Below are positions 1-64,000 of a stretch of 64,000 nt of DNA, in pieces. The stretch comes from Corynebacterium incognita (GTDB lineage: Bacteria > Actinomycetota > Actinomycetes > Mycobacteriales > Mycobacteriaceae). The stretch is from NCBI RefSeq assembly GCF_014217255.1, contig NZ_CP059404.1:1984001-2048000 (forward strand), written 5' to 3'. Within the stretch, counting starts at the first letter, position 1. Every line of letters begins with the position of its first letter. Position numbers and translations under genes: made by a program. Below the pieces are notes generated by a model, which was not told the DNA's origin, ran no database searches, and saw nothing but the letters and a program-made list of their open reading frames with translations.

Positions 1-798
1 GCGCAGGACGGTGATGACTCCCGCCTCGGTGTTCGGTGGCGCGATGCGGTCAGCGATGGCCTTGAGCTTGGGGTGGGCGTTCTCCATGGCGACGGCGGTG
101 CCCGCGGCGTCGAGAAGCTCATAGTCGTTGAGGAAATCGCCGAAGGCCACCGTGTCCGAAACGGGGATGTCGAGTGCCCGGGCCATGTTGGTCAGCGCGA
201 CGCCTTTGTTCGCCCCGCGGGCCATGACGTCGAGCCACACCGCGCCGGAGATCGCCACATCTTGGTCCGGCACCGCGGCAAACATTGCTGGTGCTACATG
301 TTCTTCGGTCCCGGCGGCGCAGTAGATTGCGATCTTGATGATGTCATGCTCGGCGGCGACGGCGTCCAGGTCACCGACGTAGGTGGTGGCGCGGTAGTAG
401 TTGCGGACCTGCTTCCGGGTGGACTCCGGGGTGGAGTCCAGGAGGTAGGCCATCTCGGGGGTACAGAGGACAAAATCCGAGTCCGCGCGGATCTGCGTCC
501 GCGCCTCCAGCACACGCCGCACCGCTTCCTTGTCAATAACCGTGGTGGACACGATCTTCCCGTCGTGGAAAACTACGGTGCCGTTTTCGGCGATATAGGA
601 TGTCGGCTCTACGTCCACTCCGGTGTGCTCGGAGGCAAACATGTCCTGCAGAGTCGCGAGTTGGCGCCCAGACGCCGGGGCGATGGCCACACCCTGTTCC
701 TGGGCGTGGCGCAGCAACGGCCAAAATTCCTCCGGAACCTGGCTGTTGTCGTCCAACAGTGTGCCGTCCATGTCCAATGCGATGAGCCGTGGTGCCAC
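1..798 (-). CDS. HAD-IIB (Cof-type) phosphatase, 3' end cut by window
   Basis: Haloacid-dehalogenase superfamily hydrolase of the Cof/HAD-IIB group, cytosolic enzymes that dephosphorylate sugar phosphates, nucleotides or similar small molecules. Motif I DMDGTLLDD sits at residues 9-17 with the nucleophile and acid/base pair D9 and D11. Motif II is S43 in ASGR, motif III is K198, and motif IV GDFLND carries D221 and D225. The 266 visible residues are close to a full family member, so only a short C-terminus is missing. Start is GTG at 798 with AAAGG upstream. The substrate cannot be told from sequence. It is divergent from the acyl-CoA hydrolase gene at 917. Confidence 0.88.
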   Translation of the reverse strand, partial: MAPRLIALDMDGTLLDDNSQVPEEFWPLLRHAQEQGVAIAPASGRQLATLQDMFASEHTGVDVEPTSYIAENGTVVFHDGKIVSTTVIDKEAVRRVLEARTQIRADSDFVLCTPEMAYLLDSTPESTRKQVRNYYRATTYVGDLDAVAAEHDIIKIAIYCAAGTEEHVAPAMFAAVPDQDVAISGAVWLDVMARGANKGVALTNMARALDIPVSDTVAFGDFLNDYELLDAAGTAVAMENAHPKLKAIADRIAPPNTEAGVITVLR

Positions 799-916
799 GA
801 GGGGCCTTTCTTTTCCAACAGTTCAGTTGCCACCCATCGTTACAGGAGCGATGCCTCCCGCTACAGGAGGGGCAATGTTCTGCGAAATCACTGAGTGATG
901 TGGAACACTATTGTGT

Positions 917-1969
917 ATGGCAGCTGAAACACTTTCTACGTACGTTCGCAACACTACCGGAGTCATCGAATTGGACCGCCCAAAGGCACTCAACTCGCTG
1001 AACCCGGAAATGATCCGCGGTATCAAGGAGATCCTGGAGCAGTGGCGTGACGACGCCGCGGTGACTCAGGTCCTGGTCCGCTCTACTGGCCCCAAGGCGT
1101 TCTGCGCGGGCGGCGATGTGCGCGTCGCCCGCGACGGAGTGGTGGCCGGAAACTTCGAGGAGACCGACGGCTTCTTCGAGATGGAATACGCGATGAACAA
1201 CCTCATCGGCACTTTCCCCAAGCCCTATATCGCGCTTATCGACGGCGTGGCGATGGGCGGCGGGCTCGGTATCAGCGCGCATGGCAGCCACCGCATCGTC
1301 AGCGACAAGGCTTTCGCCGCCATGCCGGAGATGAATATTGGTTACATCACCGATGTCGGGCTGTCCTATTCCTCCCAGCGGATGGTGGGCACCCGCGGCA
1401 AGCCTTCCCCGGAGCTCGCGCTGTTCTGGGCGACCACGGCCTACCGCATGTATGCGGCGGATATGTTGTGGACTGGCCTGGCCACCCATTATGTCCCCAA
1501 CATCACAGAGGCGCTGGTAGACGATATCATTGCCCGCGGCGTCGACGCCGCGCTTGCCGACGCCGCGCACACCCCCAATGGGGAGGCGCCACTGGTGGCT
1601 CTGGCCCCCGCCATCGAGGAAACCTTTGCCCCGGGGTCGTGGGAGGAGATCGCCGCGGCGGTGGCTGCGCACTCGAACGAAGAGCTCAAGGAACTCGTCA
1701 CGGAAGCTACCGCCGCCGCAAGCCCAACCTCGTTGGTCGCCGCGGTCGAGCTGTTCAAGGCCAACGCCAACGTCGCCGACCTGCGCGCCGGGCTGGACAA
1801 CGAGTATGCGGTGGGCACCTACCTGCTGCGTCAGCCCGACTTCGTCGAAGGCGTACGCGCCGTGCTCGTGGACAAGACCAAGGATCCGCAGTTCCAGCCG
1901 GCATCCGTCGCGGAGGTGGACAAGGAAGCCATCGTTGCGCTGCTTAACTATGGTGACTATGGTGGGTAG
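917..1969 (+). CDS. 3-hydroxyisobutyryl-CoA hydrolase-like crotonase
   Basis: Crotonase-fold thioesterase of the ECH_2 type, expected to hydrolyse 3-hydroxyisobutyryl-CoA in valine breakdown. At 350 aa it is longer than an enoyl-CoA hydratase, as usual for this family. It has the CoA/oxyanion motif FCAGGDV (62-68), GGGLG (114-118), the hydrolase-type stretch PEMNIGYITDVG (137-148) with E138 and D146, and the C-terminal PDFVEGVRAVLVDK signature. The ATG at 917 is preferred; a TTG six bases upstream is in frame. No strong ribosome site is visible. It stands alone between divergent and downstream unrelated genes, so the physiological substrate is inferred from family only. Confidence 0.85.
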   Translation: MAAETLSTYVRNTTGVIELDRPKALNSLNPEMIRGIKEILEQWRDDAAVTQVLVRSTGPKAFCAGGDVRVARDGVVAGNFEETDGFFEMEYAMNNLIGTFPKPYIALIDGVAMGGGLGISAHGSHRIVSDKAFAAMPEMNIGYITDVGLSYSSQRMVGTRGKPSPELALFWATTAYRMYAADMLWTGLATHYVPNITEALVDDIIARGVDAALADAAHTPNGEAPLVALAPAIEETFAPGSWEEIAAAVAAHSNEELKELVTEATAAASPTSLVAAVELFKANANVADLRAGLDNEYAVGTYLLRQPDFVEGVRAVLVDKTKDPQFQPASVAEVDKEAIVALLNYGDYGG

Positions 1970-2006
1970 GTATCTAATTTTTCGACCTCGATAAGGAATG
2001 CGCGCG

Positions 2007-2786
2007 ATGGGGCAGGGCGACCAGAGCCAAGACGACCAGAGCTCGGACGGCTCGGGACACGGCCACAACAACGCACCACAGGTTGTGGCCGTCCCGCATC
2101 GTCTCTTCTTGCTCGGTGTCCTCGCTATCGTCGCGCTATCGGTCTACGGACTGCTCAATATCGAGCACATCCCGGACCCCATGCCGGTGCACTGGAACGG
2201 CCGCGGTGAGGCGGACAACTTCGTCACCCGCACTCCGGCCACCGTGCTCGGCATGGTGGCGGTCATCCCGCTAGTTCTCCTGGTCATCATGTGGGGCTGC
2301 GCCGCACTCATCAGGGCGCAGGCCATGACCCCGCCCACGGGGTGGACCGCACAAGAACGCGCCACTGCCGAGCAGCGCGGCGCGCGTACGAAAGCGACCG
2401 CACACTACTCGTTGCGGCCGTTTGCCGGCTGGTCGGTGGCGCTCGCCGTGTGGTTGTCGCTCATGCTGCTGTGCGACATCATGGGGTGGCTGCCCGGGAG
2501 GTGGTCACTAGTATTGACTATCGTTGGCGTGCTCGGCATCACCTTGGGTCTGTTGGTATCCATGATGTTCGCCGCCGAAAAGGCGCGACTGGAATTCCCT
2601 CCCAGCGAAGGAGAGCCGGACATCAAGTGGGGTGTGTACTACAACAACCCGGACGACAAGCGCACCTTTATCGAGACCGCCCCGGGGAACTACACGGTCA
2701 ATCTCGGGCACACGGCGGGGCGACTAGTCACAGCTGCGATGCTCGCCCCGCTGGTGCTTGCTCTGCTGATACCCCTTCTCGTCTAG
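2007..2786 (+). CDS. DUF1648-type multi-span membrane protein
   Basis: Integral membrane protein of 259 aa. After a hydrophilic N-terminus come a helix near residues 30-50, then the DUF1648 hallmark PMPVHWNGRGEADNF, a second helix, a basic linker, two more helices (about 140-190), and a last hydrophobic helix at the very C-terminus. DUF1648 proteins include SdpI-like immunity proteins, but most have no known role. The start is set by AAGGA at 1993-1997, nine bases before ATG 2007; an in-frame ATG at 1998 sits too close to that site. No obvious partner gene is next to it. Confidence 0.7.
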   Translation: MGQGDQSQDDQSSDGSGHGHNNAPQVVAVPHRLFLLGVLAIVALSVYGLLNIEHIPDPMPVHWNGRGEADNFVTRTPATVLGMVAVIPLVLLVIMWGCAALIRAQAMTPPTGWTAQERATAEQRGARTKATAHYSLRPFAGWSVALAVWLSLMLLCDIMGWLPGRWSLVLTIVGVLGITLGLLVSMMFAAEKARLEFPPSEGEPDIKWGVYYNNPDDKRTFIETAPGNYTVNLGHTAGRLVTAAMLAPLVLALLIPLLV

Positions 2787-2796
2787 GTCACGTGCG

Positions 2797-4113
2797 CTAG
2801 CGGGCGTCGCGGAAGCGTTCGTAGGCGCGCCGGGCTCGGTGAGCATCGATGCCGGGCGGGGTGGGGATGGCCAGGATGGTGTCTTTCGCGCGGGCGGCGA
2901 CGTCGGCGGGGCCGGCTGGGGCGCGGAGCTCCGGTGGGTTGATGAGCACGATGCCGCGCACGCGCTGCGTGGGATCCTCGGGGTGCGGGCCGAGCTCCAC
3001 GCTGAGGTGGGTCCACCACTGCAGGATGGGTTTGGTCACGTTGATGAGGTCGCTGGCCTCCGCGTCATCCAGGGACAGTTGCGGCCGGATAAGATCCGCG
3101 ATTCCTTGCTGCGTAGCGAAGTCTTTGATGCGGTGCGCGGCGCGCGCGATGGGGAGGTGTGCCACGAAGGGATCTGCCCACGCCCACGTCCAGGTATCGG
3201 CAGTGCAGGTGGCGATGAGCGCAGCTGGGCCGCGCGTGGCGGCCGCGCCGTCGCGTAGCGCAAAGGAACTTTCCGGGATGGACACGTGCGCCTCCGGCCG
3301 GGGGAAGCGGGCATCCAGGAGCATCTCGTGCTCCGCCGCAAAGTAAAAGGCATCGGCTTGGATGTCTGCCAAGGACAGCGCGTTCTCGTTGCCAGTGGCG
3401 GCAGCGATGCGGGTCGGGTGGGCGGCCTGGAAGGTCACACGGCTGCCGTCGCCGAAGGCCACGGTGCGGCCTGTCGGGGAGGCGTTGGAGCCAGGATGGC
3501 TGCCGGTGTTGGTGACGAGCTCGGCGGAGAGGCCGCGCTGGGCGGCGTAGGCCATGACGGCGCGCCACTCGTTGCGCTCGCGCAGTGTACGCGGTACCTG
3601 GGGCAGAGAGTTGAAGCCGCGCGACGGAAGCTCGGCGAGGAAATTCGTTGTCGCCGCGTGTACCGGCGGGAGTGGGGCATCGCTGTTCACCACAATCAGC
3701 TGCGTCGGGCGGTGCTCGTCGCCAGCCCGCAACACCACCGGCTGTCCGCCACACAGCGTGCGCGCGGCAGCCACGAGCAGCGGGGTATAAGGCTGCGAGC
3801 CGGAGCGCAGCTCGGCAATGCCCAGGCCTGCGAGGTCGTTGACACGCGAGGTCGTCCATTCCCACGACTGGGTGGTCAGGTGCGCGATGACGGTGCCTGT
3901 AAAGTCCGTGGTCGTGTGGTTGGGGCCATGGATGCGCACGTCCACGGGGATATCTAAGGCGAGATCTGGCGTTGTGGTGTCGGCGGTACCGCCGTTGAAC
4001 TCCACGCCGGTGATGGGACCGACCTGCCTGTGAAAGGCGGCGTCGTGGGCAGAGGAGCTCAGGAGACCATCGATGACCACGTCGTCGAGTGATTCCGGCG
4101 GGGAGTAGACCAT
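2797..4113 (-). CDS. Conserved hypothetical, two DUF6882-like halves
   Basis: A 438-residue soluble protein with no signal peptide or membrane span. It looks like two related halves. Each has a Trp-rich strand followed by a helix: QSWEWTTSRVNDLAGLGIAELR near residue 107 and DTWTWAWADPFVAHLPIARAAH near residue 310. Such W-x-W-x-W motifs are typical of DUF6882, a family of unknown function in Actinobacteria, and this is my basis for the assignment. No catalytic motif could be recognised. It converges on the DUF1648 gene with a 10-bp gap and lies upstream of nothing obviously related. Function unknown. Confidence 0.6.
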   Translation of the reverse strand: MVYSPPESLDDVVIDGLLSSSAHDAAFHRQVGPITGVEFNGGTADTTTPDLALDIPVDVRIHGPNHTTTDFTGTVIAHLTTQSWEWTTSRVNDLAGLGIAELRSGSQPYTPLLVAAARTLCGGQPVVLRAGDEHRPTQLIVVNSDAPLPPVHAATTNFLAELPSRGFNSLPQVPRTLRERNEWRAVMAYAAQRGLSAELVTNTGSHPGSNASPTGRTVAFGDGSRVTFQAAHPTRIAAATGNENALSLADIQADAFYFAAEHEMLLDARFPRPEAHVSIPESSFALRDGAAATRGPAALIATCTADTWTWAWADPFVAHLPIARAAHRIKDFATQQGIADLIRPQLSLDDAEASDLINVTKPILQWWTHLSVELGPHPEDPTQRVRGIVLINPPELRAPAGPADVAARAKDTILAIPTPPGIDAHRARRAYERFRDAR

Positions 4114-4164
4114 GCTGTGATTGTACTGTGTGAAGTAGGTGAGCGGGGTAGGGGTGTGGGCAGG

Positions 4165-5352
4165 CTAGGCGTCGTGACGCGGGCGGGCGTTGTCGCGGCG
4201 GGCGATGGCGCGTTCGTACACATCCACCACGCTGCGTGTGGCTTCCAGCCAGGAGTGGCGCAGCGCCTCCTCGCGGCCGGCGCGCCCCATGCGCTGACGC
4301 AGCGCGTCGTCGGAAAGCAACTCCACGATCCGGTCAGCCCACTGGGTGTTTTCCGCAGCGACCTGTTCAGGTGTGGCGTCGTGCGGGGCGGGATCGATGA
4401 GGAAGCCGGTCTCGCCCTCGTCCAAGACGAAGGGGATGCCCCCGGCGCGGGCGCCGATGACGGGGACCTCTGAGGCCATGGACTCCAGCGCCACCAGGCC
4501 CAGGGTTTCCGTGCGGGAAGGGAAGACAAACACGTCCGCTGAGGCGAAGGCGGCGGACAGCTCGTCGCCGGAGAGGTATCCGGTGAAGGTGCAGTACTCC
4601 GGGTTGAAGTCCTGCTGGAGTTGCTCTACGTTGGGACCGGAACCCACCATCGCCAGGCGCGCGCCGGGTACGCGTTCGCGGACCTGCGCCATGATGGGAG
4701 ACAGCTCGTGGAGGTGCTTTTCTTTGGAAATGCGGCCGATATACGCCACGACGGGGGACTGGGGGTTGCCGTTGGTCAGCTTCTCCCGCATGGCGGCGGT
4801 GGCCTTGTCCGGGTGATAGGTGTCCGTATCCACGGCCTTGGGCCACAGCTCCACGTGCTTCATACCCAAGCCCCGCGCCTTGTCCACCATGGGACCCGAG
4901 GTGCATAGGTTGATGTGCGCCTGGTTGTGCAGGAAGTTGATGGCCGTGGCGGCGGGCTTCTTCAGCCACGCGATGCCAAGTTCCTCGGTGTACTCGGGCA
5001 CATTGGTATGAAAGCTGGCCACCAGCGGCAGGCGCAGCGCTTTGGCCGCGAGCACGCCGCAGCCGGCGGTCCACACCGGGTTCACCGCGTGGATGACGTC
5101 CGGGTCAAGGTCGCGCAGGGTCTGGAAATCCTGAGGCTTCGGAATGCCGTATTTGACCTCCGGGTAGGCGAAGAAAGAGATCGCGGGAACCGGAACGACG
5201 TCGAAACGCCCAAACTTCGCTGGCGGGTTGCCCGGGGCGAAGATGAGGACGTCATGCCCTAGGGCGTCGAGCTGCTCCAGGGTGCGGGTCAATCGGGTGA
5301 CGATCCCGTCGATTTTGGGCAGGAACGTCTCCGTGAACAGTGCGATGCGCAT
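4165..5352 (-). CDS. GT4 glycosyltransferase, SqdX/SQD2- or MgtA-like
   Basis: Retaining GT-B glycosyltransferase of 395 aa, predicted to act on a lipid at the inner face of the membrane. The N-terminal acceptor half has the FxPxxDGIVTRL loop and SFHTNVPEY. The C-terminal donor half has IGRISKEK, then the EX7E motif in PSRTETLGLVALESMA and ARAGGIPFVL. WPKAVDTDTYHP resembles the W-K-VD-F-P stretch of SQD2. In corynebacteria similar enzymes (MgtA) mannosylate glucuronosyl-diacylglycerol, so donor specificity is open. The gene starts 20 bp after the UDP-sulfoquinovose-synthase-like gene and is surely cotranscribed with it, which favours transfer of sulfoquinovose to diacylglycerol. Confidence 0.75.
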   Translation of the reverse strand: MRIALFTETFLPKIDGIVTRLTRTLEQLDALGHDVLIFAPGNPPAKFGRFDVVPVPAISFFAYPEVKYGIPKPQDFQTLRDLDPDVIHAVNPVWTAGCGVLAAKALRLPLVASFHTNVPEYTEELGIAWLKKPAATAINFLHNQAHINLCTSGPMVDKARGLGMKHVELWPKAVDTDTYHPDKATAAMREKLTNGNPQSPVVAYIGRISKEKHLHELSPIMAQVRERVPGARLAMVGSGPNVEQLQQDFNPEYCTFTGYLSGDELSAAFASADVFVFPSRTETLGLVALESMASEVPVIGARAGGIPFVLDEGETGFLIDPAPHDATPEQVAAENTQWADRIVELLSDDALRQRMGRAGREEALRHSWLEATRSVVDVYERAIARRDNARPRHDA

Positions 5353-5372
5353 GCAGGCTGCGGTTTCCGGTT

Positions 5373-6623
5373 CTACGCCTGGGCGGGAGTGGGGACTGCG
5401 TCGTCTGCGCCGTCCGCGCCGTCCTTGGCTGCCTCCGAATCGGGGACGCCCGCGGCCTGGTTCTTAGTCCAGAGGGACTGCGCGGGGATCTTGGAGCGGT
5501 CGCAGCGATCGGCGTACTTCTTGGCCACTTCCTCCACCTCATGGAGCAGACCCTCGGACAAAGTGGTGGGGTTCAGGCCCAGGGACAAGAAGGTATCGTT
5601 GGCTACGTGCAGCTCGTTCTCCGCGGCCTCCTTGCGCGGGTTCGGGACCATGGCCACCTCCGCGCCGGAGATCTTCGCGATGAGGTTAGCCAGCTCGACG
5701 ACGCGGTGGGTCTCGGTCATCTGGTTAATGATCATGACGCGGTCGCCGCGCTGCGGCGGGTTGTTGAGCGCGATCTCGATGCAGCGAACCATGTCGCGGA
5801 TATGGATGAAGGCGCGGGTCTGGCCGCCGGTGCCGTGGACAGTCAGCGGGTAGCCAATGCCGGCCTGCATGAGGAAGCGGTTGAGCACCGTGCCATAGTC
5901 GCCGTCGTAGTCAAAGCGGTTGATAAGGCGCTCGTCCTTCATCGTCTGCTCGGTGTGCGTACCCCAGATAATGCCCTGGTGCAGATCAGTGATGCGCAGC
6001 TCGTCGTTCTTGGCGTAGTACGCGAACAGGTGCTGATCCAGCACCTTGGTCATGTGGTACACCGAGCCCGGGTTGGACGGGTAGAGGATGGACTGCTCCA
6101 CCTTGCCGCCGTCGGGTACGGCCACTTCCACGTCGAGGTAGCCCTCGGGGATTTCCATACCGGCGGTGCCATAGCCGTAGACGCCCATGGTGCCCAGGTG
6201 CGCGATGTGGATGTCCTTACCGGATTCCACGACAGCAGCCAACAGGTTGTGGGTGGCGTTAATGTTGTTGTCCACGGTGTAGCGCTTGTTGCGCGCGGAC
6301 TTCATGGAGTACGGCGCGGCGCGCTGCTCAGCAAAGTGGACGATCGCATCTGGGGAGTAGGTATTGATGAACTCCAGTAGGCCGTCATAGTCTTGCGCCA
6401 CATCGATGTTGTGGAAGGACAGCTCCTTGCCGGAGACTTCCTTCCAAGCCGCGATGCGTTCTTCGATGGAAGCAATCGGGGTGAGGGACTCGGCTCCCAG
6501 CTCCTTGTCAATAGCCCGGCGGGACAGGTTATCAACGATGGCCACGTCGTGGCCCTGGTCGGAGAGGTAGAGGGAAGCGGGCCAACCGCAGAAGCCGTCG
6601 CCGCCTAGAATCGCAACCTTCAC
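5373..6623 (-). CDS. sqdB: UDP-sulfoquinovose synthase-like (SqdB/SQD1)
   Basis: Short-chain dehydrogenase-fold sugar nucleotide enzyme, predicted to turn UDP-glucose and sulfite into UDP-sulfoquinovose using bound NAD. The NAD motif is GGDGFCGW (7-14), and the stretch ESLTPIASIEERI followed by VHFAEQRAAPYSM matches SQD1 as I recall it. The catalytic T145 (GTMG), Y189 and K193 (YHMTK) are present. ALNRF/TVLNRF, GGQTRAFIHIRD and VPNPRKEA also match. GTG 6623 is chosen as start: GGAAG lies ten bases upstream and homology begins at residue 2; a TTG at 6653 would add ten residues. The Ala/Asp-rich tail is extra. It is the first gene of a pair with the downstream glycosyltransferase. Plain UDP-glucose epimerases lack these SQD1-specific stretches. 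Confidence 0.82.
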   Translation of the reverse strand: MKVAILGGDGFCGWPASLYLSDQGHDVAIVDNLSRRAIDKELGAESLTPIASIEERIAAWKEVSGKELSFHNIDVAQDYDGLLEFINTYSPDAIVHFAEQRAAPYSMKSARNKRYTVDNNINATHNLLAAVVESGKDIHIAHLGTMGVYGYGTAGMEIPEGYLDVEVAVPDGGKVEQSILYPSNPGSVYHMTKVLDQHLFAYYAKNDELRITDLHQGIIWGTHTEQTMKDERLINRFDYDGDYGTVLNRFLMQAGIGYPLTVHGTGGQTRAFIHIRDMVRCIEIALNNPPQRGDRVMIINQMTETHRVVELANLIAKISGAEVAMVPNPRKEAAENELHVANDTFLSLGLNPTTLSEGLLHEVEEVAKKYADRCDRSKIPAQSLWTKNQAAGVPDSEAAKDGADGADDAVPTPAQA

Positions 6624-6694
6624 TGTTTTATTTCTTCCAATCATCGCGGGCAATTACATTCAACAATCTGTGGCGCAAAAAGTGCCTCATAAAA

Positions 6695-6733
6695 CCATAC
6701 CCGCCAGCGACCCTCTTCGGGGCGGTGGCGGGT
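6695..6733 (-). terminator. Hairpin terminator after tetR
   Basis: ACCCGCCA and TGGCGGGT form an eight-base-pair stem around a GC-rich inner hairpin, followed on the minus strand by GGTTTTATG. It lies just beyond the tetR stop codon, so it should end the MMPL-tetR transcript and insulate the sqdB-like gene. Confidence 0.6.
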
Positions 6734-6743
6734 GAATGTTTCG

Positions 6744-7337
6744 TTAACAGCTGCGCAAGATGCTAAAAGCTTGGCGCACCATCCGGGTGCCTACTTCCTT
6801 GTCCTGTGGTTCGGGCAGGCTCAGGAACTTTTCTACGGCCATGAGTCCCGCCGCAGCGGCTACTCGAACCTTGACTTCGACGCTAAAAACGTCCTCCGTG
6901 GTGCGTTCCGTAAATGCTTTAAGAAGCGGGTTAACCAGGGCGTAAGCTTCCTCCTTGGACGGCGGCGGTCCGCCGAGTCCGCCGTGGTTACCCGCGGAGT
7001 CCGCGACGAGAAATAGGCTGGTGATGGAGCGAATCGGAGGCTCCTCAGCCCGCACCCCCGACACCACGAGTTCCTCAACGATGTCCACCGTGTCCAGCTC
7101 GGCAGGGAAGTGCTTGACCTGTTCTGCCACCTCCACAATGGTGGTCTCGATGAAAGCGAGGAGCGCTTTATCTAACCCCGTGAAGTAGTTATGGAACGTA
7201 CGGGTGGTTACCCCGGCGGCCTTGGCGATGGTGGCCACAGTGAATGACTCGTAGCCTTCGGTGAGCAGGATCTGCGCGGCGGCATCGGCGATTGCGTTGC
7301 GCGTCGCGGCCTTCTTGGTTTCTCGCAATCCACTCAT
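6744..7337 (-). CDS. TetR-family regulator of the MMPL exporter
   Basis: A 197-residue one-component repressor. The N-terminal helix-turn-helix runs through TVATIAKAAGVTTRTFHNYFTGLDKAL (about residues 33-59). The C-terminal ligand domain is variable, with a Gly/Pro-rich insert near residue 120. Start is ATG 7337 with AGAGAGGA upstream. It begins 28 bp behind the MMPL transporter gene on the same strand, so the two form one transcript. That arrangement suggests autoregulation of the operon from the palindrome-rich region upstream of the transporter. The ligand is unknown; a lipid, antimicrobial or envelope-stress compound would fit an MMPL partner. Confidence 0.85.
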   Translation of the reverse strand: MSGLRETKKAATRNAIADAAAQILLTEGYESFTVATIAKAAGVTTRTFHNYFTGLDKALLAFIETTIVEVAEQVKHFPAELDTVDIVEELVVSGVRAEEPPIRSITSLFLVADSAGNHGGLGGPPPSKEEAYALVNPLLKAFTERTTEDVFSVEVKVRVAAAAGLMAVEKFLSLPEPQDKEVGTRMVRQAFSILRSC

Positions 7338-7365
7338 GTGTGTCCTCTCTTTCTTGAGGGCCTTA

Positions 7366-9750
7366 CTAGACCGTTACCTGTGCCGCGGCCGCCGAGTCCT
7401 GTTCATCGCGTGGGGAGTTGCCGCCCGTCGATTGTGTGAGGGCCTCGCCTTCCACGTCCAAGTTGGGGAGGATCTTATCCAGCCACTTTGGCAGTTTCCA
7501 GGCGCGGTCATCCAGTAGGAACATCGTGGCCGGGATGATCATCATGCGCACCACGAACGCGTCGAAGGCCACCGCGACCGCCAGAGCAAAGCCCATGGTC
7601 TTGATGAAGGGTTCGTCGATAAGCATGAAGGCCGCGAACACGGAGATCATAATCAGCGCCGCGGCCGTGACCACGCGGGCGCCGTGTTTGAAACCGTTCG
7701 ACGTTGCGTTGCCCGCGGTCTTGCCGTGGACGAAGCCCTCGCGCATGCGGGTGACCAGGAATACCTGGTAGTCCATCGCCAGGCCGAAGACCAGGCCGAT
7801 GAGCATGATGGGCAGGAAGGACAGTAGTGGCTGCGGGTCGTCGATAATGCCGAACATGCCCTCCTGGAACACCGCGACCGTCACGCCGAACGCGGCGGCG
7901 ACAGACAGGCCGAATCCCAGCGCGGCGATGAGCGGCACCCATATGGAACGGAAGACCAGCATGAGAACGATGAACGCCAAACCCAAAACGATGGCGATGT
8001 AGGGCAGGAGGACGTCAGTGAGGCGCTCGGAGATGTCGTCGAACACCGGGGTGATGCCGGTGATGCCGAAGGTGGCGCCGGTGGATTCCTCGAACGCGCC
8101 CTGGTGTTCGCGCAGCGCATTGAGGGTGTCGGTGGTCTTCTCATCGGTGGCGCCGGTGGACGGGGTGATCATGATCTGCGCGGCGTCCATGTCCTTGGTG
8201 GTCTGGACAATCTGCGCGTTGGCCACGCCTTCGGTCTCATTGAAAGACTTCAATGCCTCGTGGAACGCAGCCATGCGGTCTTGCTTGTCGACGTTCTGTG
8301 CGTCCACATAGGCGATCATCGGGGCATTGCGGCCCGGGCCGAAGGCCTCTTCGGTCATCTCGTAGGCGGTGCGCTGTGGACTGCCCAGCTTGGACGTGCC
8401 GTCGGTGGGCATGGCCAGTTGCAGGTTCGCGGCGGGCAGTGCCAGGATGCCCAGCAGGACCACACCGGCCACGAGGTGCATAATGGGGCGCTTGCGGATA
8501 CGGCGCACCCAGAGTAGGCCCATGGTGGGCTTCTCGTCCTCCGGGTCCGGGACCTTCGGGCCGGGGAAACGCAGCGCGAACACGCGCGTGCCCAACAGGC
8601 CGAGCAGGGCCGGGAGGAACGTGATGGCCACCAGTACGGCGAGCGCCACGGTCATGGCCGCGGCGATGGCCATGGCAGTGAGGAACGGGATGTTGATGAT
8701 CGACAGCGCGGCCAGTGCGATAAGAACGGTGATGCCGGCGAAGACCACGGACGAACCCGCGGTGCCCACGGCCATGCCCATGGCGTGTGCTCGGGTGTCC
8801 TTGTCCATCTTCTTCAGCTCTGCCGCGAGCTCCTTGGGGCTCAAGTCGTTGAGTCCAGAGGAGGTGATGAGCTGATTGCGGAAGCGCGCGACAATAAACA
8901 GTGCGTAGTCGATGCCCACGGCCAGGCCGATCATGGAGGCCAGCATCGGGGTCATGTCATTGATGGAGTCCGTAAACAGGGTGCCCAGCTGGACGCCGAG
9001 GATGCCCACGCCCACGCCAATGACGGCGGAGATGAGCGGCGTACCCGCGGCCACGAAGGAGCCGAAGGTGATGAGCAAGACGATGGCCGCCACGGCTAGG
9101 CCGATGGTCTCGGCTTTCATGTCCATCTCGCCCGCGGCCTGGAACACAGTGCCCTGGTAGGCCACTTGGAGGTCGCCGTCGTCGTAATCGGCAACGATGT
9201 CCTTCACCGCCTGGAGATCCCCGTCGGGTACCTCCATGGTGCTCGGGGCATCGAAGGTGAAGTTGATGAGACCAGTGGACTGATCCTCGCTCAACGGGGA
9301 CAGTGCCTGGAGGTTGTCGTCGATGACCGGCTGCGGCATGCCTTGAGCCTTCATCTGCTTGCCCATCTGGGCTTCCATTCCCTTGGCGGCCATAACGGGG
9401 TTGACGATGGCCTCGGCGTCTTTGTAGGAGGCGGCGCCCTTGATGTCGTCAGCCAGGGCGCTGACTTCCTGCATGACCTCGGGATCGGTGAGCTTCTTGC
9501 CCTCGGGGGCCTTGACGACGACCGTGCCGGCCGGCTCACTCATGGCGTCGCCGTCGGTGCCAAAGCGGTCGTTCATCTGCTCCATGGTGACTGTGGAGTC
9601 CATGTCTGGCATGGAGAAGCTGGGGGAGGGGTCTTTGGCGAAGTTGGCCGCCAGGCCGCCGAGTGCGACGAGCAGCACCAGCCAGAAGGCGAGGAAGGGC
9701 CACGCGGTCCGATAGGACCAACGGCCAAGTTTGTACAGGAACTTTGACAT
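7366..9750 (-). CDS. MMPL-family (RND) transporter, CmpL-like
   Basis: Inner-membrane transporter of 794 aa with the RND layout: one N-terminal helix, a large extracytoplasmic loop (about 40-195), five or six helices, a second large loop, then five or six helices. The proton-relay Asp-Tyr pairs are visible in GLAVGIDYALFIVARFR and GLAMDYQVFLVTRMREG. Corynebacterial MMPL proteins move mycolic-acid glycolipids or related envelope lipids; this one lacks the long MmpL3-type C-terminal domain. ATG 9750 has AAGGA ten bases upstream; an open frame continues to 9867 but runs through the promoter region. It is cotranscribed with the tetR gene behind it. Confidence 0.85.
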   Translation of the reverse strand: MSKFLYKLGRWSYRTAWPFLAFWLVLLVALGGLAANFAKDPSPSFSMPDMDSTVTMEQMNDRFGTDGDAMSEPAGTVVVKAPEGKKLTDPEVMQEVSALADDIKGAASYKDAEAIVNPVMAAKGMEAQMGKQMKAQGMPQPVIDDNLQALSPLSEDQSTGLINFTFDAPSTMEVPDGDLQAVKDIVADYDDGDLQVAYQGTVFQAAGEMDMKAETIGLAVAAIVLLITFGSFVAAGTPLISAVIGVGVGILGVQLGTLFTDSINDMTPMLASMIGLAVGIDYALFIVARFRNQLITSSGLNDLSPKELAAELKKMDKDTRAHAMGMAVGTAGSSVVFAGITVLIALAALSIINIPFLTAMAIAAAMTVALAVLVAITFLPALLGLLGTRVFALRFPGPKVPDPEDEKPTMGLLWVRRIRKRPIMHLVAGVVLLGILALPAANLQLAMPTDGTSKLGSPQRTAYEMTEEAFGPGRNAPMIAYVDAQNVDKQDRMAAFHEALKSFNETEGVANAQIVQTTKDMDAAQIMITPSTGATDEKTTDTLNALREHQGAFEESTGATFGITGITPVFDDISERLTDVLLPYIAIVLGLAFIVLMLVFRSIWVPLIAALGFGLSVAAAFGVTVAVFQEGMFGIIDDPQPLLSFLPIMLIGLVFGLAMDYQVFLVTRMREGFVHGKTAGNATSNGFKHGARVVTAAALIMISVFAAFMLIDEPFIKTMGFALAVAVAFDAFVVRMMIIPATMFLLDDRAWKLPKWLDKILPNLDVEGEALTQSTGGNSPRDEQDSAAAAQVTV

Positions 9751-9775
9751 TGAAGAGTATCCTTGAACAGGTAAG

Positions 9776-9830
9776 TTGCAGTGACCGTGCAAGATTACAT
9801 CTGTCGTGCAAAGTTGCGCAACTTGTGCAA
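9776..9830. promoter_or_regulatory. Probable TetR operator cluster, MMPL / membrane gene
   Basis: Between the divergent starts at 9750 and 9868 lies the perfect 14-bp palindrome AAGTTGCGCAACTT (9811-9824). It is flanked by three GTGCAA half-sites (9787, 9806, 9825) and the inverted pair TTGCA/TGCAA at 9776-9792. The cluster covers the expected promoter of the MMPL-tetR operon. Binding by the adjacent TetR protein is inferred. Confidence 0.55.
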
Positions 9831-9854
9831 AATTTCCGGCCGGTGTCAGGCTTG

Positions 9855-9867
9855 TAGACTTGCACAC
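9855..9867 (+). promoter_or_regulatory. Leaderless -10 box TAGACT
   Basis: TAGACT at 9855-9860 is followed by exactly seven bases and then the ATG at 9868, with no ribosome-binding site. Transcription should therefore start at or next to the A of the start codon. Confidence 0.55.
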
Positions 9868-10527
9868 ATGCTCCTTGCTGCCGTCACCAACGCCTTTGCC
9901 GATTCGCTTAATGCCCTGCTCATCGGCGTCATCGTGGCGCTGGGCGTTATGCTGCCGCGCGGTAGCTACAAAAAGGTCGTGCCGCTGCTCATTGTCGGCG
10001 ACTGGTTGGGCGTCTTCACCCTCGCGGTGGCGTGCATGGCCATCTTCGACGGTTTAGATGAGCAGGTGAAACGGCTGACAGAATCCCCGGTATTTGGCTG
10101 GGCACTCATCGCGGTGGGCGTGCTCATCGGTGTGCTCACCCTCATGAGCAAGCCCGGCGGCGACAACAAGCTCGTCGCCCGCATCCTGGAACCGCTGCGC
10201 GCCCCGGGGCCAAAGACCGTGCTGGTGGGCTTCATCCTCGGCTTCGTCCAATCAATCACCTCCGCCCCCTTCTTCGCCGGGTTGCTGTTCCTCATCGCCG
10301 GCGGCTACGGCCCGCTCATCAACTACGGCGGCATGGTCATCTACGCTTCCATCGCGCTCTCGCTGCCCACACTCAGTGCCCTCCTGGTCGGCTGGGTTCG
10401 TTCCTACCCTGACAGCCCCGCTGGCCGCGCGTTTGCCGCTGCCCGTGACAAGGCGGATGAACTGTCCAAAGCCAGCGGATTTGTGGTCGCCGGGATCCTT
10501 ATCGCCCTTGGTGTGGTCTACCTCTAG
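9868..10527 (+). CDS. Small integral membrane protein, GAP/LysE-like
   Basis: A 219-residue polytopic membrane protein with about six hydrophobic helices and no soluble domain. The first half has a helix-Pro-Arg-Gly loop (MLPRGSYKK) and the second half GFILGFVQSITSAPFFAGLLF. The overall look recalls actinobacterial GAP-family or LysE-like small transporters, but I do not recognise a diagnostic motif. The start at ATG 9868 follows a -10 box by seven bases, so the mRNA is leaderless. It is divergent from the MMPL-tetR operon and shares its palindrome-rich control region, so coordinate control is possible. Confidence 0.6.
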   Translation: MLLAAVTNAFADSLNALLIGVIVALGVMLPRGSYKKVVPLLIVGDWLGVFTLAVACMAIFDGLDEQVKRLTESPVFGWALIAVGVLIGVLTLMSKPGGDNKLVARILEPLRAPGPKTVLVGFILGFVQSITSAPFFAGLLFLIAGGYGPLINYGGMVIYASIALSLPTLSALLVGWVRSYPDSPAGRAFAAARDKADELSKASGFVVAGILIALGVVYL

Positions 10528-10581
10528 TCGGGCCTGGCAGCACCCGCCTCAGCGAGCAGAACGCGCGTAGACTGGTCCACT

Positions 10582-11451
10582 GTGATTGATGCATCGGATA
10601 CCGCGCTAGTGATTGAGGGCGGCGGTATGCGCAACTCGTATACCGCCGCGTGCATTGAAAAGCTCATTCGCGAAGACGTGGCCTTTGGCCTCGTCGCGGG
10701 CGTGTCCGCTGGGGCCTCGCATACCGCCAATTACCTCGGGCGCGATCCCGAGCGCACAGTGGAGTCCTTCGTGGAATTCGCGAACAACCCCTCCTTCGGC
10801 GGGGTCAACTCGCTGCTCAAGGGGCAGGGCTACTTCAATGCCGAATACATTTACGAGCGATCCGCGGACAAAGATCTGCCGTACAACTTCGATGCTTTCC
10901 TTGCTCACCCCACGGACATGATCCTGGCCGCGACCCGCGCGGATAATGGTGAGGGCGTCTACTGGACGCGACAAGACATTAAAAACAAAGCGGACCTCAT
11001 GATGCGTGTGCGCGCCTCTTCTACGCTGCCGATGATCATGCCCATGCGCTTTATCGACGGCGTCCCCTTCGTCGACGGCGCTCTGGGGGAGTCCGGCGGC
11101 ATTCTTATCGACGCCGCGGAGCGCGCCGGGTACCAGAAATTCCTGTTTATCGGCTCGCGCCCCCGCGGCTACGTGCGCCCGCAAGTCACCCGCCACGGCA
11201 TCGTGCGCCGCGCGTTCTATCGCTACCCGGCCGTGGGGGAGGCGCTCATCGCCCGCGCGGACCGCTACAACCAGGCCAAGGATCGCTTACTGGAGCTCGA
11301 GCGCGCCGGGCAGGCCTGCTTGTTCTTCCCGGAGGACATGCAAGTCGCCTCCACGGAACGCAACCATGCCAAGCTGCAGGCCAACTACGAGGCCGGCCGC
11401 AGTCAGACTTATGCTGAGTGGCCACACTGGAAGGAATTCTTAACCTCATGA
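10582..11451 (+). CDS. Patatin-like phospholipase
   Basis: Patatin-fold serine hydrolase of 289 aa, expected to release fatty acids from membrane lipids or related acyl esters. The oxyanion loop IEGGGMRNSY (11-20) and nucleophile elbow GVSAGAS (Ser in GxSxG) are intact, and the catalytic Asp is in FVDGALGES. Start is GTG 10582. TAGACT at 10568-10573 lies eight bases upstream, again a leaderless arrangement. Its stop codon overlaps the ATG of the next gene (ATGA), so translation of the two is coupled. Similar to YjjU-type bacterial patatins; the substrate is unknown. Confidence 0.85.
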   Translation: MIDASDTALVIEGGGMRNSYTAACIEKLIREDVAFGLVAGVSAGASHTANYLGRDPERTVESFVEFANNPSFGGVNSLLKGQGYFNAEYIYERSADKDLPYNFDAFLAHPTDMILAATRADNGEGVYWTRQDIKNKADLMMRVRASSTLPMIMPMRFIDGVPFVDGALGESGGILIDAAERAGYQKFLFIGSRPRGYVRPQVTRHGIVRRAFYRYPAVGEALIARADRYNQAKDRLLELERAGQACLFFPEDMQVASTERNHAKLQANYEAGRSQTYAEWPHWKEFLTS

Positions 11452-11906
11452 CACCCCACTTTTCTGACGCCTCGATGCTGCATGCCGACGGCGTGCAGTC
11501 CTTCCCGCGCGACGTCGTTCTGGACGGCTATGATCTGCCCGACCAGCACCTTATCGACCACGCCATCGTCCAGCTTGGCGGGCCGTTCGCCGACCATCCG
11601 CTGTGGCTGCTCATCGTCATGGCCCTGGCCGTCGCCTCGGGCGCGGTGGGCGTGGCCGCCGCGGCGACGGGCAGGCGTCGCTCCGCGGCAACTTTTCTCA
11701 CCGTCGGTGCCGTCGGCGTGTGGGCGAAGCACCTATTCGCAGTCCTCACCATCCCGCAAGCCGCCGTCAACGACTGGTCCGTGGCTGGTTACGTGGCCAA
11801 GTACTACGCCGCGTGCTTTGGGACGCAGACGGTTCTGGTGGTTTTCATTACCCTGGTGTTCGTTAGCTGCCTCATCTTCGTCAGGAGGAAATCACATGTC
11901 GGATAG
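11448..11906 (+). CDS. Small membrane protein coupled to patatin gene
   Basis: A 152-residue protein with a hydrophilic N-terminus (about 45 residues) and three predicted membrane helices ([21 protein letters not shown], a central [21 protein letters not shown], and [18 protein letters not shown]) ending in RRK. No family was recognised. The ATG at 11448 overlaps the patatin stop by four bases. Its own 3' end overlaps the start of the enoyl-CoA hydratase gene by 11 bases, so all three genes are one translationally linked unit. Confidence 0.65.
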
Positions 11907-12675
11907 CAACGCTTCGGTGCTTAGCAAGACCAAGGGCGGGGTGGGCATCATTACCCTCAACCGCCCCCAAACACTCAACGCCCTCAACATGGACATGCTG
12001 TGCGGAGTGGTGGAGACCGCCCAGGGCTTTGATGCTGATCCGGACATCGGTGCCATCGTCATCACGGGCTCCGAGAAAGCCTTCGCTGCCGGCGCGGACA
12101 TCAAAGAAATGGCTTCCAAGTCCGCTATCGACATGTTCAATGAGGACTGGTTCGCCGGTTGGGCCGCGCTGTCGCAGGTACGCATTCCGGTTATCGCTGC
12201 GGTCAACGGTTATGCGCTCGGCGGTGGCTGCGAGCTGGCGCTCATGTGCGACTTTGTTATCGCGGGTGAGAAGGCCAAGTTTGGTCAGCCCGAGGTGAAT
12301 CTCGGTGTGTTGCCCGGCATTGGTGGTTCCCAGCGCCTCACCCGTGCCGTCGGAAAATCCAAGGCCATGGACATGTGCCTGACTGGCCGCATGATCGACG
12401 CCGACGAAGCGGAGCGCGCCGGGATGGTGTCTCGCGTCGTCGCTGCGGATGCCCTTATGGACGAGGCGCTCGATGCAGCGAGCACCATTGCTGCTCGCTC
12501 CCGCGTTGCCACTCAGCTCGTCAAGGAAGCGGTCAACACGGCCTTCGAGACCCCGTTGCAGCAGGGGCTACTTCACGAGCGTCGTCTGTTCCACCTGGCG
12601 TTTGCCTCTGAGGATCAAAAGGAAGGCATGGCCGCGTTTAGCGAGAAACGCGACCCGAACTTCACCAACCGCTAG
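11896..12675 (+). CDS. Enoyl-CoA hydratase
   Basis: Crotonase of 259 aa that hydrates 2-enoyl-CoA to 3-hydroxyacyl-CoA in fatty acid or amino acid beta-oxidation. It closely follows the short-chain (ECHS1-like) pattern: [24 protein letters not shown] with the first catalytic Glu, and [22 protein letters not shown] (in two parts) with the second. The ending KRDPNF is family-typical. Start ATG 11896 has an excellent AGGAGGAAATCAC site. It overlaps the upstream membrane-protein gene by 11 bases. This is the second crotonase in the window; unlike the gene at 917 it is a true hydratase by motif. Confidence 0.9.
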
Positions 12676-12706
12676 GCGATCCTGCACGGCTCGCGTCAGT
12701 GATCTC

Positions 12707-14344
12707 CTAGTCCGCGACGAGTGTCTCCAGCGTGAACTCCGGGTGCTCCTTTTCGATGAAGGCGAGCTTCCACTTGTCGCCGAATAGGGCGATGAGTTCG
12801 CCGTCGGTGCGGGTGAAGATCTCCACGCCGCGCTGGCGGCCAAGGTCTTCAGCGGAGGCGGCGTCGGTGCGGCGCGCCACGGAGTACGGAATGGGTTCGG
12901 TGACGGTTTCCACGTTGTACTCGTTTTCCATGCGGGCCTGCATGACCTCGAACTGCATGGGGCCCACCGCCGCCATGACGGGCGCGGCGTCGCCACGCAG
13001 GTCGTTGCGCAGGATCTGCACGACGCCCTCGGCAGCGAGGTGATCGAGGGCCTTGCGGAACTGCTTGTACTTGCCCAGGGACTTCGCGCGCAAAGTGCGG
13101 AAGTGCTCCGGCGCGAACTGTGGCATCGGCGGGAACTGCACCGGCTTGCCGTCAAAGATGGTGTCACCCGGGGCCAGGGAACCGGCGTTGACCAGGCCCA
13201 CGATGTCGCCGGGGTACGCGGCTTCCACCGTGGAGCGGGTGCGCCCGAACACCGTCAGCGCGTACTTGGTGGAGAAGGAGCGACCCGACTGGGCGTGGGT
13301 GACCTGCATGCCGCGGCCGAATTCGCCAGAGACCACGCGCATGAATGCCAGGTTATCGCGGTGCTTTTTGTCCATGCCGGCCTGCACCTTGAAGACAACG
13401 CCGGAGAATTCCTCGTCGATGTCGCGGCGTTCGTCCATCGCGCTTGTCGAGGCCTCGACTGCCTTCGGGTCGCTGTCGCGCCCGCGCGGGGCCGGCGCCA
13501 GCGCACACAGGGTGTCGAGGATCTGGTGGACACCGAAGTTGAGCATCGCGGAGGCAAAGATGGTGGGCGAGGTGGTGCAGGACTCGAACAACTCTTGATC
13601 GTGGACGGCACCGTCCATGGTCATGAGCTCAACTTCCTCGACGGTGGTTTCCCACACATCACCCTCGCGGGAGGCGGCCTCGTCGGGGGAGTAGTGCTCC
13701 TCCGGGGCGATGGTGGAACCACCCGCGGTGCGCAGGAAGTGCACGTACTCGTCCACTTCGCCGTCCTCGGTAATGCGCGCGAGGCCGCGGAAGTCGCCGG
13801 CCTCGCCGACGGGCCAGTACATCGGGGTGGGCTGCAGGCCGATCTCGTTGACGATTTCGTCGACGAGTTCCAGCGGGGTGCGGCCGACGCGGTCCCACTT
13901 GTTGATCACAGTGATGATCGGCAACCCGCGGGCCTTACACACGCGGAAGAGCTTGAGGGTCTGGGGCTCGAGGCCCTTCGAGGCGTCGACAAGCATGACC
14001 GCGGCGTCCACGGCGGTGAGCACACGGTAGGTGTCCTCCGAGAAGTCCGCGTGACCCGGGGTGTCCACCAGATTGATCATGTAAGGCTCGCCCTCGTGGC
14101 CCTCGGGCGCGTACTCGAATTGCAGCGCCGAGGAGCCGATGGAGATGCCGCGCTCTTTTTCCATGTCCATCCAGTCGGAGACAGTGGACTTGCGGCCGGC
14201 CTTGCCATGGACGGCACCCGCCTCGGAGATGACGTGGGCGTGCAGGGCGAGGGCCTCGGTGAGCGTGGACTTACCGGCATCCGGGTGCGCGATGACGGCG
14301 AAGGTGCGGCGGCGTTGTGCCTCAGATGCGACGGTGGTGTTCAT
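12707..14344 (-). CDS. prfC: Peptide chain release factor 3
   Basis: Translational GTPase of 545 aa that removes RF1/RF2 from the ribosome after termination. The G1 loop is AHPDAGKST (19-27), followed by switch I with KERGISI, G3 DTPGHADFSEDTYR and G4 NKWDR. The RF3-specific linker and C-terminal domain follow at full length. Start is ATG 14344. The gene converges on the enoyl-CoA hydratase with a 31-bp gap and no clear terminator. It is a stand-alone gene here, divergent from the FMN reductase. Confidence 0.95.
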   Translation of the reverse strand: MNTTVASEAQRRRTFAVIAHPDAGKSTLTEALALHAHVISEAGAVHGKAGRKSTVSDWMDMEKERGISIGSSALQFEYAPEGHEGEPYMINLVDTPGHADFSEDTYRVLTAVDAAVMLVDASKGLEPQTLKLFRVCKARGLPIITVINKWDRVGRTPLELVDEIVNEIGLQPTPMYWPVGEAGDFRGLARITEDGEVDEYVHFLRTAGGSTIAPEEHYSPDEAASREGDVWETTVEEVELMTMDGAVHDQELFESCTTSPTIFASAMLNFGVHQILDTLCALAPAPRGRDSDPKAVEASTSAMDERRDIDEEFSGVVFKVQAGMDKKHRDNLAFMRVVSGEFGRGMQVTHAQSGRSFSTKYALTVFGRTRSTVEAAYPGDIVGLVNAGSLAPGDTIFDGKPVQFPPMPQFAPEHFRTLRAKSLGKYKQFRKALDHLAAEGVVQILRNDLRGDAAPVMAAVGPMQFEVMQARMENEYNVETVTEPIPYSVARRTDAASAEDLGRQRGVEIFTRTDGELIALFGDKWKLAFIEKEHPEFTLETLVAD

Positions 14345-14505
14345 TGCTCCTACCTTAGTGGTTTCGCCGTGGGCTTTGAAACTGGCTCGGAGGCAGGGGC
14401 GGCAGAGACGAGCGCGAATAGGGGGCAGGCGGGAATAAGAAAAGCGTGGGGAGGCGTTAGACTAAAAACAACTTGTTGACGTATCACTTTTGAAAGGTGT
14501 GGCAC

Positions 14506-15042
14506 ATGGCCATTGGCATTATTATCGGTTCGGTTCGCGAAGGACGCTTGGGTGAGTCTGTGGCGCAGTGGGTCTTGGAGCAGGCACGGGCCCGTGGCGG
14601 TGAGCACGCGTACGAGCTTGTCGACCTCAAGGACTACCTGATGCCGCTGCTGGACGCGGAGGTTCTCCCGGCCGCTGCCGAAGGCAAGTACGCCGACTCC
14701 CAGGTCACCGCGTGGGCTGAAACCGTGGCCAAGTACGACGGCTTCGTCATGGTCACCCCGGAATACAACCACTCCGTCCCCGGCCCGCTGAAGAACGCGG
14801 TGGACTCGCTGTTCGTGGAGTGGGCGGGCAAGCCCATCACCGTGCTGGGCTACAGCTACAGCGGCGGCCAATGGGTCATCCCGGCGTGGCTGCCGGTCCT
14901 GGAGAACCTCAAGATGAAGGTTGCGGAGAATACCGTGTCCTTCTCTATCGCGGATAACACCAACGACGCCGGCCTCGCCGTCACCGACGCCGTGGCCGAG
15001 CAGCTGCGCGTGGCCCTCGACGAGATCGAGGCTGCCCTTTAA
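14506..15042 (+). CDS. NADPH-dependent FMN reductase family protein
   Basis: Flavodoxin-like reductase of 178 aa. The FMN phosphate loop IIGSVREGRLGES (6-18) and the second flavin loop MVTPEYNHSVPGPLKNAVD are the hallmarks of the NADPH-dependent FMN reductase/azoreductase group. Such enzymes use NAD(P)H to reduce FMN, quinones, azo dyes or chromate; the physiological substrate is not predictable. ATG 14506 is preceded by GAAAGGTG; an in-frame ATG at 14497 is less well placed. It stands alone, transcribed away from prfC. Confidence 0.85.
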   Translation: MAIGIIIGSVREGRLGESVAQWVLEQARARGGEHAYELVDLKDYLMPLLDAEVLPAAAEGKYADSQVTAWAETVAKYDGFVMVTPEYNHSVPGPLKNAVDSLFVEWAGKPITVLGYSYSGGQWVIPAWLPVLENLKMKVAENTVSFSIADNTNDAGLAVTDAVAEQLRVALDEIEAAL

Positions 15043-15085
15043 TTCGTTCATTGCCCTTGCGGTCGGTCATGGCCCGCCAGGGCAA

Positions 15086-15757
15086 TCACCGGGAGTGGAT
15101 GAGGTTTTGCGCCTTGGCTAGGCCGTCAGTGACCACGAGGCGCGCGGCCTCCACGGCGGTGGCAATGGCCTCGTCGAAGCCCGGGCCGGAGTCCACTCCG
15201 CCGAGTACCCAGTCCACGATCGGCTGTCCGTCCTGCGGGCGGCCGATTCCCATTCTCACCCGCAGGTAATCGCGGGTGCCCAGGTGCTCCGACATGCTCT
15301 TGAGGCCGTTGTGTCCGTTTTCGTTGCCGCCCAGCTTGATGCGGGTCTTGTGGGCGGGGAGGTCCAGCTCGTCGTGGAGAACGATGATGCGCTCGGCAGG
15401 GATGTCGAGCGCCGCGGCGAGCGCGCCGACTGCCTCGCCGGAGAGGTTCATAAACGTCGTTGAACGCACAGCGAGTACCGCGGCGTCGCCAAGCTGTAGC
15501 GGTGCCACCTGTGCCTTCACGCCTTTGACGGGGGTGAGGACGTCGCCAGTGGCGGCTAGCAGGTCATCGATGGCCATGTAACCCACGTTGTGGCGCGTCG
15601 CCGCGTACTTCGGACCCGGGTTGCCCAGGCCTACGATGAGCCACTCAGCGTTCAAATCGTCGAGTTCCAAGGCAGAAGATATGGAAGCTGCGGTGCCGCG
15701 AGACAATGCGCCGCGGTCGCGGGTGAAGCGTGAAAAGAAGTCTTTGATAAAGGACAC
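15086..15757 (-). CDS. pth: Peptidyl-tRNA hydrolase, paralog 1
   Basis: Hydrolyses the ester bond of peptidyl-tRNAs dropped by ribosomes. The 223-residue protein begins with a 35-residue extension not found in most Pth, then GLGNPGPKYAATRHNVGY with the catalytic His, FMNLSGEAV, HDELDLP, GGNENGHNGLKS and MGIGRP. GTG 15757 is taken as start because GACAAT (15765-15770) lies seven bases upstream, a leaderless signature; longer readings run into the divergent gene. A second Pth is encoded at 20688. Two copies are known in corynebacteria, and both keep the active-site residues. Confidence 0.92.
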   Translation of the reverse strand: MSFIKDFFSRFTRDRGALSRGTAASISSALELDDLNAEWLIVGLGNPGPKYAATRHNVGYMAIDDLLAATGDVLTPVKGVKAQVAPLQLGDAAVLAVRSTTFMNLSGEAVGALAAALDIPAERIIVLHDELDLPAHKTRIKLGGNENGHNGLKSMSEHLGTRDYLRVRMGIGRPQDGQPIVDWVLGGVDSGPGFDEAIATAVEAARLVVTDGLAKAQNLIHSR

Positions 15758-15788
15758 GACCCCGATTGTCTCACATAGGCTGGGGCCC
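15758..15788. promoter_or_regulatory. 31-bp bidirectional leaderless promoter
   Basis: Two start codons face away from each other, GTG 15757 (pth) and ATG 15789 (nitronate monooxygenase), with only 31 bp between. Within it, GACAAT (minus strand, 15765-15770) and TAGGCT (plus, 15776-15781) each lie seven bases from their start codon. Each gene's -35 region must fall inside the other gene. Confidence 0.55.
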
Positions 15789-16820
15789 ATGATTGACGTT
15801 GCATCCTCTGTCCTCGTCGCGCCCATGGCAGGCGGCCCCATCACTCCTGCGCTCATCAAGGCCGCCGAGGCCGCCGGGTCTTTCGCTTTCCTACCGCTGG
15901 GGCGCGTGGCCCCACAGCGCGCCCGTGAGTTACTCGCGGAACTGGAGGGACACCGCTTTGGGGTGAACCTGTTCTATCCCCAGGAGCCCATCACGGAGGA
16001 AGCCGAGCAGTGGGCGCGGGCGCTGGCCGACGAATTGGGGGTGGAGTACCCGGACGTGGACTACACCTTTGACTACGCCGAGCTTGTCGACGCCGTGCTC
16101 GCCGCGCCGACCCGGCCTGAAGTTTTTTCCACGATGTTCGGCTGCCCACCTGCCGCGGAGGCGGCGGCCCTGCAGGATGCCGGCATGGAGGTGTGGGCGA
16201 CGGTGACCACCCCAACGGAGGCGATCGCTGCGCGGGAGCGGGGTGTGGACGTGATCGTCGTCCAGGCCGCCGCGGCCGGCGGCCACCGCGGAACGTGGGA
16301 GGTGGAGGCCACCCCCAACGAGTTTCCGCTGCGCGACCTCGTGGCGCAGGTGCACGCTGCGCTGGCGGAGTCAGGAGCATCAGAGGAAGCAAAGAGTATC
16401 CCGCCGCTGGTGGCAGCGGGCGGGTTGCGCGACGCCGCGGAGGTCGCCGAGGCCTTGACTTGGCCGGGCGTGGCCAAGGTGTCGTGTGGTTCAGCGTTTT
16501 TGCTCGCCGCCGAAGCAGGCACGAGTCCGGTCAACCGGGCGTTGATTCGCCGCGGGGGTAATACTGTAGCTACCAGGGCGTTTACCGGCCGTGTGGCGCG
16601 CGGCATGGAAACCGCGTTCACTCGCACTACCCCCGCCGCGCCGGGCGCCTACCCGCACCTGAACTCCCTCCTGGGCCGCCTGCGACCGTCGGCAAGCCTG
16701 CAGGACCTGGGCAGCTCCAAGCCCGGCGAGCTGGATTACGCTTACTGCCTCGTTGGGGTGGAACCGGAACGGATCAGCGGGGGTAGTGTGGCGGAGGTAC
16801 TACAGCGCCTAAACAAATAG
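15789..16820 (+). CDS. Nitronate monooxygenase-family flavoenzyme
   Basis: FMN-dependent TIM-barrel oxidoreductase of 343 aa related to 2-nitropropane dioxygenase, which oxidises nitronates to carbonyl compounds and nitrite. N-terminal VLVAPMAGGPITPAL, the central VIVVQAAAAGGHRG with the catalytic-type His, and the phosphate-binding AAGGLRDAAEVAEALTWPGVAKVSCGSAFL are as in the family. ATG 15789 follows TAGGCT by seven bases. It is transcribed divergently from pth across a 31-bp spacer. The true substrate (nitronate detoxification or another reaction) is not shown by sequence. Confidence 0.85.
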   Translation: MIDVASSVLVAPMAGGPITPALIKAAEAAGSFAFLPLGRVAPQRARELLAELEGHRFGVNLFYPQEPITEEAEQWARALADELGVEYPDVDYTFDYAELVDAVLAAPTRPEVFSTMFGCPPAAEAAALQDAGMEVWATVTTPTEAIAARERGVDVIVVQAAAAGGHRGTWEVEATPNEFPLRDLVAQVHAALAESGASEEAKSIPPLVAAGGLRDAAEVAEALTWPGVAKVSCGSAFLLAAEAGTSPVNRALIRRGGNTVATRAFTGRVARGMETAFTRTTPAAPGAYPHLNSLLGRLRPSASLQDLGSSKPGELDYAYCLVGVEPERISGGSVAEVLQRLNK

Positions 16821-16892
16821 GTGCCGGGTGGAGGATGTAGAATTTGGGGGAACATTTGTTGAATTCCCCCACACATGAGAAGGAATGATTCC

Positions 16893-18356
16893 GTGAGCGA
16901 GAACGGCAACCTCAGCAACGCAGGACACCTGGACTGGGACCAGCGCATTGAAAACGCGCAGGAAATGATCCCGCTGATTCACCAGCTGCACCGCAACAAC
17001 AACGTCGTCACCTCTGTTTTCGGCCGCCTCCTCGTAGGCGTGACGGACATTGACATCATCAAGTCCCACCGCTACGCCCGCCGCATCACCGACCGCGAGC
17101 TGAACACCGCCGAGACCCTGCCCATCCTGCGTGAGCTGGTGGACATGAACCTGGGCACCGCAAGCCTGGACCTGGGCCGCCTGGCCCAGGGCTTCCAGGA
17201 CTCCGGCAGCGAGGACCTGCGTGGCTACCTTGAGTCCGAGCTCGCAGAGATCGTTGGCGCCGGCTCTAAGGCTGAGCCGCGCGACGTCGTGCTCTACGGC
17301 TTCGGCCGCATCGGCCGCCTCCTGGCCCGCATCCTCATCGCTCGCGAGGCTGCCTACGGCGGCGTGCGCCTGCGCGCCATCGTCGTGCGCAAGAAGGGTG
17401 ACGGTGACATTATCAAGCGCGCCTCGCTGCTGCGCCGCGACTCCGTGCACGGCGCCTTCAACGGCACCATCACCGTGGACGAGGAGAACGAGGTTATCTG
17501 GGCCAACGGCACCAAGATCCAGATGATCTACGCCAACAACCCGGCGGAGATCGACTACACCTCCTACGGCATCGACAACGCCATCGTGGTGGATAACACC
17601 GGCGCGTGGCGCGACCGCGAGGGCCTGTCGCAGCACCTGGAGTCCAAGGGCGTGGACCGCGTTCTGCTCACCGCACCGGGCAAGGGCGACATCAAGAACA
17701 TTGTCTACGGCATCAACCACGGCGACGTCGTGGACGAGGACAAGATCCTCTCCGCAGCATCCTGCACCACCAACGGCATCACCCCGGTGCTCAAGGTCAT
17801 CAACGACCGCTACGGTGTGGCCCACGGCCATGTGGAGACCGCGCACTCGTTCACCAATGACCAGAACCTCATTGACAACTTCCACAAGGCAGACCGCCGC
17901 GGTCGCGCCGCCGGCCTGAACATGGTGCTCACCGCCACCGGCGCGGCGAAGGCTGTGGCGAAGGCTGTGCCGGAGTTCGCTGGCAAGCTCACCGGCAACG
18001 CCATCCGCGTTCCTACCCCGGACGTCTCCATGGCTGTGCTCAACCTGGAGCTGGAGAAGGAGACCACCAAGGAGGAGGTCAACGACTTCCTGCGTAACGT
18101 GGCTCTGCACTCCGACCTGCGCCAGCAGATCAGCTACATCGCCTCCCCGGAGGTCGTGTCGTCTGACTTCGTGGGCTCCACCCACGCTGGCGTTGTGGAC
18201 GGCTTGGCGACGATCGCGTCCGGCAAGCACCTCGTGCTCTACGTCTGGTACGACAACGAGTTCGGCTACTCCAACCAGGTCATCCGCATCGTCGAAGACC
18301 TGGCCGGCGCCCGCCCGACCGTGCTGCCGAAGCGCGTAGCTCCAGAAGAGCTGTAG
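16893..18356 (+). CDS. gapB: Glyceraldehyde-3-phosphate dehydrogenase GapB
   Basis: Phosphorylating GAPDH of 487 aa. About 125 N-terminal residues precede the Rossmann start VVLYGFGRIGRLLARIL; this extension is a feature of corynebacterial GapB. The catalytic Cys is in SAASCTTNGITPVLKV, the sugar-phosphate site in TATGAAKAV, and WYDNEFGYSNQV closes the domain. GapB in C. glutamicum works mainly in gluconeogenesis with NADP, which I infer also here. GTG 16893 has AAGGA eight bases upstream; the ATG at 16875 overlaps that site and is rejected. A strong terminator follows. Confidence 0.93.
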   Translation: MSENGNLSNAGHLDWDQRIENAQEMIPLIHQLHRNNNVVTSVFGRLLVGVTDIDIIKSHRYARRITDRELNTAETLPILRELVDMNLGTASLDLGRLAQGFQDSGSEDLRGYLESELAEIVGAGSKAEPRDVVLYGFGRIGRLLARILIAREAAYGGVRLRAIVVRKKGDGDIIKRASLLRRDSVHGAFNGTITVDEENEVIWANGTKIQMIYANNPAEIDYTSYGIDNAIVVDNTGAWRDREGLSQHLESKGVDRVLLTAPGKGDIKNIVYGINHGDVVDEDKILSAASCTTNGITPVLKVINDRYGVAHGHVETAHSFTNDQNLIDNFHKADRRGRAAGLNMVLTATGAAKAVAKAVPEFAGKLTGNAIRVPTPDVSMAVLNLELEKETTKEEVNDFLRNVALHSDLRQQISYIASPEVVSSDFVGSTHAGVVDGLATIASGKHLVLYVWYDNEFGYSNQVIRIVEDLAGARPTVLPKRVAPEEL

Positions 18357-18390
18357 CCACCTTGGCGGGGCGCATGCGCCCCGATAGATA

Positions 18391-18440
18391 AAGGGCGTTC
18401 CTCCATAGCATTGCATTGCGGTATAGGAACGCCCTTATTT
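18391..18440 (+). terminator. gapB terminator
   Basis: AAGGGCGTTCCT (18391-18402) pairs perfectly with AGGAACGCCCTT (18425-18436), followed by ATTTTATTT. Just before it, 18367-18382 is a perfect 16-bp GC-rich palindrome that may aid termination or mRNA stability. Confidence 0.8.
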
Positions 18441-18486
18441 TATTTCTGTATCCAGCCTTTTGTTCAGTCATAGCGGTGGACAACCG

Positions 18487-18807
18487 TTAGGCAGAGTCAT
18501 GATGAGCAGAGACCGGTTTATCCCAAACTGCGAAGGCAAACACGACGACGCATGAAACAACGGCGATCGTGAGAGCGTAGCTGGGCTCTTCTGGGAGCAG
18601 ATAGGCCACCGCCGTCGAGAGAAAGAGAAACACCAGCAGGGAAAGTGGTGCGGGCTTGTCCTTAGCGGGGGCGAAGATTTTTCGCCCGACTGCAATCACA
18701 ACAAGAAGTAGCACTGGAACTAGGGCGAGCCACAGATTTCCCATTGCCAAGAAGTAGATGTATGCGCCGAACGCTGCGCAAAGAGCTGCGCTTTGAACGA
18801 GTTTCAT
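18487..18807 (-). CDS. Small four-helix membrane protein, possible immunity
   Basis: A 106-residue protein of unknown family with four hydrophobic segments: KLVQSAALCAAFGAYIYFLA, LWLALVPVLLLVVIAVG, LSLLVFLFLSTAVAYLL and ALTIAVVSCVVVFAFAVW. ATG 18807 is chosen; an AAGGA lies 13 bases upstream, rather far. In-frame ATG 18867 and GTG 19077 would overlap the bacteriocin-like reading frame and add residues that look non-coding. It starts 41 bp after the halocin-C8-like pseudogene on the same strand. Small multi-span proteins often give self-protection beside bacteriocin genes, so an immunity role is a hypothesis. Local base composition is more AT-rich than the neighbours. Confidence 0.55.
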   Translation of the reverse strand: MKLVQSAALCAAFGAYIYFLAMGNLWLALVPVLLLVVIAVGRKIFAPAKDKPAPLSLLVFLFLSTAVAYLLPEEPSYALTIAVVSCVVVFAFAVWDKPVSAHHDSA

Positions 18808-18848
18808 TGCCGATTCAAGTTCCTTAACGGTAGACAGGATGCTCGTTA

Positions 18849-19644
18849 CTATTTTGTATCCGCGCATACCCGCTGCTTTGCACCGCTGCAGCCAAACATA
18901 CTGATGAGCCCCAGCACAGCGCCGCAGGCTATGCCGCCAACGACGGAGATACCAAGCAACGCGCAAACGATGGCAGCACCGGCTCCACTCCCAACAGTGC
19001 ACAGAGAATTTACTGATCTCAGACAAGCATCGTAGCCGGTGCCGTAATCGGGAGCAGAAGCTCGTGTAGTGCTTCACAGTGTTGGCTTGTCTTCAGAACG
19101 AATGACTTCTCCTGTTTCATCAATCGTACCTTCCCATATCTGCTGGGCCTCTGAGAACACCTCAGCGTCGAATCCGTTGGTTGTAGTGTTTTTCCCGGAA
19201 GCGATATTCTTGCTCCTTCACAACCGTTCGTAGATTCATATCAACGGCGTGAAGCTCGATTGCCGTGGTGTCGCTGCCGATATTGGTGGCAGAATAGATG
19301 ACAAAGTTTTCTTTGTCTCGCCTTTCGACGATGTAGTTATCAGTATTAAGCTCAGAATTACTTGCCGTATAGCCCTTTACCCCCAGAAGATGGTCCTGTC
19401 CTTGTGAAATGCGGCGGGGTGACTTGTCAGGGAAGGCGATCCGGAGGACCTCGCTTTTTTGGCGGCCAGTCGCCAGTCTTTTTTCTACGTCGCTAGGAAG
19501 CTGGATCGATTGGACATTGATGGGTTGTGTCGATGGGTTGTGTCGCGCTTGCAGAAGGAATTTCTACAAGAAAGAGCGCGCAGGTGATTGTTGCCAATGT
19601 GGCAATGATTTTTGCAACGTTCCGGTGGGCTGTTCCCGAATCAA
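18849..19644 (-). pseudogene. Broken secreted protein, halocin C8-like C-terminus
   Basis: A degraded gene read in three frames. AGGAGG (19650-19655) precedes TTG 19644. A signal peptide follows (NVAKIIATLATITCALFLVE, ending PSASA), then about 150 residues in another frame (including GVKGYTASNSELNTDNYIVE), then TNGFDAEVFSEAQQIWEG. The C-terminal part, 18849-19073, has six cysteines as C-x7-CTVG...-C-ALLGI-x7-C. That order and spacing match the mature halocin C8 peptide as I remember it. Damage: a probable one-base loss near 19612-19641, a 13-bp tandem duplication at 19520-19545, one extra base near 19195, and an in-frame TGA at 19074-19076. Repaired, it would be about 260 residues, near the 283 of the halocin C8 precursor. 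Product is unlikely to be made. Confidence 0.65.
19520..19545. repeat. 13-bp tandem duplication causing a frameshift
   Basis: ATGGGTTGTGTCG occurs twice head to tail (19520-19532, 19533-19545). Removing one copy joins the signal-peptide frame to the following coding frame (SASATQPINVQSIQ), so the duplication itself is an inactivating lesion of the halocin-like gene. Confidence 0.85.
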
Positions 19645-19700
19645 AGTTTCCTCCTGAGAGAGAAGTTATAATTCGATTGTGATTGGGTATAGGTAGTCAG

Positions 19701-19746
19701 CTAAAATCTTGCGAGGCCTGCGGAGCCCTAATTGCGGGGTTAGGGC
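19701..19746 (-). terminator. Possible terminator after FAH gene
   Basis: GCCCTAA (19725-19731) and TTAGGGC (19740-19746) form a short stem just past the stop of the fumarylacetoacetase-family gene. A second weak GC-rich hairpin and ATTTTA follow on the minus strand. Termination strength is uncertain. Confidence 0.35.
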
Positions 19747-19751
19747 GCAAT

Positions 19752-20684
19752 CTAGTTAGATTGAATTAGCCCTTCGATATCGTTCAACCGCGTCACGTTC
19801 TCGATTTGGCCGAGTCCTTCAATCGTGATTCGTGTGGGTTGGCCGTTGCGGAGGAAGGCCTGCGGTTCGCGGGCGAAGCCGACGCCCTCCGGGGTGCCGG
19901 TGGCGATGACATCGCCTGGGTTGAGCGGGTAGAGGTGGGAGCAGAACTCGATGAGCTTAGCCACGGAGAAGATGAGGTTGTCGGTGTTGTCGTGCTGGCG
20001 GACCTCACCGTCAACGGTGGTGATGAGCGATGCCTTATTGCCCGGAGCCCACTCGTCGCTGGTGGTCAGCCATGGGCCGAAGCCCGCGGTGCGGTAGAAC
20101 GACTTGCCCTGGTGGAACTGGGTGGTGCGGCGCTGGAAGTCGCGCAGCGTGTAGTCGTTCATGATGGCGTAGCCGGCGGCGTAGTCCAGCGCCTCCGCCG
20201 CGGAAACCTGGTGCGCGCGTTGCCCGATGACCACGGCGAGCTCGCCTTCGTAGTCCGGCTGGGCCTGGGCGAAGGGCGGGAGATCCACGTCGTCGAAAGG
20301 CCCGGTGAGCGCGTCGGCGAACTTGATGAACAACGTCGGGTGATCGGGGAAATCGCGGCCCATCTCGCGGACGTGTTTGGCGTAGTTCAGGCCGGTACAG
20401 ATGATTTTCTCCGGGCGCGGGACAACGGGAGCCAAGTCCTTGCGCCCGAACTTGATCGAGCGCGCCGCGGCGACGCCCACGGTGGCGGACTCGGCGACAT
20501 CGCGCCAGTCTGGGTACTGGAGGAGCTCGCCGACGTCAGTGACGCCCGGGATGAGGATCGCTGAACCTAGGGCCTCACCGGAGGCGGGGTGGGTGGCGGC
20601 GAAGTCAATCGGCTCGGTGATCACGGCTGCGGCGGTGGCCACCGCGTCTGAGCGCTCGTCGGTGCGGATGGTCGCTAACTTCAT
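19752..20684 (-). CDS. Fumarylacetoacetate hydrolase-family protein
   Basis: A 310-residue enzyme of the FAH fold, cytosolic metal-dependent hydrolases or decarboxylases acting on 3-oxo acids. After an N-terminal domain, the catalytic region has ICTGLNYAKHVREMG, the metal ligands in QPDYEGELAVVIGQ, NDYTLRDFQRR, KSFYRTAGFGPWLTT, and ATGTPEGVGFAREP. These are general FAH motifs and do not fix the substrate: oxaloacetate decarboxylase, acylpyruvase or an aromatic-degradation step are all possible. The start is three bases after the stop of the second pth gene, so it is cotranscribed with pth and perhaps rplY read-through. Confidence 0.85.
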   Translation of the reverse strand: MKLATIRTDERSDAVATAAAVITEPIDFAATHPASGEALGSAILIPGVTDVGELLQYPDWRDVAESATVGVAAARSIKFGRKDLAPVVPRPEKIICTGLNYAKHVREMGRDFPDHPTLFIKFADALTGPFDDVDLPPFAQAQPDYEGELAVVIGQRAHQVSAAEALDYAAGYAIMNDYTLRDFQRRTTQFHQGKSFYRTAGFGPWLTTSDEWAPGNKASLITTVDGEVRQHDNTDNLIFSVAKLIEFCSHLYPLNPGDVIATGTPEGVGFAREPQAFLRNGQPTRITIEGLGQIENVTRLNDIEGLIQSN

Positions 20685-20687
20685 GGC

Positions 20688-21260
20688 CTATTTCAACATC
20701 CTTTCCACTTCGTCGGCAGCATCCGCACACATGATGGGGATGTCCGCTTGTTCCTGCTTGCCAAAGGGCTTGAGCACGAAGGCAGCCGGATCCATGCGCC
20801 CTGGGGGACGACCGATCCCCATCGCGACGCGCGTGTAGTCCTTGCTGCCCAGGGATGTGGTGCAGGACTTGAGCCCATTATGGCCATGATCGCCGCCGCC
20901 GGTGCGGGCCTTGATCACGCCGAAGTCTAATTCGAGCTCGTCGTGGATGACCACGACGTTGGCAGTGGGCACCGAGAAGTACTTGGCCAGGGCGGACACC
21001 GGCCCACCGGAGAGGTTCATGAACGTACGCGGCGTGGCAAGAACCACTTTGCCAGTGCCCAGGCGCCCGGCGGCAAGTTCGGCGACCATGGCATTGGTCT
21101 TCTTGTGGGTGCTCAGGGTAGCGGGCATACCTGAAGCGCGGCCCAGGAGCTCGTCAATGACGTCGTAGCCGATGTTGTGGCGCGTGCCCGCGTGGTGAGG
21201 CCCGGGATTGCCTAGACCGACCACTAGCACGGTCTCGGAGGTATTCAAGGAAACGTTCAC
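20688..21260 (-). CDS. pth: Peptidyl-tRNA hydrolase, paralog 2
   Basis: A 190-residue Pth of the usual length. VVGLGNPGPHHAGTRHNIGYDV has the catalytic His; RTFMNLSGGPV, HDELELDFG, GGGDHGHNGLKS and MGIGRPPGR complete the active site. It lies downstream of rplY behind a strong terminator and three bases before the FAH-family gene. In many bacteria pth follows the L25 gene, so this copy is in the ancestral location; the paralog at 15086 carries an N-terminal extension. Both probably recycle peptidyl-tRNA. Confidence 0.93.
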   Translation of the reverse strand: MNVSLNTSETVLVVGLGNPGPHHAGTRHNIGYDVIDELLGRASGMPATLSTHKKTNAMVAELAAGRLGTGKVVLATPRTFMNLSGGPVSALAKYFSVPTANVVVIHDELELDFGVIKARTGGGDHGHNGLKSCTTSLGSKDYTRVAMGIGRPPGRMDPAAFVLKPFGKQEQADIPIMCADAADEVERMLK

Positions 21261-21280
21261 GCCACCTATTGTGGCACAAC

Positions 21281-21328
21281 AAAAACCCCGCGCCGCCAGC
21301 CCTCACGAAGTGGGGCGGCGGCGCGGGG
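21281..21328 (-). terminator. rplY terminator
   Basis: On the minus strand CCCCGCGCCGCC (21328-21317) pairs with GGCGGCGCGGGG (21297-21286) and is followed at once by TTTTT. It sits between rplY and the downstream pth gene. Confidence 0.85.
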
Positions 21329-21376
21329 AGTTGCACAGCCAAGATCGGGGCTGATGTGCCCCGGCGAGGGGAGCGA

Positions 21377-22021
21377 CTACTCGGAGTCCTCAGCCTTTTC
21401 CTCAGAGGACTCAGCGCCAGCCTCGGCGCCGCCTTCCTCAGCAGCCTCAGCGGCAGCCTCAACCTCGGCATCCTCCTGCGGAACAGTCACAGACAGGATG
21501 ACGGTCTCTGCGTCGGCCACCAGGGTGGTGTCTGCCGGCATGGTCAGGTCCGCAGCGGTGACCACAGCGCCGTCCTCCAGGCCTTCCACGGAGACCTCGA
21601 TTTCGGAAGGAATGTTCAGAACGTCTGCCTCGACCAAGAGCTCGTAAGCGTCCTGGTTGACCATGAGGCCCGGTGCCGGCTCGCCGACGACGGTGAGCGG
21701 AACCTCAACCTCGGCCTTCTGGCCACGGACGATGGAGAGCAGGTCAACGTGGTCGATGTCCAGGGTCAGCATGTTCTGATCCACGTTCTTGACCATGGTC
21801 AGGTGCTGCTCGCCGTCGATCTCCAGCTCCAGAACGGCGTTGACGCCCTCGTTACGGACCAGTGCCTGGATGTCCAGCAGCGGAACGGCGAAGTGGATCG
21901 GCTCGGTGTTCGAACCGTAGATAACACCTGGAACCTTCCATGCCTGGCGCAGGCGGCGGGACGGGCCCTTGCCGAATTCGGTACGTGCTTCTGCCTTGAT
22001 TACTGGGCGCTTATTAGCCAT
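21377..22021 (-). CDS. rplY: Ribosomal protein bL25 (CTC form)
   Basis: Binds 5S rRNA in the large ribosomal subunit. At 214 aa it is the long CTC-type form: an N-terminal L25 domain (ANKRPVIKAEARTEFGKGPS), a second beta domain, and a strongly acidic Glu/Ala tail from about residue 180. ATG 22021 has AAGGAG nine bases upstream. A hairpin followed by T residues lies in the leader, which may attenuate transcription. The C-terminal Glu/Ala run is common in actinobacterial L25. Confidence 0.93.
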   Translation of the reverse strand: MANKRPVIKAEARTEFGKGPSRRLRQAWKVPGVIYGSNTEPIHFAVPLLDIQALVRNEGVNAVLELEIDGEQHLTMVKNVDQNMLTLDIDHVDLLSIVRGQKAEVEVPLTVVGEPAPGLMVNQDAYELLVEADVLNIPSEIEVSVEGLEDGAVVTAADLTMPADTTLVADAETVILSVTVPQEDAEVEAAAEAAEEGGAEAGAESSEEKAEDSE

Positions 22022-22081
22022 GAGTTACTCCTTGAGAAAAGTTGTTGATGGCGGCGAGGTTTTGCGACCCTAGAGACGACA

Positions 22082-22125
22082 AAAGCCTGCCGATGGACGT
22101 CTTGGACGAGTCATCGCAGGCTGAG
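22082..22125 (-). promoter_or_regulatory. Hairpin with T tract in rplY leader
   Basis: On the minus strand AGCCTGCGATG pairs with CATCGGCAGGCT (one bulged base), followed by TTTGTC. It lies 60-100 bases before the rplY ATG and after a candidate -10 (TACATT, 22228-22223). It is either an attenuator of rplY or the terminator of the upstream AlkD-like gene. Confidence 0.5.
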
Positions 22126-22268
22126 ATAAAGATCAAGCAAGCATGAACTTGTTAAAATCGCGTCGATAACGGCCTTTGCACTCCATCGGGAATGTGCAGC
22201 AGCCCTCGCCGAGACGTCGACTAATGTAGCACGCCGACCCCGGCGATTCCAAACCGCCAAGGAGGGCG

Positions 22269-22997
22269 TTAGTGGAGGTTTTTTAGTGCCTCGCGGCGCG
22301 ACAATGGGGACAGGTCCGCGTGGTATGCGCGGCAGAACTCTTGCACCCAGTCCGGGTCGTGGTGCGCCACGTCCCGCAGCGCCCAGCCGATGGCCTTTTC
22401 AATGAAGAACTTCGGCCCCGGCCCGGCAAAGGGGTGTTCTTCCCAGCGCAGGCACGTGGGTGAGGTTGCTAGGTTTGCGGCGATGGCCTGGGTGAGGAGG
22501 TCCTTGTCCAGTACGCCGTCCTTGGCGAAGCCCAGCTGGCACAGGACGCCCACGCGGCGTACCCACAGGTCGGGGTCAGTGGCCCAGCTCGCCAGAATGG
22601 GACGCGCGGCGTCAGGTTCGGTGCGCAGGGAAGTGCCGGCCACCTTTGCCAGATGGTCCACCGTATCCCACCACGATTTGGAGGTGATGAGCACCTTGAG
22701 AGTGTCCAGTTCCGCGGCGGGGAGTGTCTGGCGCCGCAGGTGATCCACGGCGACGTACTGGAACTCCCGTTCGGGCTCATCCCAGCAGTCATCCACCAAT
22801 TCCCAGTCCAAGGGGCGGCGGGCTAAAAGATCCTTCACGGCTTGGCGACGTCGCGTGGAGTCGATGCCGAGGAAAGGGAAGAGGTCCTGCATATACCCGG
22901 CCATCCCCACCGCGCGGGGTTCATCCCGCAGGGGGTACAGCCGGTCACGCAGGACCTCAATGAGGGCAGGGGAGCCCGACTCGAAAGTCGCGTTCAC
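22269..22997 (-). CDS. AlkD-like DNA alkylation repair protein
   Basis: All-helical HEAT-repeat protein of 242 aa resembling AlkD DNA glycosylases, which excise N3/N7-alkylpurines. GIDSTRRRQAVKDLL near residue 50, the SWWDTVDHLA stretch with the aromatic and Asp residues that face DNA in AlkD, TDPDLWVRRVGVLCQL, and FFIEKAIGWALRDVAHHDP are family features. The start is three bases after the prs stop, so the gene is cotranscribed with prs. Some AlkD relatives are not glycosylases, so activity is inferred. Confidence 0.85.
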   Translation of the reverse strand: MNATFESGSPALIEVLRDRLYPLRDEPRAVGMAGYMQDLFPFLGIDSTRRRQAVKDLLARRPLDWELVDDCWDEPEREFQYVAVDHLRRQTLPAAELDTLKVLITSKSWWDTVDHLAKVAGTSLRTEPDAARPILASWATDPDLWVRRVGVLCQLGFAKDGVLDKDLLTQAIAANLATSPTCLRWEEHPFAGPGPKFFIEKAIGWALRDVAHHDPDWVQEFCRAYHADLSPLSRREALKNLH

Positions 22998-23000
22998 CTC

Positions 23001-23978
23001 TTAGGCTTCGCCCTCGAACAGGGTGGTCACGGAACCGTTTTCGAAGATCTCGTGGATCGTGCGTGCCAGCAGCGGCGCGATGGACAGCACGGTCAGATTG
23101 GACCAGCCCTCGGTGGACTGCGGCAGGGTGTCGGTGGTGATGACTTCCTCCGCGCCGCACTCGGACAGGCGCTCACGGGCCGGATCGGAGAACACGCCGT
23201 GGGTACAAGCGATGACCACGGACTTGGCGCCGGCTTCCTTGAGCACGCGGACCGCACCGGCGATGGTGCCACCGGTGTCAATCATGTCATCGAGCAGGAT
23301 GCAGTCCTTGCCCTCAACGTCGCCGACAACGCGGTTGGCTACAACCTGGTTGGCCACATCCACGCTGCGGGTCTTGTGTACGAACGCCATCGGCGCATCG
23401 CCCAAGTCGTTGGCCCACTTCTCGGCAACCTTCACGCGACCGGCGTCCGGGGACACCACGGTGAGGTTGTCCATGGAGTACTTGGATTTGATGTAGTCCG
23501 TGAGGATCGGCTGCGCGTGCATGTGATCCACCGGGCCGTCGAAGAAGCCCTGAATCTGATCCGTGTGCAGATCAACGCTAACGATGCGGTCCGCACCGGC
23601 GGTCTGCAGCAGGTCGGCGACCAGGCGGGCGGAAATGGGCTCACGGCCGCGGTGCTTCTTATCCTGGCGGGCGTACGGGTAGAACGGCAGGATCGCGGTG
23701 ATGCGCTTGGCGGAACCGCGCTTGAGCGCATCAATCATGATGAGCTGCTCCATCAGCCACTTGTTCAGCGGCTGGGTGTGCGACTGCATCACGAAGCAGT
23801 CCGCGCCACGCACGGACTCTTCGAAGCGGATGAAGATTTCGCCGTTGGCGAAATCACGCGCCGTGGTTTCTACGAGCTCAGTACCCAGTTCCTTGGCCAC
23901 TGCCGTTGCGAGTTCCGGGTGAGCACGCCCGGAAAACAGCATCATGTTCTTGTGGCTCTCGGTTACCTTGCCTGTCAT
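23001..23978 (-). CDS. prs: Ribose-phosphate pyrophosphokinase
   Basis: Makes PRPP from ribose 5-phosphate and ATP for nucleotide, His and Trp synthesis. The 325-residue protein has the N-terminal FSGRAHPELA, NGEIFIRFEESVRG, FPYARQDKKHRGREPIS, the PRPP-binding DLHTDQIQGFF, and the class-defining phosphoribosyl loop DDMIDTGGT. AAGAAGGG precedes ATG 23978. It follows glmU by 37 bp on the same strand, the same pairing as in many bacteria. Regulation is not visible. Confidence 0.96.
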   Translation of the reverse strand: MTGKVTESHKNMMLFSGRAHPELATAVAKELGTELVETTARDFANGEIFIRFEESVRGADCFVMQSHTQPLNKWLMEQLIMIDALKRGSAKRITAILPFYPYARQDKKHRGREPISARLVADLLQTAGADRIVSVDLHTDQIQGFFDGPVDHMHAQPILTDYIKSKYSMDNLTVVSPDAGRVKVAEKWANDLGDAPMAFVHKTRSVDVANQVVANRVVGDVEGKDCILLDDMIDTGGTIAGAVRVLKEAGAKSVVIACTHGVFSDPARERLSECGAEEVITTDTLPQSTEGWSNLTVLSIAPLLARTIHEIFENGSVTTLFEGEA

Positions 23979-24015
23979 GCGATGTGAGGACCCTTCTTGA
24001 TATGTGGGGTGTTGA

Positions 24016-25452
24016 CTATTCGCTGGCCTTCTCAGCAGCTTCTGCAGCCGGAGTGCCGGGGCGCTTCTTTACGACCCAGCCTTCGATGTTGCGCTGCTTC
24101 CCGCCAGAGACGGCGAGTGCTCCCGGAGGAACATCGTCCTTAATCACTGTACCCGCACCCGAGTACGCGCCATCACCGACGGTGACCGGCGCGATGAACA
24201 TCGTGTCCGATCCGGTGCGCACGTGACTGCCGATGGTGGTGTGGTGCTTGTTCACACCGTCGTAGTTGACGAAGACGGAGGAGGCACCGATGTTGGAATG
24301 CTCACCCACGGTCGCATCGCCGATGTAGGTCAGGTGAGGAACCTTGGAACCGCGGCCAATCTTGGCGTTCTTGGCCTCCACGAAACCACCGAGCTTGCCC
24401 TCCTCGCCCACGATGGTCTTCGGGCGGATGTAGGTGAACGGGCCGACGTTGGCGTTAGTGCCGATGATGGAATCCTCGCCGTGGGTACGGATGACCTTCG
24501 CGCCCATGCCCACCTGCATGTTGGTCAAGGTGGTGTCCGGGCCGATTTCCGCGCCGTCCGCGATGGAGGTTGCGCCCCACAGCTGAGTGCCTGGGTGGAT
24601 GATGACGTCGCTGCCGATCGTGACGTTCACGCCGATCCAGGTGGACTCCGGATCCACGATCGTGGCGCCACCCAGCATGGCTGCCTCGACGGTGCGGCGG
24701 TTGAGCTCACGGCCGGCCTCTGCAAGTTGCACGCGGTTGTTCACGCCAGCAAGCTCGCGGGGATCGGCGGCCACGTGGGCGCGCACCGGGTGCCCAGCCT
24801 CGCGGGCGATAGACAGCACGTCGGTGAGGTAGAGCTCGCCCTGTGCGTTATTGGAATCCAGCTTGCCCAGCGCGTCGCGCAAGATGGCGCCATCGAAAGC
24901 GAAGACACCGGAGTTGACCTCACGGATCGCCTTCTGTGCGTCATCCGCGTCCTTCTGCTCCACGATGGCGGTGACGTCGCCGGAGGAGTCACGCACGATG
25001 CGGCCGTACCCGGTAGGGTCTTCCAGCTCCATGGACAGCACGGTGACGGCAGCGTCGGCTGCGACGTGCGCGTCAAACAGCCCGCGGATGGTCTCCGCGG
25101 TGAGAAGTGGGACGTCACCGTTGGTCACGATGACGGTGCCGGAGTAGTCCGGCAGCGGCTCCAGACCGCACTGGACAGCGTGGCCCGTACCATTTTGCTC
25201 TTCCTGGACCGCCTGCAGGACCTCGCGGTCCAGCTCAGCAGCAATCTGCTCTACGGCCGGCGAGACCTGGTCGCGCTGGTGGCCCACAACGGACACGATG
25301 TGCTCGGGGTCGATACCACCGGCGGCATGGAGAGCGTGGCCAAGCAGTGAGCGGCCACCGATCTCATGCAGCGTTTTCTGGGTGCTGGACTTCATACGGG
25401 TGCCCGCACCAGCGGCGAGGACGACAACTGCGCAAGGGGTCTGCTGTGCCAC
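24016..25452 (-). CDS. glmU: Bifunctional GlmU
   Basis: Glucosamine-1-phosphate acetyltransferase and N-acetylglucosamine-1-phosphate uridylyltransferase, giving UDP-GlcNAc for peptidoglycan and envelope glycans. The N-terminal pyrophosphorylase has [12 protein letters not shown]; the C-terminal left-handed beta-helix has hexapeptide repeats from about residue 260 ([15 protein letters not shown]) and the acetyl-CoA site near [18 protein letters not shown] Pro/Ala/Glu tail follows. GTG 25452 has AAGGAG upstream. Full length at 478 aa; cotranscribed with prs. Confidence 0.95.
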
Positions 25453-25575
25453 GAGGGAGGAACTCCTTAAAAATCGATTGTGTTACATCACAAATCATCG
25501 TTTGTTCGCGTTCCAGCATAACGGTCTACCCGGACATGAGGGTGGTGACGGCGAAAATCCAGTTGCACTCACGTC

Positions 25576-26826
25576 TCATGGGGTCTGCTGTGCGGGCGCA
25601 GAGACTTCGCGCAACCGGGCCGCGCGCCAGACTCCCACCAAGCCGGTGAGAGCAAGGAACAGCAGTGCAACCTCGGTGCCGATGAGAGCAATTAAGGAAG
25701 AGATGCCGCCCACGAGCAGCAGGATGATCCCCATCATGGTGTTCGCCGCGCCCACGTACTGGGTGCGCTGATCACCTTCGGCCATGTCCACCACGTAGGT
25801 CTTGCGTCCCACGCGGACTGCCGTGTGGGCGAGCGTCACACCGAAGAACGCCACTGGGAAAGCCCACGCCGTCACCCCGTCTGGCGCCCACTGGGCGCAG
25901 GCCAACGCCGCCAGGATCACCAGGGATGCCACCAGTGCGCCGTAGGCCATGACGTTCTTGGACGAGCGATCTGACATCGCGCCGGAGATGCGGCCGCCCA
26001 CCAACGAGGCCAAGCCGGAGGCAATGACGAAGGCGCCGAGGCCGCTGAAGTCCTGCCCGCGCGCGGACGCCAAGGACACGATAAAGGACGTCGACAAGGC
26101 GCTGACCAGCAGCAGGGAACGGACGATGACGAACTCGCGGAAGTTGGCGTCGTCAGTAAACAGCGTCCAGGTGTCCTCCCACCAGGACTTGTTGGTGCCC
26201 TGCGGTTCAACGTCTGATTCCGGCTCGATGATTCCGCTAAAAGACACCGCGGACGCCACCCAGGCGGCGGCTCCCAGGAAAATCAGCGCAGCCAATGCCC
26301 AGCGGGGTAGGGGCTGCGGGGACAGCGCCAGGCCTACACCGACGGCCAAGGTGGCGAGCCCGCCGAGCGAGGTGGCGCGGCCAGAAACTCGGCCGCGGCG
26401 GCCCTTGGAAATCGTCCTGCCTTGGACGTCTTTCGACGCGATGGAACTCAGCGCGCGAAACAGTGACAACACCGCAAGCAGAAGGAGGATGGTGACGCCG
26501 AGGGCGACGCCGTCGACAAGCAACGCCGCCACGCCCATGCCCGCCGCCGCGGCAGCCTGACCGTAGGACGCCAACAGCCATAGCTTCTTTCGGGAGGACT
26601 GGGTGGTCACCCACGGGGTGAGCGCGGCCTGCGGGAGCATGGAGCCGGACTCGCGCAGCGGGACCAGCCAGCCGATGAAGAACGCCGGCACGCCGGCCGT
26701 CTGGAACAGCCAGGGCAGCACCGTCTTTGCAGCAACGATCTGGTCTGCTAGGTTGAGCAGACCGTTCGACCACACAAAGCGGCGGGCATTGTGGGCTTCG
26801 TTCGGGGGAGCCGGATTCTGTGCCAT
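25576..26826 (-). CDS. MFS transporter
   Basis: A 416-residue major facilitator protein with about 12 helices. The loop between helices 2 and 3 is replaced by WVTTQSSRKKLW, and SGAMSDRSSKNVM marks the equivalent loop in the second half. A longer cytoplasmic loop (ESDVEPQGTNKSWWEDTW) separates the halves. The substrate is unknown. TAAGAT lies seven bases before the ATG, a leaderless start. It is divergent from the multicopper oxidase gene, which might hint at a metal-related role, but no motif supports that. Confidence 0.8.
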   Translation of the reverse strand: MAQNPAPPNEAHNARRFVWSNGLLNLADQIVAAKTVLPWLFQTAGVPAFFIGWLVPLRESGSMLPQAALTPWVTTQSSRKKLWLLASYGQAAAAAGMGVAALLVDGVALGVTILLLLAVLSLFRALSSIASKDVQGRTISKGRRGRVSGRATSLGGLATLAVGVGLALSPQPLPRWALAALIFLGAAAWVASAVSFSGIIEPESDVEPQGTNKSWWEDTWTLFTDDANFREFVIVRSLLLVSALSTSFIVSLASARGQDFSGLGAFVIASGLASLVGGRISGAMSDRSSKNVMAYGALVASLVILAALACAQWAPDGVTAWAFPVAFFGVTLAHTAVRVGRKTYVVDMAEGDQRTQYVGAANTMMGIILLLVGGISSLIALIGTEVALLFLALTGLVGVWRAARLREVSAPAQQTP

Positions 26827-26920
26827 GCCAACAATCTTATGCGCAGGTGTTGGCCCACCCCGAGATGAGCGCGACCTTACTCACAGGATCAAACTTTTCA
26901 TTGATGTCGCGGGATACCAT

Positions 26921-26946
26921 AGCCTTGATATGGAGCCTTGACATGG
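26921..26946. repeat. 13-bp tandem repeat before multicopper oxidase gene
   Basis: AGCCTTGATATGG and AGCCTTGACATGG lie head to tail with one mismatch; a third partial copy, GCCTTGAT, follows at 26965-26972. They are 54-79 bp upstream of the oxidase start codon. Direct repeats of about this period are typical response-regulator sites, so a metal-responsive operator is possible. Confidence 0.45.
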
Positions 26947-26999
26947 CCCTAAGTTCCCAATATCGCCTTGATGATCGCCACCCGTAGGAAGGACCCCCT

Positions 27000-28703
27000 G
27001 TGACCGCGCCCCACAACACCCAACCCCGCCGCTTCGACCGCAGGACCTTCTTCCGCGGCGCACTCTTCGTGGGGCTGGGCGCCACCGCCGCGGCGACGGT
27101 GGCATCCTGTTCGGACTCCGCATCCGACAAGGCACAGCGCACCCAACCCGCACCGCGTGGGGCAGACGCCCCGGCCCGTGCCCTGCCTATCCCGCCGCTT
27201 GAGGAAGGCACTAAGAAGGGCACTTCACGCACCATCATGCTGACCGCAGCCGCGTCCACCGCGGAGATTGTGGCCGGAACTCAGACCAAGACCTGGGGTT
27301 TCAGCGCCGACTTCCTGGGGCCTACGCTGCGGGCGAAGCGTGGGGAAAAGGTTAAGATCTCCGTCACCAACGATCTGGATGAGATGACCACGGTGCACTG
27401 GCACGGCATGAAACTGCCCGCCAAGGCCGACGGTGGCCCGCACACCCCGATTGAGCCGGGGAAGACCTGGGACGCGGAATTTACCGTGGACCAGCCAGCT
27501 GCCACGGTGTGGTACCACCCGCACCCGCATGAGCGGACCGCGCTGCATTGCTACCGCGGCCTGGCCGGAATGTTCATCGTGGACGACGAGGTGGAAGAAA
27601 AGTTGGACCTGCCACGCGAGTACGGCGTGGACGACATCCCCGTCGTGGTGGTGGACGCGAAGTTCACCGATGATGGACAGCTGGACGAGACCACCGATCC
27701 CACCTTCGGTCTCAAAGGCACCACGCCGCTTGTTAACGGCATTACGAACCCGGAGCTGACCGCGAAGTCCACGCGCCTGCGCCTGCGCCTGCTCAACGGC
27801 GCGGGCATGCGGTTTTATACCTTTGCGTTGTCCAATGGGGCACCGCTGCAGATCATCGCCACCGACTCCGGGCTTCTCGACGCCCCCGTGGAAGCCGACG
27901 AGGTCCTCATGGGTCCGGGCGAGCGCGTGGAAGTGGTCATCGACCTCACACCAGGCGAGGACGTTACGCTGCGCTCGGTGGCCCGCGACGACAACTTCGG
28001 AATCCCGGAACCAGAAGGCGCCGCGGCGGAACAAGCGACGGGCGATTTCGGCTTCCGCGACGAGTTCGACATCCTACGCATCAAAGTCCCCGCCGAGCTC
28101 AAGGCGCCAGAAAAGCCATTGCCTGCGAAGCTCGACCCTGCCGCGGCGGACGTTCCAGCGGCCGACGGGCTCAAGCAGCGCGACTTCGTGCTCAACACCT
28201 TCATGATCAACGGCGAGCACATGGATATGAACCGAGTGGACGTGGTCATCGACCACAAGAAGCCGGAAATCTGGACCGTGACGAATGAGAACGCGGACTG
28301 GCCACACAACTTCCACATCCATAACTGCCGCTTCAAGGTGCTAGAACTCAACCAGGTGGGTACGGATGTCAACGTGCCCACCATCGGTTGGAAAGACACC
28401 GTGGACCTGCCGCCGAAGTCCACCGCGAAGCTCCTCGTGGACTTTGCTTGGCACCCCGATCCGAAGATTCCGTATATGTTCCACTGCCACATGCTGTTGC
28501 ACGAGGACAAGGGCATGATGGGGCAGTTCGTCATGGTGGAACCCGGCGATGAACCGGCACTACCGACCCTCGAGCACGGGGCGCATGGCGGCCACTCCGG
28601 TCACGGCACCGACTCTGGAAACGGCGACGCCGCCGGTGCGGGTGCAACCGGCGGCGCGAAAGGTAACCCGGGCGGGCATCAGAAGAACCTGAGTGTGGAG
28701 TAG
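27000..28703 (+). CDS. Tat-exported multicopper oxidase (CopO/CueO-like)
   Basis: Periplasmic laccase-type enzyme of 567 aa, expected to oxidise Cu(I) and protect the envelope from copper. Export is by Tat: RRTFFRG at 14-20, hydrophobic helix, then VASC with C37 as a possible lipid anchor. Copper ligands are HWHG (133-136), WYHPHPH (171-177), PHNFHIH, and HCHMLLHEDKGM with C496, H501 and M506 for the type 1 site. The C-terminus is His/Gly-rich (EHGAHGGHSGHG). GTG 27000 has AGGAAGGA upstream. C. glutamicum has a similar copper oxidase, CopO, in the same neighbourhood. No copper two-component genes are in this window. Confidence 0.9.
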   Translation: MTAPHNTQPRRFDRRTFFRGALFVGLGATAAATVASCSDSASDKAQRTQPAPRGADAPARALPIPPLEEGTKKGTSRTIMLTAAASTAEIVAGTQTKTWGFSADFLGPTLRAKRGEKVKISVTNDLDEMTTVHWHGMKLPAKADGGPHTPIEPGKTWDAEFTVDQPAATVWYHPHPHERTALHCYRGLAGMFIVDDEVEEKLDLPREYGVDDIPVVVVDAKFTDDGQLDETTDPTFGLKGTTPLVNGITNPELTAKSTRLRLRLLNGAGMRFYTFALSNGAPLQIIATDSGLLDAPVEADEVLMGPGERVEVVIDLTPGEDVTLRSVARDDNFGIPEPEGAAAEQATGDFGFRDEFDILRIKVPAELKAPEKPLPAKLDPAAADVPAADGLKQRDFVLNTFMINGEHMDMNRVDVVIDHKKPEIWTVTNENADWPHNFHIHNCRFKVLELNQVGTDVNVPTIGWKDTVDLPPKSTAKLLVDFAWHPDPKIPYMFHCHMLLHEDKGMMGQFVMVEPGDEPALPTLEHGAHGGHSGHGTDSGNGDAAGAGATGGAKGNPGGHQKNLSVE

Positions 28704-28738
28704 CCCGACTTGTAGTCTGGGACGGCTCCTACCAGGGG

Positions 28739-29320
28739 CTAGTACATGTACACGGTGGCGTTGTTTCCACCCTTGCAAGTGATGAGGCGGCCGTTCTTGC
28801 CACACTTCATGGTGTAGGTCTTGCCGGTCGCCGGGCTCGTGGCGCGGACGACTGGCTTAAGGGAGTTGCGGACGTTGTCTTCGGTGGGATTGAGGCCCTT
28901 GATCTGCTTGCTCATCACGGCCTTGGAGAATCCGCAGGAGGTGTTCGGACCCGCGGCGATCATGGACAGGCCGTAGCCGTCACCGTAGACGCACACGCGG
29001 GCCTTCTGTCCGCGGATGGTGATGGTGTCGCCCTTGCTTGCCCCGGCGAGCAGCTGGCGCATGATGGGATCGCGGCGCGAACCGTCGTAGCGGGAACCCT
29101 TGCTTGGAGCGGAGGGGCGCTTGGTCACGGGCTTCGGCGCTCTTTTTTTAGGCGCGGCGCCGGGCAGGAAGGAATTGATGAAACGCGTGGCGTCAGCGGT
29201 GGCCTTCTCCACGGCGTAGGACGAGGACTGCAGGGGATCGATAGCGGCGGCCTGGGGGACGGACAGGGCGGTTGTGGTGGCGATGGCTACTGAAGTCAGG
29301 ATGCGGCGAAAAGTAGGCAT
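28739..29320 (-). CDS. Secreted protein of unknown function
   Basis: A 193-residue exported protein. A Sec signal peptide ends PQAAA near residue 26. A basic, Pro/Lys/Ser-rich linker (about 55-80) leads to a C-terminal domain with four cysteines (VCVYG, TSCGFSKAV, MKCGKNG, ITCKGG) that could form two disulfides. I do not recognise the family. It converges on the multicopper oxidase gene and is followed upstream by tRNA-Gln. Confidence 0.7.
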   Translation of the reverse strand: MPTFRRILTSVAIATTTALSVPQAAAIDPLQSSSYAVEKATADATRFINSFLPGAAPKKRAPKPVTKRPSAPSKGSRYDGSRRDPIMRQLLAGASKGDTITIRGQKARVCVYGDGYGLSMIAAGPNTSCGFSKAVMSKQIKGLNPTEDNVRNSLKPVVRATSPATGKTYTMKCGKNGRLITCKGGNNATVYMY

Positions 29321-29425
29321 ATTTCAAACATAATTGACTGGGGGCAGTGGCGCTAGGAGAGTGCAGAGGCCTGCCGAGAGGTGCGCGGAAAAGCTCGGCG
29401 AAAAACGCGCAGGAAAAATGAAAAG

Positions 29426-29496
29426 CTTCCCCACCAGGACTCGAACCTGGAATGACGGTACCAAAAACCGTAGTGTTGCCATTACACCATGGGGAA
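29426..29496 (-). tRNA. tRNA-Gln(UUG)
   Basis: A cloverleaf folds on the minus strand. The acceptor stem is TTCCCCA/TGGGGAA with the U1-A72 pair and G73 typical of tRNA-Gln. Anticodon arm ACGGT-TTTTGGT-ACCGT gives anticodon TTG. The T arm CAGG(T)TTCGAGTCCTG is intact. CCA is not encoded. Confidence 0.93.
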
Positions 29497-29575
29497 TTGC
29501 GCGAGCGCCCGTCTATCTTAACCGACGAGAGCCCGCGAGTAATAAATGGGGCGGGTGCGGGTTAAACTGGCAGCC

Positions 29576-30277
29576 ATGGTTCAAAAGCGGATGACCGGGC
29601 AGATGCGCCGCGAGCAGCTCATCGAAGTGGGGCGCGCGGCTTTTGCCGAGCTTGGCTTCGACGGCGCAGGCGTGGAGGAGATCGCGCACCGCGCAGGGGT
29701 ATCCAAGCCTGTGGTGTACGAGCACTTCGGCGGCAAGGAAGGCCTGTACGCCGTGGTCATTGACCGGGAGATGCGGGCGCTGGAAGACGTGGTGATGGAA
29801 GCGCTCGTGAGCGGTTCCTGGAAGCAGCGCATCGAGAAAGCCGCGCTGGCCCTGCTGACCTACGTGGATGAGCAAACCGACGGTTTCGTCATCTTGGTGC
29901 GAGATTCCAAGCGGGGGACCGAGCGCAGCTACTCCACGTTGCTCAACGCTGCAGTCAACGAGGTGTCGTATATCCTCGCCGAGGCCTTTGAACACCGCGG
30001 GCTGGACGCGGCCTTGGCACCGCTGTACGCACAGGCGCTCGTCGGCATGGTGGCCAATACCGCGCAGTGGTGGCTGGACGTACGCAGCCCCGCCAAGGAA
30101 GAAGTAGCCGCACACATCGTGAACCTGTCGTGGCACGGACTACGGGGCCTGCAGCAGCAGCCGAAACTCAGCGCTTTCGACTCGGACACGTTGCCGGGAA
30201 CGGCACCAGACAGCGCGCCGGAGGCTGAACCCGCTCCCGCACCGCCAGCAGCACCAGTAAAGGATGAAACGAACTAA
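29576..30277 (+). CDS. TetR-family regulator upstream of mfd
   Basis: A 233-residue DNA-binding protein. The helix-turn-helix is GVEEIAHRAGVSKPVVYEHFGGKEGLY (about 32-58). The last 35 residues are an acidic, Pro/Ala-rich tail (PDSAPEAEPAPAPPAAP) likely disordered. ATG 29576 follows TAAACT by seven bases, so the mRNA is leaderless. Its stop is two bases before the mfd start, so it shares a transcript with mfd. The target is unknown; regulators at this place are conserved in relatives, but a link to repair is not shown. Confidence 0.82.
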   Translation: MVQKRMTGQMRREQLIEVGRAAFAELGFDGAGVEEIAHRAGVSKPVVYEHFGGKEGLYAVVIDREMRALEDVVMEALVSGSWKQRIEKAALALLTYVDEQTDGFVILVRDSKRGTERSYSTLLNAAVNEVSYILAEAFEHRGLDAALAPLYAQALVGMVANTAQWWLDVRSPAKEEVAAHIVNLSWHGLRGLQQQPKLSAFDSDTLPGTAPDSAPEAEPAPAPPAAPVKDETN

Positions 30278-30279
30278 GC

Positions 30280-33200
30280 ATGGCTGACAAGATGGCCGAT
30301 AAACAGGACTCCCGTACCACCGCACCGATGCTGGCGGGCCTGCTCAACATTGCCGCCACTGATCCGAAGCTTAAAGGCTTGCTCGCCAACGTGGGCGAGC
30401 CGGAGCTGCACATCACCGGCATCGACCAGGCGCGGCCGTGGGCGATTGGTGCGCTGGCACAGCGTGCGCCCGTCCTAGTGGTGACCGCCACCGGGCGCGA
30501 GGCCGAGGATCTCACCGCGGAGCTCCAAGCCATGGTGGGCGACAAGGCCGCGTTCTTCCCCTCGTGGGAGACGTTGCCGCACGAGCGGCTGAGCCCCGGC
30601 GTAGACATCGTGGGCCGCCGTGCGCAGGTGCTTGAGCGCCTGGAGCGTGACGACGTCCGCGTCATCGTCACCGCCGCGCGCGGTGTCGCGCAACCGCTAT
30701 TGCGCGAGGTGCCGGGCCGTGAGCCGGTCGTCGTCCGCGAAGGCGGGGAGTACGACTTCACCGAGCTCGTAGAAGGGCTAAATTTCCGCGGCTACAAGCA
30801 CGTGGACATGGTTGCCAAACGCGGCGAGTTTGCCACCCGCGGCGGCATCGTGGACGTTTTTCCCACCGCCATGGACTATCCGGTCCGCGTGGAGTTGTGG
30901 GGCGACGAGGTCACTGACATTCGTCAGTTCTCCGTCGCCGACCAACGTGCCATTGTGGAGGTTGCCATCTCGGAGGTGCGCTGCCACCCGGCACGCGAGC
31001 TCCCCATCACTGATTCCGTGGCCGCCCGCGCCGCGGAATTGACCACCAAACACCCGGGCAACGCGGCGCTTGTGGAGCTGCTCACCAAGGTTGCGGAGAA
31101 GATCCCTGCTGACGGCATGGAGGCGCTGCTGCCGGTCCTTGCGGATTCCCAGTTGGTGATGCTCACCGAGTTCTTGCCTGCCGACGCCCACGTGCTCCTC
31201 GTCGCCCCGGAAAAGATCCGGCGCCGCATCGACGACCTCGTGACCACCGACACCGAGTTCTTGGAGGCCGGCTGGGAGGCCGCCGCCATGGGGGCGGACG
31301 GTCCGCTTGCCGTCGAGGGCCTTGACGTGGAGGCGTCGAGCTACCGCTCCTATGACGCCCTCGAAGTAGGCGTCCGCAAGTCCGGGCATCCCTGGTGGAC
31401 CTTCGCACCGCCCGGCATGATGCAGGGTGACGAGGACAAGTCCCTGCCGCTTGAGTTCGAGCCCGGCCCCACCCCGCGCGGTGATCTCAAGGAGATTGAG
31501 GTCATGATGGCCCAGCTCCTGGCGCACACCACGGCGGGCGGGCGCGCAGCGTTCATCGCCCCTAACCAGGGCGCCATCAAGCGCATGGTGGAACGCTTTG
31601 CTGAGCAGGGGATCCGCGCTAAGGTGGCCACCCCGGCCTGGGAGCCTTCGCCTGGCGAGGTCACCTTGTACCAGGCGTTGAGCCACGCGGGCTTGGTTTT
31701 TCCGAAGGTCCGCAAGCTGAAAGACGCCGACGCTCTGCCGCTCGTGGTCATCACCGAAACCGATCTCACCGGCAACCGTGTCTCAGACATCGCGGGCGCT
31801 AAACGCCGCCCCGCCAAGCGCCGCAACCGGGTGGATCCGCTCGCGCTCAAAACCGGTGACTTCGTGGTGCACGAAACCCATGGCATCGGGCGCTTCCTCA
31901 AGATGGCGGAGCGCACCATCCAGGCAGGTGATGAGACGTCGCGGCGCGAATACGTGGTGCTCGAATACGCCGCTAGCAAGCGCGGCCAGCCCGCCGACCA
32001 GCTCTGGGTTCCCATGGATTCGTTGGACTTGCTGTCCAAGTACACCGGCGGCGAGTCCCCGACGCTGTCCAAGATGGGCGGCTCGGACTGGAAGAACACC
32101 AAGAAGAAGGCGCGCGCCGCCGTGCGCGAAATCGCCGGCGAACTCGTGGAGCTCTACGCCAAGCGGCAGTCCGCGCCGGGGCACGCCTTCGCCTCCGATA
32201 CTCCGTGGCAGGCGGAGATGGAGGACAACTTCCCCTTCGTCGAGACCGAGGACCAAATGCTGGCCATCGACGCGGTGAAACAAGACATGGAGTCCACCGT
32301 TCCCATGGACCGCGTCGTGGTTGGCGACGTCGGCTACGGCAAGACCGAAGTGGCGGTGCGCGCGGCCTTCAAGGCAGTGCAGGACGGCATGCAAGTGGCC
32401 GTGCTGGTGCCCACCACCTTGCTGGCACAGCAACACTTTGACACGTTTAGCGAGCGCATGCAGGGATTCCCCGTCAACATCCGGGTGCTCTCGCGCTTTA
32501 CATCCACGAAGGATGCCAAGGAGATCCTTCACGGTCTGGCAGACGGCACGGTAGACGTCGTCGTCGGCACGCACCGTCTCCTCCAAACCGGGGTGCAGTG
32601 GAAGAACCTGGGCCTCATCGTGGTGGATGAGGAGCAGCGCTTCGGCGTGGAGCACAAGGAGCACATCAAGGCACTGAAGGCCTCAGTGGACGTGCTCACC
32701 ATGTCGGCGACTCCGATCCCCCGTACCTTGGAGATGTCCATGGCGGGTATCCGCGAGATGTCCACCATCCTCACCCCACCGGAGGACCGCCACCCCGTGC
32801 TGACGTACGTCGGCGCCTACGAGGACAAGCAGGTGGCCGCCGCGATTCGGCGCGAGCTGCTCCGCGATGGCCAAACCTTCTTCATCCACAACAAGGTGGC
32901 GGATATTGAGAAGAAGGCCCGCGAACTGCGCGACCTGGTACCGGAGGCCCGCATCGTGGTGGCGCACGGTCAGATGAGCGAGGACTTGCTGGAAAAGACC
33001 GTCCAGGGATTCTGGGACCGCGAATACGACGTGTTGGTCTGCACCACCATCGTAGAAACCGGTCTGGACATCGCCAACGCCAACACACTCATCGTCGAAA
33101 ACGCCCACCACATGGGCCTGTCTCAGCTGCACCAGCTGCGCGGGCGCGTGGGCCGTTCCCGCGAGCGCGGCTACGCCTACTTCCTGTACCCGAAGGGGGC

Positions 33201-34005
33201 GACGCTCACAGAGACCTCCTACGACCGCCTGGCGACGATCGCGCAGAACAATGATTTGGGCGCCGGCATGGCCGTGGCAATGAAGGACCTGGAGATGCGC
33301 GGCGCCGGCAACGTGCTGGGTGCGCAGCAGTCCGGCCACATCGCCGGTGTGGGTTTTGATTTGTACGTTCGCCTGGTGGGGGAGGCCGTGGAGACCTTCA
33401 AGGCGCTCGCCTCCGGTCAACCTTTGGACGCCACGGATCAGGGGCCGAAGGAGATTCGCATCGACCTACCGGTGGATGCGCACATTCCGGAAAGCTACAT
33501 CAACTCGGAGCGCCTGCGCCTGGAGGTCTACCGCAAGCTCGCGGAATCCAAGGACAACAAGGACCTGCAGCTGGTCATCGAGGAGATGGAGGACCGCTAC
33601 GGACCCGTTCCGGAGGAAGTCTCGCGCCTGCTCGCGGTGTCGCGCCTGCGCCACCAGGCGCGCCGCGCGAAGGTCTCCGACATCACGGTGCAAGGTACGC
33701 GCATCAAGGTTCACCCGGTGGATATGCCGGATTCCAAGCAGATTCGCCTCAAGCGTCTCTACCCGGGGTCCAATTACCGCGCTGCCGCGAAGGCCATCCA
33801 GCTGAGTTTCCCGAAGGCCGGGCGCACACTGACCTCGCCGAAGCTTCGCGACGTCGAGTTGCTGCAGTGGATGGCGGACTTCCTGGCGGACATGTTCGAC
33901 ATCGAGCCCACCAACGTCGACGGTTCCAAGCGTGAGCCCGCGCAGGCGGAGGCAGGCGCTCAGCCAAAGAAGGGTGGCGGGGGAGTGTTTTCCTTCAGTG
34001 AGTAG
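30280..34005 (+). CDS. mfd: Transcription-repair coupling factor
   Basis: Large ATP-driven translocase (1241 aa) that removes RNA polymerase stalled at DNA damage and recruits UvrA. N-terminal UvrB-like domains contain FFPSWETLPHERLSP; the RNA polymerase-interacting domain begins DFVVHETHGIGRF; the motor has Walker A VGDVGYGKTEVA and VVDEEQRFGVEHKE, then LRGRVGRSRERGYAYF. The C-terminal TRCF domain is complete. It ends three bases before the convergent permease stop with no terminator seen between. Transcribed together with the tetR gene. Confidence 0.95.
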   Translation: MADKMADKQDSRTTAPMLAGLLNIAATDPKLKGLLANVGEPELHITGIDQARPWAIGALAQRAPVLVVTATGREAEDLTAELQAMVGDKAAFFPSWETLPHERLSPGVDIVGRRAQVLERLERDDVRVIVTAARGVAQPLLREVPGREPVVVREGGEYDFTELVEGLNFRGYKHVDMVAKRGEFATRGGIVDVFPTAMDYPVRVELWGDEVTDIRQFSVADQRAIVEVAISEVRCHPARELPITDSVAARAAELTTKHPGNAALVELLTKVAEKIPADGMEALLPVLADSQLVMLTEFLPADAHVLLVAPEKIRRRIDDLVTTDTEFLEAGWEAAAMGADGPLAVEGLDVEASSYRSYDALEVGVRKSGHPWWTFAPPGMMQGDEDKSLPLEFEPGPTPRGDLKEIEVMMAQLLAHTTAGGRAAFIAPNQGAIKRMVERFAEQGIRAKVATPAWEPSPGEVTLYQALSHAGLVFPKVRKLKDADALPLVVITETDLTGNRVSDIAGAKRRPAKRRNRVDPLALKTGDFVVHETHGIGRFLKMAERTIQAGDETSRREYVVLEYAASKRGQPADQLWVPMDSLDLLSKYTGGESPTLSKMGGSDWKNTKKKARAAVREIAGELVELYAKRQSAPGHAFASDTPWQAEMEDNFPFVETEDQMLAIDAVKQDMESTVPMDRVVVGDVGYGKTEVAVRAAFKAVQDGMQVAVLVPTTLLAQQHFDTFSERMQGFPVNIRVLSRFTSTKDAKEILHGLADGTVDVVVGTHRLLQTGVQWKNLGLIVVDEEQRFGVEHKEHIKALKASVDVLTMSATPIPRTLEMSMAGIREMSTILTPPEDRHPVLTYVGAYEDKQVAAAIRRELLRDGQTFFIHNKVADIEKKARELRDLVPEARIVVAHGQMSEDLLEKTVQGFWDREYDVLVCTTIVETGLDIANANTLIVENAHHMGLSQLHQLRGRVGRSRERGYAYFLYPKGATLTETSYDRLATIAQNNDLGAGMAVAMKDLEMRGAGNVLGAQQSGHIAGVGFDLYVRLVGEAVETFKALASGQPLDATDQGPKEIRIDLPVDAHIPESYINSERLRLEVYRKLAESKDNKDLQLVIEEMEDRYGPVPEEVSRLLAVSRLRHQARRAKVSDITVQGTRIKVHPVDMPDSKQIRLKRLYPGSNYRAAAKAIQLSFPKAGRTLTSPKLRDVELLQWMADFLADMFDIEPTNVDGSKREPAQAEAGAQPKKGGGGVFSFSE

Positions 34006-34008
34006 GAG

Positions 34009-35481
34009 CTACAGGGACAGCGTCCCCGTCGCCAGTCCCCAGACCGCGTAGGCGGAGGCGGCGAGAATGAGCGCGACAACGCACCATTCGAAGGCGTTGA
34101 ATACGCGCTCCTTTCGCGCCAGGCGGGTGCCCACGTAGGGCACCGTGCCGGGCAGGACGGCAAGCGCGCCGAAGAGGACGTACACCGGGTCCGCCGCGTA
34201 GATGAGCCACATCGAATAGATGAAGGCCACGACCGCAATGACGAAGTGGCGGCGGTTGGCGGAACGGGAGACCTCCGGACCTGAAAGATCGAACTTTACG
34301 CCCGCGTGCGGGTGAGTGAGTCCCTTGCCGCGGGTTGCCAGCATCAGCAGATAGATCGACGAGAAGATATACGGCAGCAGGTACATGATGGTGGCCAGCT
34401 GCACCATGACGGTGTACGAGGTTTCGTTGAGGAAGAAGATGATCACCGTCAGCTGGATGACCGTGGTGGAGATGAGCTGCGCCACCCACGGCGAGCCGGC
34501 GGTATTGATCTTGCCGATGCGGTGGGGGATGAGCCCATCAATGGCCATCATGACGATGGGTTCTGCGCACAGCATTTGCCAGGACACATACGCGCCCAGG
34601 ACGGACAGGCACAGGCCGATCGAGATGAACAGGCCGCCCCACGGGCCGACGACTGCCTCCAGTACCGAGGCCATGGAGTTGTCCGGCAGCGCGGCTAGCT
34701 CCGCCTGGGAGAGCACGCCGAAGGACAGCGTGGACACCGATACCAGGAGGAAAAGGACCGAGAGGAAGCCGATCACGGTGGCGCGGCCGACGTCGGAACG
34801 CTTACGGGCCTGCTTGGAGTACACCGAGGCGCCCTCCACACCGATAAAGACCCACACCGTGAACAGCATGATGCCCTGGACCTGCTCAAAGACGGTGGCG
34901 CCGGAATCGCGGCCCCAGAAGTCGAAGGTGAACTTGTCCCAGCTAAAGCCCAAGAAGGCCACGAGGACCACGAAAGACAGGATAGGGACCAGTTTGGCCA
35001 CAGTGGCCACAACGTTCATCAGTGCTGCCTGCTTGACGCCGCGGGCCAAGATGGCGAAGATGACCCACGTCATCACCGAGACGGAGATAGCGGAGACGAG
35101 CCGGTTGTCCGAGCTGAAGAACGGGACGTAGTGGCCAATCGTGTTGAAGAACAGGGTGGCGTAGCCGACCTGAGCGATGACGGAGCCGAGCCAGTAACCC
35201 CAGCCGGCAGCGAAGCCGATGAAGTCGCCCAAGCCGGCGCGCACGTAGGAGTAGACGCCGGAGTCGAGGTGGGGCTTGCGGTGCGCGAGGATCTCAAAAA
35301 CGAATGCGACCGACAGCATGCCGACGCCCGCGATGCCCCAGCCGATCAGCATCGCGCCGGGTCCGGAGACGGACGCGATGTTTTGCGGCAGCGAGAAGAT
35401 TCCCGCGCCGACGCAGGAACCGATGATGAGGGACACGAGCGTCCACATCGTCACCGAGTTCTTCTGGGTTGTTGAAGTCAT
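34009..35481 (-). CDS. Basic amino acid permease, LysI/ArcD-like
   Basis: APC-superfamily permease of 490 aa with 12-13 predicted helices. The first helix carries IIGSCVGAGIFSLPQN, the unwound substrate-binding segment of the basic amino acid/ornithine antiporter group; FIGVEGASVYSKQARKRSDVG is the helix 6-7 loop. The corynebacterial lysine permease LysI is encoded at the same place (next to mfd and mazG), so lysine uptake or lysine exchange is the best guess. TACGTT lies seven bases before ATG 35481. It is divergent from mazG across 88 bp. Confidence 0.82.
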   Translation of the reverse strand: MTSTTQKNSVTMWTLVSLIIGSCVGAGIFSLPQNIASVSGPGAMLIGWGIAGVGMLSVAFVFEILAHRKPHLDSGVYSYVRAGLGDFIGFAAGWGYWLGSVIAQVGYATLFFNTIGHYVPFFSSDNRLVSAISVSVMTWVIFAILARGVKQAALMNVVATVAKLVPILSFVVLVAFLGFSWDKFTFDFWGRDSGATVFEQVQGIMLFTVWVFIGVEGASVYSKQARKRSDVGRATVIGFLSVLFLLVSVSTLSFGVLSQAELAALPDNSMASVLEAVVGPWGGLFISIGLCLSVLGAYVSWQMLCAEPIVMMAIDGLIPHRIGKINTAGSPWVAQLISTTVIQLTVIIFFLNETSYTVMVQLATIMYLLPYIFSSIYLLMLATRGKGLTHPHAGVKFDLSGPEVSRSANRRHFVIAVVAFIYSMWLIYAADPVYVLFGALAVLPGTVPYVGTRLARKERVFNAFEWCVVALILAASAYAVWGLATGTLSL

Positions 35482-35569
35482 GCGGATAAACGTACAGGTT
35501 ATGGCTAAATTTGCGAAATTGGTGGGGCTAAACCAACTAAAATGTAAGCAAAGTAATAAAGTGGCAGAC

Positions 35570-36211
35570 ATGACTGTCCTGTTACTTGACCCGCGTTGGC
35601 CCATGATGATTCCACTGGATGCATTCGGTCCAGACGGGAAGCTTCCCGGGCCCGTGACCTACACCTGGGAGGTGCCCATGTCGGTGCGCTGGCACCTTGG
35701 TGATTTGGCGGGCGAACCATTGGGGACTGGGGTGTTGGTGAGCACCAACGAGCAGGACGATGCGGTGCGCGAGCGGGTGGCCCACGGCGAGCGGGTGGTG
35801 GAAGCGGCGTCGAGAAGCGATGCCGTAGGGCGGGCGGTGAAGCTCATGCAGCGCGCCCAGGATATCGGCGAGTGGGAGCGCGCGCAGACGCACGAGACCC
35901 TGTTGCCGTACCTCGAGGAGGAGGCGCAGGAGTTCGCGGACGCGGTGCGCGCCCAGGCTGGCGATGCGGAGCTGAAGAAGGAGCTTGGCGACGTCCTGCT
36001 GCAAGTGCTCTTCCACGCTGAGATCGCCGCGCGCCGCGGGGCCTTTGATTTCGCGGATGTGGCGGAGAGCTTCGTGAAAAAGATGGCCTCCCGCGCCCCT
36101 TACCTGTTCGACGGTACGGATACGGTGGTCGATACCGAGACCCAGGATCGGCTGTGGGCCGAAGGGAAGGCGCGGGAGCGGCGGGAGGCGGAGGAACGGG
36201 ACGGGCGTTAG
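35570..36211 (+). CDS. mazG: MazG nucleoside triphosphate pyrophosphohydrolase
   Basis: Hydrolyses noncanonical or excess NTPs to NMP and pyrophosphate. The 213-residue protein has a unique N-terminal half followed by one MazG domain: LPYLEEEAQEFADAV with the EExxE metal site, ELGDVLLQVLFHAEIA with ExxD, and FVKKMASRAPYLF. Two-domain MazG proteins are longer; mycobacterial orthologs have this layout. ATG 35570 follows TAAAGT by seven bases. Its stop codon overlaps the stop of the convergent porin-like gene. Confidence 0.88.
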   Translation: MTVLLLDPRWPMMIPLDAFGPDGKLPGPVTYTWEVPMSVRWHLGDLAGEPLGTGVLVSTNEQDDAVRERVAHGERVVEAASRSDAVGRAVKLMQRAQDIGEWERAQTHETLLPYLEEEAQEFADAVRAQAGDAELKKELGDVLLQVLFHAEIAARRGAFDFADVAESFVKKMASRAPYLFDGTDTVVDTETQDRLWAEGKARERREAEERDGR

Positions 36212-36684
36212 CGGCGGGAAGAGAGGGCCTCGATGGCCGGCTGTATGGCGACGGCCTTGGAGGACAGTGTGGTCAGGGAGCCGAGGGTGCCGGGCAGCTG
36301 GGGATCTTCCTTGACCAGGCCGCACTTGAGGGCCTTGTCGGCGGTCTTGCCTGCGTATTTGGAAGTAAATAGGGCCACGTAGGGAGAGGTCTTGAGCTGG
36401 GAAGTGGTGACCTTGGTGAGGTTGGCCTGGAGCTGGGAGCGGGTGAAGGACTTGTCGTAGACGTTGTCGGGGGTCTGGGAGTCAGTCCAGCTCAGAACGG
36501 AGTGCAGCTGCTGGCAGGTCATGCCGTCGAGTGCTGCAGTGGTGGCGCCGCCGATCAGTTCGTCGATGGCGCCGATGGAGGCGAGGGGGTTGGTTTCGGC
36601 GGCGGTGGCCGGGGCTGCGAGGGCGGTGGTGGCGGACAGGGTAAGGGCCGCGGCGCCGGCGGCGAAGATGCGCTTGATGTTCAT
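36208..36684 (-). CDS. PorB/PorC-like secreted outer-envelope protein
   Basis: A 158-residue exported protein. The signal peptide MNIKRIFAAGAAALTLSATT ends near TAAE at about residue 29. The mature part is mostly helical with two cysteines, C56 (MTCQQLH) and one in KALKCGLVKEDP. Corynebacterial PorB/PorC anion porins of the mycolate layer have this size, two cysteines and a CGLVK motif, and are encoded between mazG and eno, so I assign it there. Mature PorB is shorter than this protein. Pore function is inferred from family and place. Confidence 0.6.
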   Translation of the reverse strand: MNIKRIFAAGAAALTLSATTALAAPATAAETNPLASIGAIDELIGGATTAALDGMTCQQLHSVLSWTDSQTPDNVYDKSFTRSQLQANLTKVTTSQLKTSPYVALFTSKYAGKTADKALKCGLVKEDPQLPGTLGSLTTLSSKAVAIQPAIEALSSRR

Positions 36685-36823
36685 GGGGTTATTGATACAG
36701 GAGTGACTAAAGTGCCGCAAGTGGTGGCGGTGTTGCTGTGCTGGGGATTTGCCGGGAATGTGCGCACGGTTCGGAAGGCCGCCACCCCTTGCACGTCTCG
36801 TGCCGGTAGGATTTTGCTTCACT

Positions 36824-37615
36824 ATGTCACGGCAGTCCCGGGTACGGCTTACCATCGTCGCCGCCACGATCCTCGTCATCGTGGTGGTCTTTGCCGTCGC
36901 CGGGTGGATGTTCTCCTTAGCGGGTAATATGCAGTCCTCGCGCCGGCTGGACAAGGTCTCCGCGGACATGCCGCCGGCGCAGCCCGTCGCTGTCGCCGAC
37001 ATCGACGTCAACGGCCCCGGGCGCACCGCCAATGAACTCACCGAGTGGTCGCAACCCATCGCGGCGCAGACCGATATCTCGGGCCAAGCCCTGCGCGCCT
37101 ACGCCAACGCTGAACTCATCGCCCGCGACGCGTGGCCCGAATGTCACCTGTCCTGGAACACACTCGCCGGCATCGGCTGGGTAGAAACCCGCCACGGCAC
37201 GTACAACGGCAACTGGTTCAAACCCTCCGAGCTCAACGACAACGGCGAAGCCATCCCACACATCGTGGGCATCAAACTCGACGGCTCCTCCGGGACCGCG
37301 GATACCCCCGACACCGATGACGGCGAGTTCGACGGGGACCCCGAGCATGACCGCGCAGTAGGGCCCATGCAGTTCATCCCGGAGTCGTGGGGACGCTACG
37401 GCCTAGACGCCGACGGCGACGGCAAGCCCAACCCGCATCAGATCGACGACGCCGCGCTCTCTGCCGCCAAACTCCTCTGTGCCGACGGGCGAGACCTGAC
37501 AAAAAAGAAGGACTGGCGCCGCGCCATTTTTGCCTATAACCAATCCGAGGAATACCTCCGCCGCGTGGCGTTAGCCGCCAACTCCTACGCCCAAGGGCAG
37601 CCCGCGACGTCCTAG
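36824..37615 (+). CDS. Lytic transglycosylase (MltB/SLT_2-like)
   Basis: Membrane-anchored muramidase of 263 aa that cleaves peptidoglycan glycan chains. One N-terminal helix (RLTIVAATILVIVVVFAVAGWMF) anchors it with the domain outside. LSWNTLAGIGWVETRHGTYNG holds the catalytic Glu; AVGPMQFIPESWGRYGLDADGDG and IFAYNQSEEYLRRV complete the fold. Mycobacteria have LpqU in this position beside eno. TAGGAT lies twelve bases upstream of ATG 36824, giving an almost leaderless start. Confidence 0.85.
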   Translation: MSRQSRVRLTIVAATILVIVVVFAVAGWMFSLAGNMQSSRRLDKVSADMPPAQPVAVADIDVNGPGRTANELTEWSQPIAAQTDISGQALRAYANAELIARDAWPECHLSWNTLAGIGWVETRHGTYNGNWFKPSELNDNGEAIPHIVGIKLDGSSGTADTPDTDDGEFDGDPEHDRAVGPMQFIPESWGRYGLDADGDGKPNPHQIDDAALSAAKLLCADGRDLTKKKDWRRAIFAYNQSEEYLRRVALAANSYAQGQPATS

Positions 37616-37723
37616 CGAACCATGCATCAAGGGGGTTTACCCCTTCCCAGGTGTGAAAACCGTGACGAAGCCCGGTACCCGGCCCGCGGATTGTGTAAGA
37701 ATTGTGGGGAACGGGGACCACCC

Positions 37724-37758
37724 GCGCCGCGGTGCCTCCTCAGGCTCCGCCGTGGCGC
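37724..37758 (+). promoter_or_regulatory. Hairpin in eno leader
   Basis: GCGCCGCGG (37724-37732) pairs with CCGTGGCGC (37750-37758), with an inner GCC/GGC stem, about 50 bases before the eno start. No T tract follows, so it is more likely an mRNA-stabilising or regulatory structure than a terminator. AAGGAG at 37794-37799 is the eno ribosome site. Confidence 0.4.
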
Positions 37759-37777
37759 TGCCGCGAACCCGTCGTGA

Positions 37778-39088
<1,311 letters not shown>

Positions 39089-39133
39089 ATCGCTGTAAAA
39101 ACACGTGGCGCGGATCGCGCGCCACAGTCAATG

Positions 39134-39164
39134 AAGCCCCATCCTTTGGCTAGGATTGGGGCTT
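39134..39164 (+). terminator. eno terminator overlapping ftsB promoter
   Basis: AAGCCCCATCC (39134-39144) pairs with GGATTGGGGCTT (39153-39164) with one bulge, followed by AATTATG, where ATG is the next gene's start. The loop and 3' arm also hold TAGGAT, a likely -10 for that gene. A second hairpin, GTGGCGCG/CGCGCCAC, lies just before. Confidence 0.6.
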
Positions 39165-39168
39165 AATT

Positions 39169-39753
39169 ATGTTTGGTCAGTCGTCGCACAAAGGAAACAA
39201 CCGGGCGGAGCGCAACGCAGCGCCACGCGCCGGGGCTTCCGGCGAGCCGCCCGCACGCCGGACAGAACGACGACCACAGCGTGCAGCCAAGAAAGTCCCC
39301 GTCGCCCACCGCGAGGTGCAAGGCCGCTCGCTGGCCGCCACCAGCGCGGACGTCGCCAAGCGCTTGCCGCAGCGCCTCGACATCGTCGGCTTCGCCGTGC
39401 TCACCACCGTGTTGCTGATCATCCTCATCACCATCGCTATGCCGCTGCGCAACTATTACCAAGGGCGCACCGAGATAGCGCGCCTTCACGAGTCCATTGC
39501 AGCGAAGAAAGCGGAGAAGGAACGCCTCCTCAGCGACATTGAGAAATACCGCGACGAGGACTTCATCGAAGAAGAGGCCCGCCGCCGCCTCGGCGTGGTT
39601 GCGCCAGGGGAGACGGCCTACCGCATCCTGGACCCCCGGGTCAGCGACCAGGGAAGCCTGACCACGGACAAGCACGCGGAAGAAGACCAACGCGAGTGGT
39701 ACGCAGTGCTGTGGGAGTCCGTGGCTGAAGATACGCGCCCGCCGGCTTCGTGA
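39169..39753 (+). CDS. FtsB/DivIC-family division protein
   Basis: Single-pass membrane protein of 194 aa of the septum formation initiator family, which forms the FtsB-FtsL-FtsQ complex at the division site. A basic, disordered N-terminus (about 65 residues) precedes one helix (IVGFAVLTTVLLIILITIAM), then a coiled coil (EIARLHESIAAKKAEKERLL) and the conserved EDFIEEEARRRLGVVAPGE. It follows eno, as FtsB homologs do in many bacteria. The long N-terminal tail is usual in Actinobacteria. Confidence 0.87.
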   Translation: MFGQSSHKGNNRAERNAAPRAGASGEPPARRTERRPQRAAKKVPVAHREVQGRSLAATSADVAKRLPQRLDIVGFAVLTTVLLIILITIAMPLRNYYQGRTEIARLHESIAAKKAEKERLLSDIEKYRDEDFIEEEARRRLGVVAPGETAYRILDPRVSDQGSLTTDKHAEEDQREWYAVLWESVAEDTRPPAS

Positions 39754-39766
39754 GACAATAGCGGGC

Positions 39767-40312
39767 ATGAGCGTAACTGAAGCAGACCTCGACGTCGTCC
39801 AGGAACAGCTGGGGCGTCGCCCGCGCGGCGTCGTGGACATCTCCTACCGCACCCCTGACGGGCAGCCCGCGGTCCTCAAGACCGCGCCGAAGCTTCCCGA
39901 CGGCACGCCGTTTCCTACCCTCTACTACCTCACGGACCCGCGCCTGACTGCGGAAGCTTCCCGCCTGGAGGTAGCGCACGTGATGAAGTGGATGGAATCT
40001 CGTTTGGAGACCGACGAAGACCTCGCCGCCGACTACCGCGCGGCCCACGAGCACTTCTTGGCCAAGCGCAACGAGATGGAAGACCTGGGCACTGACTTCT
40101 CCGGTGGCGGCATGCCCGACCGGGTGAAGTGCCTGCACGTGCTCATCGCCTATGCGCTGGCGGAGGGACCTGAGCATTTCCGTCTCGGTACCGAGGCCGT
40201 GGCCATGGCTGCGGACCACGGCAACCTGCGTGGCACTGCGATCCCCGCGGACTGGCCCACCACCGAAGAGCTCGGCATCAACCTCGCCGACTTCGATTTC
40301 AGCAACGCCTAA
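39767..40312 (+). CDS. DUF501 family protein
   Basis: A 181-residue soluble protein of the actinobacterial DUF501 family, function unknown. Visible features are DLDVVQEQLGRRPRGVVDISYRT (in the first 30 residues), FPTLYYLTDPRLTAEASRLE, and MPDRVKCLHVLIAYALAEGP with a conserved His/Cys. The gene sits between ftsB and ppx in mycobacteria too. GACAAT at 39754-39759 is seven bases before ATG 39767, and starts right at the ftsB stop codon, so it can be made from its own leaderless mRNA as well as from read-through. Confidence 0.85.
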   Translation: MSVTEADLDVVQEQLGRRPRGVVDISYRTPDGQPAVLKTAPKLPDGTPFPTLYYLTDPRLTAEASRLEVAHVMKWMESRLETDEDLAADYRAAHEHFLAKRNEMEDLGTDFSGGGMPDRVKCLHVLIAYALAEGPEHFRLGTEAVAMAADHGNLRGTAIPADWPTTEELGINLADFDFSNA

Positions 40313-40343
40313 AGCAAAGAAGCTAACAAGGAGCAACCAGATA

Positions 40344-41303
40344 GTGCCTCGCTACGCTGCCGTCGACTGCGGCACCAATTCCATCCGACTACTCATCTCC
40401 GAAGTCCTCCCGGACGGCAAGATCCGTGACGTCACTCGGCTCATGGAGATCATCCGCCTCGGCGAAGGCGTGGACGCTACCGGCCGCATCTCCGACGCTG
40501 CCATCGCGCGAGCACGCGCCGCGCTGTCCAACTTCGTGGAGCAGATGCGCTTTGAAAACGTCACCGCGGTCCGCATGGTAGCCACCTCCGCGTCCCGCGA
40601 TGCTGAAAACCGCCAAGAGTTCTTCGACATGACTGCCGAGCTCCTCGGGCAAATCCAGCCGGGCGCGATGGCGGAGGTCATCTTTGGTGCGGAAGAGGCC
40701 CAGCTGTCCTTCCGCGGCGCGGTGGGGGACTTGAGCCCGGACAAGGGGCCGTTCTGCGTCATTGACCTGGGCGGCGGCTCGACCGAGTTCATCGTGGGCG
40801 ACCACACCGGCGACATCCATGGCGCCTACTCCGCGCGCATGGGCTGCGTCCGCCTCACGGAGCGTTTCCTTCCCACCGACCCTGCCACCCCGGACGAGCT
40901 TGCGGCCGCGCGCGACTATGTTTCCGCACAGCTTGCCGACGTCGCGAAGACAGTACCGCTCCAGGATGCCCGGACGTTCGTCGGGTGCGCAGGAACGTTC
41001 ACCACGCTCTCGGCTCTCGCCCAGGGCCTGGAGAAGTACGACCCGGATGCCATTCACGGCAGCATCGTTCGCTTCGGTGCGCTGCGTGTGCTTCTAGATC
41101 ACCTGGTGAAGCAGCCGGCTGCGTCCCGCGCGCTGAATCCTGTCATTCATCCGGGCCGCGCGGACGTCATTGGCGGCGGCGCGGTGGCGGTGCACGGAAT
41201 CATGGACCTCATCGGCGATGCGACTGACACCAATTCCTTCGTAATTAGCGAGAAAGACATTCTCGACGGCATCATCGCCGGAATCGTGGACGCCGCGCAG
41301 TAG
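40344..41303 (+). CDS. ppx: Ppx/GppA-family exopolyphosphatase
   Basis: ASKHA-fold phosphatase of 319 aa acting on polyphosphate and possibly pppGpp. YAAVDCGTNSIRLLI (phosphate-1 motif), TSASRDAENR, FGAEEAQLSF, and VIDLGGGSTEFIVG (phosphate-2) are present; the C-terminal HD domain of E. coli Ppx is absent, as in mycobacterial Ppx2. GTG 40344 with AAGGAG ten bases upstream is the start. It is 31 bp behind the DUF501 gene in the same operon. Confidence 0.9.
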   Translation: MPRYAAVDCGTNSIRLLISEVLPDGKIRDVTRLMEIIRLGEGVDATGRISDAAIARARAALSNFVEQMRFENVTAVRMVATSASRDAENRQEFFDMTAELLGQIQPGAMAEVIFGAEEAQLSFRGAVGDLSPDKGPFCVIDLGGGSTEFIVGDHTGDIHGAYSARMGCVRLTERFLPTDPATPDELAAARDYVSAQLADVAKTVPLQDARTFVGCAGTFTTLSALAQGLEKYDPDAIHGSIVRFGALRVLLDHLVKQPAASRALNPVIHPGRADVIGGGAVAVHGIMDLIGDATDTNSFVISEKDILDGIIAGIVDAAQ

Positions 41304-41359
41304 CGTGCCCTATTGTTAGTTCCCGCGCGCCGTGCCTTAAAATGGTACGAGCGCACAAC

Positions 41360-41436
41360 GCCCCTATAGCCCAATCGGCAGAGGCAGTGGACTTAAAATC
41401 CATTCAGTGTCGGTTCGAGTCCGACTGGGGGCACCA
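41360..41436 (+). tRNA. tRNA-Leu(UAA) with short variable loop
   Basis: Acceptor stem GCCCCTA/TGGGGGC with A73 and encoded CCA; T arm GTCGG-TTCGAGT-CCGAC; anticodon arm GTGGA-CTTAAAA-TCCAT gives anticodon TAA, which reads UUA. The variable loop is only five bases (TCAGT), giving 77 nt with CCA. Leucine tRNAs normally have a long variable arm (about 85 nt), so this one is unusual. Confidence 0.85.
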
Positions 41437-41454
41437 TCACCTACGTTAAGCAGT

Positions 41455-41480
41455 AAAAGGGAGGCTTCGGCCTCCCTTTT
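41455..41480 (+). terminator. tRNA-Leu terminator
   Basis: An 11-bp stem, AAAAGGGAGGC and GCCTCCCTTTT, closed by a TTCG tetraloop, starts 19 bases after the tRNA. The T tract is part of the stem. Confidence 0.8.
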
Positions 41481-41510
41481 GCTGTCCCGCCCCCTCCAGC
41501 GCCGCCGTGC

Positions 41511-41648
41511 GCCCAAAGTGCCACGGTTGGTGGGCTGTGCGCGCCGGCCGGTTGCCGGGTGGGGTGGTTAGGGCGGTGCGCCCGAAGTGCCACGGTTGGT
41601 GGGTTGCGCGCGCCGGCCGGTTGCCGAGTGGGGTGGTTGGGGCGGTGT
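41511..41648. repeat. Two tandem 69-bp intergenic repeats
   Basis: Two head-to-tail copies, 41511-41579 and 41580-41648, differ at only a few positions; each holds AAGTGCCACGGTTGGTGGG or a near copy and the GC-rich core GCGCCGGCCGG. They fill most of the 343-bp gene-free stretch between tRNA-Leu and the Bax-inhibitor gene. The rest of that stretch holds the tRNA terminator and the gene's leader. Reading frames through the repeats look non-coding. Confidence 0.8.
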
Positions 41649-41779
41649 GCGGAGATGTCGGGACTAATGAATGCGGGGGTGGGTTGAGCCACACCTATTT
41701 TTGAAACTAGGGAACAATAGGCACGTCCGGATCGTTGAACCGGTGGTAAAGAAACGTCGTGAAAGGATTTGGGAAGCTC

Positions 41780-42628
41780 ATGCGAAGCAGTAACCCGGTT
41801 ATGAACTCAATTGGCAACAGTGCCATGCAGCAAACACAGGCTGGGTACCAGAACGCCCCGGGTGCGCAGGGATACCCCGGCGCGCAGGGGTATCAGGGTT
41901 ATCCAGGGATGGGAGGCTACCAACAGCAGCCGGTGGCCACCGAACGCCCGATGACCATTGATGATGTGGTGGCCAAGACGGGTATCACCCTGGCCGTCAT
42001 CATTGCCTTTGCGGCAGTCAACTACTTCGTCGGCCTCGGCAACCCGGGCCTGGCGATGATCCTGACCCTCGTCGGCGCAATTGGCGGCTTCATTACCGTG
42101 CTGATCTCCTCGTTCGGCAAGAAGTACGGTTCCGCGGCCGTCACGCTGATTTATGCAGTCTTCGAGGGCCTTTTCGTTGGCGGCTTCTCGCTGATGTTCA
42201 CGAACTTCACCGTGGGCGGTTCCTCCGGCGCCGCGATGATCGGCCAGGCAATCCTGGCAACCATCGGCGTGTTTATCGGCATGCTGTTCGTGTACAAGAC
42301 CGGGGCTATCCGCGTCACCCCGAAGTTCACCCGCATCCTGGTGGGCGCCATCTTCGGCGTGGCCATCATGGCCCTGGGCAACCTGCTGCTCGCTATCTTC
42401 ACCGATGCGAACCCGCTGCGTGACGGCGGTATGCTGGCCATCATCTTCTCCCTGGTCTGCATCGTCTTGGCGGCGATGTCCTTCCTCTTGGACTTCGACA
42501 CCGCTGACCGTCTCATCCGCGCCGGCGCACCGTCCAAGTACGCCTGGGGCGTGGCACTGGGCCTGGCCGTGACCTTGGTGTGGCTCTACACCGAGATTCT
42601 CCGTCTGCTGAGCTACTTCCGCGACTAG
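41780..42628 (+). CDS. Bax inhibitor-1/YccA-family membrane protein
   Basis: Seven-helix membrane protein of 282 aa in the BI-1 (TMBIM) family, some of whose bacterial members are pH-dependent calcium channels. The N-terminal 50 residues are hydrophilic with GAQGYPGAQGYQGYPG repeats. Helices follow from about residue 65, with FEGLFVGGFSLMF and TRILVGAIFGVAIM in the conserved core and a final helix ending LLSYFRD. ATG 41780 (RSSNPVMNSI) is taken as start; GTG 41759 would add seven residues. Physiological role unknown. Confidence 0.85.
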   Translation: MRSSNPVMNSIGNSAMQQTQAGYQNAPGAQGYPGAQGYQGYPGMGGYQQQPVATERPMTIDDVVAKTGITLAVIIAFAAVNYFVGLGNPGLAMILTLVGAIGGFITVLISSFGKKYGSAAVTLIYAVFEGLFVGGFSLMFTNFTVGGSSGAAMIGQAILATIGVFIGMLFVYKTGAIRVTPKFTRILVGAIFGVAIMALGNLLLAIFTDANPLRDGGMLAIIFSLVCIVLAAMSFLLDFDTADRLIRAGAPSKYAWGVALGLAVTLVWLYTEILRLLSYFRD

Positions 42629-42645
42629 TTCGCTGAAGGCATAAC

Positions 42646-42679
42646 AAAAGGGCGCATCCCATATGGGATGCGCCCTTTT
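42646..42679. terminator. Perfect 34-bp bidirectional terminator
   Basis: A loopless perfect palindrome begins AAAAGGGCGCATCCC and ends GGGATGCGCCCTTTT around a central CATATG. It lies between convergent genes (BI-1 on plus, lipoprotein on minus) and gives a T run on both strands. Confidence 0.85.
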
Positions 42680-42696
42680 GGCAGTCAAAGGAGCAA

Positions 42697-43008
42697 TTAG
42701 GCCGCTGGTGCCTCGGCGCCGGACTCAGCGCCCAGCTCAGTAGCGCCGGACTCGGTCGCGGTCTCCGCACCGGATTCGGTGGCAGATTCTGCGCCGGACT
42801 CCGCAGCAGACTCAGAAGCAGGATCAGAGGACTCAGCGGAAGATTCAGCAGAGGAACCCGAACCGGACTTCTCGTTGCTGAAGGAAGGCGCGGTGTCCAC
42901 CTTCTTGTCGCTCGGCTGCTCGTTCGGAGGGGAGCAAGCGGCGAGTGCCAGGGCAGCCACAGCGCCCATGCCAGCGGTCAGGATACGGCGGGAAGAAAAC
43001 ATGCTCAT
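42697..43008 (-). CDS. Low-complexity secreted lipoprotein
   Basis: A 103-residue protein with a lipoprotein signal peptide ending LALAAC, so the mature protein begins at C25 and is anchored to the outer face of the membrane. Nearly all of the rest is Ser/Ala/Glu-rich low complexity with repeats of the type ESGAESATESGAE. It has no folded domain that I can see. ATG 43008 has AAGGA ten bases upstream. It may be a short wall linker or a poorly conserved surface protein. It lies 51 bp downstream of greA on the same strand. Confidence 0.65.
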   Translation of the reverse strand: MSMFSSRRILTAGMGAVAALALAACSPPNEQPSDKKVDTAPSFSNEKSGSGSSAESSAESSDPASESAAESGAESATESGAETATESGATELGAESGAEAPAA

Positions 43009-43059
43009 GGAAAGTGCGTCCTTTGACTTGAAAAAGAATGGAAGTGCGTATCTATTTTA

Positions 43060-43584
43060 CTACTTTGCCGCGCGCGGAGTAGCAGCCTTCGCGGAATCGT
43101 ACGGTGCTGCGGAGACAATCGTCACGGTCAGGGTCTTACCGCTCGGAGCGGTGTACTCGCAGGTGTCACCCTCGCGGGCGCCCAGGATGGCAGCGCCCAA
43201 CGGGGACTCCTCGGAGTAAGTCTCCAGGTCCTTGTTGTCGGAGGCCGCCGCGCGGGTACCGATGAGGAAGGTTTCCTTATCGTTCTCGTCACCGTTGTAG
43301 TACACGTGCACCACGGAACCAATGTGGGCCACGCCCTCTTCGATGCCGGAGCGCTCAGTGGTGGAGTTGGCGAGGATTTCGGAGATCTGCTTAATGCGGG
43401 CCTCTTCCTGATCCTGCATCTCGCGGGCGGCGTCGTAGCCGGCGTTCTCCTTGAGGTCGCCCTCTTCGCGGCGCTCGTTGATTTCCGCGGCGACGACCGG
43501 GCGGTGATCAATAAGCTCCTGGAGCTCCTGCTCCAGCTTGGCCTTGGTTTCCGGGGTGATGTACTGCTTCTTTGCTTCTGCCAT
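43060..43584 (-). CDS. greA: Transcription elongation factor GreA
   Basis: Binds RNA polymerase and stimulates cleavage of backtracked RNA. The 174-residue protein has an N-terminal coiled coil with the tip acidic residues in REEGDLKENAGYDAAREMQ and a C-terminal FKBP-like domain (VHVYYNGDENDKETFLIG, SPLGAAILGAREGD). The last 15 residues, rich in Ala/Lys, are an extra tail as in mycobacterial GreA. ATG 43584 follows GAAGG with a short spacer. It is next to DUF4307 and mca as in Mycobacterium. Confidence 0.95.
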   Translation of the reverse strand: MAEAKKQYITPETKAKLEQELQELIDHRPVVAAEINERREEGDLKENAGYDAAREMQDQEEARIKQISEILANSTTERSGIEEGVAHIGSVVHVYYNGDENDKETFLIGTRAAASDNKDLETYSEESPLGAAILGAREGDTCEYTAPSGKTLTVTIVSAAPYDSAKAATPRAAK

Positions 43585-43656
43585 GGTGAAACCTTCCCTT
43601 TAGTATTCGAATGCGCACCAAATATAGCACAGGCGCAGTTGGGCAAGAACGTGGGT

Positions 43657-44112
43657 TTAACTGGTGTATTGCGGGTTTTCTAGGTCCATATACGACGGGA
43701 TCTCGCTGGAGCAGCCGTAGACGCCGCCCGCCACTCCGCGGCGCGTCGTCGCGATGTCCACACCGATGCGCTGACTCTTCTCCGTCCCCGGGGGCAGCGG
43801 AACCTCGCGTCGCCCGATTTCTGCCTTGTCGTAGTCATAAGCCTGAACGATGCAGTAGGCCGGTTCTTCAGGGCGATTGCGGGTGACATCCACCCACACT
43901 CGGGTCTTGTCGTCAGAGATGATCTCGTGCGAGACGTAGCTGATGGACGCGTTGACCTTCTGCTTGTCCATGAAGTACTTTGCCGCGAAGAACGCCGCGG
44001 CGAGCACAATGGCCACCATGATGACGGCGATAATCTTGCCACTCATGGTCCCCGAGTTGCTGGTGGATGTGCGAGAGGATCCGCCGTATCGGGCGGCAGG
44101 ACGGGAGGTCAT
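43657..44112 (-). CDS. DUF4307 membrane-anchored protein
   Basis: A 151-residue protein with a Ser/Thr/Gly-rich N-terminus, one membrane helix (IIAVIMVAIVLAAAFFAAKYF) and an extracytoplasmic beta domain containing VSHEIISDDKTRVWVDVTRNRP, AYCIVQAYDYDKAEIGRREV and a second Cys in VYGCSSEIP. This is the actinobacterial DUF4307 family, of unknown function, regularly found beside greA and mca. ATG 44112 follows TAAACT by eight bases, so the mRNA is leaderless. The start regions of this gene and mca are divergent and 84 bp apart. Confidence 0.85.
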   Translation of the reverse strand: MTSRPAARYGGSSRTSTSNSGTMSGKIIAVIMVAIVLAAAFFAAKYFMDKQKVNASISYVSHEIISDDKTRVWVDVTRNRPEEPAYCIVQAYDYDKAEIGRREVPLPPGTEKSQRIGVDIATTRRGVAGGVYGCSSEIPSYMDLENPQYTS

Positions 44113-44196
44113 AGAATCGTAGTTTAGCCCATGCACCTTTTAGTTCATGTCGGCCCATGGTTAGGATGGTGAAGACTATTGAGAAAGGGGACGTGC

Positions 44197-45153
44197 GTGC
44201 ACGCTGACAACCTTGCTGGACTAAAAGTCTTGGCCATTCACGCCCACCCGGACGACGAGTCGTCCAAGGGGGCGGCCACCACCGCCAAGTACGCCGCACT
44301 CGGTGCCGATGTGTTGGTGTTGACCTGTACCGGTGGTGAGCGCGGGGACATCATCAACCCCGCCATGGATCGTCCGGGTGTCAAGGAAAACATGAAGGCA
44401 GTGCGCCACGAGGAAATGGCCCAGGCTGCCGCCGCACTGGGGGTGCAGCACACGTGGTTGGGGTACGTGGATTCCGGGCTGCCCGAAGGCGATCCGTTGC
44501 CGCCTCTTCCTGAGGGTTGCTTCGCGCTGGCAGGCGACGACCACGTTGCGGATCGCTTCATCCAGATCATTCGTGAGTTCCAACCGCACGTCATCATTAC
44601 TTACGACGAGAACGGCGGCTACCCGCACCCGGATCACCTGATGGTGCACCGCGCGTCCATGCTCGCCTGGGAGCGCGCTGGCGATCCGGACTACAAGCCG
44701 GAGCTGGGCGAGGCCTGGAGCCCCCTCAAGCTTTACTACTCCCACGGCTTTGTCTACCAGCGCATGAAGCTCTTCCACGAACATCTCATCGAGCAGGGCA
44801 AGACCAGCCCGTATGCCTGGATGATGAAGCGCTGGGATCCCAACATGGGTGACATCATGGCACGAGTGACGACCCAGGTGGAGTGTGGCGACTACTTCGA
44901 GCAGCGTGACGACGCCCTGCGGGCGCATGCCACCCAGATCGATCCCGCCGGCGCATTCTTGGCCACCCCGGCTAGCGTGCAGCGCGAACTGTGGCCGACC
45001 GAGGAGTTCGAACTGGCGCGCACCCGCGTTCCTGCAACGTTGCCCGAGGCGGAGCTGTGGGCCGGGATCGATGTCGCGGACCTGGCGGCAGAAGGTGGCG
45101 TCGCCAAGCTGGCGCGGACGCCACGCTTGGAAGAACTGCCGGTGGGGGAATAA
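44197..45153 (+). CDS. mca: Mycothiol conjugate amidase
   Basis: Zinc amidase that cuts mycothiol S-conjugates so that the mercapturic acid of a toxin can be exported. The 318-residue protein belongs to the PIG-L/LmbE fold: zinc ligands in AIHAHPDDESSKGAA and YPHPDHLMVHRA, plus TCTGGERGDIINPA and the C-terminal KRWDPNMGD. MshB is the close relative; the flanking greA and DUF4307 genes point to Mca as in mycobacteria. GTG 44197 has AAAGGGG eight bases upstream; an earlier in-frame TTG overlaps that site. Confidence 0.9.
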   Translation: MHADNLAGLKVLAIHAHPDDESSKGAATTAKYAALGADVLVLTCTGGERGDIINPAMDRPGVKENMKAVRHEEMAQAAAALGVQHTWLGYVDSGLPEGDPLPPLPEGCFALAGDDHVADRFIQIIREFQPHVIITYDENGGYPHPDHLMVHRASMLAWERAGDPDYKPELGEAWSPLKLYYSHGFVYQRMKLFHEHLIEQGKTSPYAWMMKRWDPNMGDIMARVTTQVECGDYFEQRDDALRAHATQIDPAGAFLATPASVQRELWPTEEFELARTRVPATLPEAELWAGIDVADLAAEGGVAKLARTPRLEELPVGE

Positions 45154-45163
45154 GGTGGCAGGT

Positions 45164-45469
45164 ATGTTCGCGCACCTTTCCGCATATGCCCCCTCTGTGG
45201 CCGACGCCGTGGTTCTGGCGCAGGGCACGCCCGAAGGCCCGGTGGGCCCGGAGTTCGGCAAAGCCTCGCCCATCGGCCTGACCATCCTGGTGGTCCTGGC
45301 AATCATCGTGCTGTCGCTGGGGTGGGCGTTTCACCGCCGCTACTCGCGCTTCCGCCGCCGCATGTTGTTTGCTCAGGAACACAACCTGGACGTCTTTGAT
45401 GAGGCAGCGGTGGATAAGGCCATGGAAGAAGCTGGTGTGTTGGATCGGCGGAAGAAGTCGCCGTTTTAA
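45164..45469 (+). CDS. Small single-pass membrane protein downstream of mca
   Basis: A 101-residue protein. The N-terminal 35 residues lead into one helix (IGLTILVVLAIIVLSLGWAF) followed by a very basic stretch (HRRYSRFRRR) and an acidic C-terminal region ending KKSPF. It is therefore a membrane-anchored protein with the tail in the cytoplasm. AAGGTGG precedes ATG 45164; GTG 45155 is an alternative. It is ten bases behind mca, and mycobacteria have a similar small gene here (next to Rv1082). Function unknown. Confidence 0.7.
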   Translation: MFAHLSAYAPSVADAVVLAQGTPEGPVGPEFGKASPIGLTILVVLAIIVLSLGWAFHRRYSRFRRRMLFAQEHNLDVFDEAAVDKAMEEAGVLDRRKKSPF

Positions 45470-45508
45470 ACCTCCCGTTTTGGCGGCGGGGTCTGTAGAA
45501 TTACATCC

Positions 45509-46279
45509 GTGAATTACCTGCCGCAACTGCTCTACCCGCTCTATGAGGCTCGTCTGCTGCGCCAGATTGCGGACAAGCCGCAGCCTAAGCATGTCGCCAT
45601 CATGGCTGACGGAAACCGTCGCTGGGCTCGTGAAGCGGGCTTTACTGATATCTCTCACGGCCACCGGCAGGGCGCTCGCACAATTGGCGAGATGATCTCG
45701 TGGTGCCGGGACACCCAGGTAGAGGTTGTGACCATCTACCTGCTCTCCACTGAGAATCTCAAGCGCAGTACTGAGGAAGTGGGGCTGCTTTTTGACATCA
45801 TTTCGGACGTGGTGATGCACCTGTCGCAGGGCGACCTGGGCTGCCAGCTGCGTCTCGTCGGCCATCTGGATCTGCTGCCCGAAGAGGTCGTGGCGCGGAT
45901 GCAGCGCGCGGCGGGTAGTACCAAGGACAACACTGGGGTCATCGTTAATATTGCCGTGGGCTACGGCGGCCGCCAGGAGATTGTTGACGCCGTGCAGAAC
46001 CTCATTCGCGAGGAAGTGGAGGCTGGCGCGCCCGCGGCGGAGATCGCGGACCGCGTGACCGCGGAGTCGATTACCGAGCACTTGTACACCAAGGGGCTTC
46101 CGGATCCAGACTTGGTCATCCGCACGTCCGGCGAGCAGCGACTGTCTGGTTTCTTGCTGTGGCAGGCAGCCTATTCGGAGATTTGGTTCACGGATACCTA
46201 CTGGCCAGCCTTCCGCAAGGTGGATTTCCTGCGCGCGTTACGCGATTATTCGCAGCGCTCTCGCCGCTTCGGCAAGTAG
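45509..46279 (+). CDS. Cis-prenyl (Z-farnesyl type) diphosphate synthase
   Basis: UPP-synthase family enzyme of 256 aa. HVAIMADGNRRWAR has the catalytic Asp; SHGHRQGA, YLLSTENLKR, GYGGRQEIVDA and PDLVIRTSGEQRLSGFLLWQ are family motifs. In mycobacteria the equivalent gene (Rv1086) makes the short (E,Z)-farnesyl diphosphate used on the way to decaprenyl phosphate, and place here matches, so a short-chain product is likely. Start is GTG 45509. TAGAAT at 45496-45501 and a seven-base spacer make this one of the clearest leaderless starts in the window. Confidence 0.88.
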   Translation: MNYLPQLLYPLYEARLLRQIADKPQPKHVAIMADGNRRWAREAGFTDISHGHRQGARTIGEMISWCRDTQVEVVTIYLLSTENLKRSTEEVGLLFDIISDVVMHLSQGDLGCQLRLVGHLDLLPEEVVARMQRAAGSTKDNTGVIVNIAVGYGGRQEIVDAVQNLIREEVEAGAPAAEIADRVTAESITEHLYTKGLPDPDLVIRTSGEQRLSGFLLWQAAYSEIWFTDTYWPAFRKVDFLRALRDYSQRSRRFGK

Positions 46280-46288
46280 GACAGAACC

Positions 46289-47224
46289 TTAGATCTTGCG
46301 CATCCGCACCTGCTCGACCAGGTGGCTCTCGCCCTTGCGGAGCACGAGCGAAGCCCGCACGCGGGTGGGCAGGATGTTTTCGGTGAGGTTGGGCAAGTTA
46401 ATGGACTGCCAGACCTCGCGGGCAAAAGCGATGGCCTCGGCGTCGCTGATGTCGGCGTACTCGGCGAAATGGGCACCTGGGCGTCGGAAAGCAGTATCAC
46501 GTAGGCGCAGGAAACGGTTGATAAACCACTGCTCGATGGTGTCGATGCGCGCGTCCACGTAGACGGAGAAATCCAGCAGATCACTGACCATGAGGGTCGG
46601 GCCCGTCTGCAGGACGTTGAGTCCTTCCAAGATGACGATGTCAGGCTGTTGAACCAGCTGGTACTCGTTGGGGAGGATGTCGTAGGCCTCGTGCGAGTAG
46701 ACCGGTGCCTTGACCTCGGCTTTGCCGGACTTGACGTCCGTGACAAAGCGCAGCAGCCCACGCCGATCGTAAGACTCGGGGAAGCCCTTGCGGTTCATCA
46801 AGCCGCGCTCTTCCAAGACGCGCGTGGGGTGGAGGAAGCCGTCGGTGGTCACCAGATCCACTTTGGGGTGGGAATCCCAGCGCTGCAGCAAGACCTGGAG
46901 CAAGCGGGCAGTGGTGGACTTACCCACGGCAACGGAGCCGGCGACACCGATGATGAAGGGGATATTGCCGTTGGGCTCGCCGGTAAACAGTTCGGTGGCA
47001 GCGGTGAGTTTCTGACGGGCGCGCACCTGGAGGTGAATGAGGCGTGACAGCGGGAGATAGATGTCCGCGACCTCACGCAAGTCAATGTTTTCGCCAATGC
47101 CGGAAAGCTCCGCAACCTCGTCTTCGGTGAGGACCTGGGGCATGGAATTGCGCAGCTCTCGCCAGGACTCCCGGGGGAAGTCAAGGTAGGGGCTGGTGTC
47201 GTTCGGGCGCGCCATGGTGACCAT
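46289..47224 (-). CDS. coaA: Pantothenate kinase, type I
   Basis: First step of CoA synthesis, phosphorylating pantothenate with ATP. The 311-residue protein has Walker [24 protein letters not shown], the substrate region [17 protein letters not shown] and [17 protein letters not shown] near the C-terminus. ATG 47224 is preceded by GAGGAG at good spacing; ATG 47215 is also in frame. It converges on the Z-prenyl synthase gene with a nine-base gap and is divergent from glyA. Confidence 0.94.
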
Positions 47225-47372
47225 TGTTGCACTCCTCGTGGCCTGGCGTGGACTTATTGGGTCAAAATGATTAAAAAGGGAATCCCTGAACGATGGGTGA
47301 CCGAGCGGCTAGACTGAACAGAGCATCATATTTTGCCCTGCATCACAATTTTGGAAAGGACTGGCCTAGCCG

Positions 47373-48680
47373 ATGACCGAGAACACTGCGAACGCCGCGG
47401 ATATTCGCTACCAGGATCTCAGCGAGATCGACCCTGATGTCTACGCCGCTATCTCCGGCGAGATTACACGCCAGCGCGACACCTTGGAAATGATCGCGAG
47501 TGAAAACTTCGTGCCACGTGGCGTGCTGCAGGCGCAAGGCTCCGTCCTGACTAACAAGTATGCGGAGGGCTACCCGGGCCGCCGCTACTACGGCGGCTGC
47601 GAGCATGTCGACGTCGTGGAGGATTTGGCCCGCGAGCGCGCCAAGGCCGTCTTCGGCGCGGAGTTCGCCAACGTGCAGCCACACTCCGGTGCGCAGGCCA
47701 ACGCCGCGGTGCTCTCGGCTCTCATCAACCCGGGCGACAAGATCATGGGTCTGTCCCTCGCGCACGGTGGTCACCTCACCCACGGCATGAAGCTGAACTT
47801 CTCCGGCAAGCTCTACGAGGTCGCCGCCTACGAGGTGGACACTGAGACCGGCCTCATTGACATGGACAAGGTCCGCGAGCAGGCCCTGGCGGAGAAGCCG
47901 CAGGTCATCATTGCTGGTTGGTCCGCGTACCCGCGCCAGCTGGACTTCGCTGCCTTCCGTTCTATCGCGGACGAGGTGGGCGCGTACTTGTGGACCGACA
48001 TGGCTCACTTCGCGGGCCTGGTGGCCGCGGGTCTGTACCCGAACCCGGTGGAGCATTCCGACGTCGTGTCCACCACCGTGCACAAGACTCTGGGCGGCCC
48101 GCGTTCCGGCATGATCCTGGCGAAGCAGGACTTTGCCAAGAAGCTCAACTCCTCCGTGTTCCCCGGCCACCAGGGTGGCCCGCTCATGCATGTCATCGCG
48201 GCAAAGGCGGTGGCCATGAAGATCGCCGGCACCCCGGAGTTCAAGGAGCGCCAAGAGCGCACCGTGGAAGGCGCGCGCCTGCTAGCGGAGCGCCTGCAGG
48301 CTGAGGATTGCGCCAAGGCTGGTGTGAAGGTACTCACCGGCGGTACGGATACCCACTTGGTTCTGGTGGATCTGGTGGACTCCCAGCTGGATGGCCAGCA
48401 GGCCGAGGATCTGCTGCACGAGGTCGGCATCACCGTCAACCGCAACGCCGTCCCGAACGATCCGCGCCCGCCGATGGTCACCTCGGGTCTGCGTATCGGT
48501 ACCCCGGCGCTGGCTACCCGCGGCCTGGACGCGAAGGCTTTCGAGGAGGTCGCGGACATCATCGGCACCACCTTGGCGCAGGGCAAGGACGCTGACGTGG
48601 CGCAGCTGCGCGAGCGCGTGACCAAGGTCGCCCAGGATTACCCGCTCTACGACGGCCTTGAGGACTGGAAGCTGGTCTAG
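47373..48680 (+). CDS. glyA: Serine hydroxymethyltransferase
   Basis: PLP enzyme that interconverts serine and glycine and charges tetrahydrofolate with a one-carbon unit. The 435-residue protein has [10 protein letters not shown] near the N-terminus, [34 protein letters not shown], and the PLP lysine in [18 protein letters not shown] lies upstream of ATG 47373 and TAGACT at 47317-47322 is a probable -10. It is the first gene of a unit with pabAB and pabC, which supply folate. Confidence 0.96.
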
Positions 48681-48683
48681 TAC

Positions 48684-50759
48684 TTGACCGAGCTGGCTTT
48701 ATTGCGTGTTCTCATCGTGGACAACCACGATTCTTTCACGCATAACCTGGCCGCCTACCTGCACGAGATCACTGGTAGGCGGCCATCCGTCGTGCCTCAC
48801 GACGCCTGGGATACCTCCGACGCCGCCGATGTCGCCGCGCGGCTCGCGGGTTTTGATGCCGTGGTCATCTCGCCCGGGCCGGGCACCCCGAGCAATCCGG
48901 ATGACTTGGGGCTGTCCGCTCAGGTCATCGAGCTTTACGACGGCCCTGTGCTCGGCGTCTGCCTGGGTCACCAGGCCATGGTGCAGCTTGGCGGCGGGAC
49001 CGTCGACCGCGCCCCGGAGCCGGTGCATGGCCGCCGCAGCCAGATTGTTCACGACGGCACCGGCCTGTTCGCCGGGATACCCAGCCCTTATGAGGTGGTG
49101 CGCTATCACTCGCTGGTGGCCTGGAAGGTCCCCGAGCACCTCACGGTCACCGCGCGGCTGGAGTGCGCCGGGGAAACCGAAGGACACGCCGCGGCAGGAT
49201 TGGTGATGGCGGTCGCGGACAAGTCCCGGCCGCGCTGGGGCGTGCAGTTTCACCCGGAGTCCATTGGTGACGGCCATGGTATGATCCTGCTGCGCAACTT
49301 CCTCGATCTGGCGGTGCAATGGCACCGGGGCCGCGGTCGCGATGAACTGTACGTGCACGAGGAAGTCACGTATGCGCAAGCGGACTTGAGTCGCCTCATG
49401 GAAGGGGCCCTGCGCGGCAACGCGTTCTGGCTGGATTCGAGCGCCGACGAGGGCTATTCCATTCTCGGTGACGACTCGGGGACAGTCGGCGAATGTTGGG
49501 ACTATCGGGTTGGCGAGCAAGGCCCGGGGTTCTTCTCCCAACTGGAGGAGCGGTGGACGCGCAAGCGCACCTCGCCGTTGACGCCGCCGCCGGTGCCGGG
49601 CTGCGACTTCGCGTTTGGCTGGGTGGGTTACCTGGGGTACGAGCTCAAGGGGGAGACCGAAGGTCACGTGGCACACACGTCCCCGACCCCGGACGCGCAG
49701 TTGGTGTACTGTGAGCGCGCCATCATCGTGGACCACGCGGCGCGCACTGCCCACGTCGTGGCGCTGCGCGGCGATACACGCGAGGGCAACAACGCGGAGA
49801 ATGCGCGCTGGGTACGTGACACCGCAGCTGCCGTGCGCGAGTGCATGACTCATACGTCGGCGCCGGGGCACACGCGGGCGTCGGCAAGCGCACGGGCCGA
49901 CAGCGCTCGGGGTGACAGCGCAGGTGAGGCGCCGGATCGCTGGACCCAGGTGCACGACAAGCAGGCCTACCTGGAGCGCATTGCCCGGGCCCAGGAACTG
50001 ATTGAGGCGGGGGAGACCTACGAGGTGTGCCTGACTAATCGGTTGGAGCTTCCGGCGCCCGCCGACGTCCTGGCCACCTATCGCACGCTGCGCGGGGCCA
50101 ACCCGTCGCCGCGGGCGGGGTACCTTGATTTTGGCGAGGTGACGCTGCTGTCGACGTCGCCGGAGTGCTTCATGCAGTTAAGCCCCGAAGGGCTCATCAC
50201 CTCCCGGCCCATCAAGGGTACGCGCCCGCGTAGCGGCGAATCCGCCGCGGACGCCGCCGCGCGGGAGGACCTGCGAACAAGTGAAAAGGATCAGGCGGAA
50301 AACCTCATGATCGTCGATCTAGTGCGCCACGATATCGCCAAGGTCGCGGATGAGGTCAACGTTCCTGCGCTGTTCGCGGTGGAGGAATACGCCACTGTGT
50401 ATCAGCTGGTCTCGACCGTCTGCGGACGCCTGCGCCCGGAGGAGACGCCGGCGAGTGCCATCGCGGCGCTGTTTCCTGCTGGGTCGATGACTGGCGCGCC
50501 CAAAGAGCGCACGCTGGGGATCATCGACGAGCTTGAGGGCACACACCGCGGCGCGTATTCGGGTGCATTCGGGTATATCTCTCGCAACGGTGCAGTGGAT
50601 TTTTCCATGACAATCCGTAGCCTCGTGGTCCACGGCGACCGCGCCACCTACGGCAGCGGCGGCGCCATCATCGCGCTGTCCGATCCTGAGGCCGAGTACG
50701 CTGAGACCATGACCAAGGCGGCGCCGTTGCGTAACCTACTGCGGGGACCTGGCGCATGA
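48684..50759 (+). CDS. pabAB: Aminodeoxychorismate synthase, fused PabA-PabB
   Basis: Makes 4-amino-4-deoxychorismate from chorismate and glutamine for folate. Residues 1 to about 205 are the glutamine amidotransferase (VLIVDNHDSFTHNL, nucleophile in LGVCLGHQAM, GVQFHPESIGDG). The rest is the chorismate-binding synthase (SPECFMQLSPEGLITSRPIKG, DQAENLMIVDLVRHDIAKV, PAGSMTGAPKERTL). A Ser/Ala-rich insert near residue 400 is not conserved. The TTG at 48684 is used, three bases after the glyA stop, with a weak ribosome site. The stop overlaps the pabC ATG. Confidence 0.92.
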   Translation: MTELALLRVLIVDNHDSFTHNLAAYLHEITGRRPSVVPHDAWDTSDAADVAARLAGFDAVVISPGPGTPSNPDDLGLSAQVIELYDGPVLGVCLGHQAMVQLGGGTVDRAPEPVHGRRSQIVHDGTGLFAGIPSPYEVVRYHSLVAWKVPEHLTVTARLECAGETEGHAAAGLVMAVADKSRPRWGVQFHPESIGDGHGMILLRNFLDLAVQWHRGRGRDELYVHEEVTYAQADLSRLMEGALRGNAFWLDSSADEGYSILGDDSGTVGECWDYRVGEQGPGFFSQLEERWTRKRTSPLTPPPVPGCDFAFGWVGYLGYELKGETEGHVAHTSPTPDAQLVYCERAIIVDHAARTAHVVALRGDTREGNNAENARWVRDTAAAVRECMTHTSAPGHTRASASARADSARGDSAGEAPDRWTQVHDKQAYLERIARAQELIEAGETYEVCLTNRLELPAPADVLATYRTLRGANPSPRAGYLDFGEVTLLSTSPECFMQLSPEGLITSRPIKGTRPRSGESAADAAAREDLRTSEKDQAENLMIVDLVRHDIAKVADEVNVPALFAVEEYATVYQLVSTVCGRLRPEETPASAIAALFPAGSMTGAPKERTLGIIDELEGTHRGAYSGAFGYISRNGAVDFSMTIRSLVVHGDRATYGSGGAIIALSDPEAEYAETMTKAAPLRNLLRGPGA

Positions 50760-51472
50760 CAATGTGCAGCGCTGAAGTGGTTGACTCCTACCTCCTGGAC
50801 GAGGGGAAGGTAGTGGGCTGGCGCGAACACGAGAGCCGGTTCCTAGCGATGGCGGTCGCCGCCGGGGCAGAAGAGCGCGCTGTCGCCGCTTTCCTCGCGC
50901 AGTTGCGCCGGGAATTGCCGCGGCGCGGGCGGTGGTTTCCCAAAATAAGTTTCGATTCGGACAGCGGGAAGTTGGACGTGGACGTGCGCCCCGCCCCGCG
51001 GCTGCGAACGGAGTCGACGTTGTGGCTACCGGAGGCAGGGGACCCGCGGGTGGCACCGCGGGTCAAGGGGCCCGACCTACCAGTACTGGCCGCGCTACGG
51101 GCACAGGCGCAGGAGCTGGGCGCGGATGACGCGGTGCTGCATCGCGGCGGCGAGGTGAGCGAAGCCGCCCACGGCACGCTGCTGCTCTTTGATGGCACGG
51201 GCGGCGGAGAGTCCTTTGTGCCCGGTGCGGGCCAGGAGGTCTTGGAGTCGATTACGCTGCGGCGCACAGCGGCGGAGATAGACCGGCGCCGGGTGGCGGT
51301 GGCGGCCCTACCGGAATACGCGGCATGGCTCGGCAGCTCGTTACACGGCTGGACGCCGGTGACACAGTGGGTGCTGGCGAACGGGGAACGTCGACAAGCA
51401 TGCCCCGCGCCACCTACTGCCGACTGCAACGCCGCGCTCTGGGAGGCGGCGGAGACTTTTCCAGAAGGCTAG
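50756..51472 (+). CDS. pabC: Aminodeoxychorismate lyase-like class IV aminotransferase
   Basis: PLP fold-type IV enzyme of 238 aa, expected to release pyruvate from aminodeoxychorismate to give 4-aminobenzoate. The catalytic Lys is in VKGPDLPVLAALRAQA, and GADDAVLHRGGEVSEAAHGTLLLF is the cofactor-binding stretch. It is shorter and more diverged than E. coli PabC, but ATGA overlap with pabAB makes the role almost sure. It ends with a four-base overlap with the convergent DUF5997 gene. Confidence 0.83.
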   Translation: MTMCSAEVVDSYLLDEGKVVGWREHESRFLAMAVAAGAEERAVAAFLAQLRRELPRRGRWFPKISFDSDSGKLDVDVRPAPRLRTESTLWLPEAGDPRVAPRVKGPDLPVLAALRAQAQELGADDAVLHRGGEVSEAAHGTLLLFDGTGGGESFVPGAGQEVLESITLRRTAAEIDRRRVAVAALPEYAAWLGSSLHGWTPVTQWVLANGERRQACPAPPTADCNAALWEAAETFPEG

Positions 51473-51876
51473 GCGTCGTCGGTGTCTGCGGCGTCGCCTG
51501 TAGCGCCCGCCGCCTGTGCCTCGCGGTGCTCGGCCAGGGCTGTGCGCGCCTCGCGGAGCCACTGCGGCTGATCTTCGAGGAGCGCCTTGATCTCCGCGGT
51601 GGTCAGCGGCTTGTCCAGGTCGTTCTTCTTTAATGCCGTGGTGGAAATGCCCAGCTTCTGCGCCACGACGGGGCGTGGGTGCGGGCCGTTGCGGCGCAGT
51701 TCCTCCAGCCAGGCCGGCGGGTTGTTGTGCAGATCGCGAAGTTCCGCGTGGGTCACGGCTGAGTTCTGGAACTCCTCCGGCGCGGCGGGGAGGAAGATGC
51801 CCAGTTTCTTGGCAGCGGTTTGCGCGCGCATGGCGCGACCGGAGGGCTCGGTGTGCTTTTCGGTGTTATCACTCAC
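51469..51876 (-). CDS. DUF5997 family protein
   Basis: A 135-residue soluble protein of the actinobacterial DUF5997 family. AAKKLGIFLPAAPEEFQ, LHNNPPAWLEELRRNGPHPR and VAQKLGISTTALKK look like two helical modules, the second resembling a small DNA-binding helix pair. The end is acidic and Ala-rich. GTG 51876 follows TAGCGT by seven bases, a leaderless start. It is divergent from a LysR-like substrate-binding protein, a pairing seen across Actinobacteria. Function unknown. Confidence 0.78.
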   Translation of the reverse strand: MSDNTEKHTEPSGRAMRAQTAAKKLGIFLPAAPEEFQNSAVTHAELRDLHNNPPAWLEELRRNGPHPRPVVAQKLGISTTALKKNDLDKPLTTAEIKALLEDQPQWLREARTALAEHREAQAAGATGDAADTDDA

Positions 51877-51982
51877 GGCTACCACGCTAGCAGCGAATGG
51901 GGCATAGGCTGCAATGCTTCGCTGCGTCGCGTCCAGGTGCGGTAGACCGGCGCGCGAGGATGGGGGCGCTAGGATGGGAGCA

Positions 51983-52762
51983 ATGTTAAAGTTAGCTTTC
52001 GCCACCGGCACCGAGCCTGGGAAGTGGTTTGACCGCTTCCGGCGTTTTACCGCGCACGGCGGTCTTGACGCGAGGGACGCCGACGATGCGGTGGCGCGCC
52101 TGCTCTTGCCTGCCGACGACCCAGACCACGCCAACGTGGCGTTGGCGCGTCTGCCTGTGACCGCGGGCGGGGACCCACGGTTGCGCGCGGGTACGAGCGA
52201 CGACTTCTTCGTGGTGCGCCTGTACGAGGAGGAGCCGGGCATCGCGGTGCCGAAGGAATCGGTCTACGCCGAAGTGGGCGAGGCTGTGCAGCCGGGCGAC
52301 GTCGCTGAGGAACACGTGAACTACCGGCTGGGGGCGGACGGGATGGTGGACGTGGATGCCGTGCGCGCCGGGCTTCAGGTGGTGGCGGCCAACGTGGGCG
52401 TGGTGATCGCGCCGCGGCCGCTGCTGAAGGTGCTATCGAAGAAACTTGTGGTGCCGCTTGGGTTTCTTGAAGAACCAGATACGCTGCCGCGCACCGAGAT
52501 TGCCTTGGTGTGGCGCAAGGCCGCCGATAGTGAAGCGATACAAGATTTCGTCGGCATCGCCAAGGGGCGTACCGCGGCGTCGTCGCGACAGGAGAAGCCG
52601 AAGCTTTCCGCGCGGGACAAGGCCAAGGCTAAGCAGGCCCGCCGCGAGCAGGCCGCGGGCGGCCGCGGCGTCGGCAAGCCTGCGCGCAATGGCAAAAATA
52701 CAAAGGGGAATTCACGAGGGGGTTCGCGGGGTCATTCGCGCGGCCGGGGTGGCAGACGTTAG
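51983..52762 (+). CDS. LysR-type effector domain without HTH, basic tail
   Basis: A 259-residue protein that begins directly with the LysR substrate-binding fold: LKLAFATGTEPGKWFDRF, DDFFVVRLYEEEPGIAVPKE, GLQVVAANVGVVIAPRPLL, and ALVWRKAADSEAIQDFVGIAKGRT. No winged helix-turn-helix precedes it. Instead there is a C-terminal tail of about 50 residues rich in Lys, Arg and Gly (KAKAKQARREQAAGGRG, RGGSRGHSRGRGGRR) that could bind nucleic acid. ATG 51983 follows TAGGAT by seven bases. It shares a 106-bp divergent promoter region with the DUF5997 gene. Ligand and role unknown. Confidence 0.75.
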   Translation: MLKLAFATGTEPGKWFDRFRRFTAHGGLDARDADDAVARLLLPADDPDHANVALARLPVTAGGDPRLRAGTSDDFFVVRLYEEEPGIAVPKESVYAEVGEAVQPGDVAEEHVNYRLGADGMVDVDAVRAGLQVVAANVGVVIAPRPLLKVLSKKLVVPLGFLEEPDTLPRTEIALVWRKAADSEAIQDFVGIAKGRTAASSRQEKPKLSARDKAKAKQARREQAAGGRGVGKPARNGKNTKGNSRGGSRGHSRGRGGRR

Positions 52763-52874
52763 GTGGAGGGGCCCACGATGCACCGCGGTGGGGCGCATGT
52801 GACGAGTGGGGATGCGGTGAATTCCGTGTAACCTAACGTTCATCTTTCACTAGTGTAATTTCAACCTTCGGTCG

Positions 52875-53039
52875 TTAGATTGGTGCTCAACCGGGTGGCA
52901 GCCACGGGCCACCCGGCCGGCGTTCGTTGTCAGTCGGTACCGACGGGCGGGCGTGATACCAAGATTATGCTGTCAACCAGCAGCGCCGCGGGCTTAGGTA
53001 CCTGAGCTAGCGGTGCACTCAAGGGAGAGCCCGAAGCCT
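52875..53039 (+). promoter_or_regulatory. Structured leader of the PIN-PhoH gene
   Basis: TTAGAT at 52875-52880 is a plausible -10, giving a leader of about 150 nt. It holds a perfect 9-bp stem, CCGGGTGGC (52891-52899) with GCCACCCGG (52908-52916), then the palindrome GTCGGTACCGAC (52933-52944). AGGGAGAG lies shortly before ATG 53040. I see no match to a riboswitch class I know. The 112 bases before this leader hold nothing I recognise. Confidence 0.45.
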
Positions 53040-54434
53040 ATGTTCGACCCGACCACCCCAACCACCCAACCCACTCGCAACCCATTAGACAACATCGAGA
53101 TGGAGGGCGGTGAAAAGACCGGCGTGAAGACGTATGTGATTGATACCTCCGTGTTGTTGTCTGACCCCTGGGCCCTGCGGAAATTTGCGGAGCACGATGT
53201 TGTCCTCCCGGTCGTTGTTATCTCCGAACTGGAGGGGAAACGTCATCATCCAGAGCTTGGCTGGTTCGCCCGCCAAGCTCTTCGTCTTTTGGAGGAACTG
53301 CGCCAGACCTACGAGCACCTCGATCAGCCGGTTCCGGTCAACGTTGATGGCGGCACCCTGCGCGTCGAGCTCAATCACCAGGATCAATCCCTGCTGCCCG
53401 CGGCGTTCCGCGGCACTGAAGGTGATCACCGCATCCTGGCCGGCGCGTTGAATCTGGCGCACGAGGGCAAGGAGACTGTGCTGGTGACCAAGGACGTGCC
53501 GCTGCGCGTCAAGGCCGGTGCCGTGGGGCTGGAGGCCGACGAGTACCACGCGCAGGACGTAGTGCTCACCGGTTACACGGGCATGGCGACGGTCCACACC
53601 AGCTCCGAGGTCATCGGTGAGTTGTATCGCGATGGGGAAGTCGTGATCGATGGCGCCGTGACCGAGGCGGGAACCCTCGTGTCTGAGCTGCCAGTGCACT
53701 GCGGCGTGACGCTCACCGCGCAGTCCCAGTCCGCGCTTGGCCGGGTGCTGCCGGATGGCGCCATTCGCCTGATTCGCGGGGATCAGCAAGCCTTCGGTGT
53801 GCAGGGGCGTTCCGCAGAGCAGCGCATCGCCCTGGACCTGTTGCTTGATAACTCCGTAGGGATCGTCTCCATCGGCGGCCGCGCGGGCACGGGTAAGTCC
53901 GCGCTGGCACTCTGCGCCGGCCTTGAGGCGGTCTTGGAGCGCCAGGAACACCGCCGCATCGTCGTCTTCCGCCCCATGTACGCGGTGGGTGGTCAGTCCC
54001 TGGGGTACCTGCCCGGCTCTGAGCAGGAGAAGATGAACCCGTGGGCGCAGGCGGTGTACGACACCCTGGACGGCCTAGTGTCGGAGAACGTCATCGATGA
54101 GATCCACGAGCGGGGGCTCATCGAGGTACTGCCGCTGACCCACATCCGTGGCCGAAGCCTTCACGATTCCTTCGTCATCGTGGATGAGGCGCAGTCGCTC
54201 GAGCGCAACGTTTTGCTCACTGTGCTCTCCCGCCTGGGCCGCGGCTCCCGGGTGGTGCTCACCCACGACGTCGCCCAGCGCGACAACCTGCGCGTCGGCC
54301 GCCACGACGGCGTGCAGGCTGTCATCGAGAAGCTTAAGGATCACGAGCTGTTTGCGCACATCACCCTGCAGCGCTCGGAACGCTCCGCCATCGCGGAGCT
54401 GGTGACGGATCTGTTGGAAAACGACCACTCCTAG
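53040..54434 (+). CDS. phoH2: PIN-PhoH fusion protein (PhoH2)
   Basis: A 464-residue fusion of a PIN ribonuclease domain and a PhoH ATPase; characterised PhoH2 proteins are RNA-unwinding ribonucleases. [19 protein letters not shown], with acidic residues near [13 protein letters not shown] and the CxD-type KDVPLRVKA region. Pho[16 protein letters not shown] (Walker A), [16 protein letters not shown], and [13 protein letters not shown] (Walker B). The N-terminal 28 residues ([12 protein letters not shown]) are not conserved. ATG 53040 has AGGGAGAG upstream. A hairpin terminator follows. Confidence 0.9.
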
Positions 54435-54476
54435 TGTGAGACGCGCCCTAAAATCTGGCGCAGTTACCCCATGCAC

Positions 54477-54516
54477 AACGCCCCCAACTGGTGAAATTAC
54501 ACCTCTTGGGGGCGTT
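54477..54516 (+). terminator. phoH2 terminator
   Basis: AACGCCCCCAA (54477-54487) pairs perfectly with TTGGGGGCGTT (54506-54516) around an 18-base loop. The following sequence is not T-rich, so termination may be partial. Confidence 0.6.
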
Positions 54517-54557
54517 AACGTTGTCGCGGTACACAGGTTTTCGGAACAATTGACTTT

Positions 54558-55142
54558 ATGACCGAAAAGCGCAAAGACTTCCAGATCCGTCCGCTGAAGG
54601 ACGGTGACTATCCACAGATGCAAGCTATTTATGAAATGGGTCTGCAAAGCGGACACGCCACGTTTGAAACCAAGGCCATGAGCTGGGAACGTTTCCGAAC
54701 TTCCAAGATTATGGACACGGTCTTCGTGGCGGTGGAAGAAGACGAGCCGGACAAAGTCTTGGGCTGGGTCTCCGCGGCACCGATTTCTTCTCGTTCCGTG
54801 TTTCACGGCGTGGTGGAGGACTCCATTTACATCCACGCCGATGCACAGGGCCGCGGCATCGCAGGCGCGTTATTGGATAAGCTCATCGAAGTCTGCGCCG
54901 AGATTGGCAAGTGGGGCATCCACGCCTGGATCTTCCCCGAAAATGTTGGCTCCGCGAAGCTGCACGAGTCGCGTGGCTTCGTCAAGGTGGGAACCTACTC
55001 TCACCTAGCCAAGATGACCTACGGCGAGTTGGCAGGACAGTGGCGCGACACCGAGGTGTGGGAGAAGCTTCTTCCGAAGCCCGAAAAGGTGCCGACGCCG
55101 GACGAGCTGGAGGCGTGCGAGGGCGACCAGGCTGACCAGTAG
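54558..55142 (+). CDS. GNAT N-acetyltransferase, phosphinothricin-type
   Basis: A 194-residue GCN5-related acetyltransferase. IRPLKDGDYPQMQAIYEMG opens the domain, GHATFETKAMSWERF resembles the substrate loop of phosphinothricin/methionine-sulfoximine acetyltransferases, and EDSIYIHADAQGRGIAGALLD is the acetyl-CoA site. IFPENVGSAKLHESRGFVKVG ends the fold; 40 further residues form a charged tail. The substrate is likely a free amino acid analogue, but this is a family inference. It is transcribed alone between two convergent or tandem units. Confidence 0.83.
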   Translation: MTEKRKDFQIRPLKDGDYPQMQAIYEMGLQSGHATFETKAMSWERFRTSKIMDTVFVAVEEDEPDKVLGWVSAAPISSRSVFHGVVEDSIYIHADAQGRGIAGALLDKLIEVCAEIGKWGIHAWIFPENVGSAKLHESRGFVKVGTYSHLAKMTYGELAGQWRDTEVWEKLLPKPEKVPTPDELEACEGDQADQ

Positions 55143-55181
55143 GTAGTCCGGCGGGCCGGCCTGGAGGGCGGCGGTCGTCGT

Positions 55182-56774
55182 TTAGTCCACGGTCTCCTTG
55201 AGGGCTTCCTCGCGCAGCGGGATGAGCAAGAGGAGGGACACGATGGCCAGTGGTGCCATGAGCAGGAACACTGGGGTCAGGCCGTCGTTGTAGGAAACCA
55301 GGATGGCTTCGCGGATCGGCTCCGGCATGGCAGCTACCACGCCCGGTGTGAGCGACTGGGTGCCGCCGCCGGATTCCAGTTTCGCGGCAGTTTCCGCGCC
55401 GGCCTTGCCCATCGAGGCGATGGCCTCCGGCAGGCGCGTGGCCATCTCATTCTGCAAGTTGTGGATGAACATTGAGCCCACGAGCGAGGCGCCGACCGCG
55501 CCGCCAATCTGGCGGAAGAAGTTGTTCGCCGCCGTCGCGGTGCCCACCAGCTGGATAGGGAAGCTGTTCTGCACAATCAACACCAACACCTGCATGACGA
55601 GGCCCAGGCCGACGCCGAAGATAAACAAGTACACACCCAAGACGATGAGCGTGGTGTGCACCTCGAGCCCGGACAACAGAAACAACGCGCCGGCCATAAT
55701 CGCCAGGCCGACGATGGGGTAGTACTTGTAGCGCCCGGTTCGGGAGATGATAAAGCCCACAGACGTGGAGGTTCCGATCATGCCTACCATCATCGGGATC
55801 ATCATCAGACCCGCTTCAGTCGGGGTCATGGTGTGCACCATCTGCAAGTAGGTGGGCATATATCCCAAGACGCCGAACATCGCGAGGCCCATCACGGTGC
55901 CCGACGCGGTGGTCAGAGCCATGTTGCGGTTCTTGAATAGCGATACCGGGATGAGCGGTTCCGCGGCGCGCAGCTCTACGATGATCAGGAGCACGGCGCT
56001 GGTGACGGTGGAAATACCCAAGCCGATGATGGTCGGGGAGCCCCACTCGTATTGGGTTCCGGCCCATGTGGTCATCAGGATGAGCGACGAGGTAAACGTC
56101 GCAATGAACAGCGCTCCCAGCCAGTCGAAGTGGGCCGCTTTCTTGTCACCCACCCGCAGCTTGAGCACGGCCGTCGCCACGCACAGAGCCAGAAGGCCGA
56201 GGGGGATGTTGACCCACAATCCCCATCGCCAGCCGGGGCCGTCGGTAAACCAACCGCCGAGCACTGGGCCGAGCACGGAGGAGACGCCGAAGGTAGCACC
56301 CATGATGCCCATGTACTTACCGCGTTCGCGGGCGGGGATGACCTCCGCCACGATGGCCTGCGAGGAGATCATGAGACCGCCGGCCGCAAAGCCCTGGATG
56401 GCGCGGCCGATGATGAGCAGCTCCATGGTGTGGGCGAACCCGCCGAGGGCGGAGCCCACCAGGAACAGGGCGATGGAGCCGATGTAGAGCCACTTACGTC
56501 CAAGAACGTCACCCATCTTGCCAAAGATGGGCATGGCGATGGTTTGGCACATGAGGAAGACCGAGATGACCCAGCTCATCTTGTCCACGCCGCCGAGCTC
56601 GCCCACGATGGTGGGCAGAGCCGTGGAGAAAATCATTTGCCCCAGCGAGCTCATCAGCATGGTGAGCAGCAGGGCGGAAAACACCACGGAGACGCGCTGG
56701 GTGGGGGCGGCGGGCGCTGCCTGAATGTGGCCAGGGCGCGAGGATGAGGCAACGGATTCAATGCGTTCTACCAT
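55182..56774 (-). CDS. DHA2-family drug efflux MFS transporter
   Basis: Multidrug exporter of 530 aa with 14 predicted helices (EmrB/QacA type). Motif A is [13 protein letters not shown], motif C is in [21 protein letters not shown], and [22 protein letters not shown] is the second-half equivalent. A 60-residue extracytoplasmic loop lies near the C-terminus. The ATG overlaps the end of the tetR gene by seven bases, so the pair is translationally coupled and controlled from one promoter. Typical substrates are lipophilic cations and antibiotics; none can be named. Confidence 0.88.
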
Positions 56775-57382
56775 GTCAGGCCTTTCGCGTAGTCGGTGAT
56801 GTGTTGAGCGGTGTTAAGTGCGGCGTCGCGGCTGCCTTCGCGCATCGAAACCCAGATGGATTCGCGCGCCAGTCCGCCGATGATGGCTGCTTCTCGACGC
56901 CCCGTGACCTCCGGCAGGCGGCGATCGTGCGGGCAGTGCTCGAAGTGCTTCTCGACGAGGTCGATCAGGTCGAAGGCCGTCTGACGTTTCCGGTGCATAA
57001 CTAGTGCCGCGACGTCGTTCGACTGCACGATGCGCATGCGGCGCTCCCGGATGTGTGGGGACTCCTCGCGCGCTGCGACATGCTCAAAGGTGAGTTCCAC
57101 GATGGTGCGCACCAAATTGTCCGAAGGGGTGTGGAGAAAGGCGTCGCGGGTGGCAGCGTTGAAAAGCTCCTCCGATTTGCCCAAGACGGCCTCGTCCTTG
57201 GTGTCGAAGTAGTTGAAGAACGTCCGGCGGGAGATGCCGGCGTCCTCGCAGATCTGCTCGATGGTGACGGCCGGAAATCCGTGTTCGTCCACCAGCCTGG
57301 TAGCTGCGTCTTCGATCGCTTCTTTTGTTTGGCGGCGCTTTTGTTCGCGGAGGCCGCCGGAATTGCTGTCGTTATCCTGCAT
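56768..57382 (-). CDS. TetR-family repressor of the DHA2 exporter
   Basis: A 204-residue regulator. The helix-turn-helix runs through [27 protein letters not shown] (about residues 40-66). It is the first gene of a two-gene operon with the efflux pump. The ATG at 57382 follows TAAAGT by eight bases; a TTG three codons upstream is less likely. Overlapping inverted repeats lie just upstream, so it very probably represses its own operon and releases it when an exported drug binds. Confidence 0.87.
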
Positions 57383-57401
57383 AGGAGGCAACTTTACACC
57401 C

Positions 57402-57424
57402 GGTGCAAGTTTGCACCAAGTGCA
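57402..57424. promoter_or_regulatory. Probable operator for tetR-MFS operon
   Basis: GGTGCAA-GT-TTGCACC (57402-57417) is a perfect inverted repeat and overlaps a second one, TGCAC-CAA-GTGCA (57412-57424). They lie 20-42 bp upstream of the tetR ATG, beside its -10 box at 57391-57396. The half-site GTGCAA also recurs in the operator region at 9776-9830. Confidence 0.6.
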
Positions 57425-57436
57425 TGTTGCGTGAAG

Positions 57437-57961
57437 TCAGTCGCGGCGGACTTGTCCTGTGACGAGCAGATCACTGCCCTCGGAATACTCAGCGTAGAGC
57501 CCATCCTCATTGGGGCGGAACGACCAGGTCCCGTCGGCGTTGCATTTCTTGGACACCGGAGAAGCTTTGAACACGGTGGCCCCTGCGTCGTCGACAGGCT
57601 CGGACAAATACACGAAGCAACCTGAGTCCGGGTAACCCAACGTGGCGGTGTTGCCGCCGAAGGTAACCATCATCGTCCACTCCTTGTTATCGCCGGCCTC
57701 GGCGGCGGTGGCGGAGGACACGCGGCCGCTATATGTGCCCGTGAGCTCGGTGGCCGACTGGGGCGGTGCCGTGACAGTGACGGTGGCCGCAGCGGGAGAG
57801 TCCGCGTCCTCTGGGGCGTCGTTCGGCTTAGTGCTCAATGCGTACCACGCCGCCGAGAGGGCCGCGAGGGCGGCGACGATGAGCACCACGATTCCGGCGG
57901 TGATGATTCCCCGCGCGGTGGAACGAGATTCCCGATAGGTGTCAAAGGTGTTGTCCGGCAT
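57437..57961 (-). CDS. Membrane-anchored extracytoplasmic protein, unknown
   Basis: A 174-residue protein. A cytoplasmic N-terminus of 17 residues precedes one helix (GIITAGIVVLIVAALAALSAAWYAL), a Pro/Thr/Val linker (ATVTVTAPP) and an extracytoplasmic beta domain with two cysteines (DSGCFVYL and SKKCNADGTWSF), probably a disulfide. LTGTYSGRV and NEDGLYAEY suggest a lipocalin-like or sensor domain, but I do not recognise it. TAGGCT lies exactly seven bases before the ATG, a leaderless start. It ends just before the tetR operator region. Confidence 0.68.
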   Translation of the reverse strand: MPDNTFDTYRESRSTARGIITAGIVVLIVAALAALSAAWYALSTKPNDAPEDADSPAAATVTVTAPPQSATELTGTYSGRVSSATAAEAGDNKEWTMMVTFGGNTATLGYPDSGCFVYLSEPVDDAGATVFKASPVSKKCNADGTWSFRPNEDGLYAEYSEGSDLLVTGQVRRD

Positions 57962-58003
57962 AAACCCAAGCCTAGTGGCAGTGGTTGATGAGAAAACAAT
58001 AAA

Positions 58004-58031
58004 GGGGCCGACTCCTTACGGAGCCGGCCCC
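58004..58031 (-). terminator. fumC terminator
   Basis: On the minus strand GGGGCCGGCTCC pairs with GGAGTCGGCCCC (one mismatch) around a four-base loop and is followed by TTTATTGTTTTC. It lies 38 bases past the fumC stop. Confidence 0.75.
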
Positions 58032-58068
58032 ACAAGCGACCTAGCGGTCGTGGCCTAATGTGCGACGT

Positions 58069-59469
58069 TTAGAAGTCGTCGCGGTCGATATTGGCCATCT
58101 TCAGGGTGTCCAGGCGCTTGTCCAGTTCTTCCTCGGTGAGGTTGTCGCCGTCGACAAAGCCCAGGTCGATGACTGCCTCGCGGACGGTCATCTGCTGGTG
58201 CAGCGCGTGCTTGGCGGCCTTGGCGGCGTTCTCATAGCCGATGGCGGAGTTCAGCGGGGTAACGATGGAGGTGGACATGCCAGCGTACTTCTCCATGCGC
58301 TCGACGTTAGCCTCCAGACCATCGACGCACTTCTCGGCGAAGACGCGGGAAGCGTTAGCCAGCAGGCGAGCGGACTCGAGCACGTTACGCGCCATCATCG
58401 GGATGTAGACGTTGAGCTCGAACTGGCCCTGGGAGCCACCCATAGCCACGGCGGCGTCGTTGCCCACCACTTGGCAGGACACCTGGGTGAGCATCTCCAC
58501 CATGACTGGGTTCACCTTGCCCGGCATGATGGAGGAACCGGGCTGCAGCTCCGGAACGTGCAGCTCGGACAGGCCGGTCAGCGGGCCTGAACCCATCAGG
58601 CGGATGTCGGAGCCAATCTTGGTCAGGGAGACCGCTACGGTGCGCATGGCGCCGGAGAACTCCACCAGCGAGTCACGGGCGGCCTGCGCCTCGAAGTGGT
58701 TCTTCGCCTCAGACAGGACGTCGATGCCGGTGAGCTTCTTCAGCTCCTCGGTGACCTTCGCGCCGAAGTCAGCGTCGGTGTTCAGGCCGGTGCCCGTGGC
58801 GGTGCCGCCGATAGCGAGCTCGCCCAAGTGTGGCAAGGTGGCCTCGACGCGCTCGATGCCCAGCTCCACCTGGCGCGCGTAACCTGCGAACTCCTGGCCC
58901 AGGGTGACCGGGACAGCGTCCATCATGTGGGTGCGGCCGGCCTTCACGACGTTCTTGAATTCCTTGGCCTTAGCCAACAGGGAGTCGTGCAGCACCTTCA
59001 GCGCGGGCAGCAGGTCATTGACTGCAGCCTCGGTGGCAGCCACGTGGGTAGCGGTGGGGAAGGTGTCGTTAGAGGACTGACCCATGTTCACGTGGTCGTT
59101 CGGGTGCACCTCAACGCCGTTGTTGGCGGCGATGGAGGCAATAACCTCGTTGGTGTTCATGTTGGAGGAGGTACCGGAACCGGTCTGGAAAACGTCAATC
59201 GGGAACTGCTCGTTGTGCTTACCCTCAGCGATTTCCTTAGCGGCAGCGATGATGGCGTCAGCCTTGTCAGCATCCAGCTTGCCGTTGGCCTTGTTCACCT
59301 CGGCGCAGGACGCCTTCAGCAGGCCCAGCGCGCGAATCTGCGCGTTCTCCAGGCCACGGCCGGAAATCGGGAAGTTGTCCACTGCACGCTGGGTTTGGGC
59401 GCGCCACAGGGCGTCAGCCGGAACCTTGACCTCACCCATGGTGTCGTGCTCAATGCGGAACTCAGTCAT
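58069..59469 (-). CDS. fumC: Fumarate hydratase, class II
   Basis: TCA-cycle enzyme converting fumarate to malate, heat-stable and iron-free. The 466-residue protein has the three conserved regions of the fumarase/aspartase family: [13 protein letters not shown], a central [16 protein letters not shown], and the signature [14 protein letters not shown] 59469 follows AAAGG. It is followed by a terminator and preceded by glpX, an order shared with mycobacteria (fum, glpX, DUF4245). Regulation is not evident. Confidence 0.96.
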
Positions 59470-59535
59470 GAAAAACCACCTTTAGTTAGTTGCTGTTTCT
59501 GCCCGTAGAGAAGGGGGCGCGGGGGAGTTGAAATA

Positions 59536-59577
59536 GCACAACCCTCACACGGTCATCATAGCGCGTGAGGGTTGTGC
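59536..59577 (-). terminator. glpX terminator
   Basis: GCACAACCCTCAC (59536-59548) and GTGAGGGTTGTGC (59565-59577) form a perfect 13-bp stem; TATTTC follows on the minus strand. It separates glpX from fumC. Confidence 0.75.
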
Positions 59578-59606
59578 AAGTAGCGGGAAGTCCGCCTAAT
59601 TTAGGA

Positions 59607-60608
59607 CTACTTGGTGTAGTCCACCACGGAGTATTCTGCCAGCTTGGAGAGCTTGTGGACGGACTCGATGTGGCGAATGGTGCCGGACTTCGAACGCATC
59701 ACCAGGGAGCGGGTGGTGGCGCCATTGGAGCGGTACGATACGCCGCGGAGCATATCGCCGTTGGTCACGCCGGTAGCAGCGAAGTAGCAGTTGTCAGAAG
59801 ACACCAAGTCGTTGGTGCTCAGAACCTGGGTGACGTCCAGGCCCGCGGCCTTGGCCTTCTCGCGCTCGGCGTCGTCGGTCGGAGCCAGCATGCCCTGAAT
59901 CTCGCCGCCCAGGCACTTCATGGCGCATGCGGTGATGATGCCTTCCGGGGTGCCGCCGATGCCCATGGCCAGGTCAATGGAGTTGTTGTTCTGTGCCGCA
60001 GCGATGGCGCCGGCAACGTCACCGTCCATGATGAGTCGCACCTTGGCGCCGGCCTCGCGGATGTCCTTGATCAAGGTTTCGTGGCGCGGGCGGTCCAAGA
60101 CCACCACGGTGACCTCATCCGGGCGGATGCCCTTGGCCTTGGCTACGGCCTGAACGTTGTGCGCTACCGGGGCAGTGATGTCGATGGCGCCCGCTGCCTC
60201 CGGGCCGACGGCAATCTTGTTCATGTAAAACACCGCGGAGGGGTCGTACATGGTGCCGCGCTCAGCCGCAGCGATGACGGAGATAGCGTTGGGGCGGCCC
60301 TCAGCCATGAGGCGGGTGCCGTCCACGGGGTCCACAGCGATGTCCATGGCTGCGCCCTGACCGGTGCCTACTTCCTCACCGTTGAACAGCATGGGGGCCT
60401 CGTCCTTTTCGCCCTCGCCGATGACCACGATGCCATTCATGTTCACGGAGTTGATGAGCTTGCGCATCGCGTCCACGGCCGCGCCGTCGCCAGACTCCTT
60501 CTGTCCACGGCCTACCCAGCGTCCGGAGGCGAGGGCCGCGGCCTCGGTCACGCGGACCAGCTCCATGGCGAGGTTACGATCCGGAAGTTCTGCATTGGGG
60601 TGAGACAT
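59607..60608 (-). CDS. glpX: Fructose-1,6-bisphosphatase, class II
   Basis: Gluconeogenic phosphatase of 333 aa, the main FBPase of corynebacteria. [16 protein letters not shown], the metal-binding [12 protein letters not shown] and [19 protein letters not shown] match GlpX. ATG 60608 lies behind AAAGG. It is separated from fumC by a strong hairpin and divergent from the DUF4245 gene. With gapB it would supply hexose phosphates during growth on organic acids. Confidence 0.94.
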
Positions 60609-60747
60609 TGTGGTGTCGGGGCCTTTCTGTGACGGGGGAGTCTGTGTCAGATATTATTCCACTTCCTATCAAACCACAGTGACCGATCGTCGCCCCCGAA
60701 TTCGGGCTATTTCTAGGCCCACCGTGCTCCATGCCATACTTGACGGC

Positions 60748-61320
60748 GTGGCACGCGAAGAAAAACCAAGAATTTTCCAGGGCGGCCGGGACATGATGCT
60801 GTCCCTTGCTGTCATCCTCGTGATGATGTTCGCCGTCGTTGGCGTAACCGGCTTGTGTTCCATCAACCCGGAAGCCAAAGACAATCCTGCGGTACACGAG
60901 GTCGACGCGGAGACGTTCCTGACTATGGAGGCCCGCAGCACCTCGACGCCGCTGCGCCTGCCGCAGACGCCAGAGGGCTGGATGCCCAACGTCGCCCGCC
61001 GTGCCAACGTGGCGGGAACCCCCGCCGCCGTCGTGGGCTGGGTGACGGACAAGGACACCTTCATCCAGCTGATCCAGACCTCGCTCCCGCTTGACGACGC
61101 CGTGACAGGCGTTGACGCCAATTACCGCGAGGTCAAGCGCACCGTGGACGTTGACGGCGTGGAGCTGCAACTGCACGCCGGTGAATCCGGCGACGTCAAG
61201 GATTTGTGGGCCGCTGACCTTGGTGACATTCGCGTGGTTCTGGGCGGCACCGCTAACGAGGAGGACGTCACCACCCTCCTCCGTGCCACCATGGACGCGC
61301 AGCCGCTGCCGACTAAATAA
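60748..61320 (+). CDS. DUF4245 membrane-anchored protein
   Basis: A 190-residue protein with a short basic N-terminus, one helix (MMLSLAVILVMMFAVVGVTG) and an extracytoplasmic domain with LRLPQTPEGWMPNVARR and AAVVGWVTDKDTFIQLIQT, characteristic of actinobacterial DUF4245. The role is unknown. It lies opposite glpX, as in mycobacteria. GTG 60748 follows CATACT by seven bases, a leaderless start; longer readings in this frame pass through the intergenic region and lack a ribosome site. Confidence 0.85.
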   Translation: MAREEKPRIFQGGRDMMLSLAVILVMMFAVVGVTGLCSINPEAKDNPAVHEVDAETFLTMEARSTSTPLRLPQTPEGWMPNVARRANVAGTPAAVVGWVTDKDTFIQLIQTSLPLDDAVTGVDANYREVKRTVDVDGVELQLHAGESGDVKDLWAADLGDIRVVLGGTANEEDVTTLLRATMDAQPLPTK

Positions 61321-61332
61321 GCCGTCTTGTGG

Positions 61333-61731
61333 CTAGGCAGTGACGGCGCTAAACGTCACGGCCTTGACCACCTGGCGCTCGCCGTTCTCGGTCGTCTCGG
61401 CCGCTTCGGTGGTCGTCACAATGTCTAAGCCTGCGGCGCGGAAGGCGTCGAGCTGTTCTACGCTCGCGCCGGTGATGGGGTCTTTGCCCCAATGCAGCGA
61501 GACCTTTTCTTTCATCACGTCGGTGCGCATCGTTATGGACTCCACACCGCCGTCTTCTGGAACGCGGACCTCCAGCGCGTCGTGGAAATACAACACGCTG
61601 TCGCCATCGACGCGGTGGGCCCTGCCAAAGAAGTCCTCCACCTGGCGGCGCGTGTCGCCGAAGCACACGGAGCCGGCTGCCCCGGAGCGGGAAATAAAGT
61701 CCACGCGGTCAGCGTAGCCACGTAGCTGCAT
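61333..61731 (-). CDS. Small conserved protein cotranscribed with xseB
   Basis: A 132-residue soluble protein without signal peptide. The pattern GSVCFGDTRRQVEDFFGRAHRV ... LEVRVPEDGGVESITM resembles a small alpha/beta fold in which G-x-(S/T)-R-x-x-V starts a helix and a strand-Asp-Gly turn follows, as in BamE-like or immunity-type domains. I do not recognise it and give no function. It starts two bases after the xseB stop, so it belongs to the xseA-xseB transcript. Confidence 0.6.
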   Translation of the reverse strand: MQLRGYADRVDFISRSGAAGSVCFGDTRRQVEDFFGRAHRVDGDSVLYFHDALEVRVPEDGGVESITMRTDVMKEKVSLHWGKDPITGASVEQLDAFRAAGLDIVTTTEAAETTENGERQVVKAVTFSAVTA

Positions 61732-61733
61732 GA

Positions 61734-62027
61734 CTATTGTCCTTCCTGTTCGCCTGCAGGGGAGTTGTCTGCGCCCTGGGCCGCCTGGAGGGCGCTTTCC
61801 ACGCGGCGGGACGCGCCGTCGAGAAGCTCTTCGCAGCGCCGGGCCAGGGTCTCGCCGCGCTCCCAGTAGCGCAACGACTCATCAAGGCTCATCTGACCAA
61901 GCTCGAGGATGCGCACGGTCTCCACGAGTTCGTCACGCGCCTGCTCGTAGCCCAGTTGCTCAACAGGGGTCTGGGCGTTGTCATTGTGTTGGCCGTGGCC
62001 GAAGGTGTCGGGGCTGGGGTTAGTCAT
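61734..62027 (-). CDS. xseB: Exonuclease VII small subunit
   Basis: Forms ExoVII with XseA, which degrades single-stranded DNA from both ends. The 97-residue protein has the helical core [20 protein letters not shown] and [27 protein letters not shown]. Several XseB chains wrap around each XseA in known complexes. It lies 26 bp behind xseA. Confidence 0.92.
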
Positions 62028-62053
62028 GAGGTGTCCTTTCGCTGAAGGTGTTT

Positions 62054-63304
62054 TTAGTCGGCTGGGGTGGCGGCCATGCCGGCGGCGGTAATCGATCCGT
62101 CGCCAACGCGGATACGCAACTGACTGCCTGGCGGGGCCTGGGTGTACGAGGTGACCACTTCGGGGTCGCCGCCGTCGCGCGGGAGTACCTGGACCACTGC
62201 GTAACCACGCTCCAACGTGGCGGCGGGGCCCAGCGTTGAGACCTGAGAGCGCAGACCGCTGATCCGGCTGGTTTCCTTCTCCAGGAGGTGGGAAATGTCG
62301 CGGCGAATCAGTGTACGGGCGCGGTCGAGCTCGTCGCGGCGGCGGGTGATCGGGGTCAGCGGGTCCGCGAGCACCGGGCGGGAACGCAGGGACTGCAGAT
62401 TACGGCGTTCGCGGTCGACCCAGCCGCGCAGCGAACCCGCCATGCGGGAGCGGGCCTCACGCAGCCTCTCGCGTTCGGTGACGACGTCCGGGACCACCTT
62501 CTTCGCGGCGTCGGTAGGCGTGGCGGCGCGGAGGTCGGCGACGTTGTCGAGCACCGGATTGTCCGGTTCGTGGCCAATGGCGGAGACGACCGGGGTCTGC
62601 GCCGCCGCGACAGCGCGCTGCAGGGATTCTTCGGAAAACGGGAGAAGGTCTTCCACCGAACCGCCGCCGCGGGTGATGATGATGACGTCCACCTCCGGGT
62701 CCGCATCGAGGCGCTGCAGGGCGTCGATGACCTGGGGTACGGCGGTAGCTCCCTGCACTGCGGTGTTGATGACCCGGACATTGACCTCAGGCCAGCGTGC
62801 TTGTGCCACGGCGAGGACGTCGCGTTCCGCCGCGGAACCGCGGCCCGTGATGAGTCCAACGGTCTTGGGGAGAAAGGGAAGCGGGCGCTTCCGGGAGGCG
62901 TCGAAAAGCCCCTCCTGGGCCAGCTGCTGCCGCAACATCTCAACGCGCGCGAGCAACTGCCCCAGTCCCACCTGCCGGATCTCCGACACCCACAGGGAAA
63001 AACTGCCGCGTCCTTCGTAGTACTGAGGCCTACCCAAGACAACTACGCGGTCGCCGTCCTTGAGTGGGGTGGGGGCATTCGCGATGATATTTGTGGGACA
63101 CGTCAGGGACACCGACTTTTCCTGCTCAGTATCGCGCAACGTGAGGTAGCTGAGCTTCCAGCTGGGCTTGACATTGATCTGAGTGAGCTGGCCCTCGACC
63201 CAAATATAGCCCATACGCTCGATATATGACTTCACTACGGAGTTGAGTTGGCTCACCGGCCAAGCGGTGTCCGCGGTGTTCTTGGTGGATCTCGCCTCCG
63301 CCAA
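62054..63304 (-). CDS. xseA: Exonuclease VII large subunit
   Basis: Catalytic subunit of ExoVII, 416 aa. The N-terminal OB fold binds single-stranded DNA ([20 protein letters not shown]); the catalytic domain has [42 protein letters not shown] and [21 protein letters not shown]; a long coiled coil follows with Arg-rich heptads. It is divergent from ispH and first in an operon with xseB and the unknown gene at 61333. Confidence 0.94.
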
Positions 63305-63394
63305 TGCTGCGCCTCCTTGAGAAAGTTAGTGACGGTCACCCAGTCTAGCCCAGAGGGTGACATACGTGGCCTATGGTTTTTCGCCGATCTTGGC

Positions 63395-63407
63395 TAGTCT
63401 GGTGGGC
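63395..63407 (+). promoter_or_regulatory. Leaderless -10 box of ispH
   Basis: TAGTCT at 63395-63400 plus seven bases lead directly to ATG 63408, with no ribosome-binding site. Confidence 0.5.
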
Positions 63408-64000
63408 ATGACTGAAGCTGGCAAGAATGTACTACTGGCCGCACCCCGCGGATACTGCGCGGGCGTCGATCGCGCGGTGGAGACCGTGGAGCAGGCCCTG
63501 GAAAAATACGGCGCACCCATTTACGTGCGCAAGGAAATTGTGCACAACCGTTACGTCGTTGAGTCGCTGGCTAAGCGTGGCGTGATCTTCGTTGAGGAAG
63601 CTTCAGAGGCCCCGGAGGGAGCGCACCTGGTGTTCTCCGCACACGGTATCTCTCCCGCGGTGCGCCGCGAGGCTGAGGGGCGCAAGCAGCTGACCCTGGA
63701 CGCCACCTGCCCGCTGGTGACCAAGGTGCACAAGGAAGTCCAGCGATTCGCCCGCGATGGATACCATATCCTGCTGGTGGGCCACGAGGGCCACGAAGAG
63801 GTGGAGGGAACCGCGGGTGAGGCCCCCGAGATTACCCACCTCGTAGACGGATTCGCCGGCGTGGAGGCGCTGCCGGACTGGCTGCAGAACGAAAAGCTCG
63901 TGTGGTTGTCCCAGACGACGTTGTCCGTGGACGAGACCGTGGAGGTTGTGAACAAGCTCCGCGAGCGTTTCCCGCACCTGCAGAACCCGCCGAGCGATGA
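63408..64000 (+). CDS. ispH: HMB-PP reductase IspH, 3' end cut by window
   Basis: Iron-sulfur enzyme that makes IPP and DMAPP from HMB-PP in the MEP isoprenoid pathway. The 197 visible residues include [15 protein letters not shown] with the first cluster Cys, [30 protein letters not shown] and [18 protein letters not shown] with the second Cys; the third Cys lies beyond the window. Position next to xseA matches mycobacterial lytB2. The start follows TAGTCT by seven bases. Confidence 0.95.

What the first reader, a model, noticed from the sequence alone, without database searches (positions are those of the whole stretch)
18849..19644. Decayed halocin C8-like bacteriocin precursor in a Corynebacterium
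The tract between the gapB terminator and the FAH gene looks empty unless minus-strand frames are joined. Then a Sec signal peptide, a middle domain and a Cys-rich C-terminus appear. The C-terminus has C-x7-C, CTVG, C-x11-C and CALLGI, C-x12-C. Halocin C8, as I recall it, has C-x7-CTIG, C-x11-C and CGLLGI, C-x13-C. Repaired length is about 260 residues against 283 for the halocin C8 precursor. This archaeal-type bacteriocin fold in a corynebacterium, caught while decaying, is the most unusual thing in the window.
Basis: partly seen in the sequence, partly recalled or inferred. Interest (0 to 1): 0.8.

Follow-up and report, generated by a model that had tools for sequence, protein, structure and literature searches.

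The report
Broken bacteriocin gene, intact neighbour gene
This Corynebacterium carries the wreck of a gene for a halocin C8-like antimicrobial peptide, a family already in the databases, beside an intact small membrane-protein gene that may once have protected the maker and may have been kept after the weapon was lost.

Summary
The finding holds. Four minus-strand pieces between gapB and the FAH gene match, in order, one intact 254-residue protein of Corynebacterium riegelii (pairwise E 8e-9, 4e-21, 6e-9, 2e-29). The pieces lie in three frames, with an in-frame stop as well, so the gene is broken. The C-terminal piece passes the curated cut-off of NCBIfam TIGR04449, halocin C8-like domain (35.3 bits against 24) and has six cysteines spaced 7-11-12-11-7.

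The family is known. A C. auris protein already bears the name, and 7 of 242 genomes of the genus carry the domain. So this is a decayed new member of a known kind, not a new archaeal trait in bacteria.

Its relatives lie directly behind all four six-cysteine loci found, three of them with broken precursors, and behind none of five eight-cysteine loci. I infer a bacteriocin-immunity cassette whose immunity gene outlived the bacteriocin. That role is untested, and the neighbour would escape damage by chance in this window with probability about 0.3.

The parts
18852..19073 (-). C-terminal piece of the broken precursor: halocin C8-like domain with six cysteines; the stop codon is 18849-18851
   Evidence: TIGR04449, 35.3 bits, cut-off 24, E 1.8e-8; 63% identical to the C. 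riegelii protein, E 2e-29; cysteine spacing 7-11-12-11-7
19077..19217 (-). Piece of the pro-region just before the C8 domain, same frame, cut off from it by a stop
   Evidence: Matches residues 149-187 of the C. riegelii protein, E 6e-9; frames
19165..19563 (-). Middle piece of the pro-region, in a second frame
   Evidence: Matches residues 26-146 of the C. riegelii protein, 34% identity, E 4e-21
19496..19696 (-). N-terminal piece with the signal peptide, in a third frame; the matched part is about 19526-19621 and the start is uncertain
   Evidence: Matches residues 5-41 of the C. riegelii protein, E 8e-9; tblastn piece 19621-19526
18490..18807 (-). Intact gene for a 106-residue, very hydrophobic protein (probable membrane protein, candidate immunity protein); the stop codon follows at 18487-18489
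   Evidence: Open frame; 38% identical to the gene behind the intact C. riegelii precursor, E 9e-9; hydropathy; a near-identical database copy is also open

Best explanation
The stretch is what remains of a two-gene bacteriocin cassette, probably acquired from outside. The first gene made a secreted precursor: a signal peptide, a pro-region, and a C-terminal cysteine-rich halocin C8-like domain that would be cut free outside the cell and act on rival cells, as halocin C8 does. It is now broken by at least two changes of frame and one in-frame stop and cannot make the full precursor. The second gene, for a small membrane protein, is intact and is probably the immunity gene, kept because it still protects against relatives that make the peptide. 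Shown: family membership of the C-terminal piece, the broken state, the intact relative, the neighbour gene and its linkage. Inferred: antimicrobial action, release by a protease, the immunity role, and selection for keeping the neighbour. The confidence given is for the whole reading; for the decayed precursor alone I would say 0.97.
For: Family cut-off met by the C-terminal piece. Four pieces match one intact protein in order; shuffle control. The neighbour gene is related to the gene behind the intact precursor. Linkage: it follows 4 of 4 six-cysteine loci (window, C. riegelii loci 1 and 2, G225 remnant) and 0 of 5 eight-cysteine loci (G117, G228, G014, G154, G074). In those four cassettes the precursor is intact in 1 and the neighbour in 4. 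The GC of the wreck is 0.51 and of the neighbour 0.54, against 0.64-0.65 in the flanking genes.
Against: No function was tested. Halocin C8 has its immunity part fused in the precursor (passage of PMC11509114), so a separate immunity gene is not needed by analogy. Six of the ten neighbour-family loci I count have no C8 trace at E 0.1 within the fetched flanks, and two of those six copies (G080, G074) look broken themselves. At the wreck's own lesion rate the shorter neighbour gene would escape with probability about 0.30, so its intactness here proves little. The linked loci share descent.
Confidence: 0.6

Rival explanations
1. A decayed C8-like precursor gene as above, but the neighbour membrane protein has nothing to do with immunity. 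It is a hitch-hiker or has another role, and immunity lay in the precursor's own pro-region, as in halocin C8.
For: Halocin C8 immunity is part of the precursor (passage of PMC11509114). TIGR04450 is described as an immunity/bacteriocin fusion. The neighbour family occurs without a detectable C8 trace at 6 of the 10 loci counted, and 0 of 5 eight-cysteine loci have it beside them.
Against: The neighbour follows 4 of 4 six-cysteine loci at four different genomic places, and stays open where the precursor is broken in three of them.
Confidence: 0.34
2. The breaks are sequencing or assembly errors and the gene is intact in the living cell.
For: None found. The sequence reads were not available.
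Against: At least three breaks fall inside about 800 bases while the flanking genes are open over their whole length, in a single-contig genome listed as 99.92% complete. No intact copy close to the window's sequence appeared among the hits (one search scored only the 8000 best candidates). Broken copies are also seen in C. riegelii locus 2, G225 and G074.
Confidence: 0.03
3. The C-terminal piece is still made as a short peptide without a leader and works inside the cell or after lysis.
For: A 57-residue protein from this piece is in the protein database, so a gene caller proposed it (P0001).
Against: P0001 begins after the first of the six cysteines and has no signal peptide.
Confidence: 0.03

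Closest known systems
Halocin C8-like domain proteins of Corynebacterium (NCBIfam TIGR04449; intact C. riegelii FDAARGOS_1114 protein, C. auris and C. cystitidis records)
   Same: Same order of parts, and the C-terminal domain is over the curated cut-off. The C. riegelii protein is 63% identical in that domain, with the same cysteine spacing and a related gene behind it.
   Different: The window's copy is broken. C. auris and C. cystitidis are of the eight-cysteine type; the P0002 and P0008 sequences show this by eye.
Halocin C8 of haloarchaea (ProC8: halocin C8 plus the immunity part HalI)
   Same: A secreted precursor whose C-terminal cysteine-rich peptide follows a pro-region.
   Different: Halocin C8 is exported by the Tat pathway and carries immunity in the same precursor (passage of PMC11509114). 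The window's signal piece shows no twin arginine by eye, and a separate candidate immunity gene follows. The cysteine pattern of halocin C8 was only recalled, not tested.
TIGR04450 Gpos_C8_like, putative immunity/bacteriocin fusion protein
   Same: A family named for Gram-positive bacteria with a C8-like end; some Corynebacterium relatives match it weakly.
   Different: The window has no match to it; 3 of 242 genomes of the genus do, 1 over the cut-off.

Membership tests
TIGR04449 halocin C8-like domain | Profile score over the curated cut-off of 24 bits | tested here: met
   35.3 bits, residues 16-72 of the piece; 33.1 bits in the genome search
TIGR04449 halocin C8-like domain | Domain at the C-terminus of a secreted precursor | tested here: met
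   In the wreck the pieces match an intact precursor in order; secretion judged by eye only
TIGR04449 halocin C8-like domain | Antimicrobial action of the released peptide | not testable with these tools
   No assay; the window's gene is broken
NF040679 halocin C8 precursor-like protein | Profile score over the cut-off of 200 bits | tested here: not met
   18.4 bits for the C-terminal piece; 27.3 even for the intact C. riegelii protein
TIGR04450 Gpos_C8_like | Profile score over the cut-off of 27 bits | tested here: not met
   No match in the window's genome
Halocin C8 proper (ProC8) | Tat export signal | tested here: inconclusive
   No twin arginine seen by eye in the signal piece or the C. 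riegelii protein; no predictor run
Halocin C8 proper (ProC8) | Immunity carried by the N-terminal part of the precursor (HalI) | not testable with these tools
   The feature is taken from a passage of PMC11509114; no HalI sequence was compared
Bacteriocin immunity protein (neighbour gene) | Neighbour gene protects cells against the peptide | not testable with these tools
   Only linkage was tested: 4 of 4 six-cysteine loci against 0 of 5 eight-cysteine loci
Saposin-like nested disulphides in the C8 domain | First cysteine pairs with last, and so on inward | not tested
   Suggested by mirror-like spacing only; full-length model too poor, domain job not accepted

The most novel reading that the evidence does not exclude
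Corynebacteria carry a C8-like bacteriocin subtype with six symmetrically spaced cysteines and its own separate membrane immunity protein. The immunity gene commonly outlives the bacteriocin gene, so the window shows a resistant non-producer, and this unnamed membrane family could serve as a marker of past or present C8-like warfare. The mirror-image cysteine spacing, with two extra cysteines that come or go together between subtypes, further suggests nested disulphides of the saposin type.
Probability: 0.35. Interest if true: 0.5.

Novelty: new member of a known kind. Interest (0 to 1): 0.33.

Why it matters
A peptide family best known from halophilic archaea turns out to be a rare, recurring and often broken trait of one bacterial genus: 7 of 242 genomes by profile, while in an even sample of 396 genomes of the phylum only the window's own genome has it. 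If the neighbour gene is the immunity gene, the genus offers a natural record of bacteriocin loss with immunity kept, and a separate immunity protein for a family in which the papers I saw passages of describe only a fused one. Host range, immunity and the releasing protease would become testable in a non-pathogenic laboratory corynebacterium.

Tried and rejected
Rejected: chance open frames (shuffle control). A plasmid or phage link was looked for and not found: no match among plasmid records for two relatives and none among viral contigs for two relatives. The phage record collection was not searched. Sequencing error as the main cause is set out under rivals.

Led nowhere: the Pfam copy I could scan gave no family over its cut-off for the window pieces or for the C8-like precursors scanned. 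However, the protein database lists a newer Pfam entry, PF27906, on 5 of the 10 proteins; I did not see its name. No Pfam or NCBIfam family fits the neighbour protein (best E-values 0.0042 and 0.023, far under the cut-offs where shown). A search of solved structures with the precursor alignment gave one chain at E 1.7. The model of the intact C. riegelii precursor has mean pLDDT 48.2, so I ran no fold search; it only hints at a beta-rich middle and a helical end. A dedicated protease: a trypsin-like gene lies beside the C8 gene in G228 (L013:6518-7159), in that one locus only of those looked at, and relatives of it are common in the genus (211 of 242). A second ORF beside the C8 gene of G014 is not related to it. 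The promoter and terminator scan was no better than shuffles for promoters (1 found, mean 0.9) and weak for terminators (3 found, mean 1.3).

Against a clean count: one search puts all 7 genomes over the TIGR04449 cut-off, but the G154 protein scanned on its own scores 23.6, just under the cut-off of 24.

Papers: PMC12893001, abstract and outline and passages. PMC11509114 and PMC10864542, passages only. PMC2566001 is not held. That C8-like bacteriocins of Corynebacterium are not treated in print rests on two searches of a partial library: 'halocin' with 'Corynebacterium', 8 papers, listing and starts of abstracts seen, and 'halocin C8-like' with 'Corynebacterium', none. Searches were also read as listings only.

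Full report
What is there. The window is bases 1984001-2048000 of a single-contig genome of 2,348,605 bases. Between gapB (16875-18356, plus strand) and the FAH-like gene (19752-20684, minus strand) lie about 1.4 kb. On the minus strand they hold four pieces of one precursor and an intact gene for a small hydrophobic protein.

The precursor. Each piece was compared on its own with the intact 254-residue protein of C. riegelii (L012:6700-7464). They match in order, with E 8e-9, 4e-21, 6e-9 and 2e-29. The C-terminal piece scores 35.3 bits with NCBIfam TIGR04449 (cut-off 24), E 1.8e-8; the other three pieces hit nothing over a cut-off there. tblastn of the intact relative against window 18480-19760 gives 118 bits at best, against at most 21.9 in 100 shuffled copies. 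The pieces are in three frames, and a stop lies between the last two, so there are at least three breaks.

Relatives. TIGR04449 is found in 7 of 242 genomes of the genus, all 7 over the cut-off in that search, although the G154 protein scanned alone is at 23.6, just under 24. In an even sample of 396 genomes of the phylum only the window's own genome has it. Of 14 control genomes only Haloferax volcanii rings. By tblastn I add a second, broken locus in C. riegelii and a 36-residue remnant in G225. That makes nine loci in eight genomes. Five look intact (C. riegelii locus 1, G117, G228, G014, G154) and four broken (window, C. riegelii locus 2, G225, G074). The set may be incomplete, since remnants were sought only around neighbour-family loci. 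In the search of 5.8 billion proteins 10 passed; only the 8000 best candidates were scored. Three carry named hosts: C. cystitidis, C. suedekumii and C. auris, the last already titled 'halocin C8-like domain-containing protein'. By eye the C. suedekumii protein P0007 loses the frame in its C-terminal domain, and P0009-P0011 start out of frame.

Two subtypes. The window and C. riegelii have six cysteines spaced 7-11-12-11-7; G117, G228 and G014 have eight, spaced 7-7-3-13-3-7-7. G154 and G074 align with these eight, and the G225 remnant keeps the 11-7 end of the six-cysteine pattern. Both patterns are mirror-symmetric, and the six-cysteine type lacks the third and sixth cysteine of the other. 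I infer nested disulphides in which those two cysteines pair. This was not tested: the full-length model is too poor (mean pLDDT 48.2) and the domain-only job was not accepted.

The neighbour gene. Window 18490-18807(-) codes for 106 residues, hydrophobic over most of its length, and is 38% identical over 92 residues to the gene behind the intact C. riegelii precursor. The family occurs in 8 of 242 genomes, at ten loci as I count the eleven rows (two rows of G080 being one locus in two frames). Four of the ten lie directly behind a six-cysteine C8 gene or remnant: the window, both C. riegelii loci, and G225 L026. None of the five eight-cysteine loci has it beside them; of those five genomes only G074 has a copy, about 450 kb away. 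By my arithmetic 4 of 4 against 0 of 5 is 1 in 126 by chance, but the loci share descent, so that figure flatters the link. The other six neighbour-family loci show no C8 trace at E 0.1 within the fetched flanks of about 1.5 kb. In the four cassettes the precursor is intact once and the neighbour four times. Two of the other six copies, in G080 and G074, look broken. A near-identical copy of the window's neighbour protein in the protein database is open, with two substitutions over 125 residues.

Reading. I commit to a decayed, probably acquired bacteriocin cassette with a probable orphan immunity gene. GC is 0.51 in the wreck and 0.54 in the neighbour gene, against 0.64 and 0.65 in the flanking genes. 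One search gave 24 relatives' FAH loci besides the window's own; the end of gapB was seen in five of these 24. In four of the five the gap holds an open frame of 275-292 residues that looks like a PPK2 kinase by eye, and in one it is only about 170 bases. The other 19 were not resolved. Maturation by an outside protease is inferred from halocin C8, whose protease is called unidentified in a passage of PMC12893001. The immunity role is inferred from linkage alone. Against it, at the wreck's lesion rate the shorter gene would stay unhit with probability about 0.30, and halocin C8 itself uses a fused immunity part (passage of PMC11509114).

Verdict. It is a decayed new member of a known family. 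The neighbour gene and the two cysteine subtypes are the parts worth a specialist's look.

Noticed in passing
L013:6518-7159 (G228), minus strand: A secreted trypsin-like protease gene (Pfam Trypsin, E 1.4e-6) lies directly behind an intact eight-cysteine C8-like gene. It could be a dedicated releasing protease, but relatives occur in 211 of 242 genomes of the genus, the best other one 37% identical or less.
   Followed up: partly
P0007, P0009, P0010, P0011 (database proteins): Several database relatives of the C. riegelii precursor are frame-shifted in or near the C8 domain. Frequent loss and a switched gene were not told apart.
   Followed up: no
L012:5401-6627 (C. riegelii), L014:5143-6387 (G014), L015:5787-6977 and 8688-10028 (G154): Transposase-like genes lie within a few kb of three C8-like loci; the one of L012 by Pfam, the others by eye.
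   Followed up: partly
L019-L024 (G244, G225, G080, G074, G118, G104): Relatives of the neighbour membrane protein stand alone, without a C8 trace nearby.
   Followed up: partly
window 19752-20684, minus strand, and its surroundings: In four of five relatives where it could be seen, a PPK2-like kinase gene (by eye) sits between gapB and the FAH gene, where the window has the cassette.
   Followed up: partly
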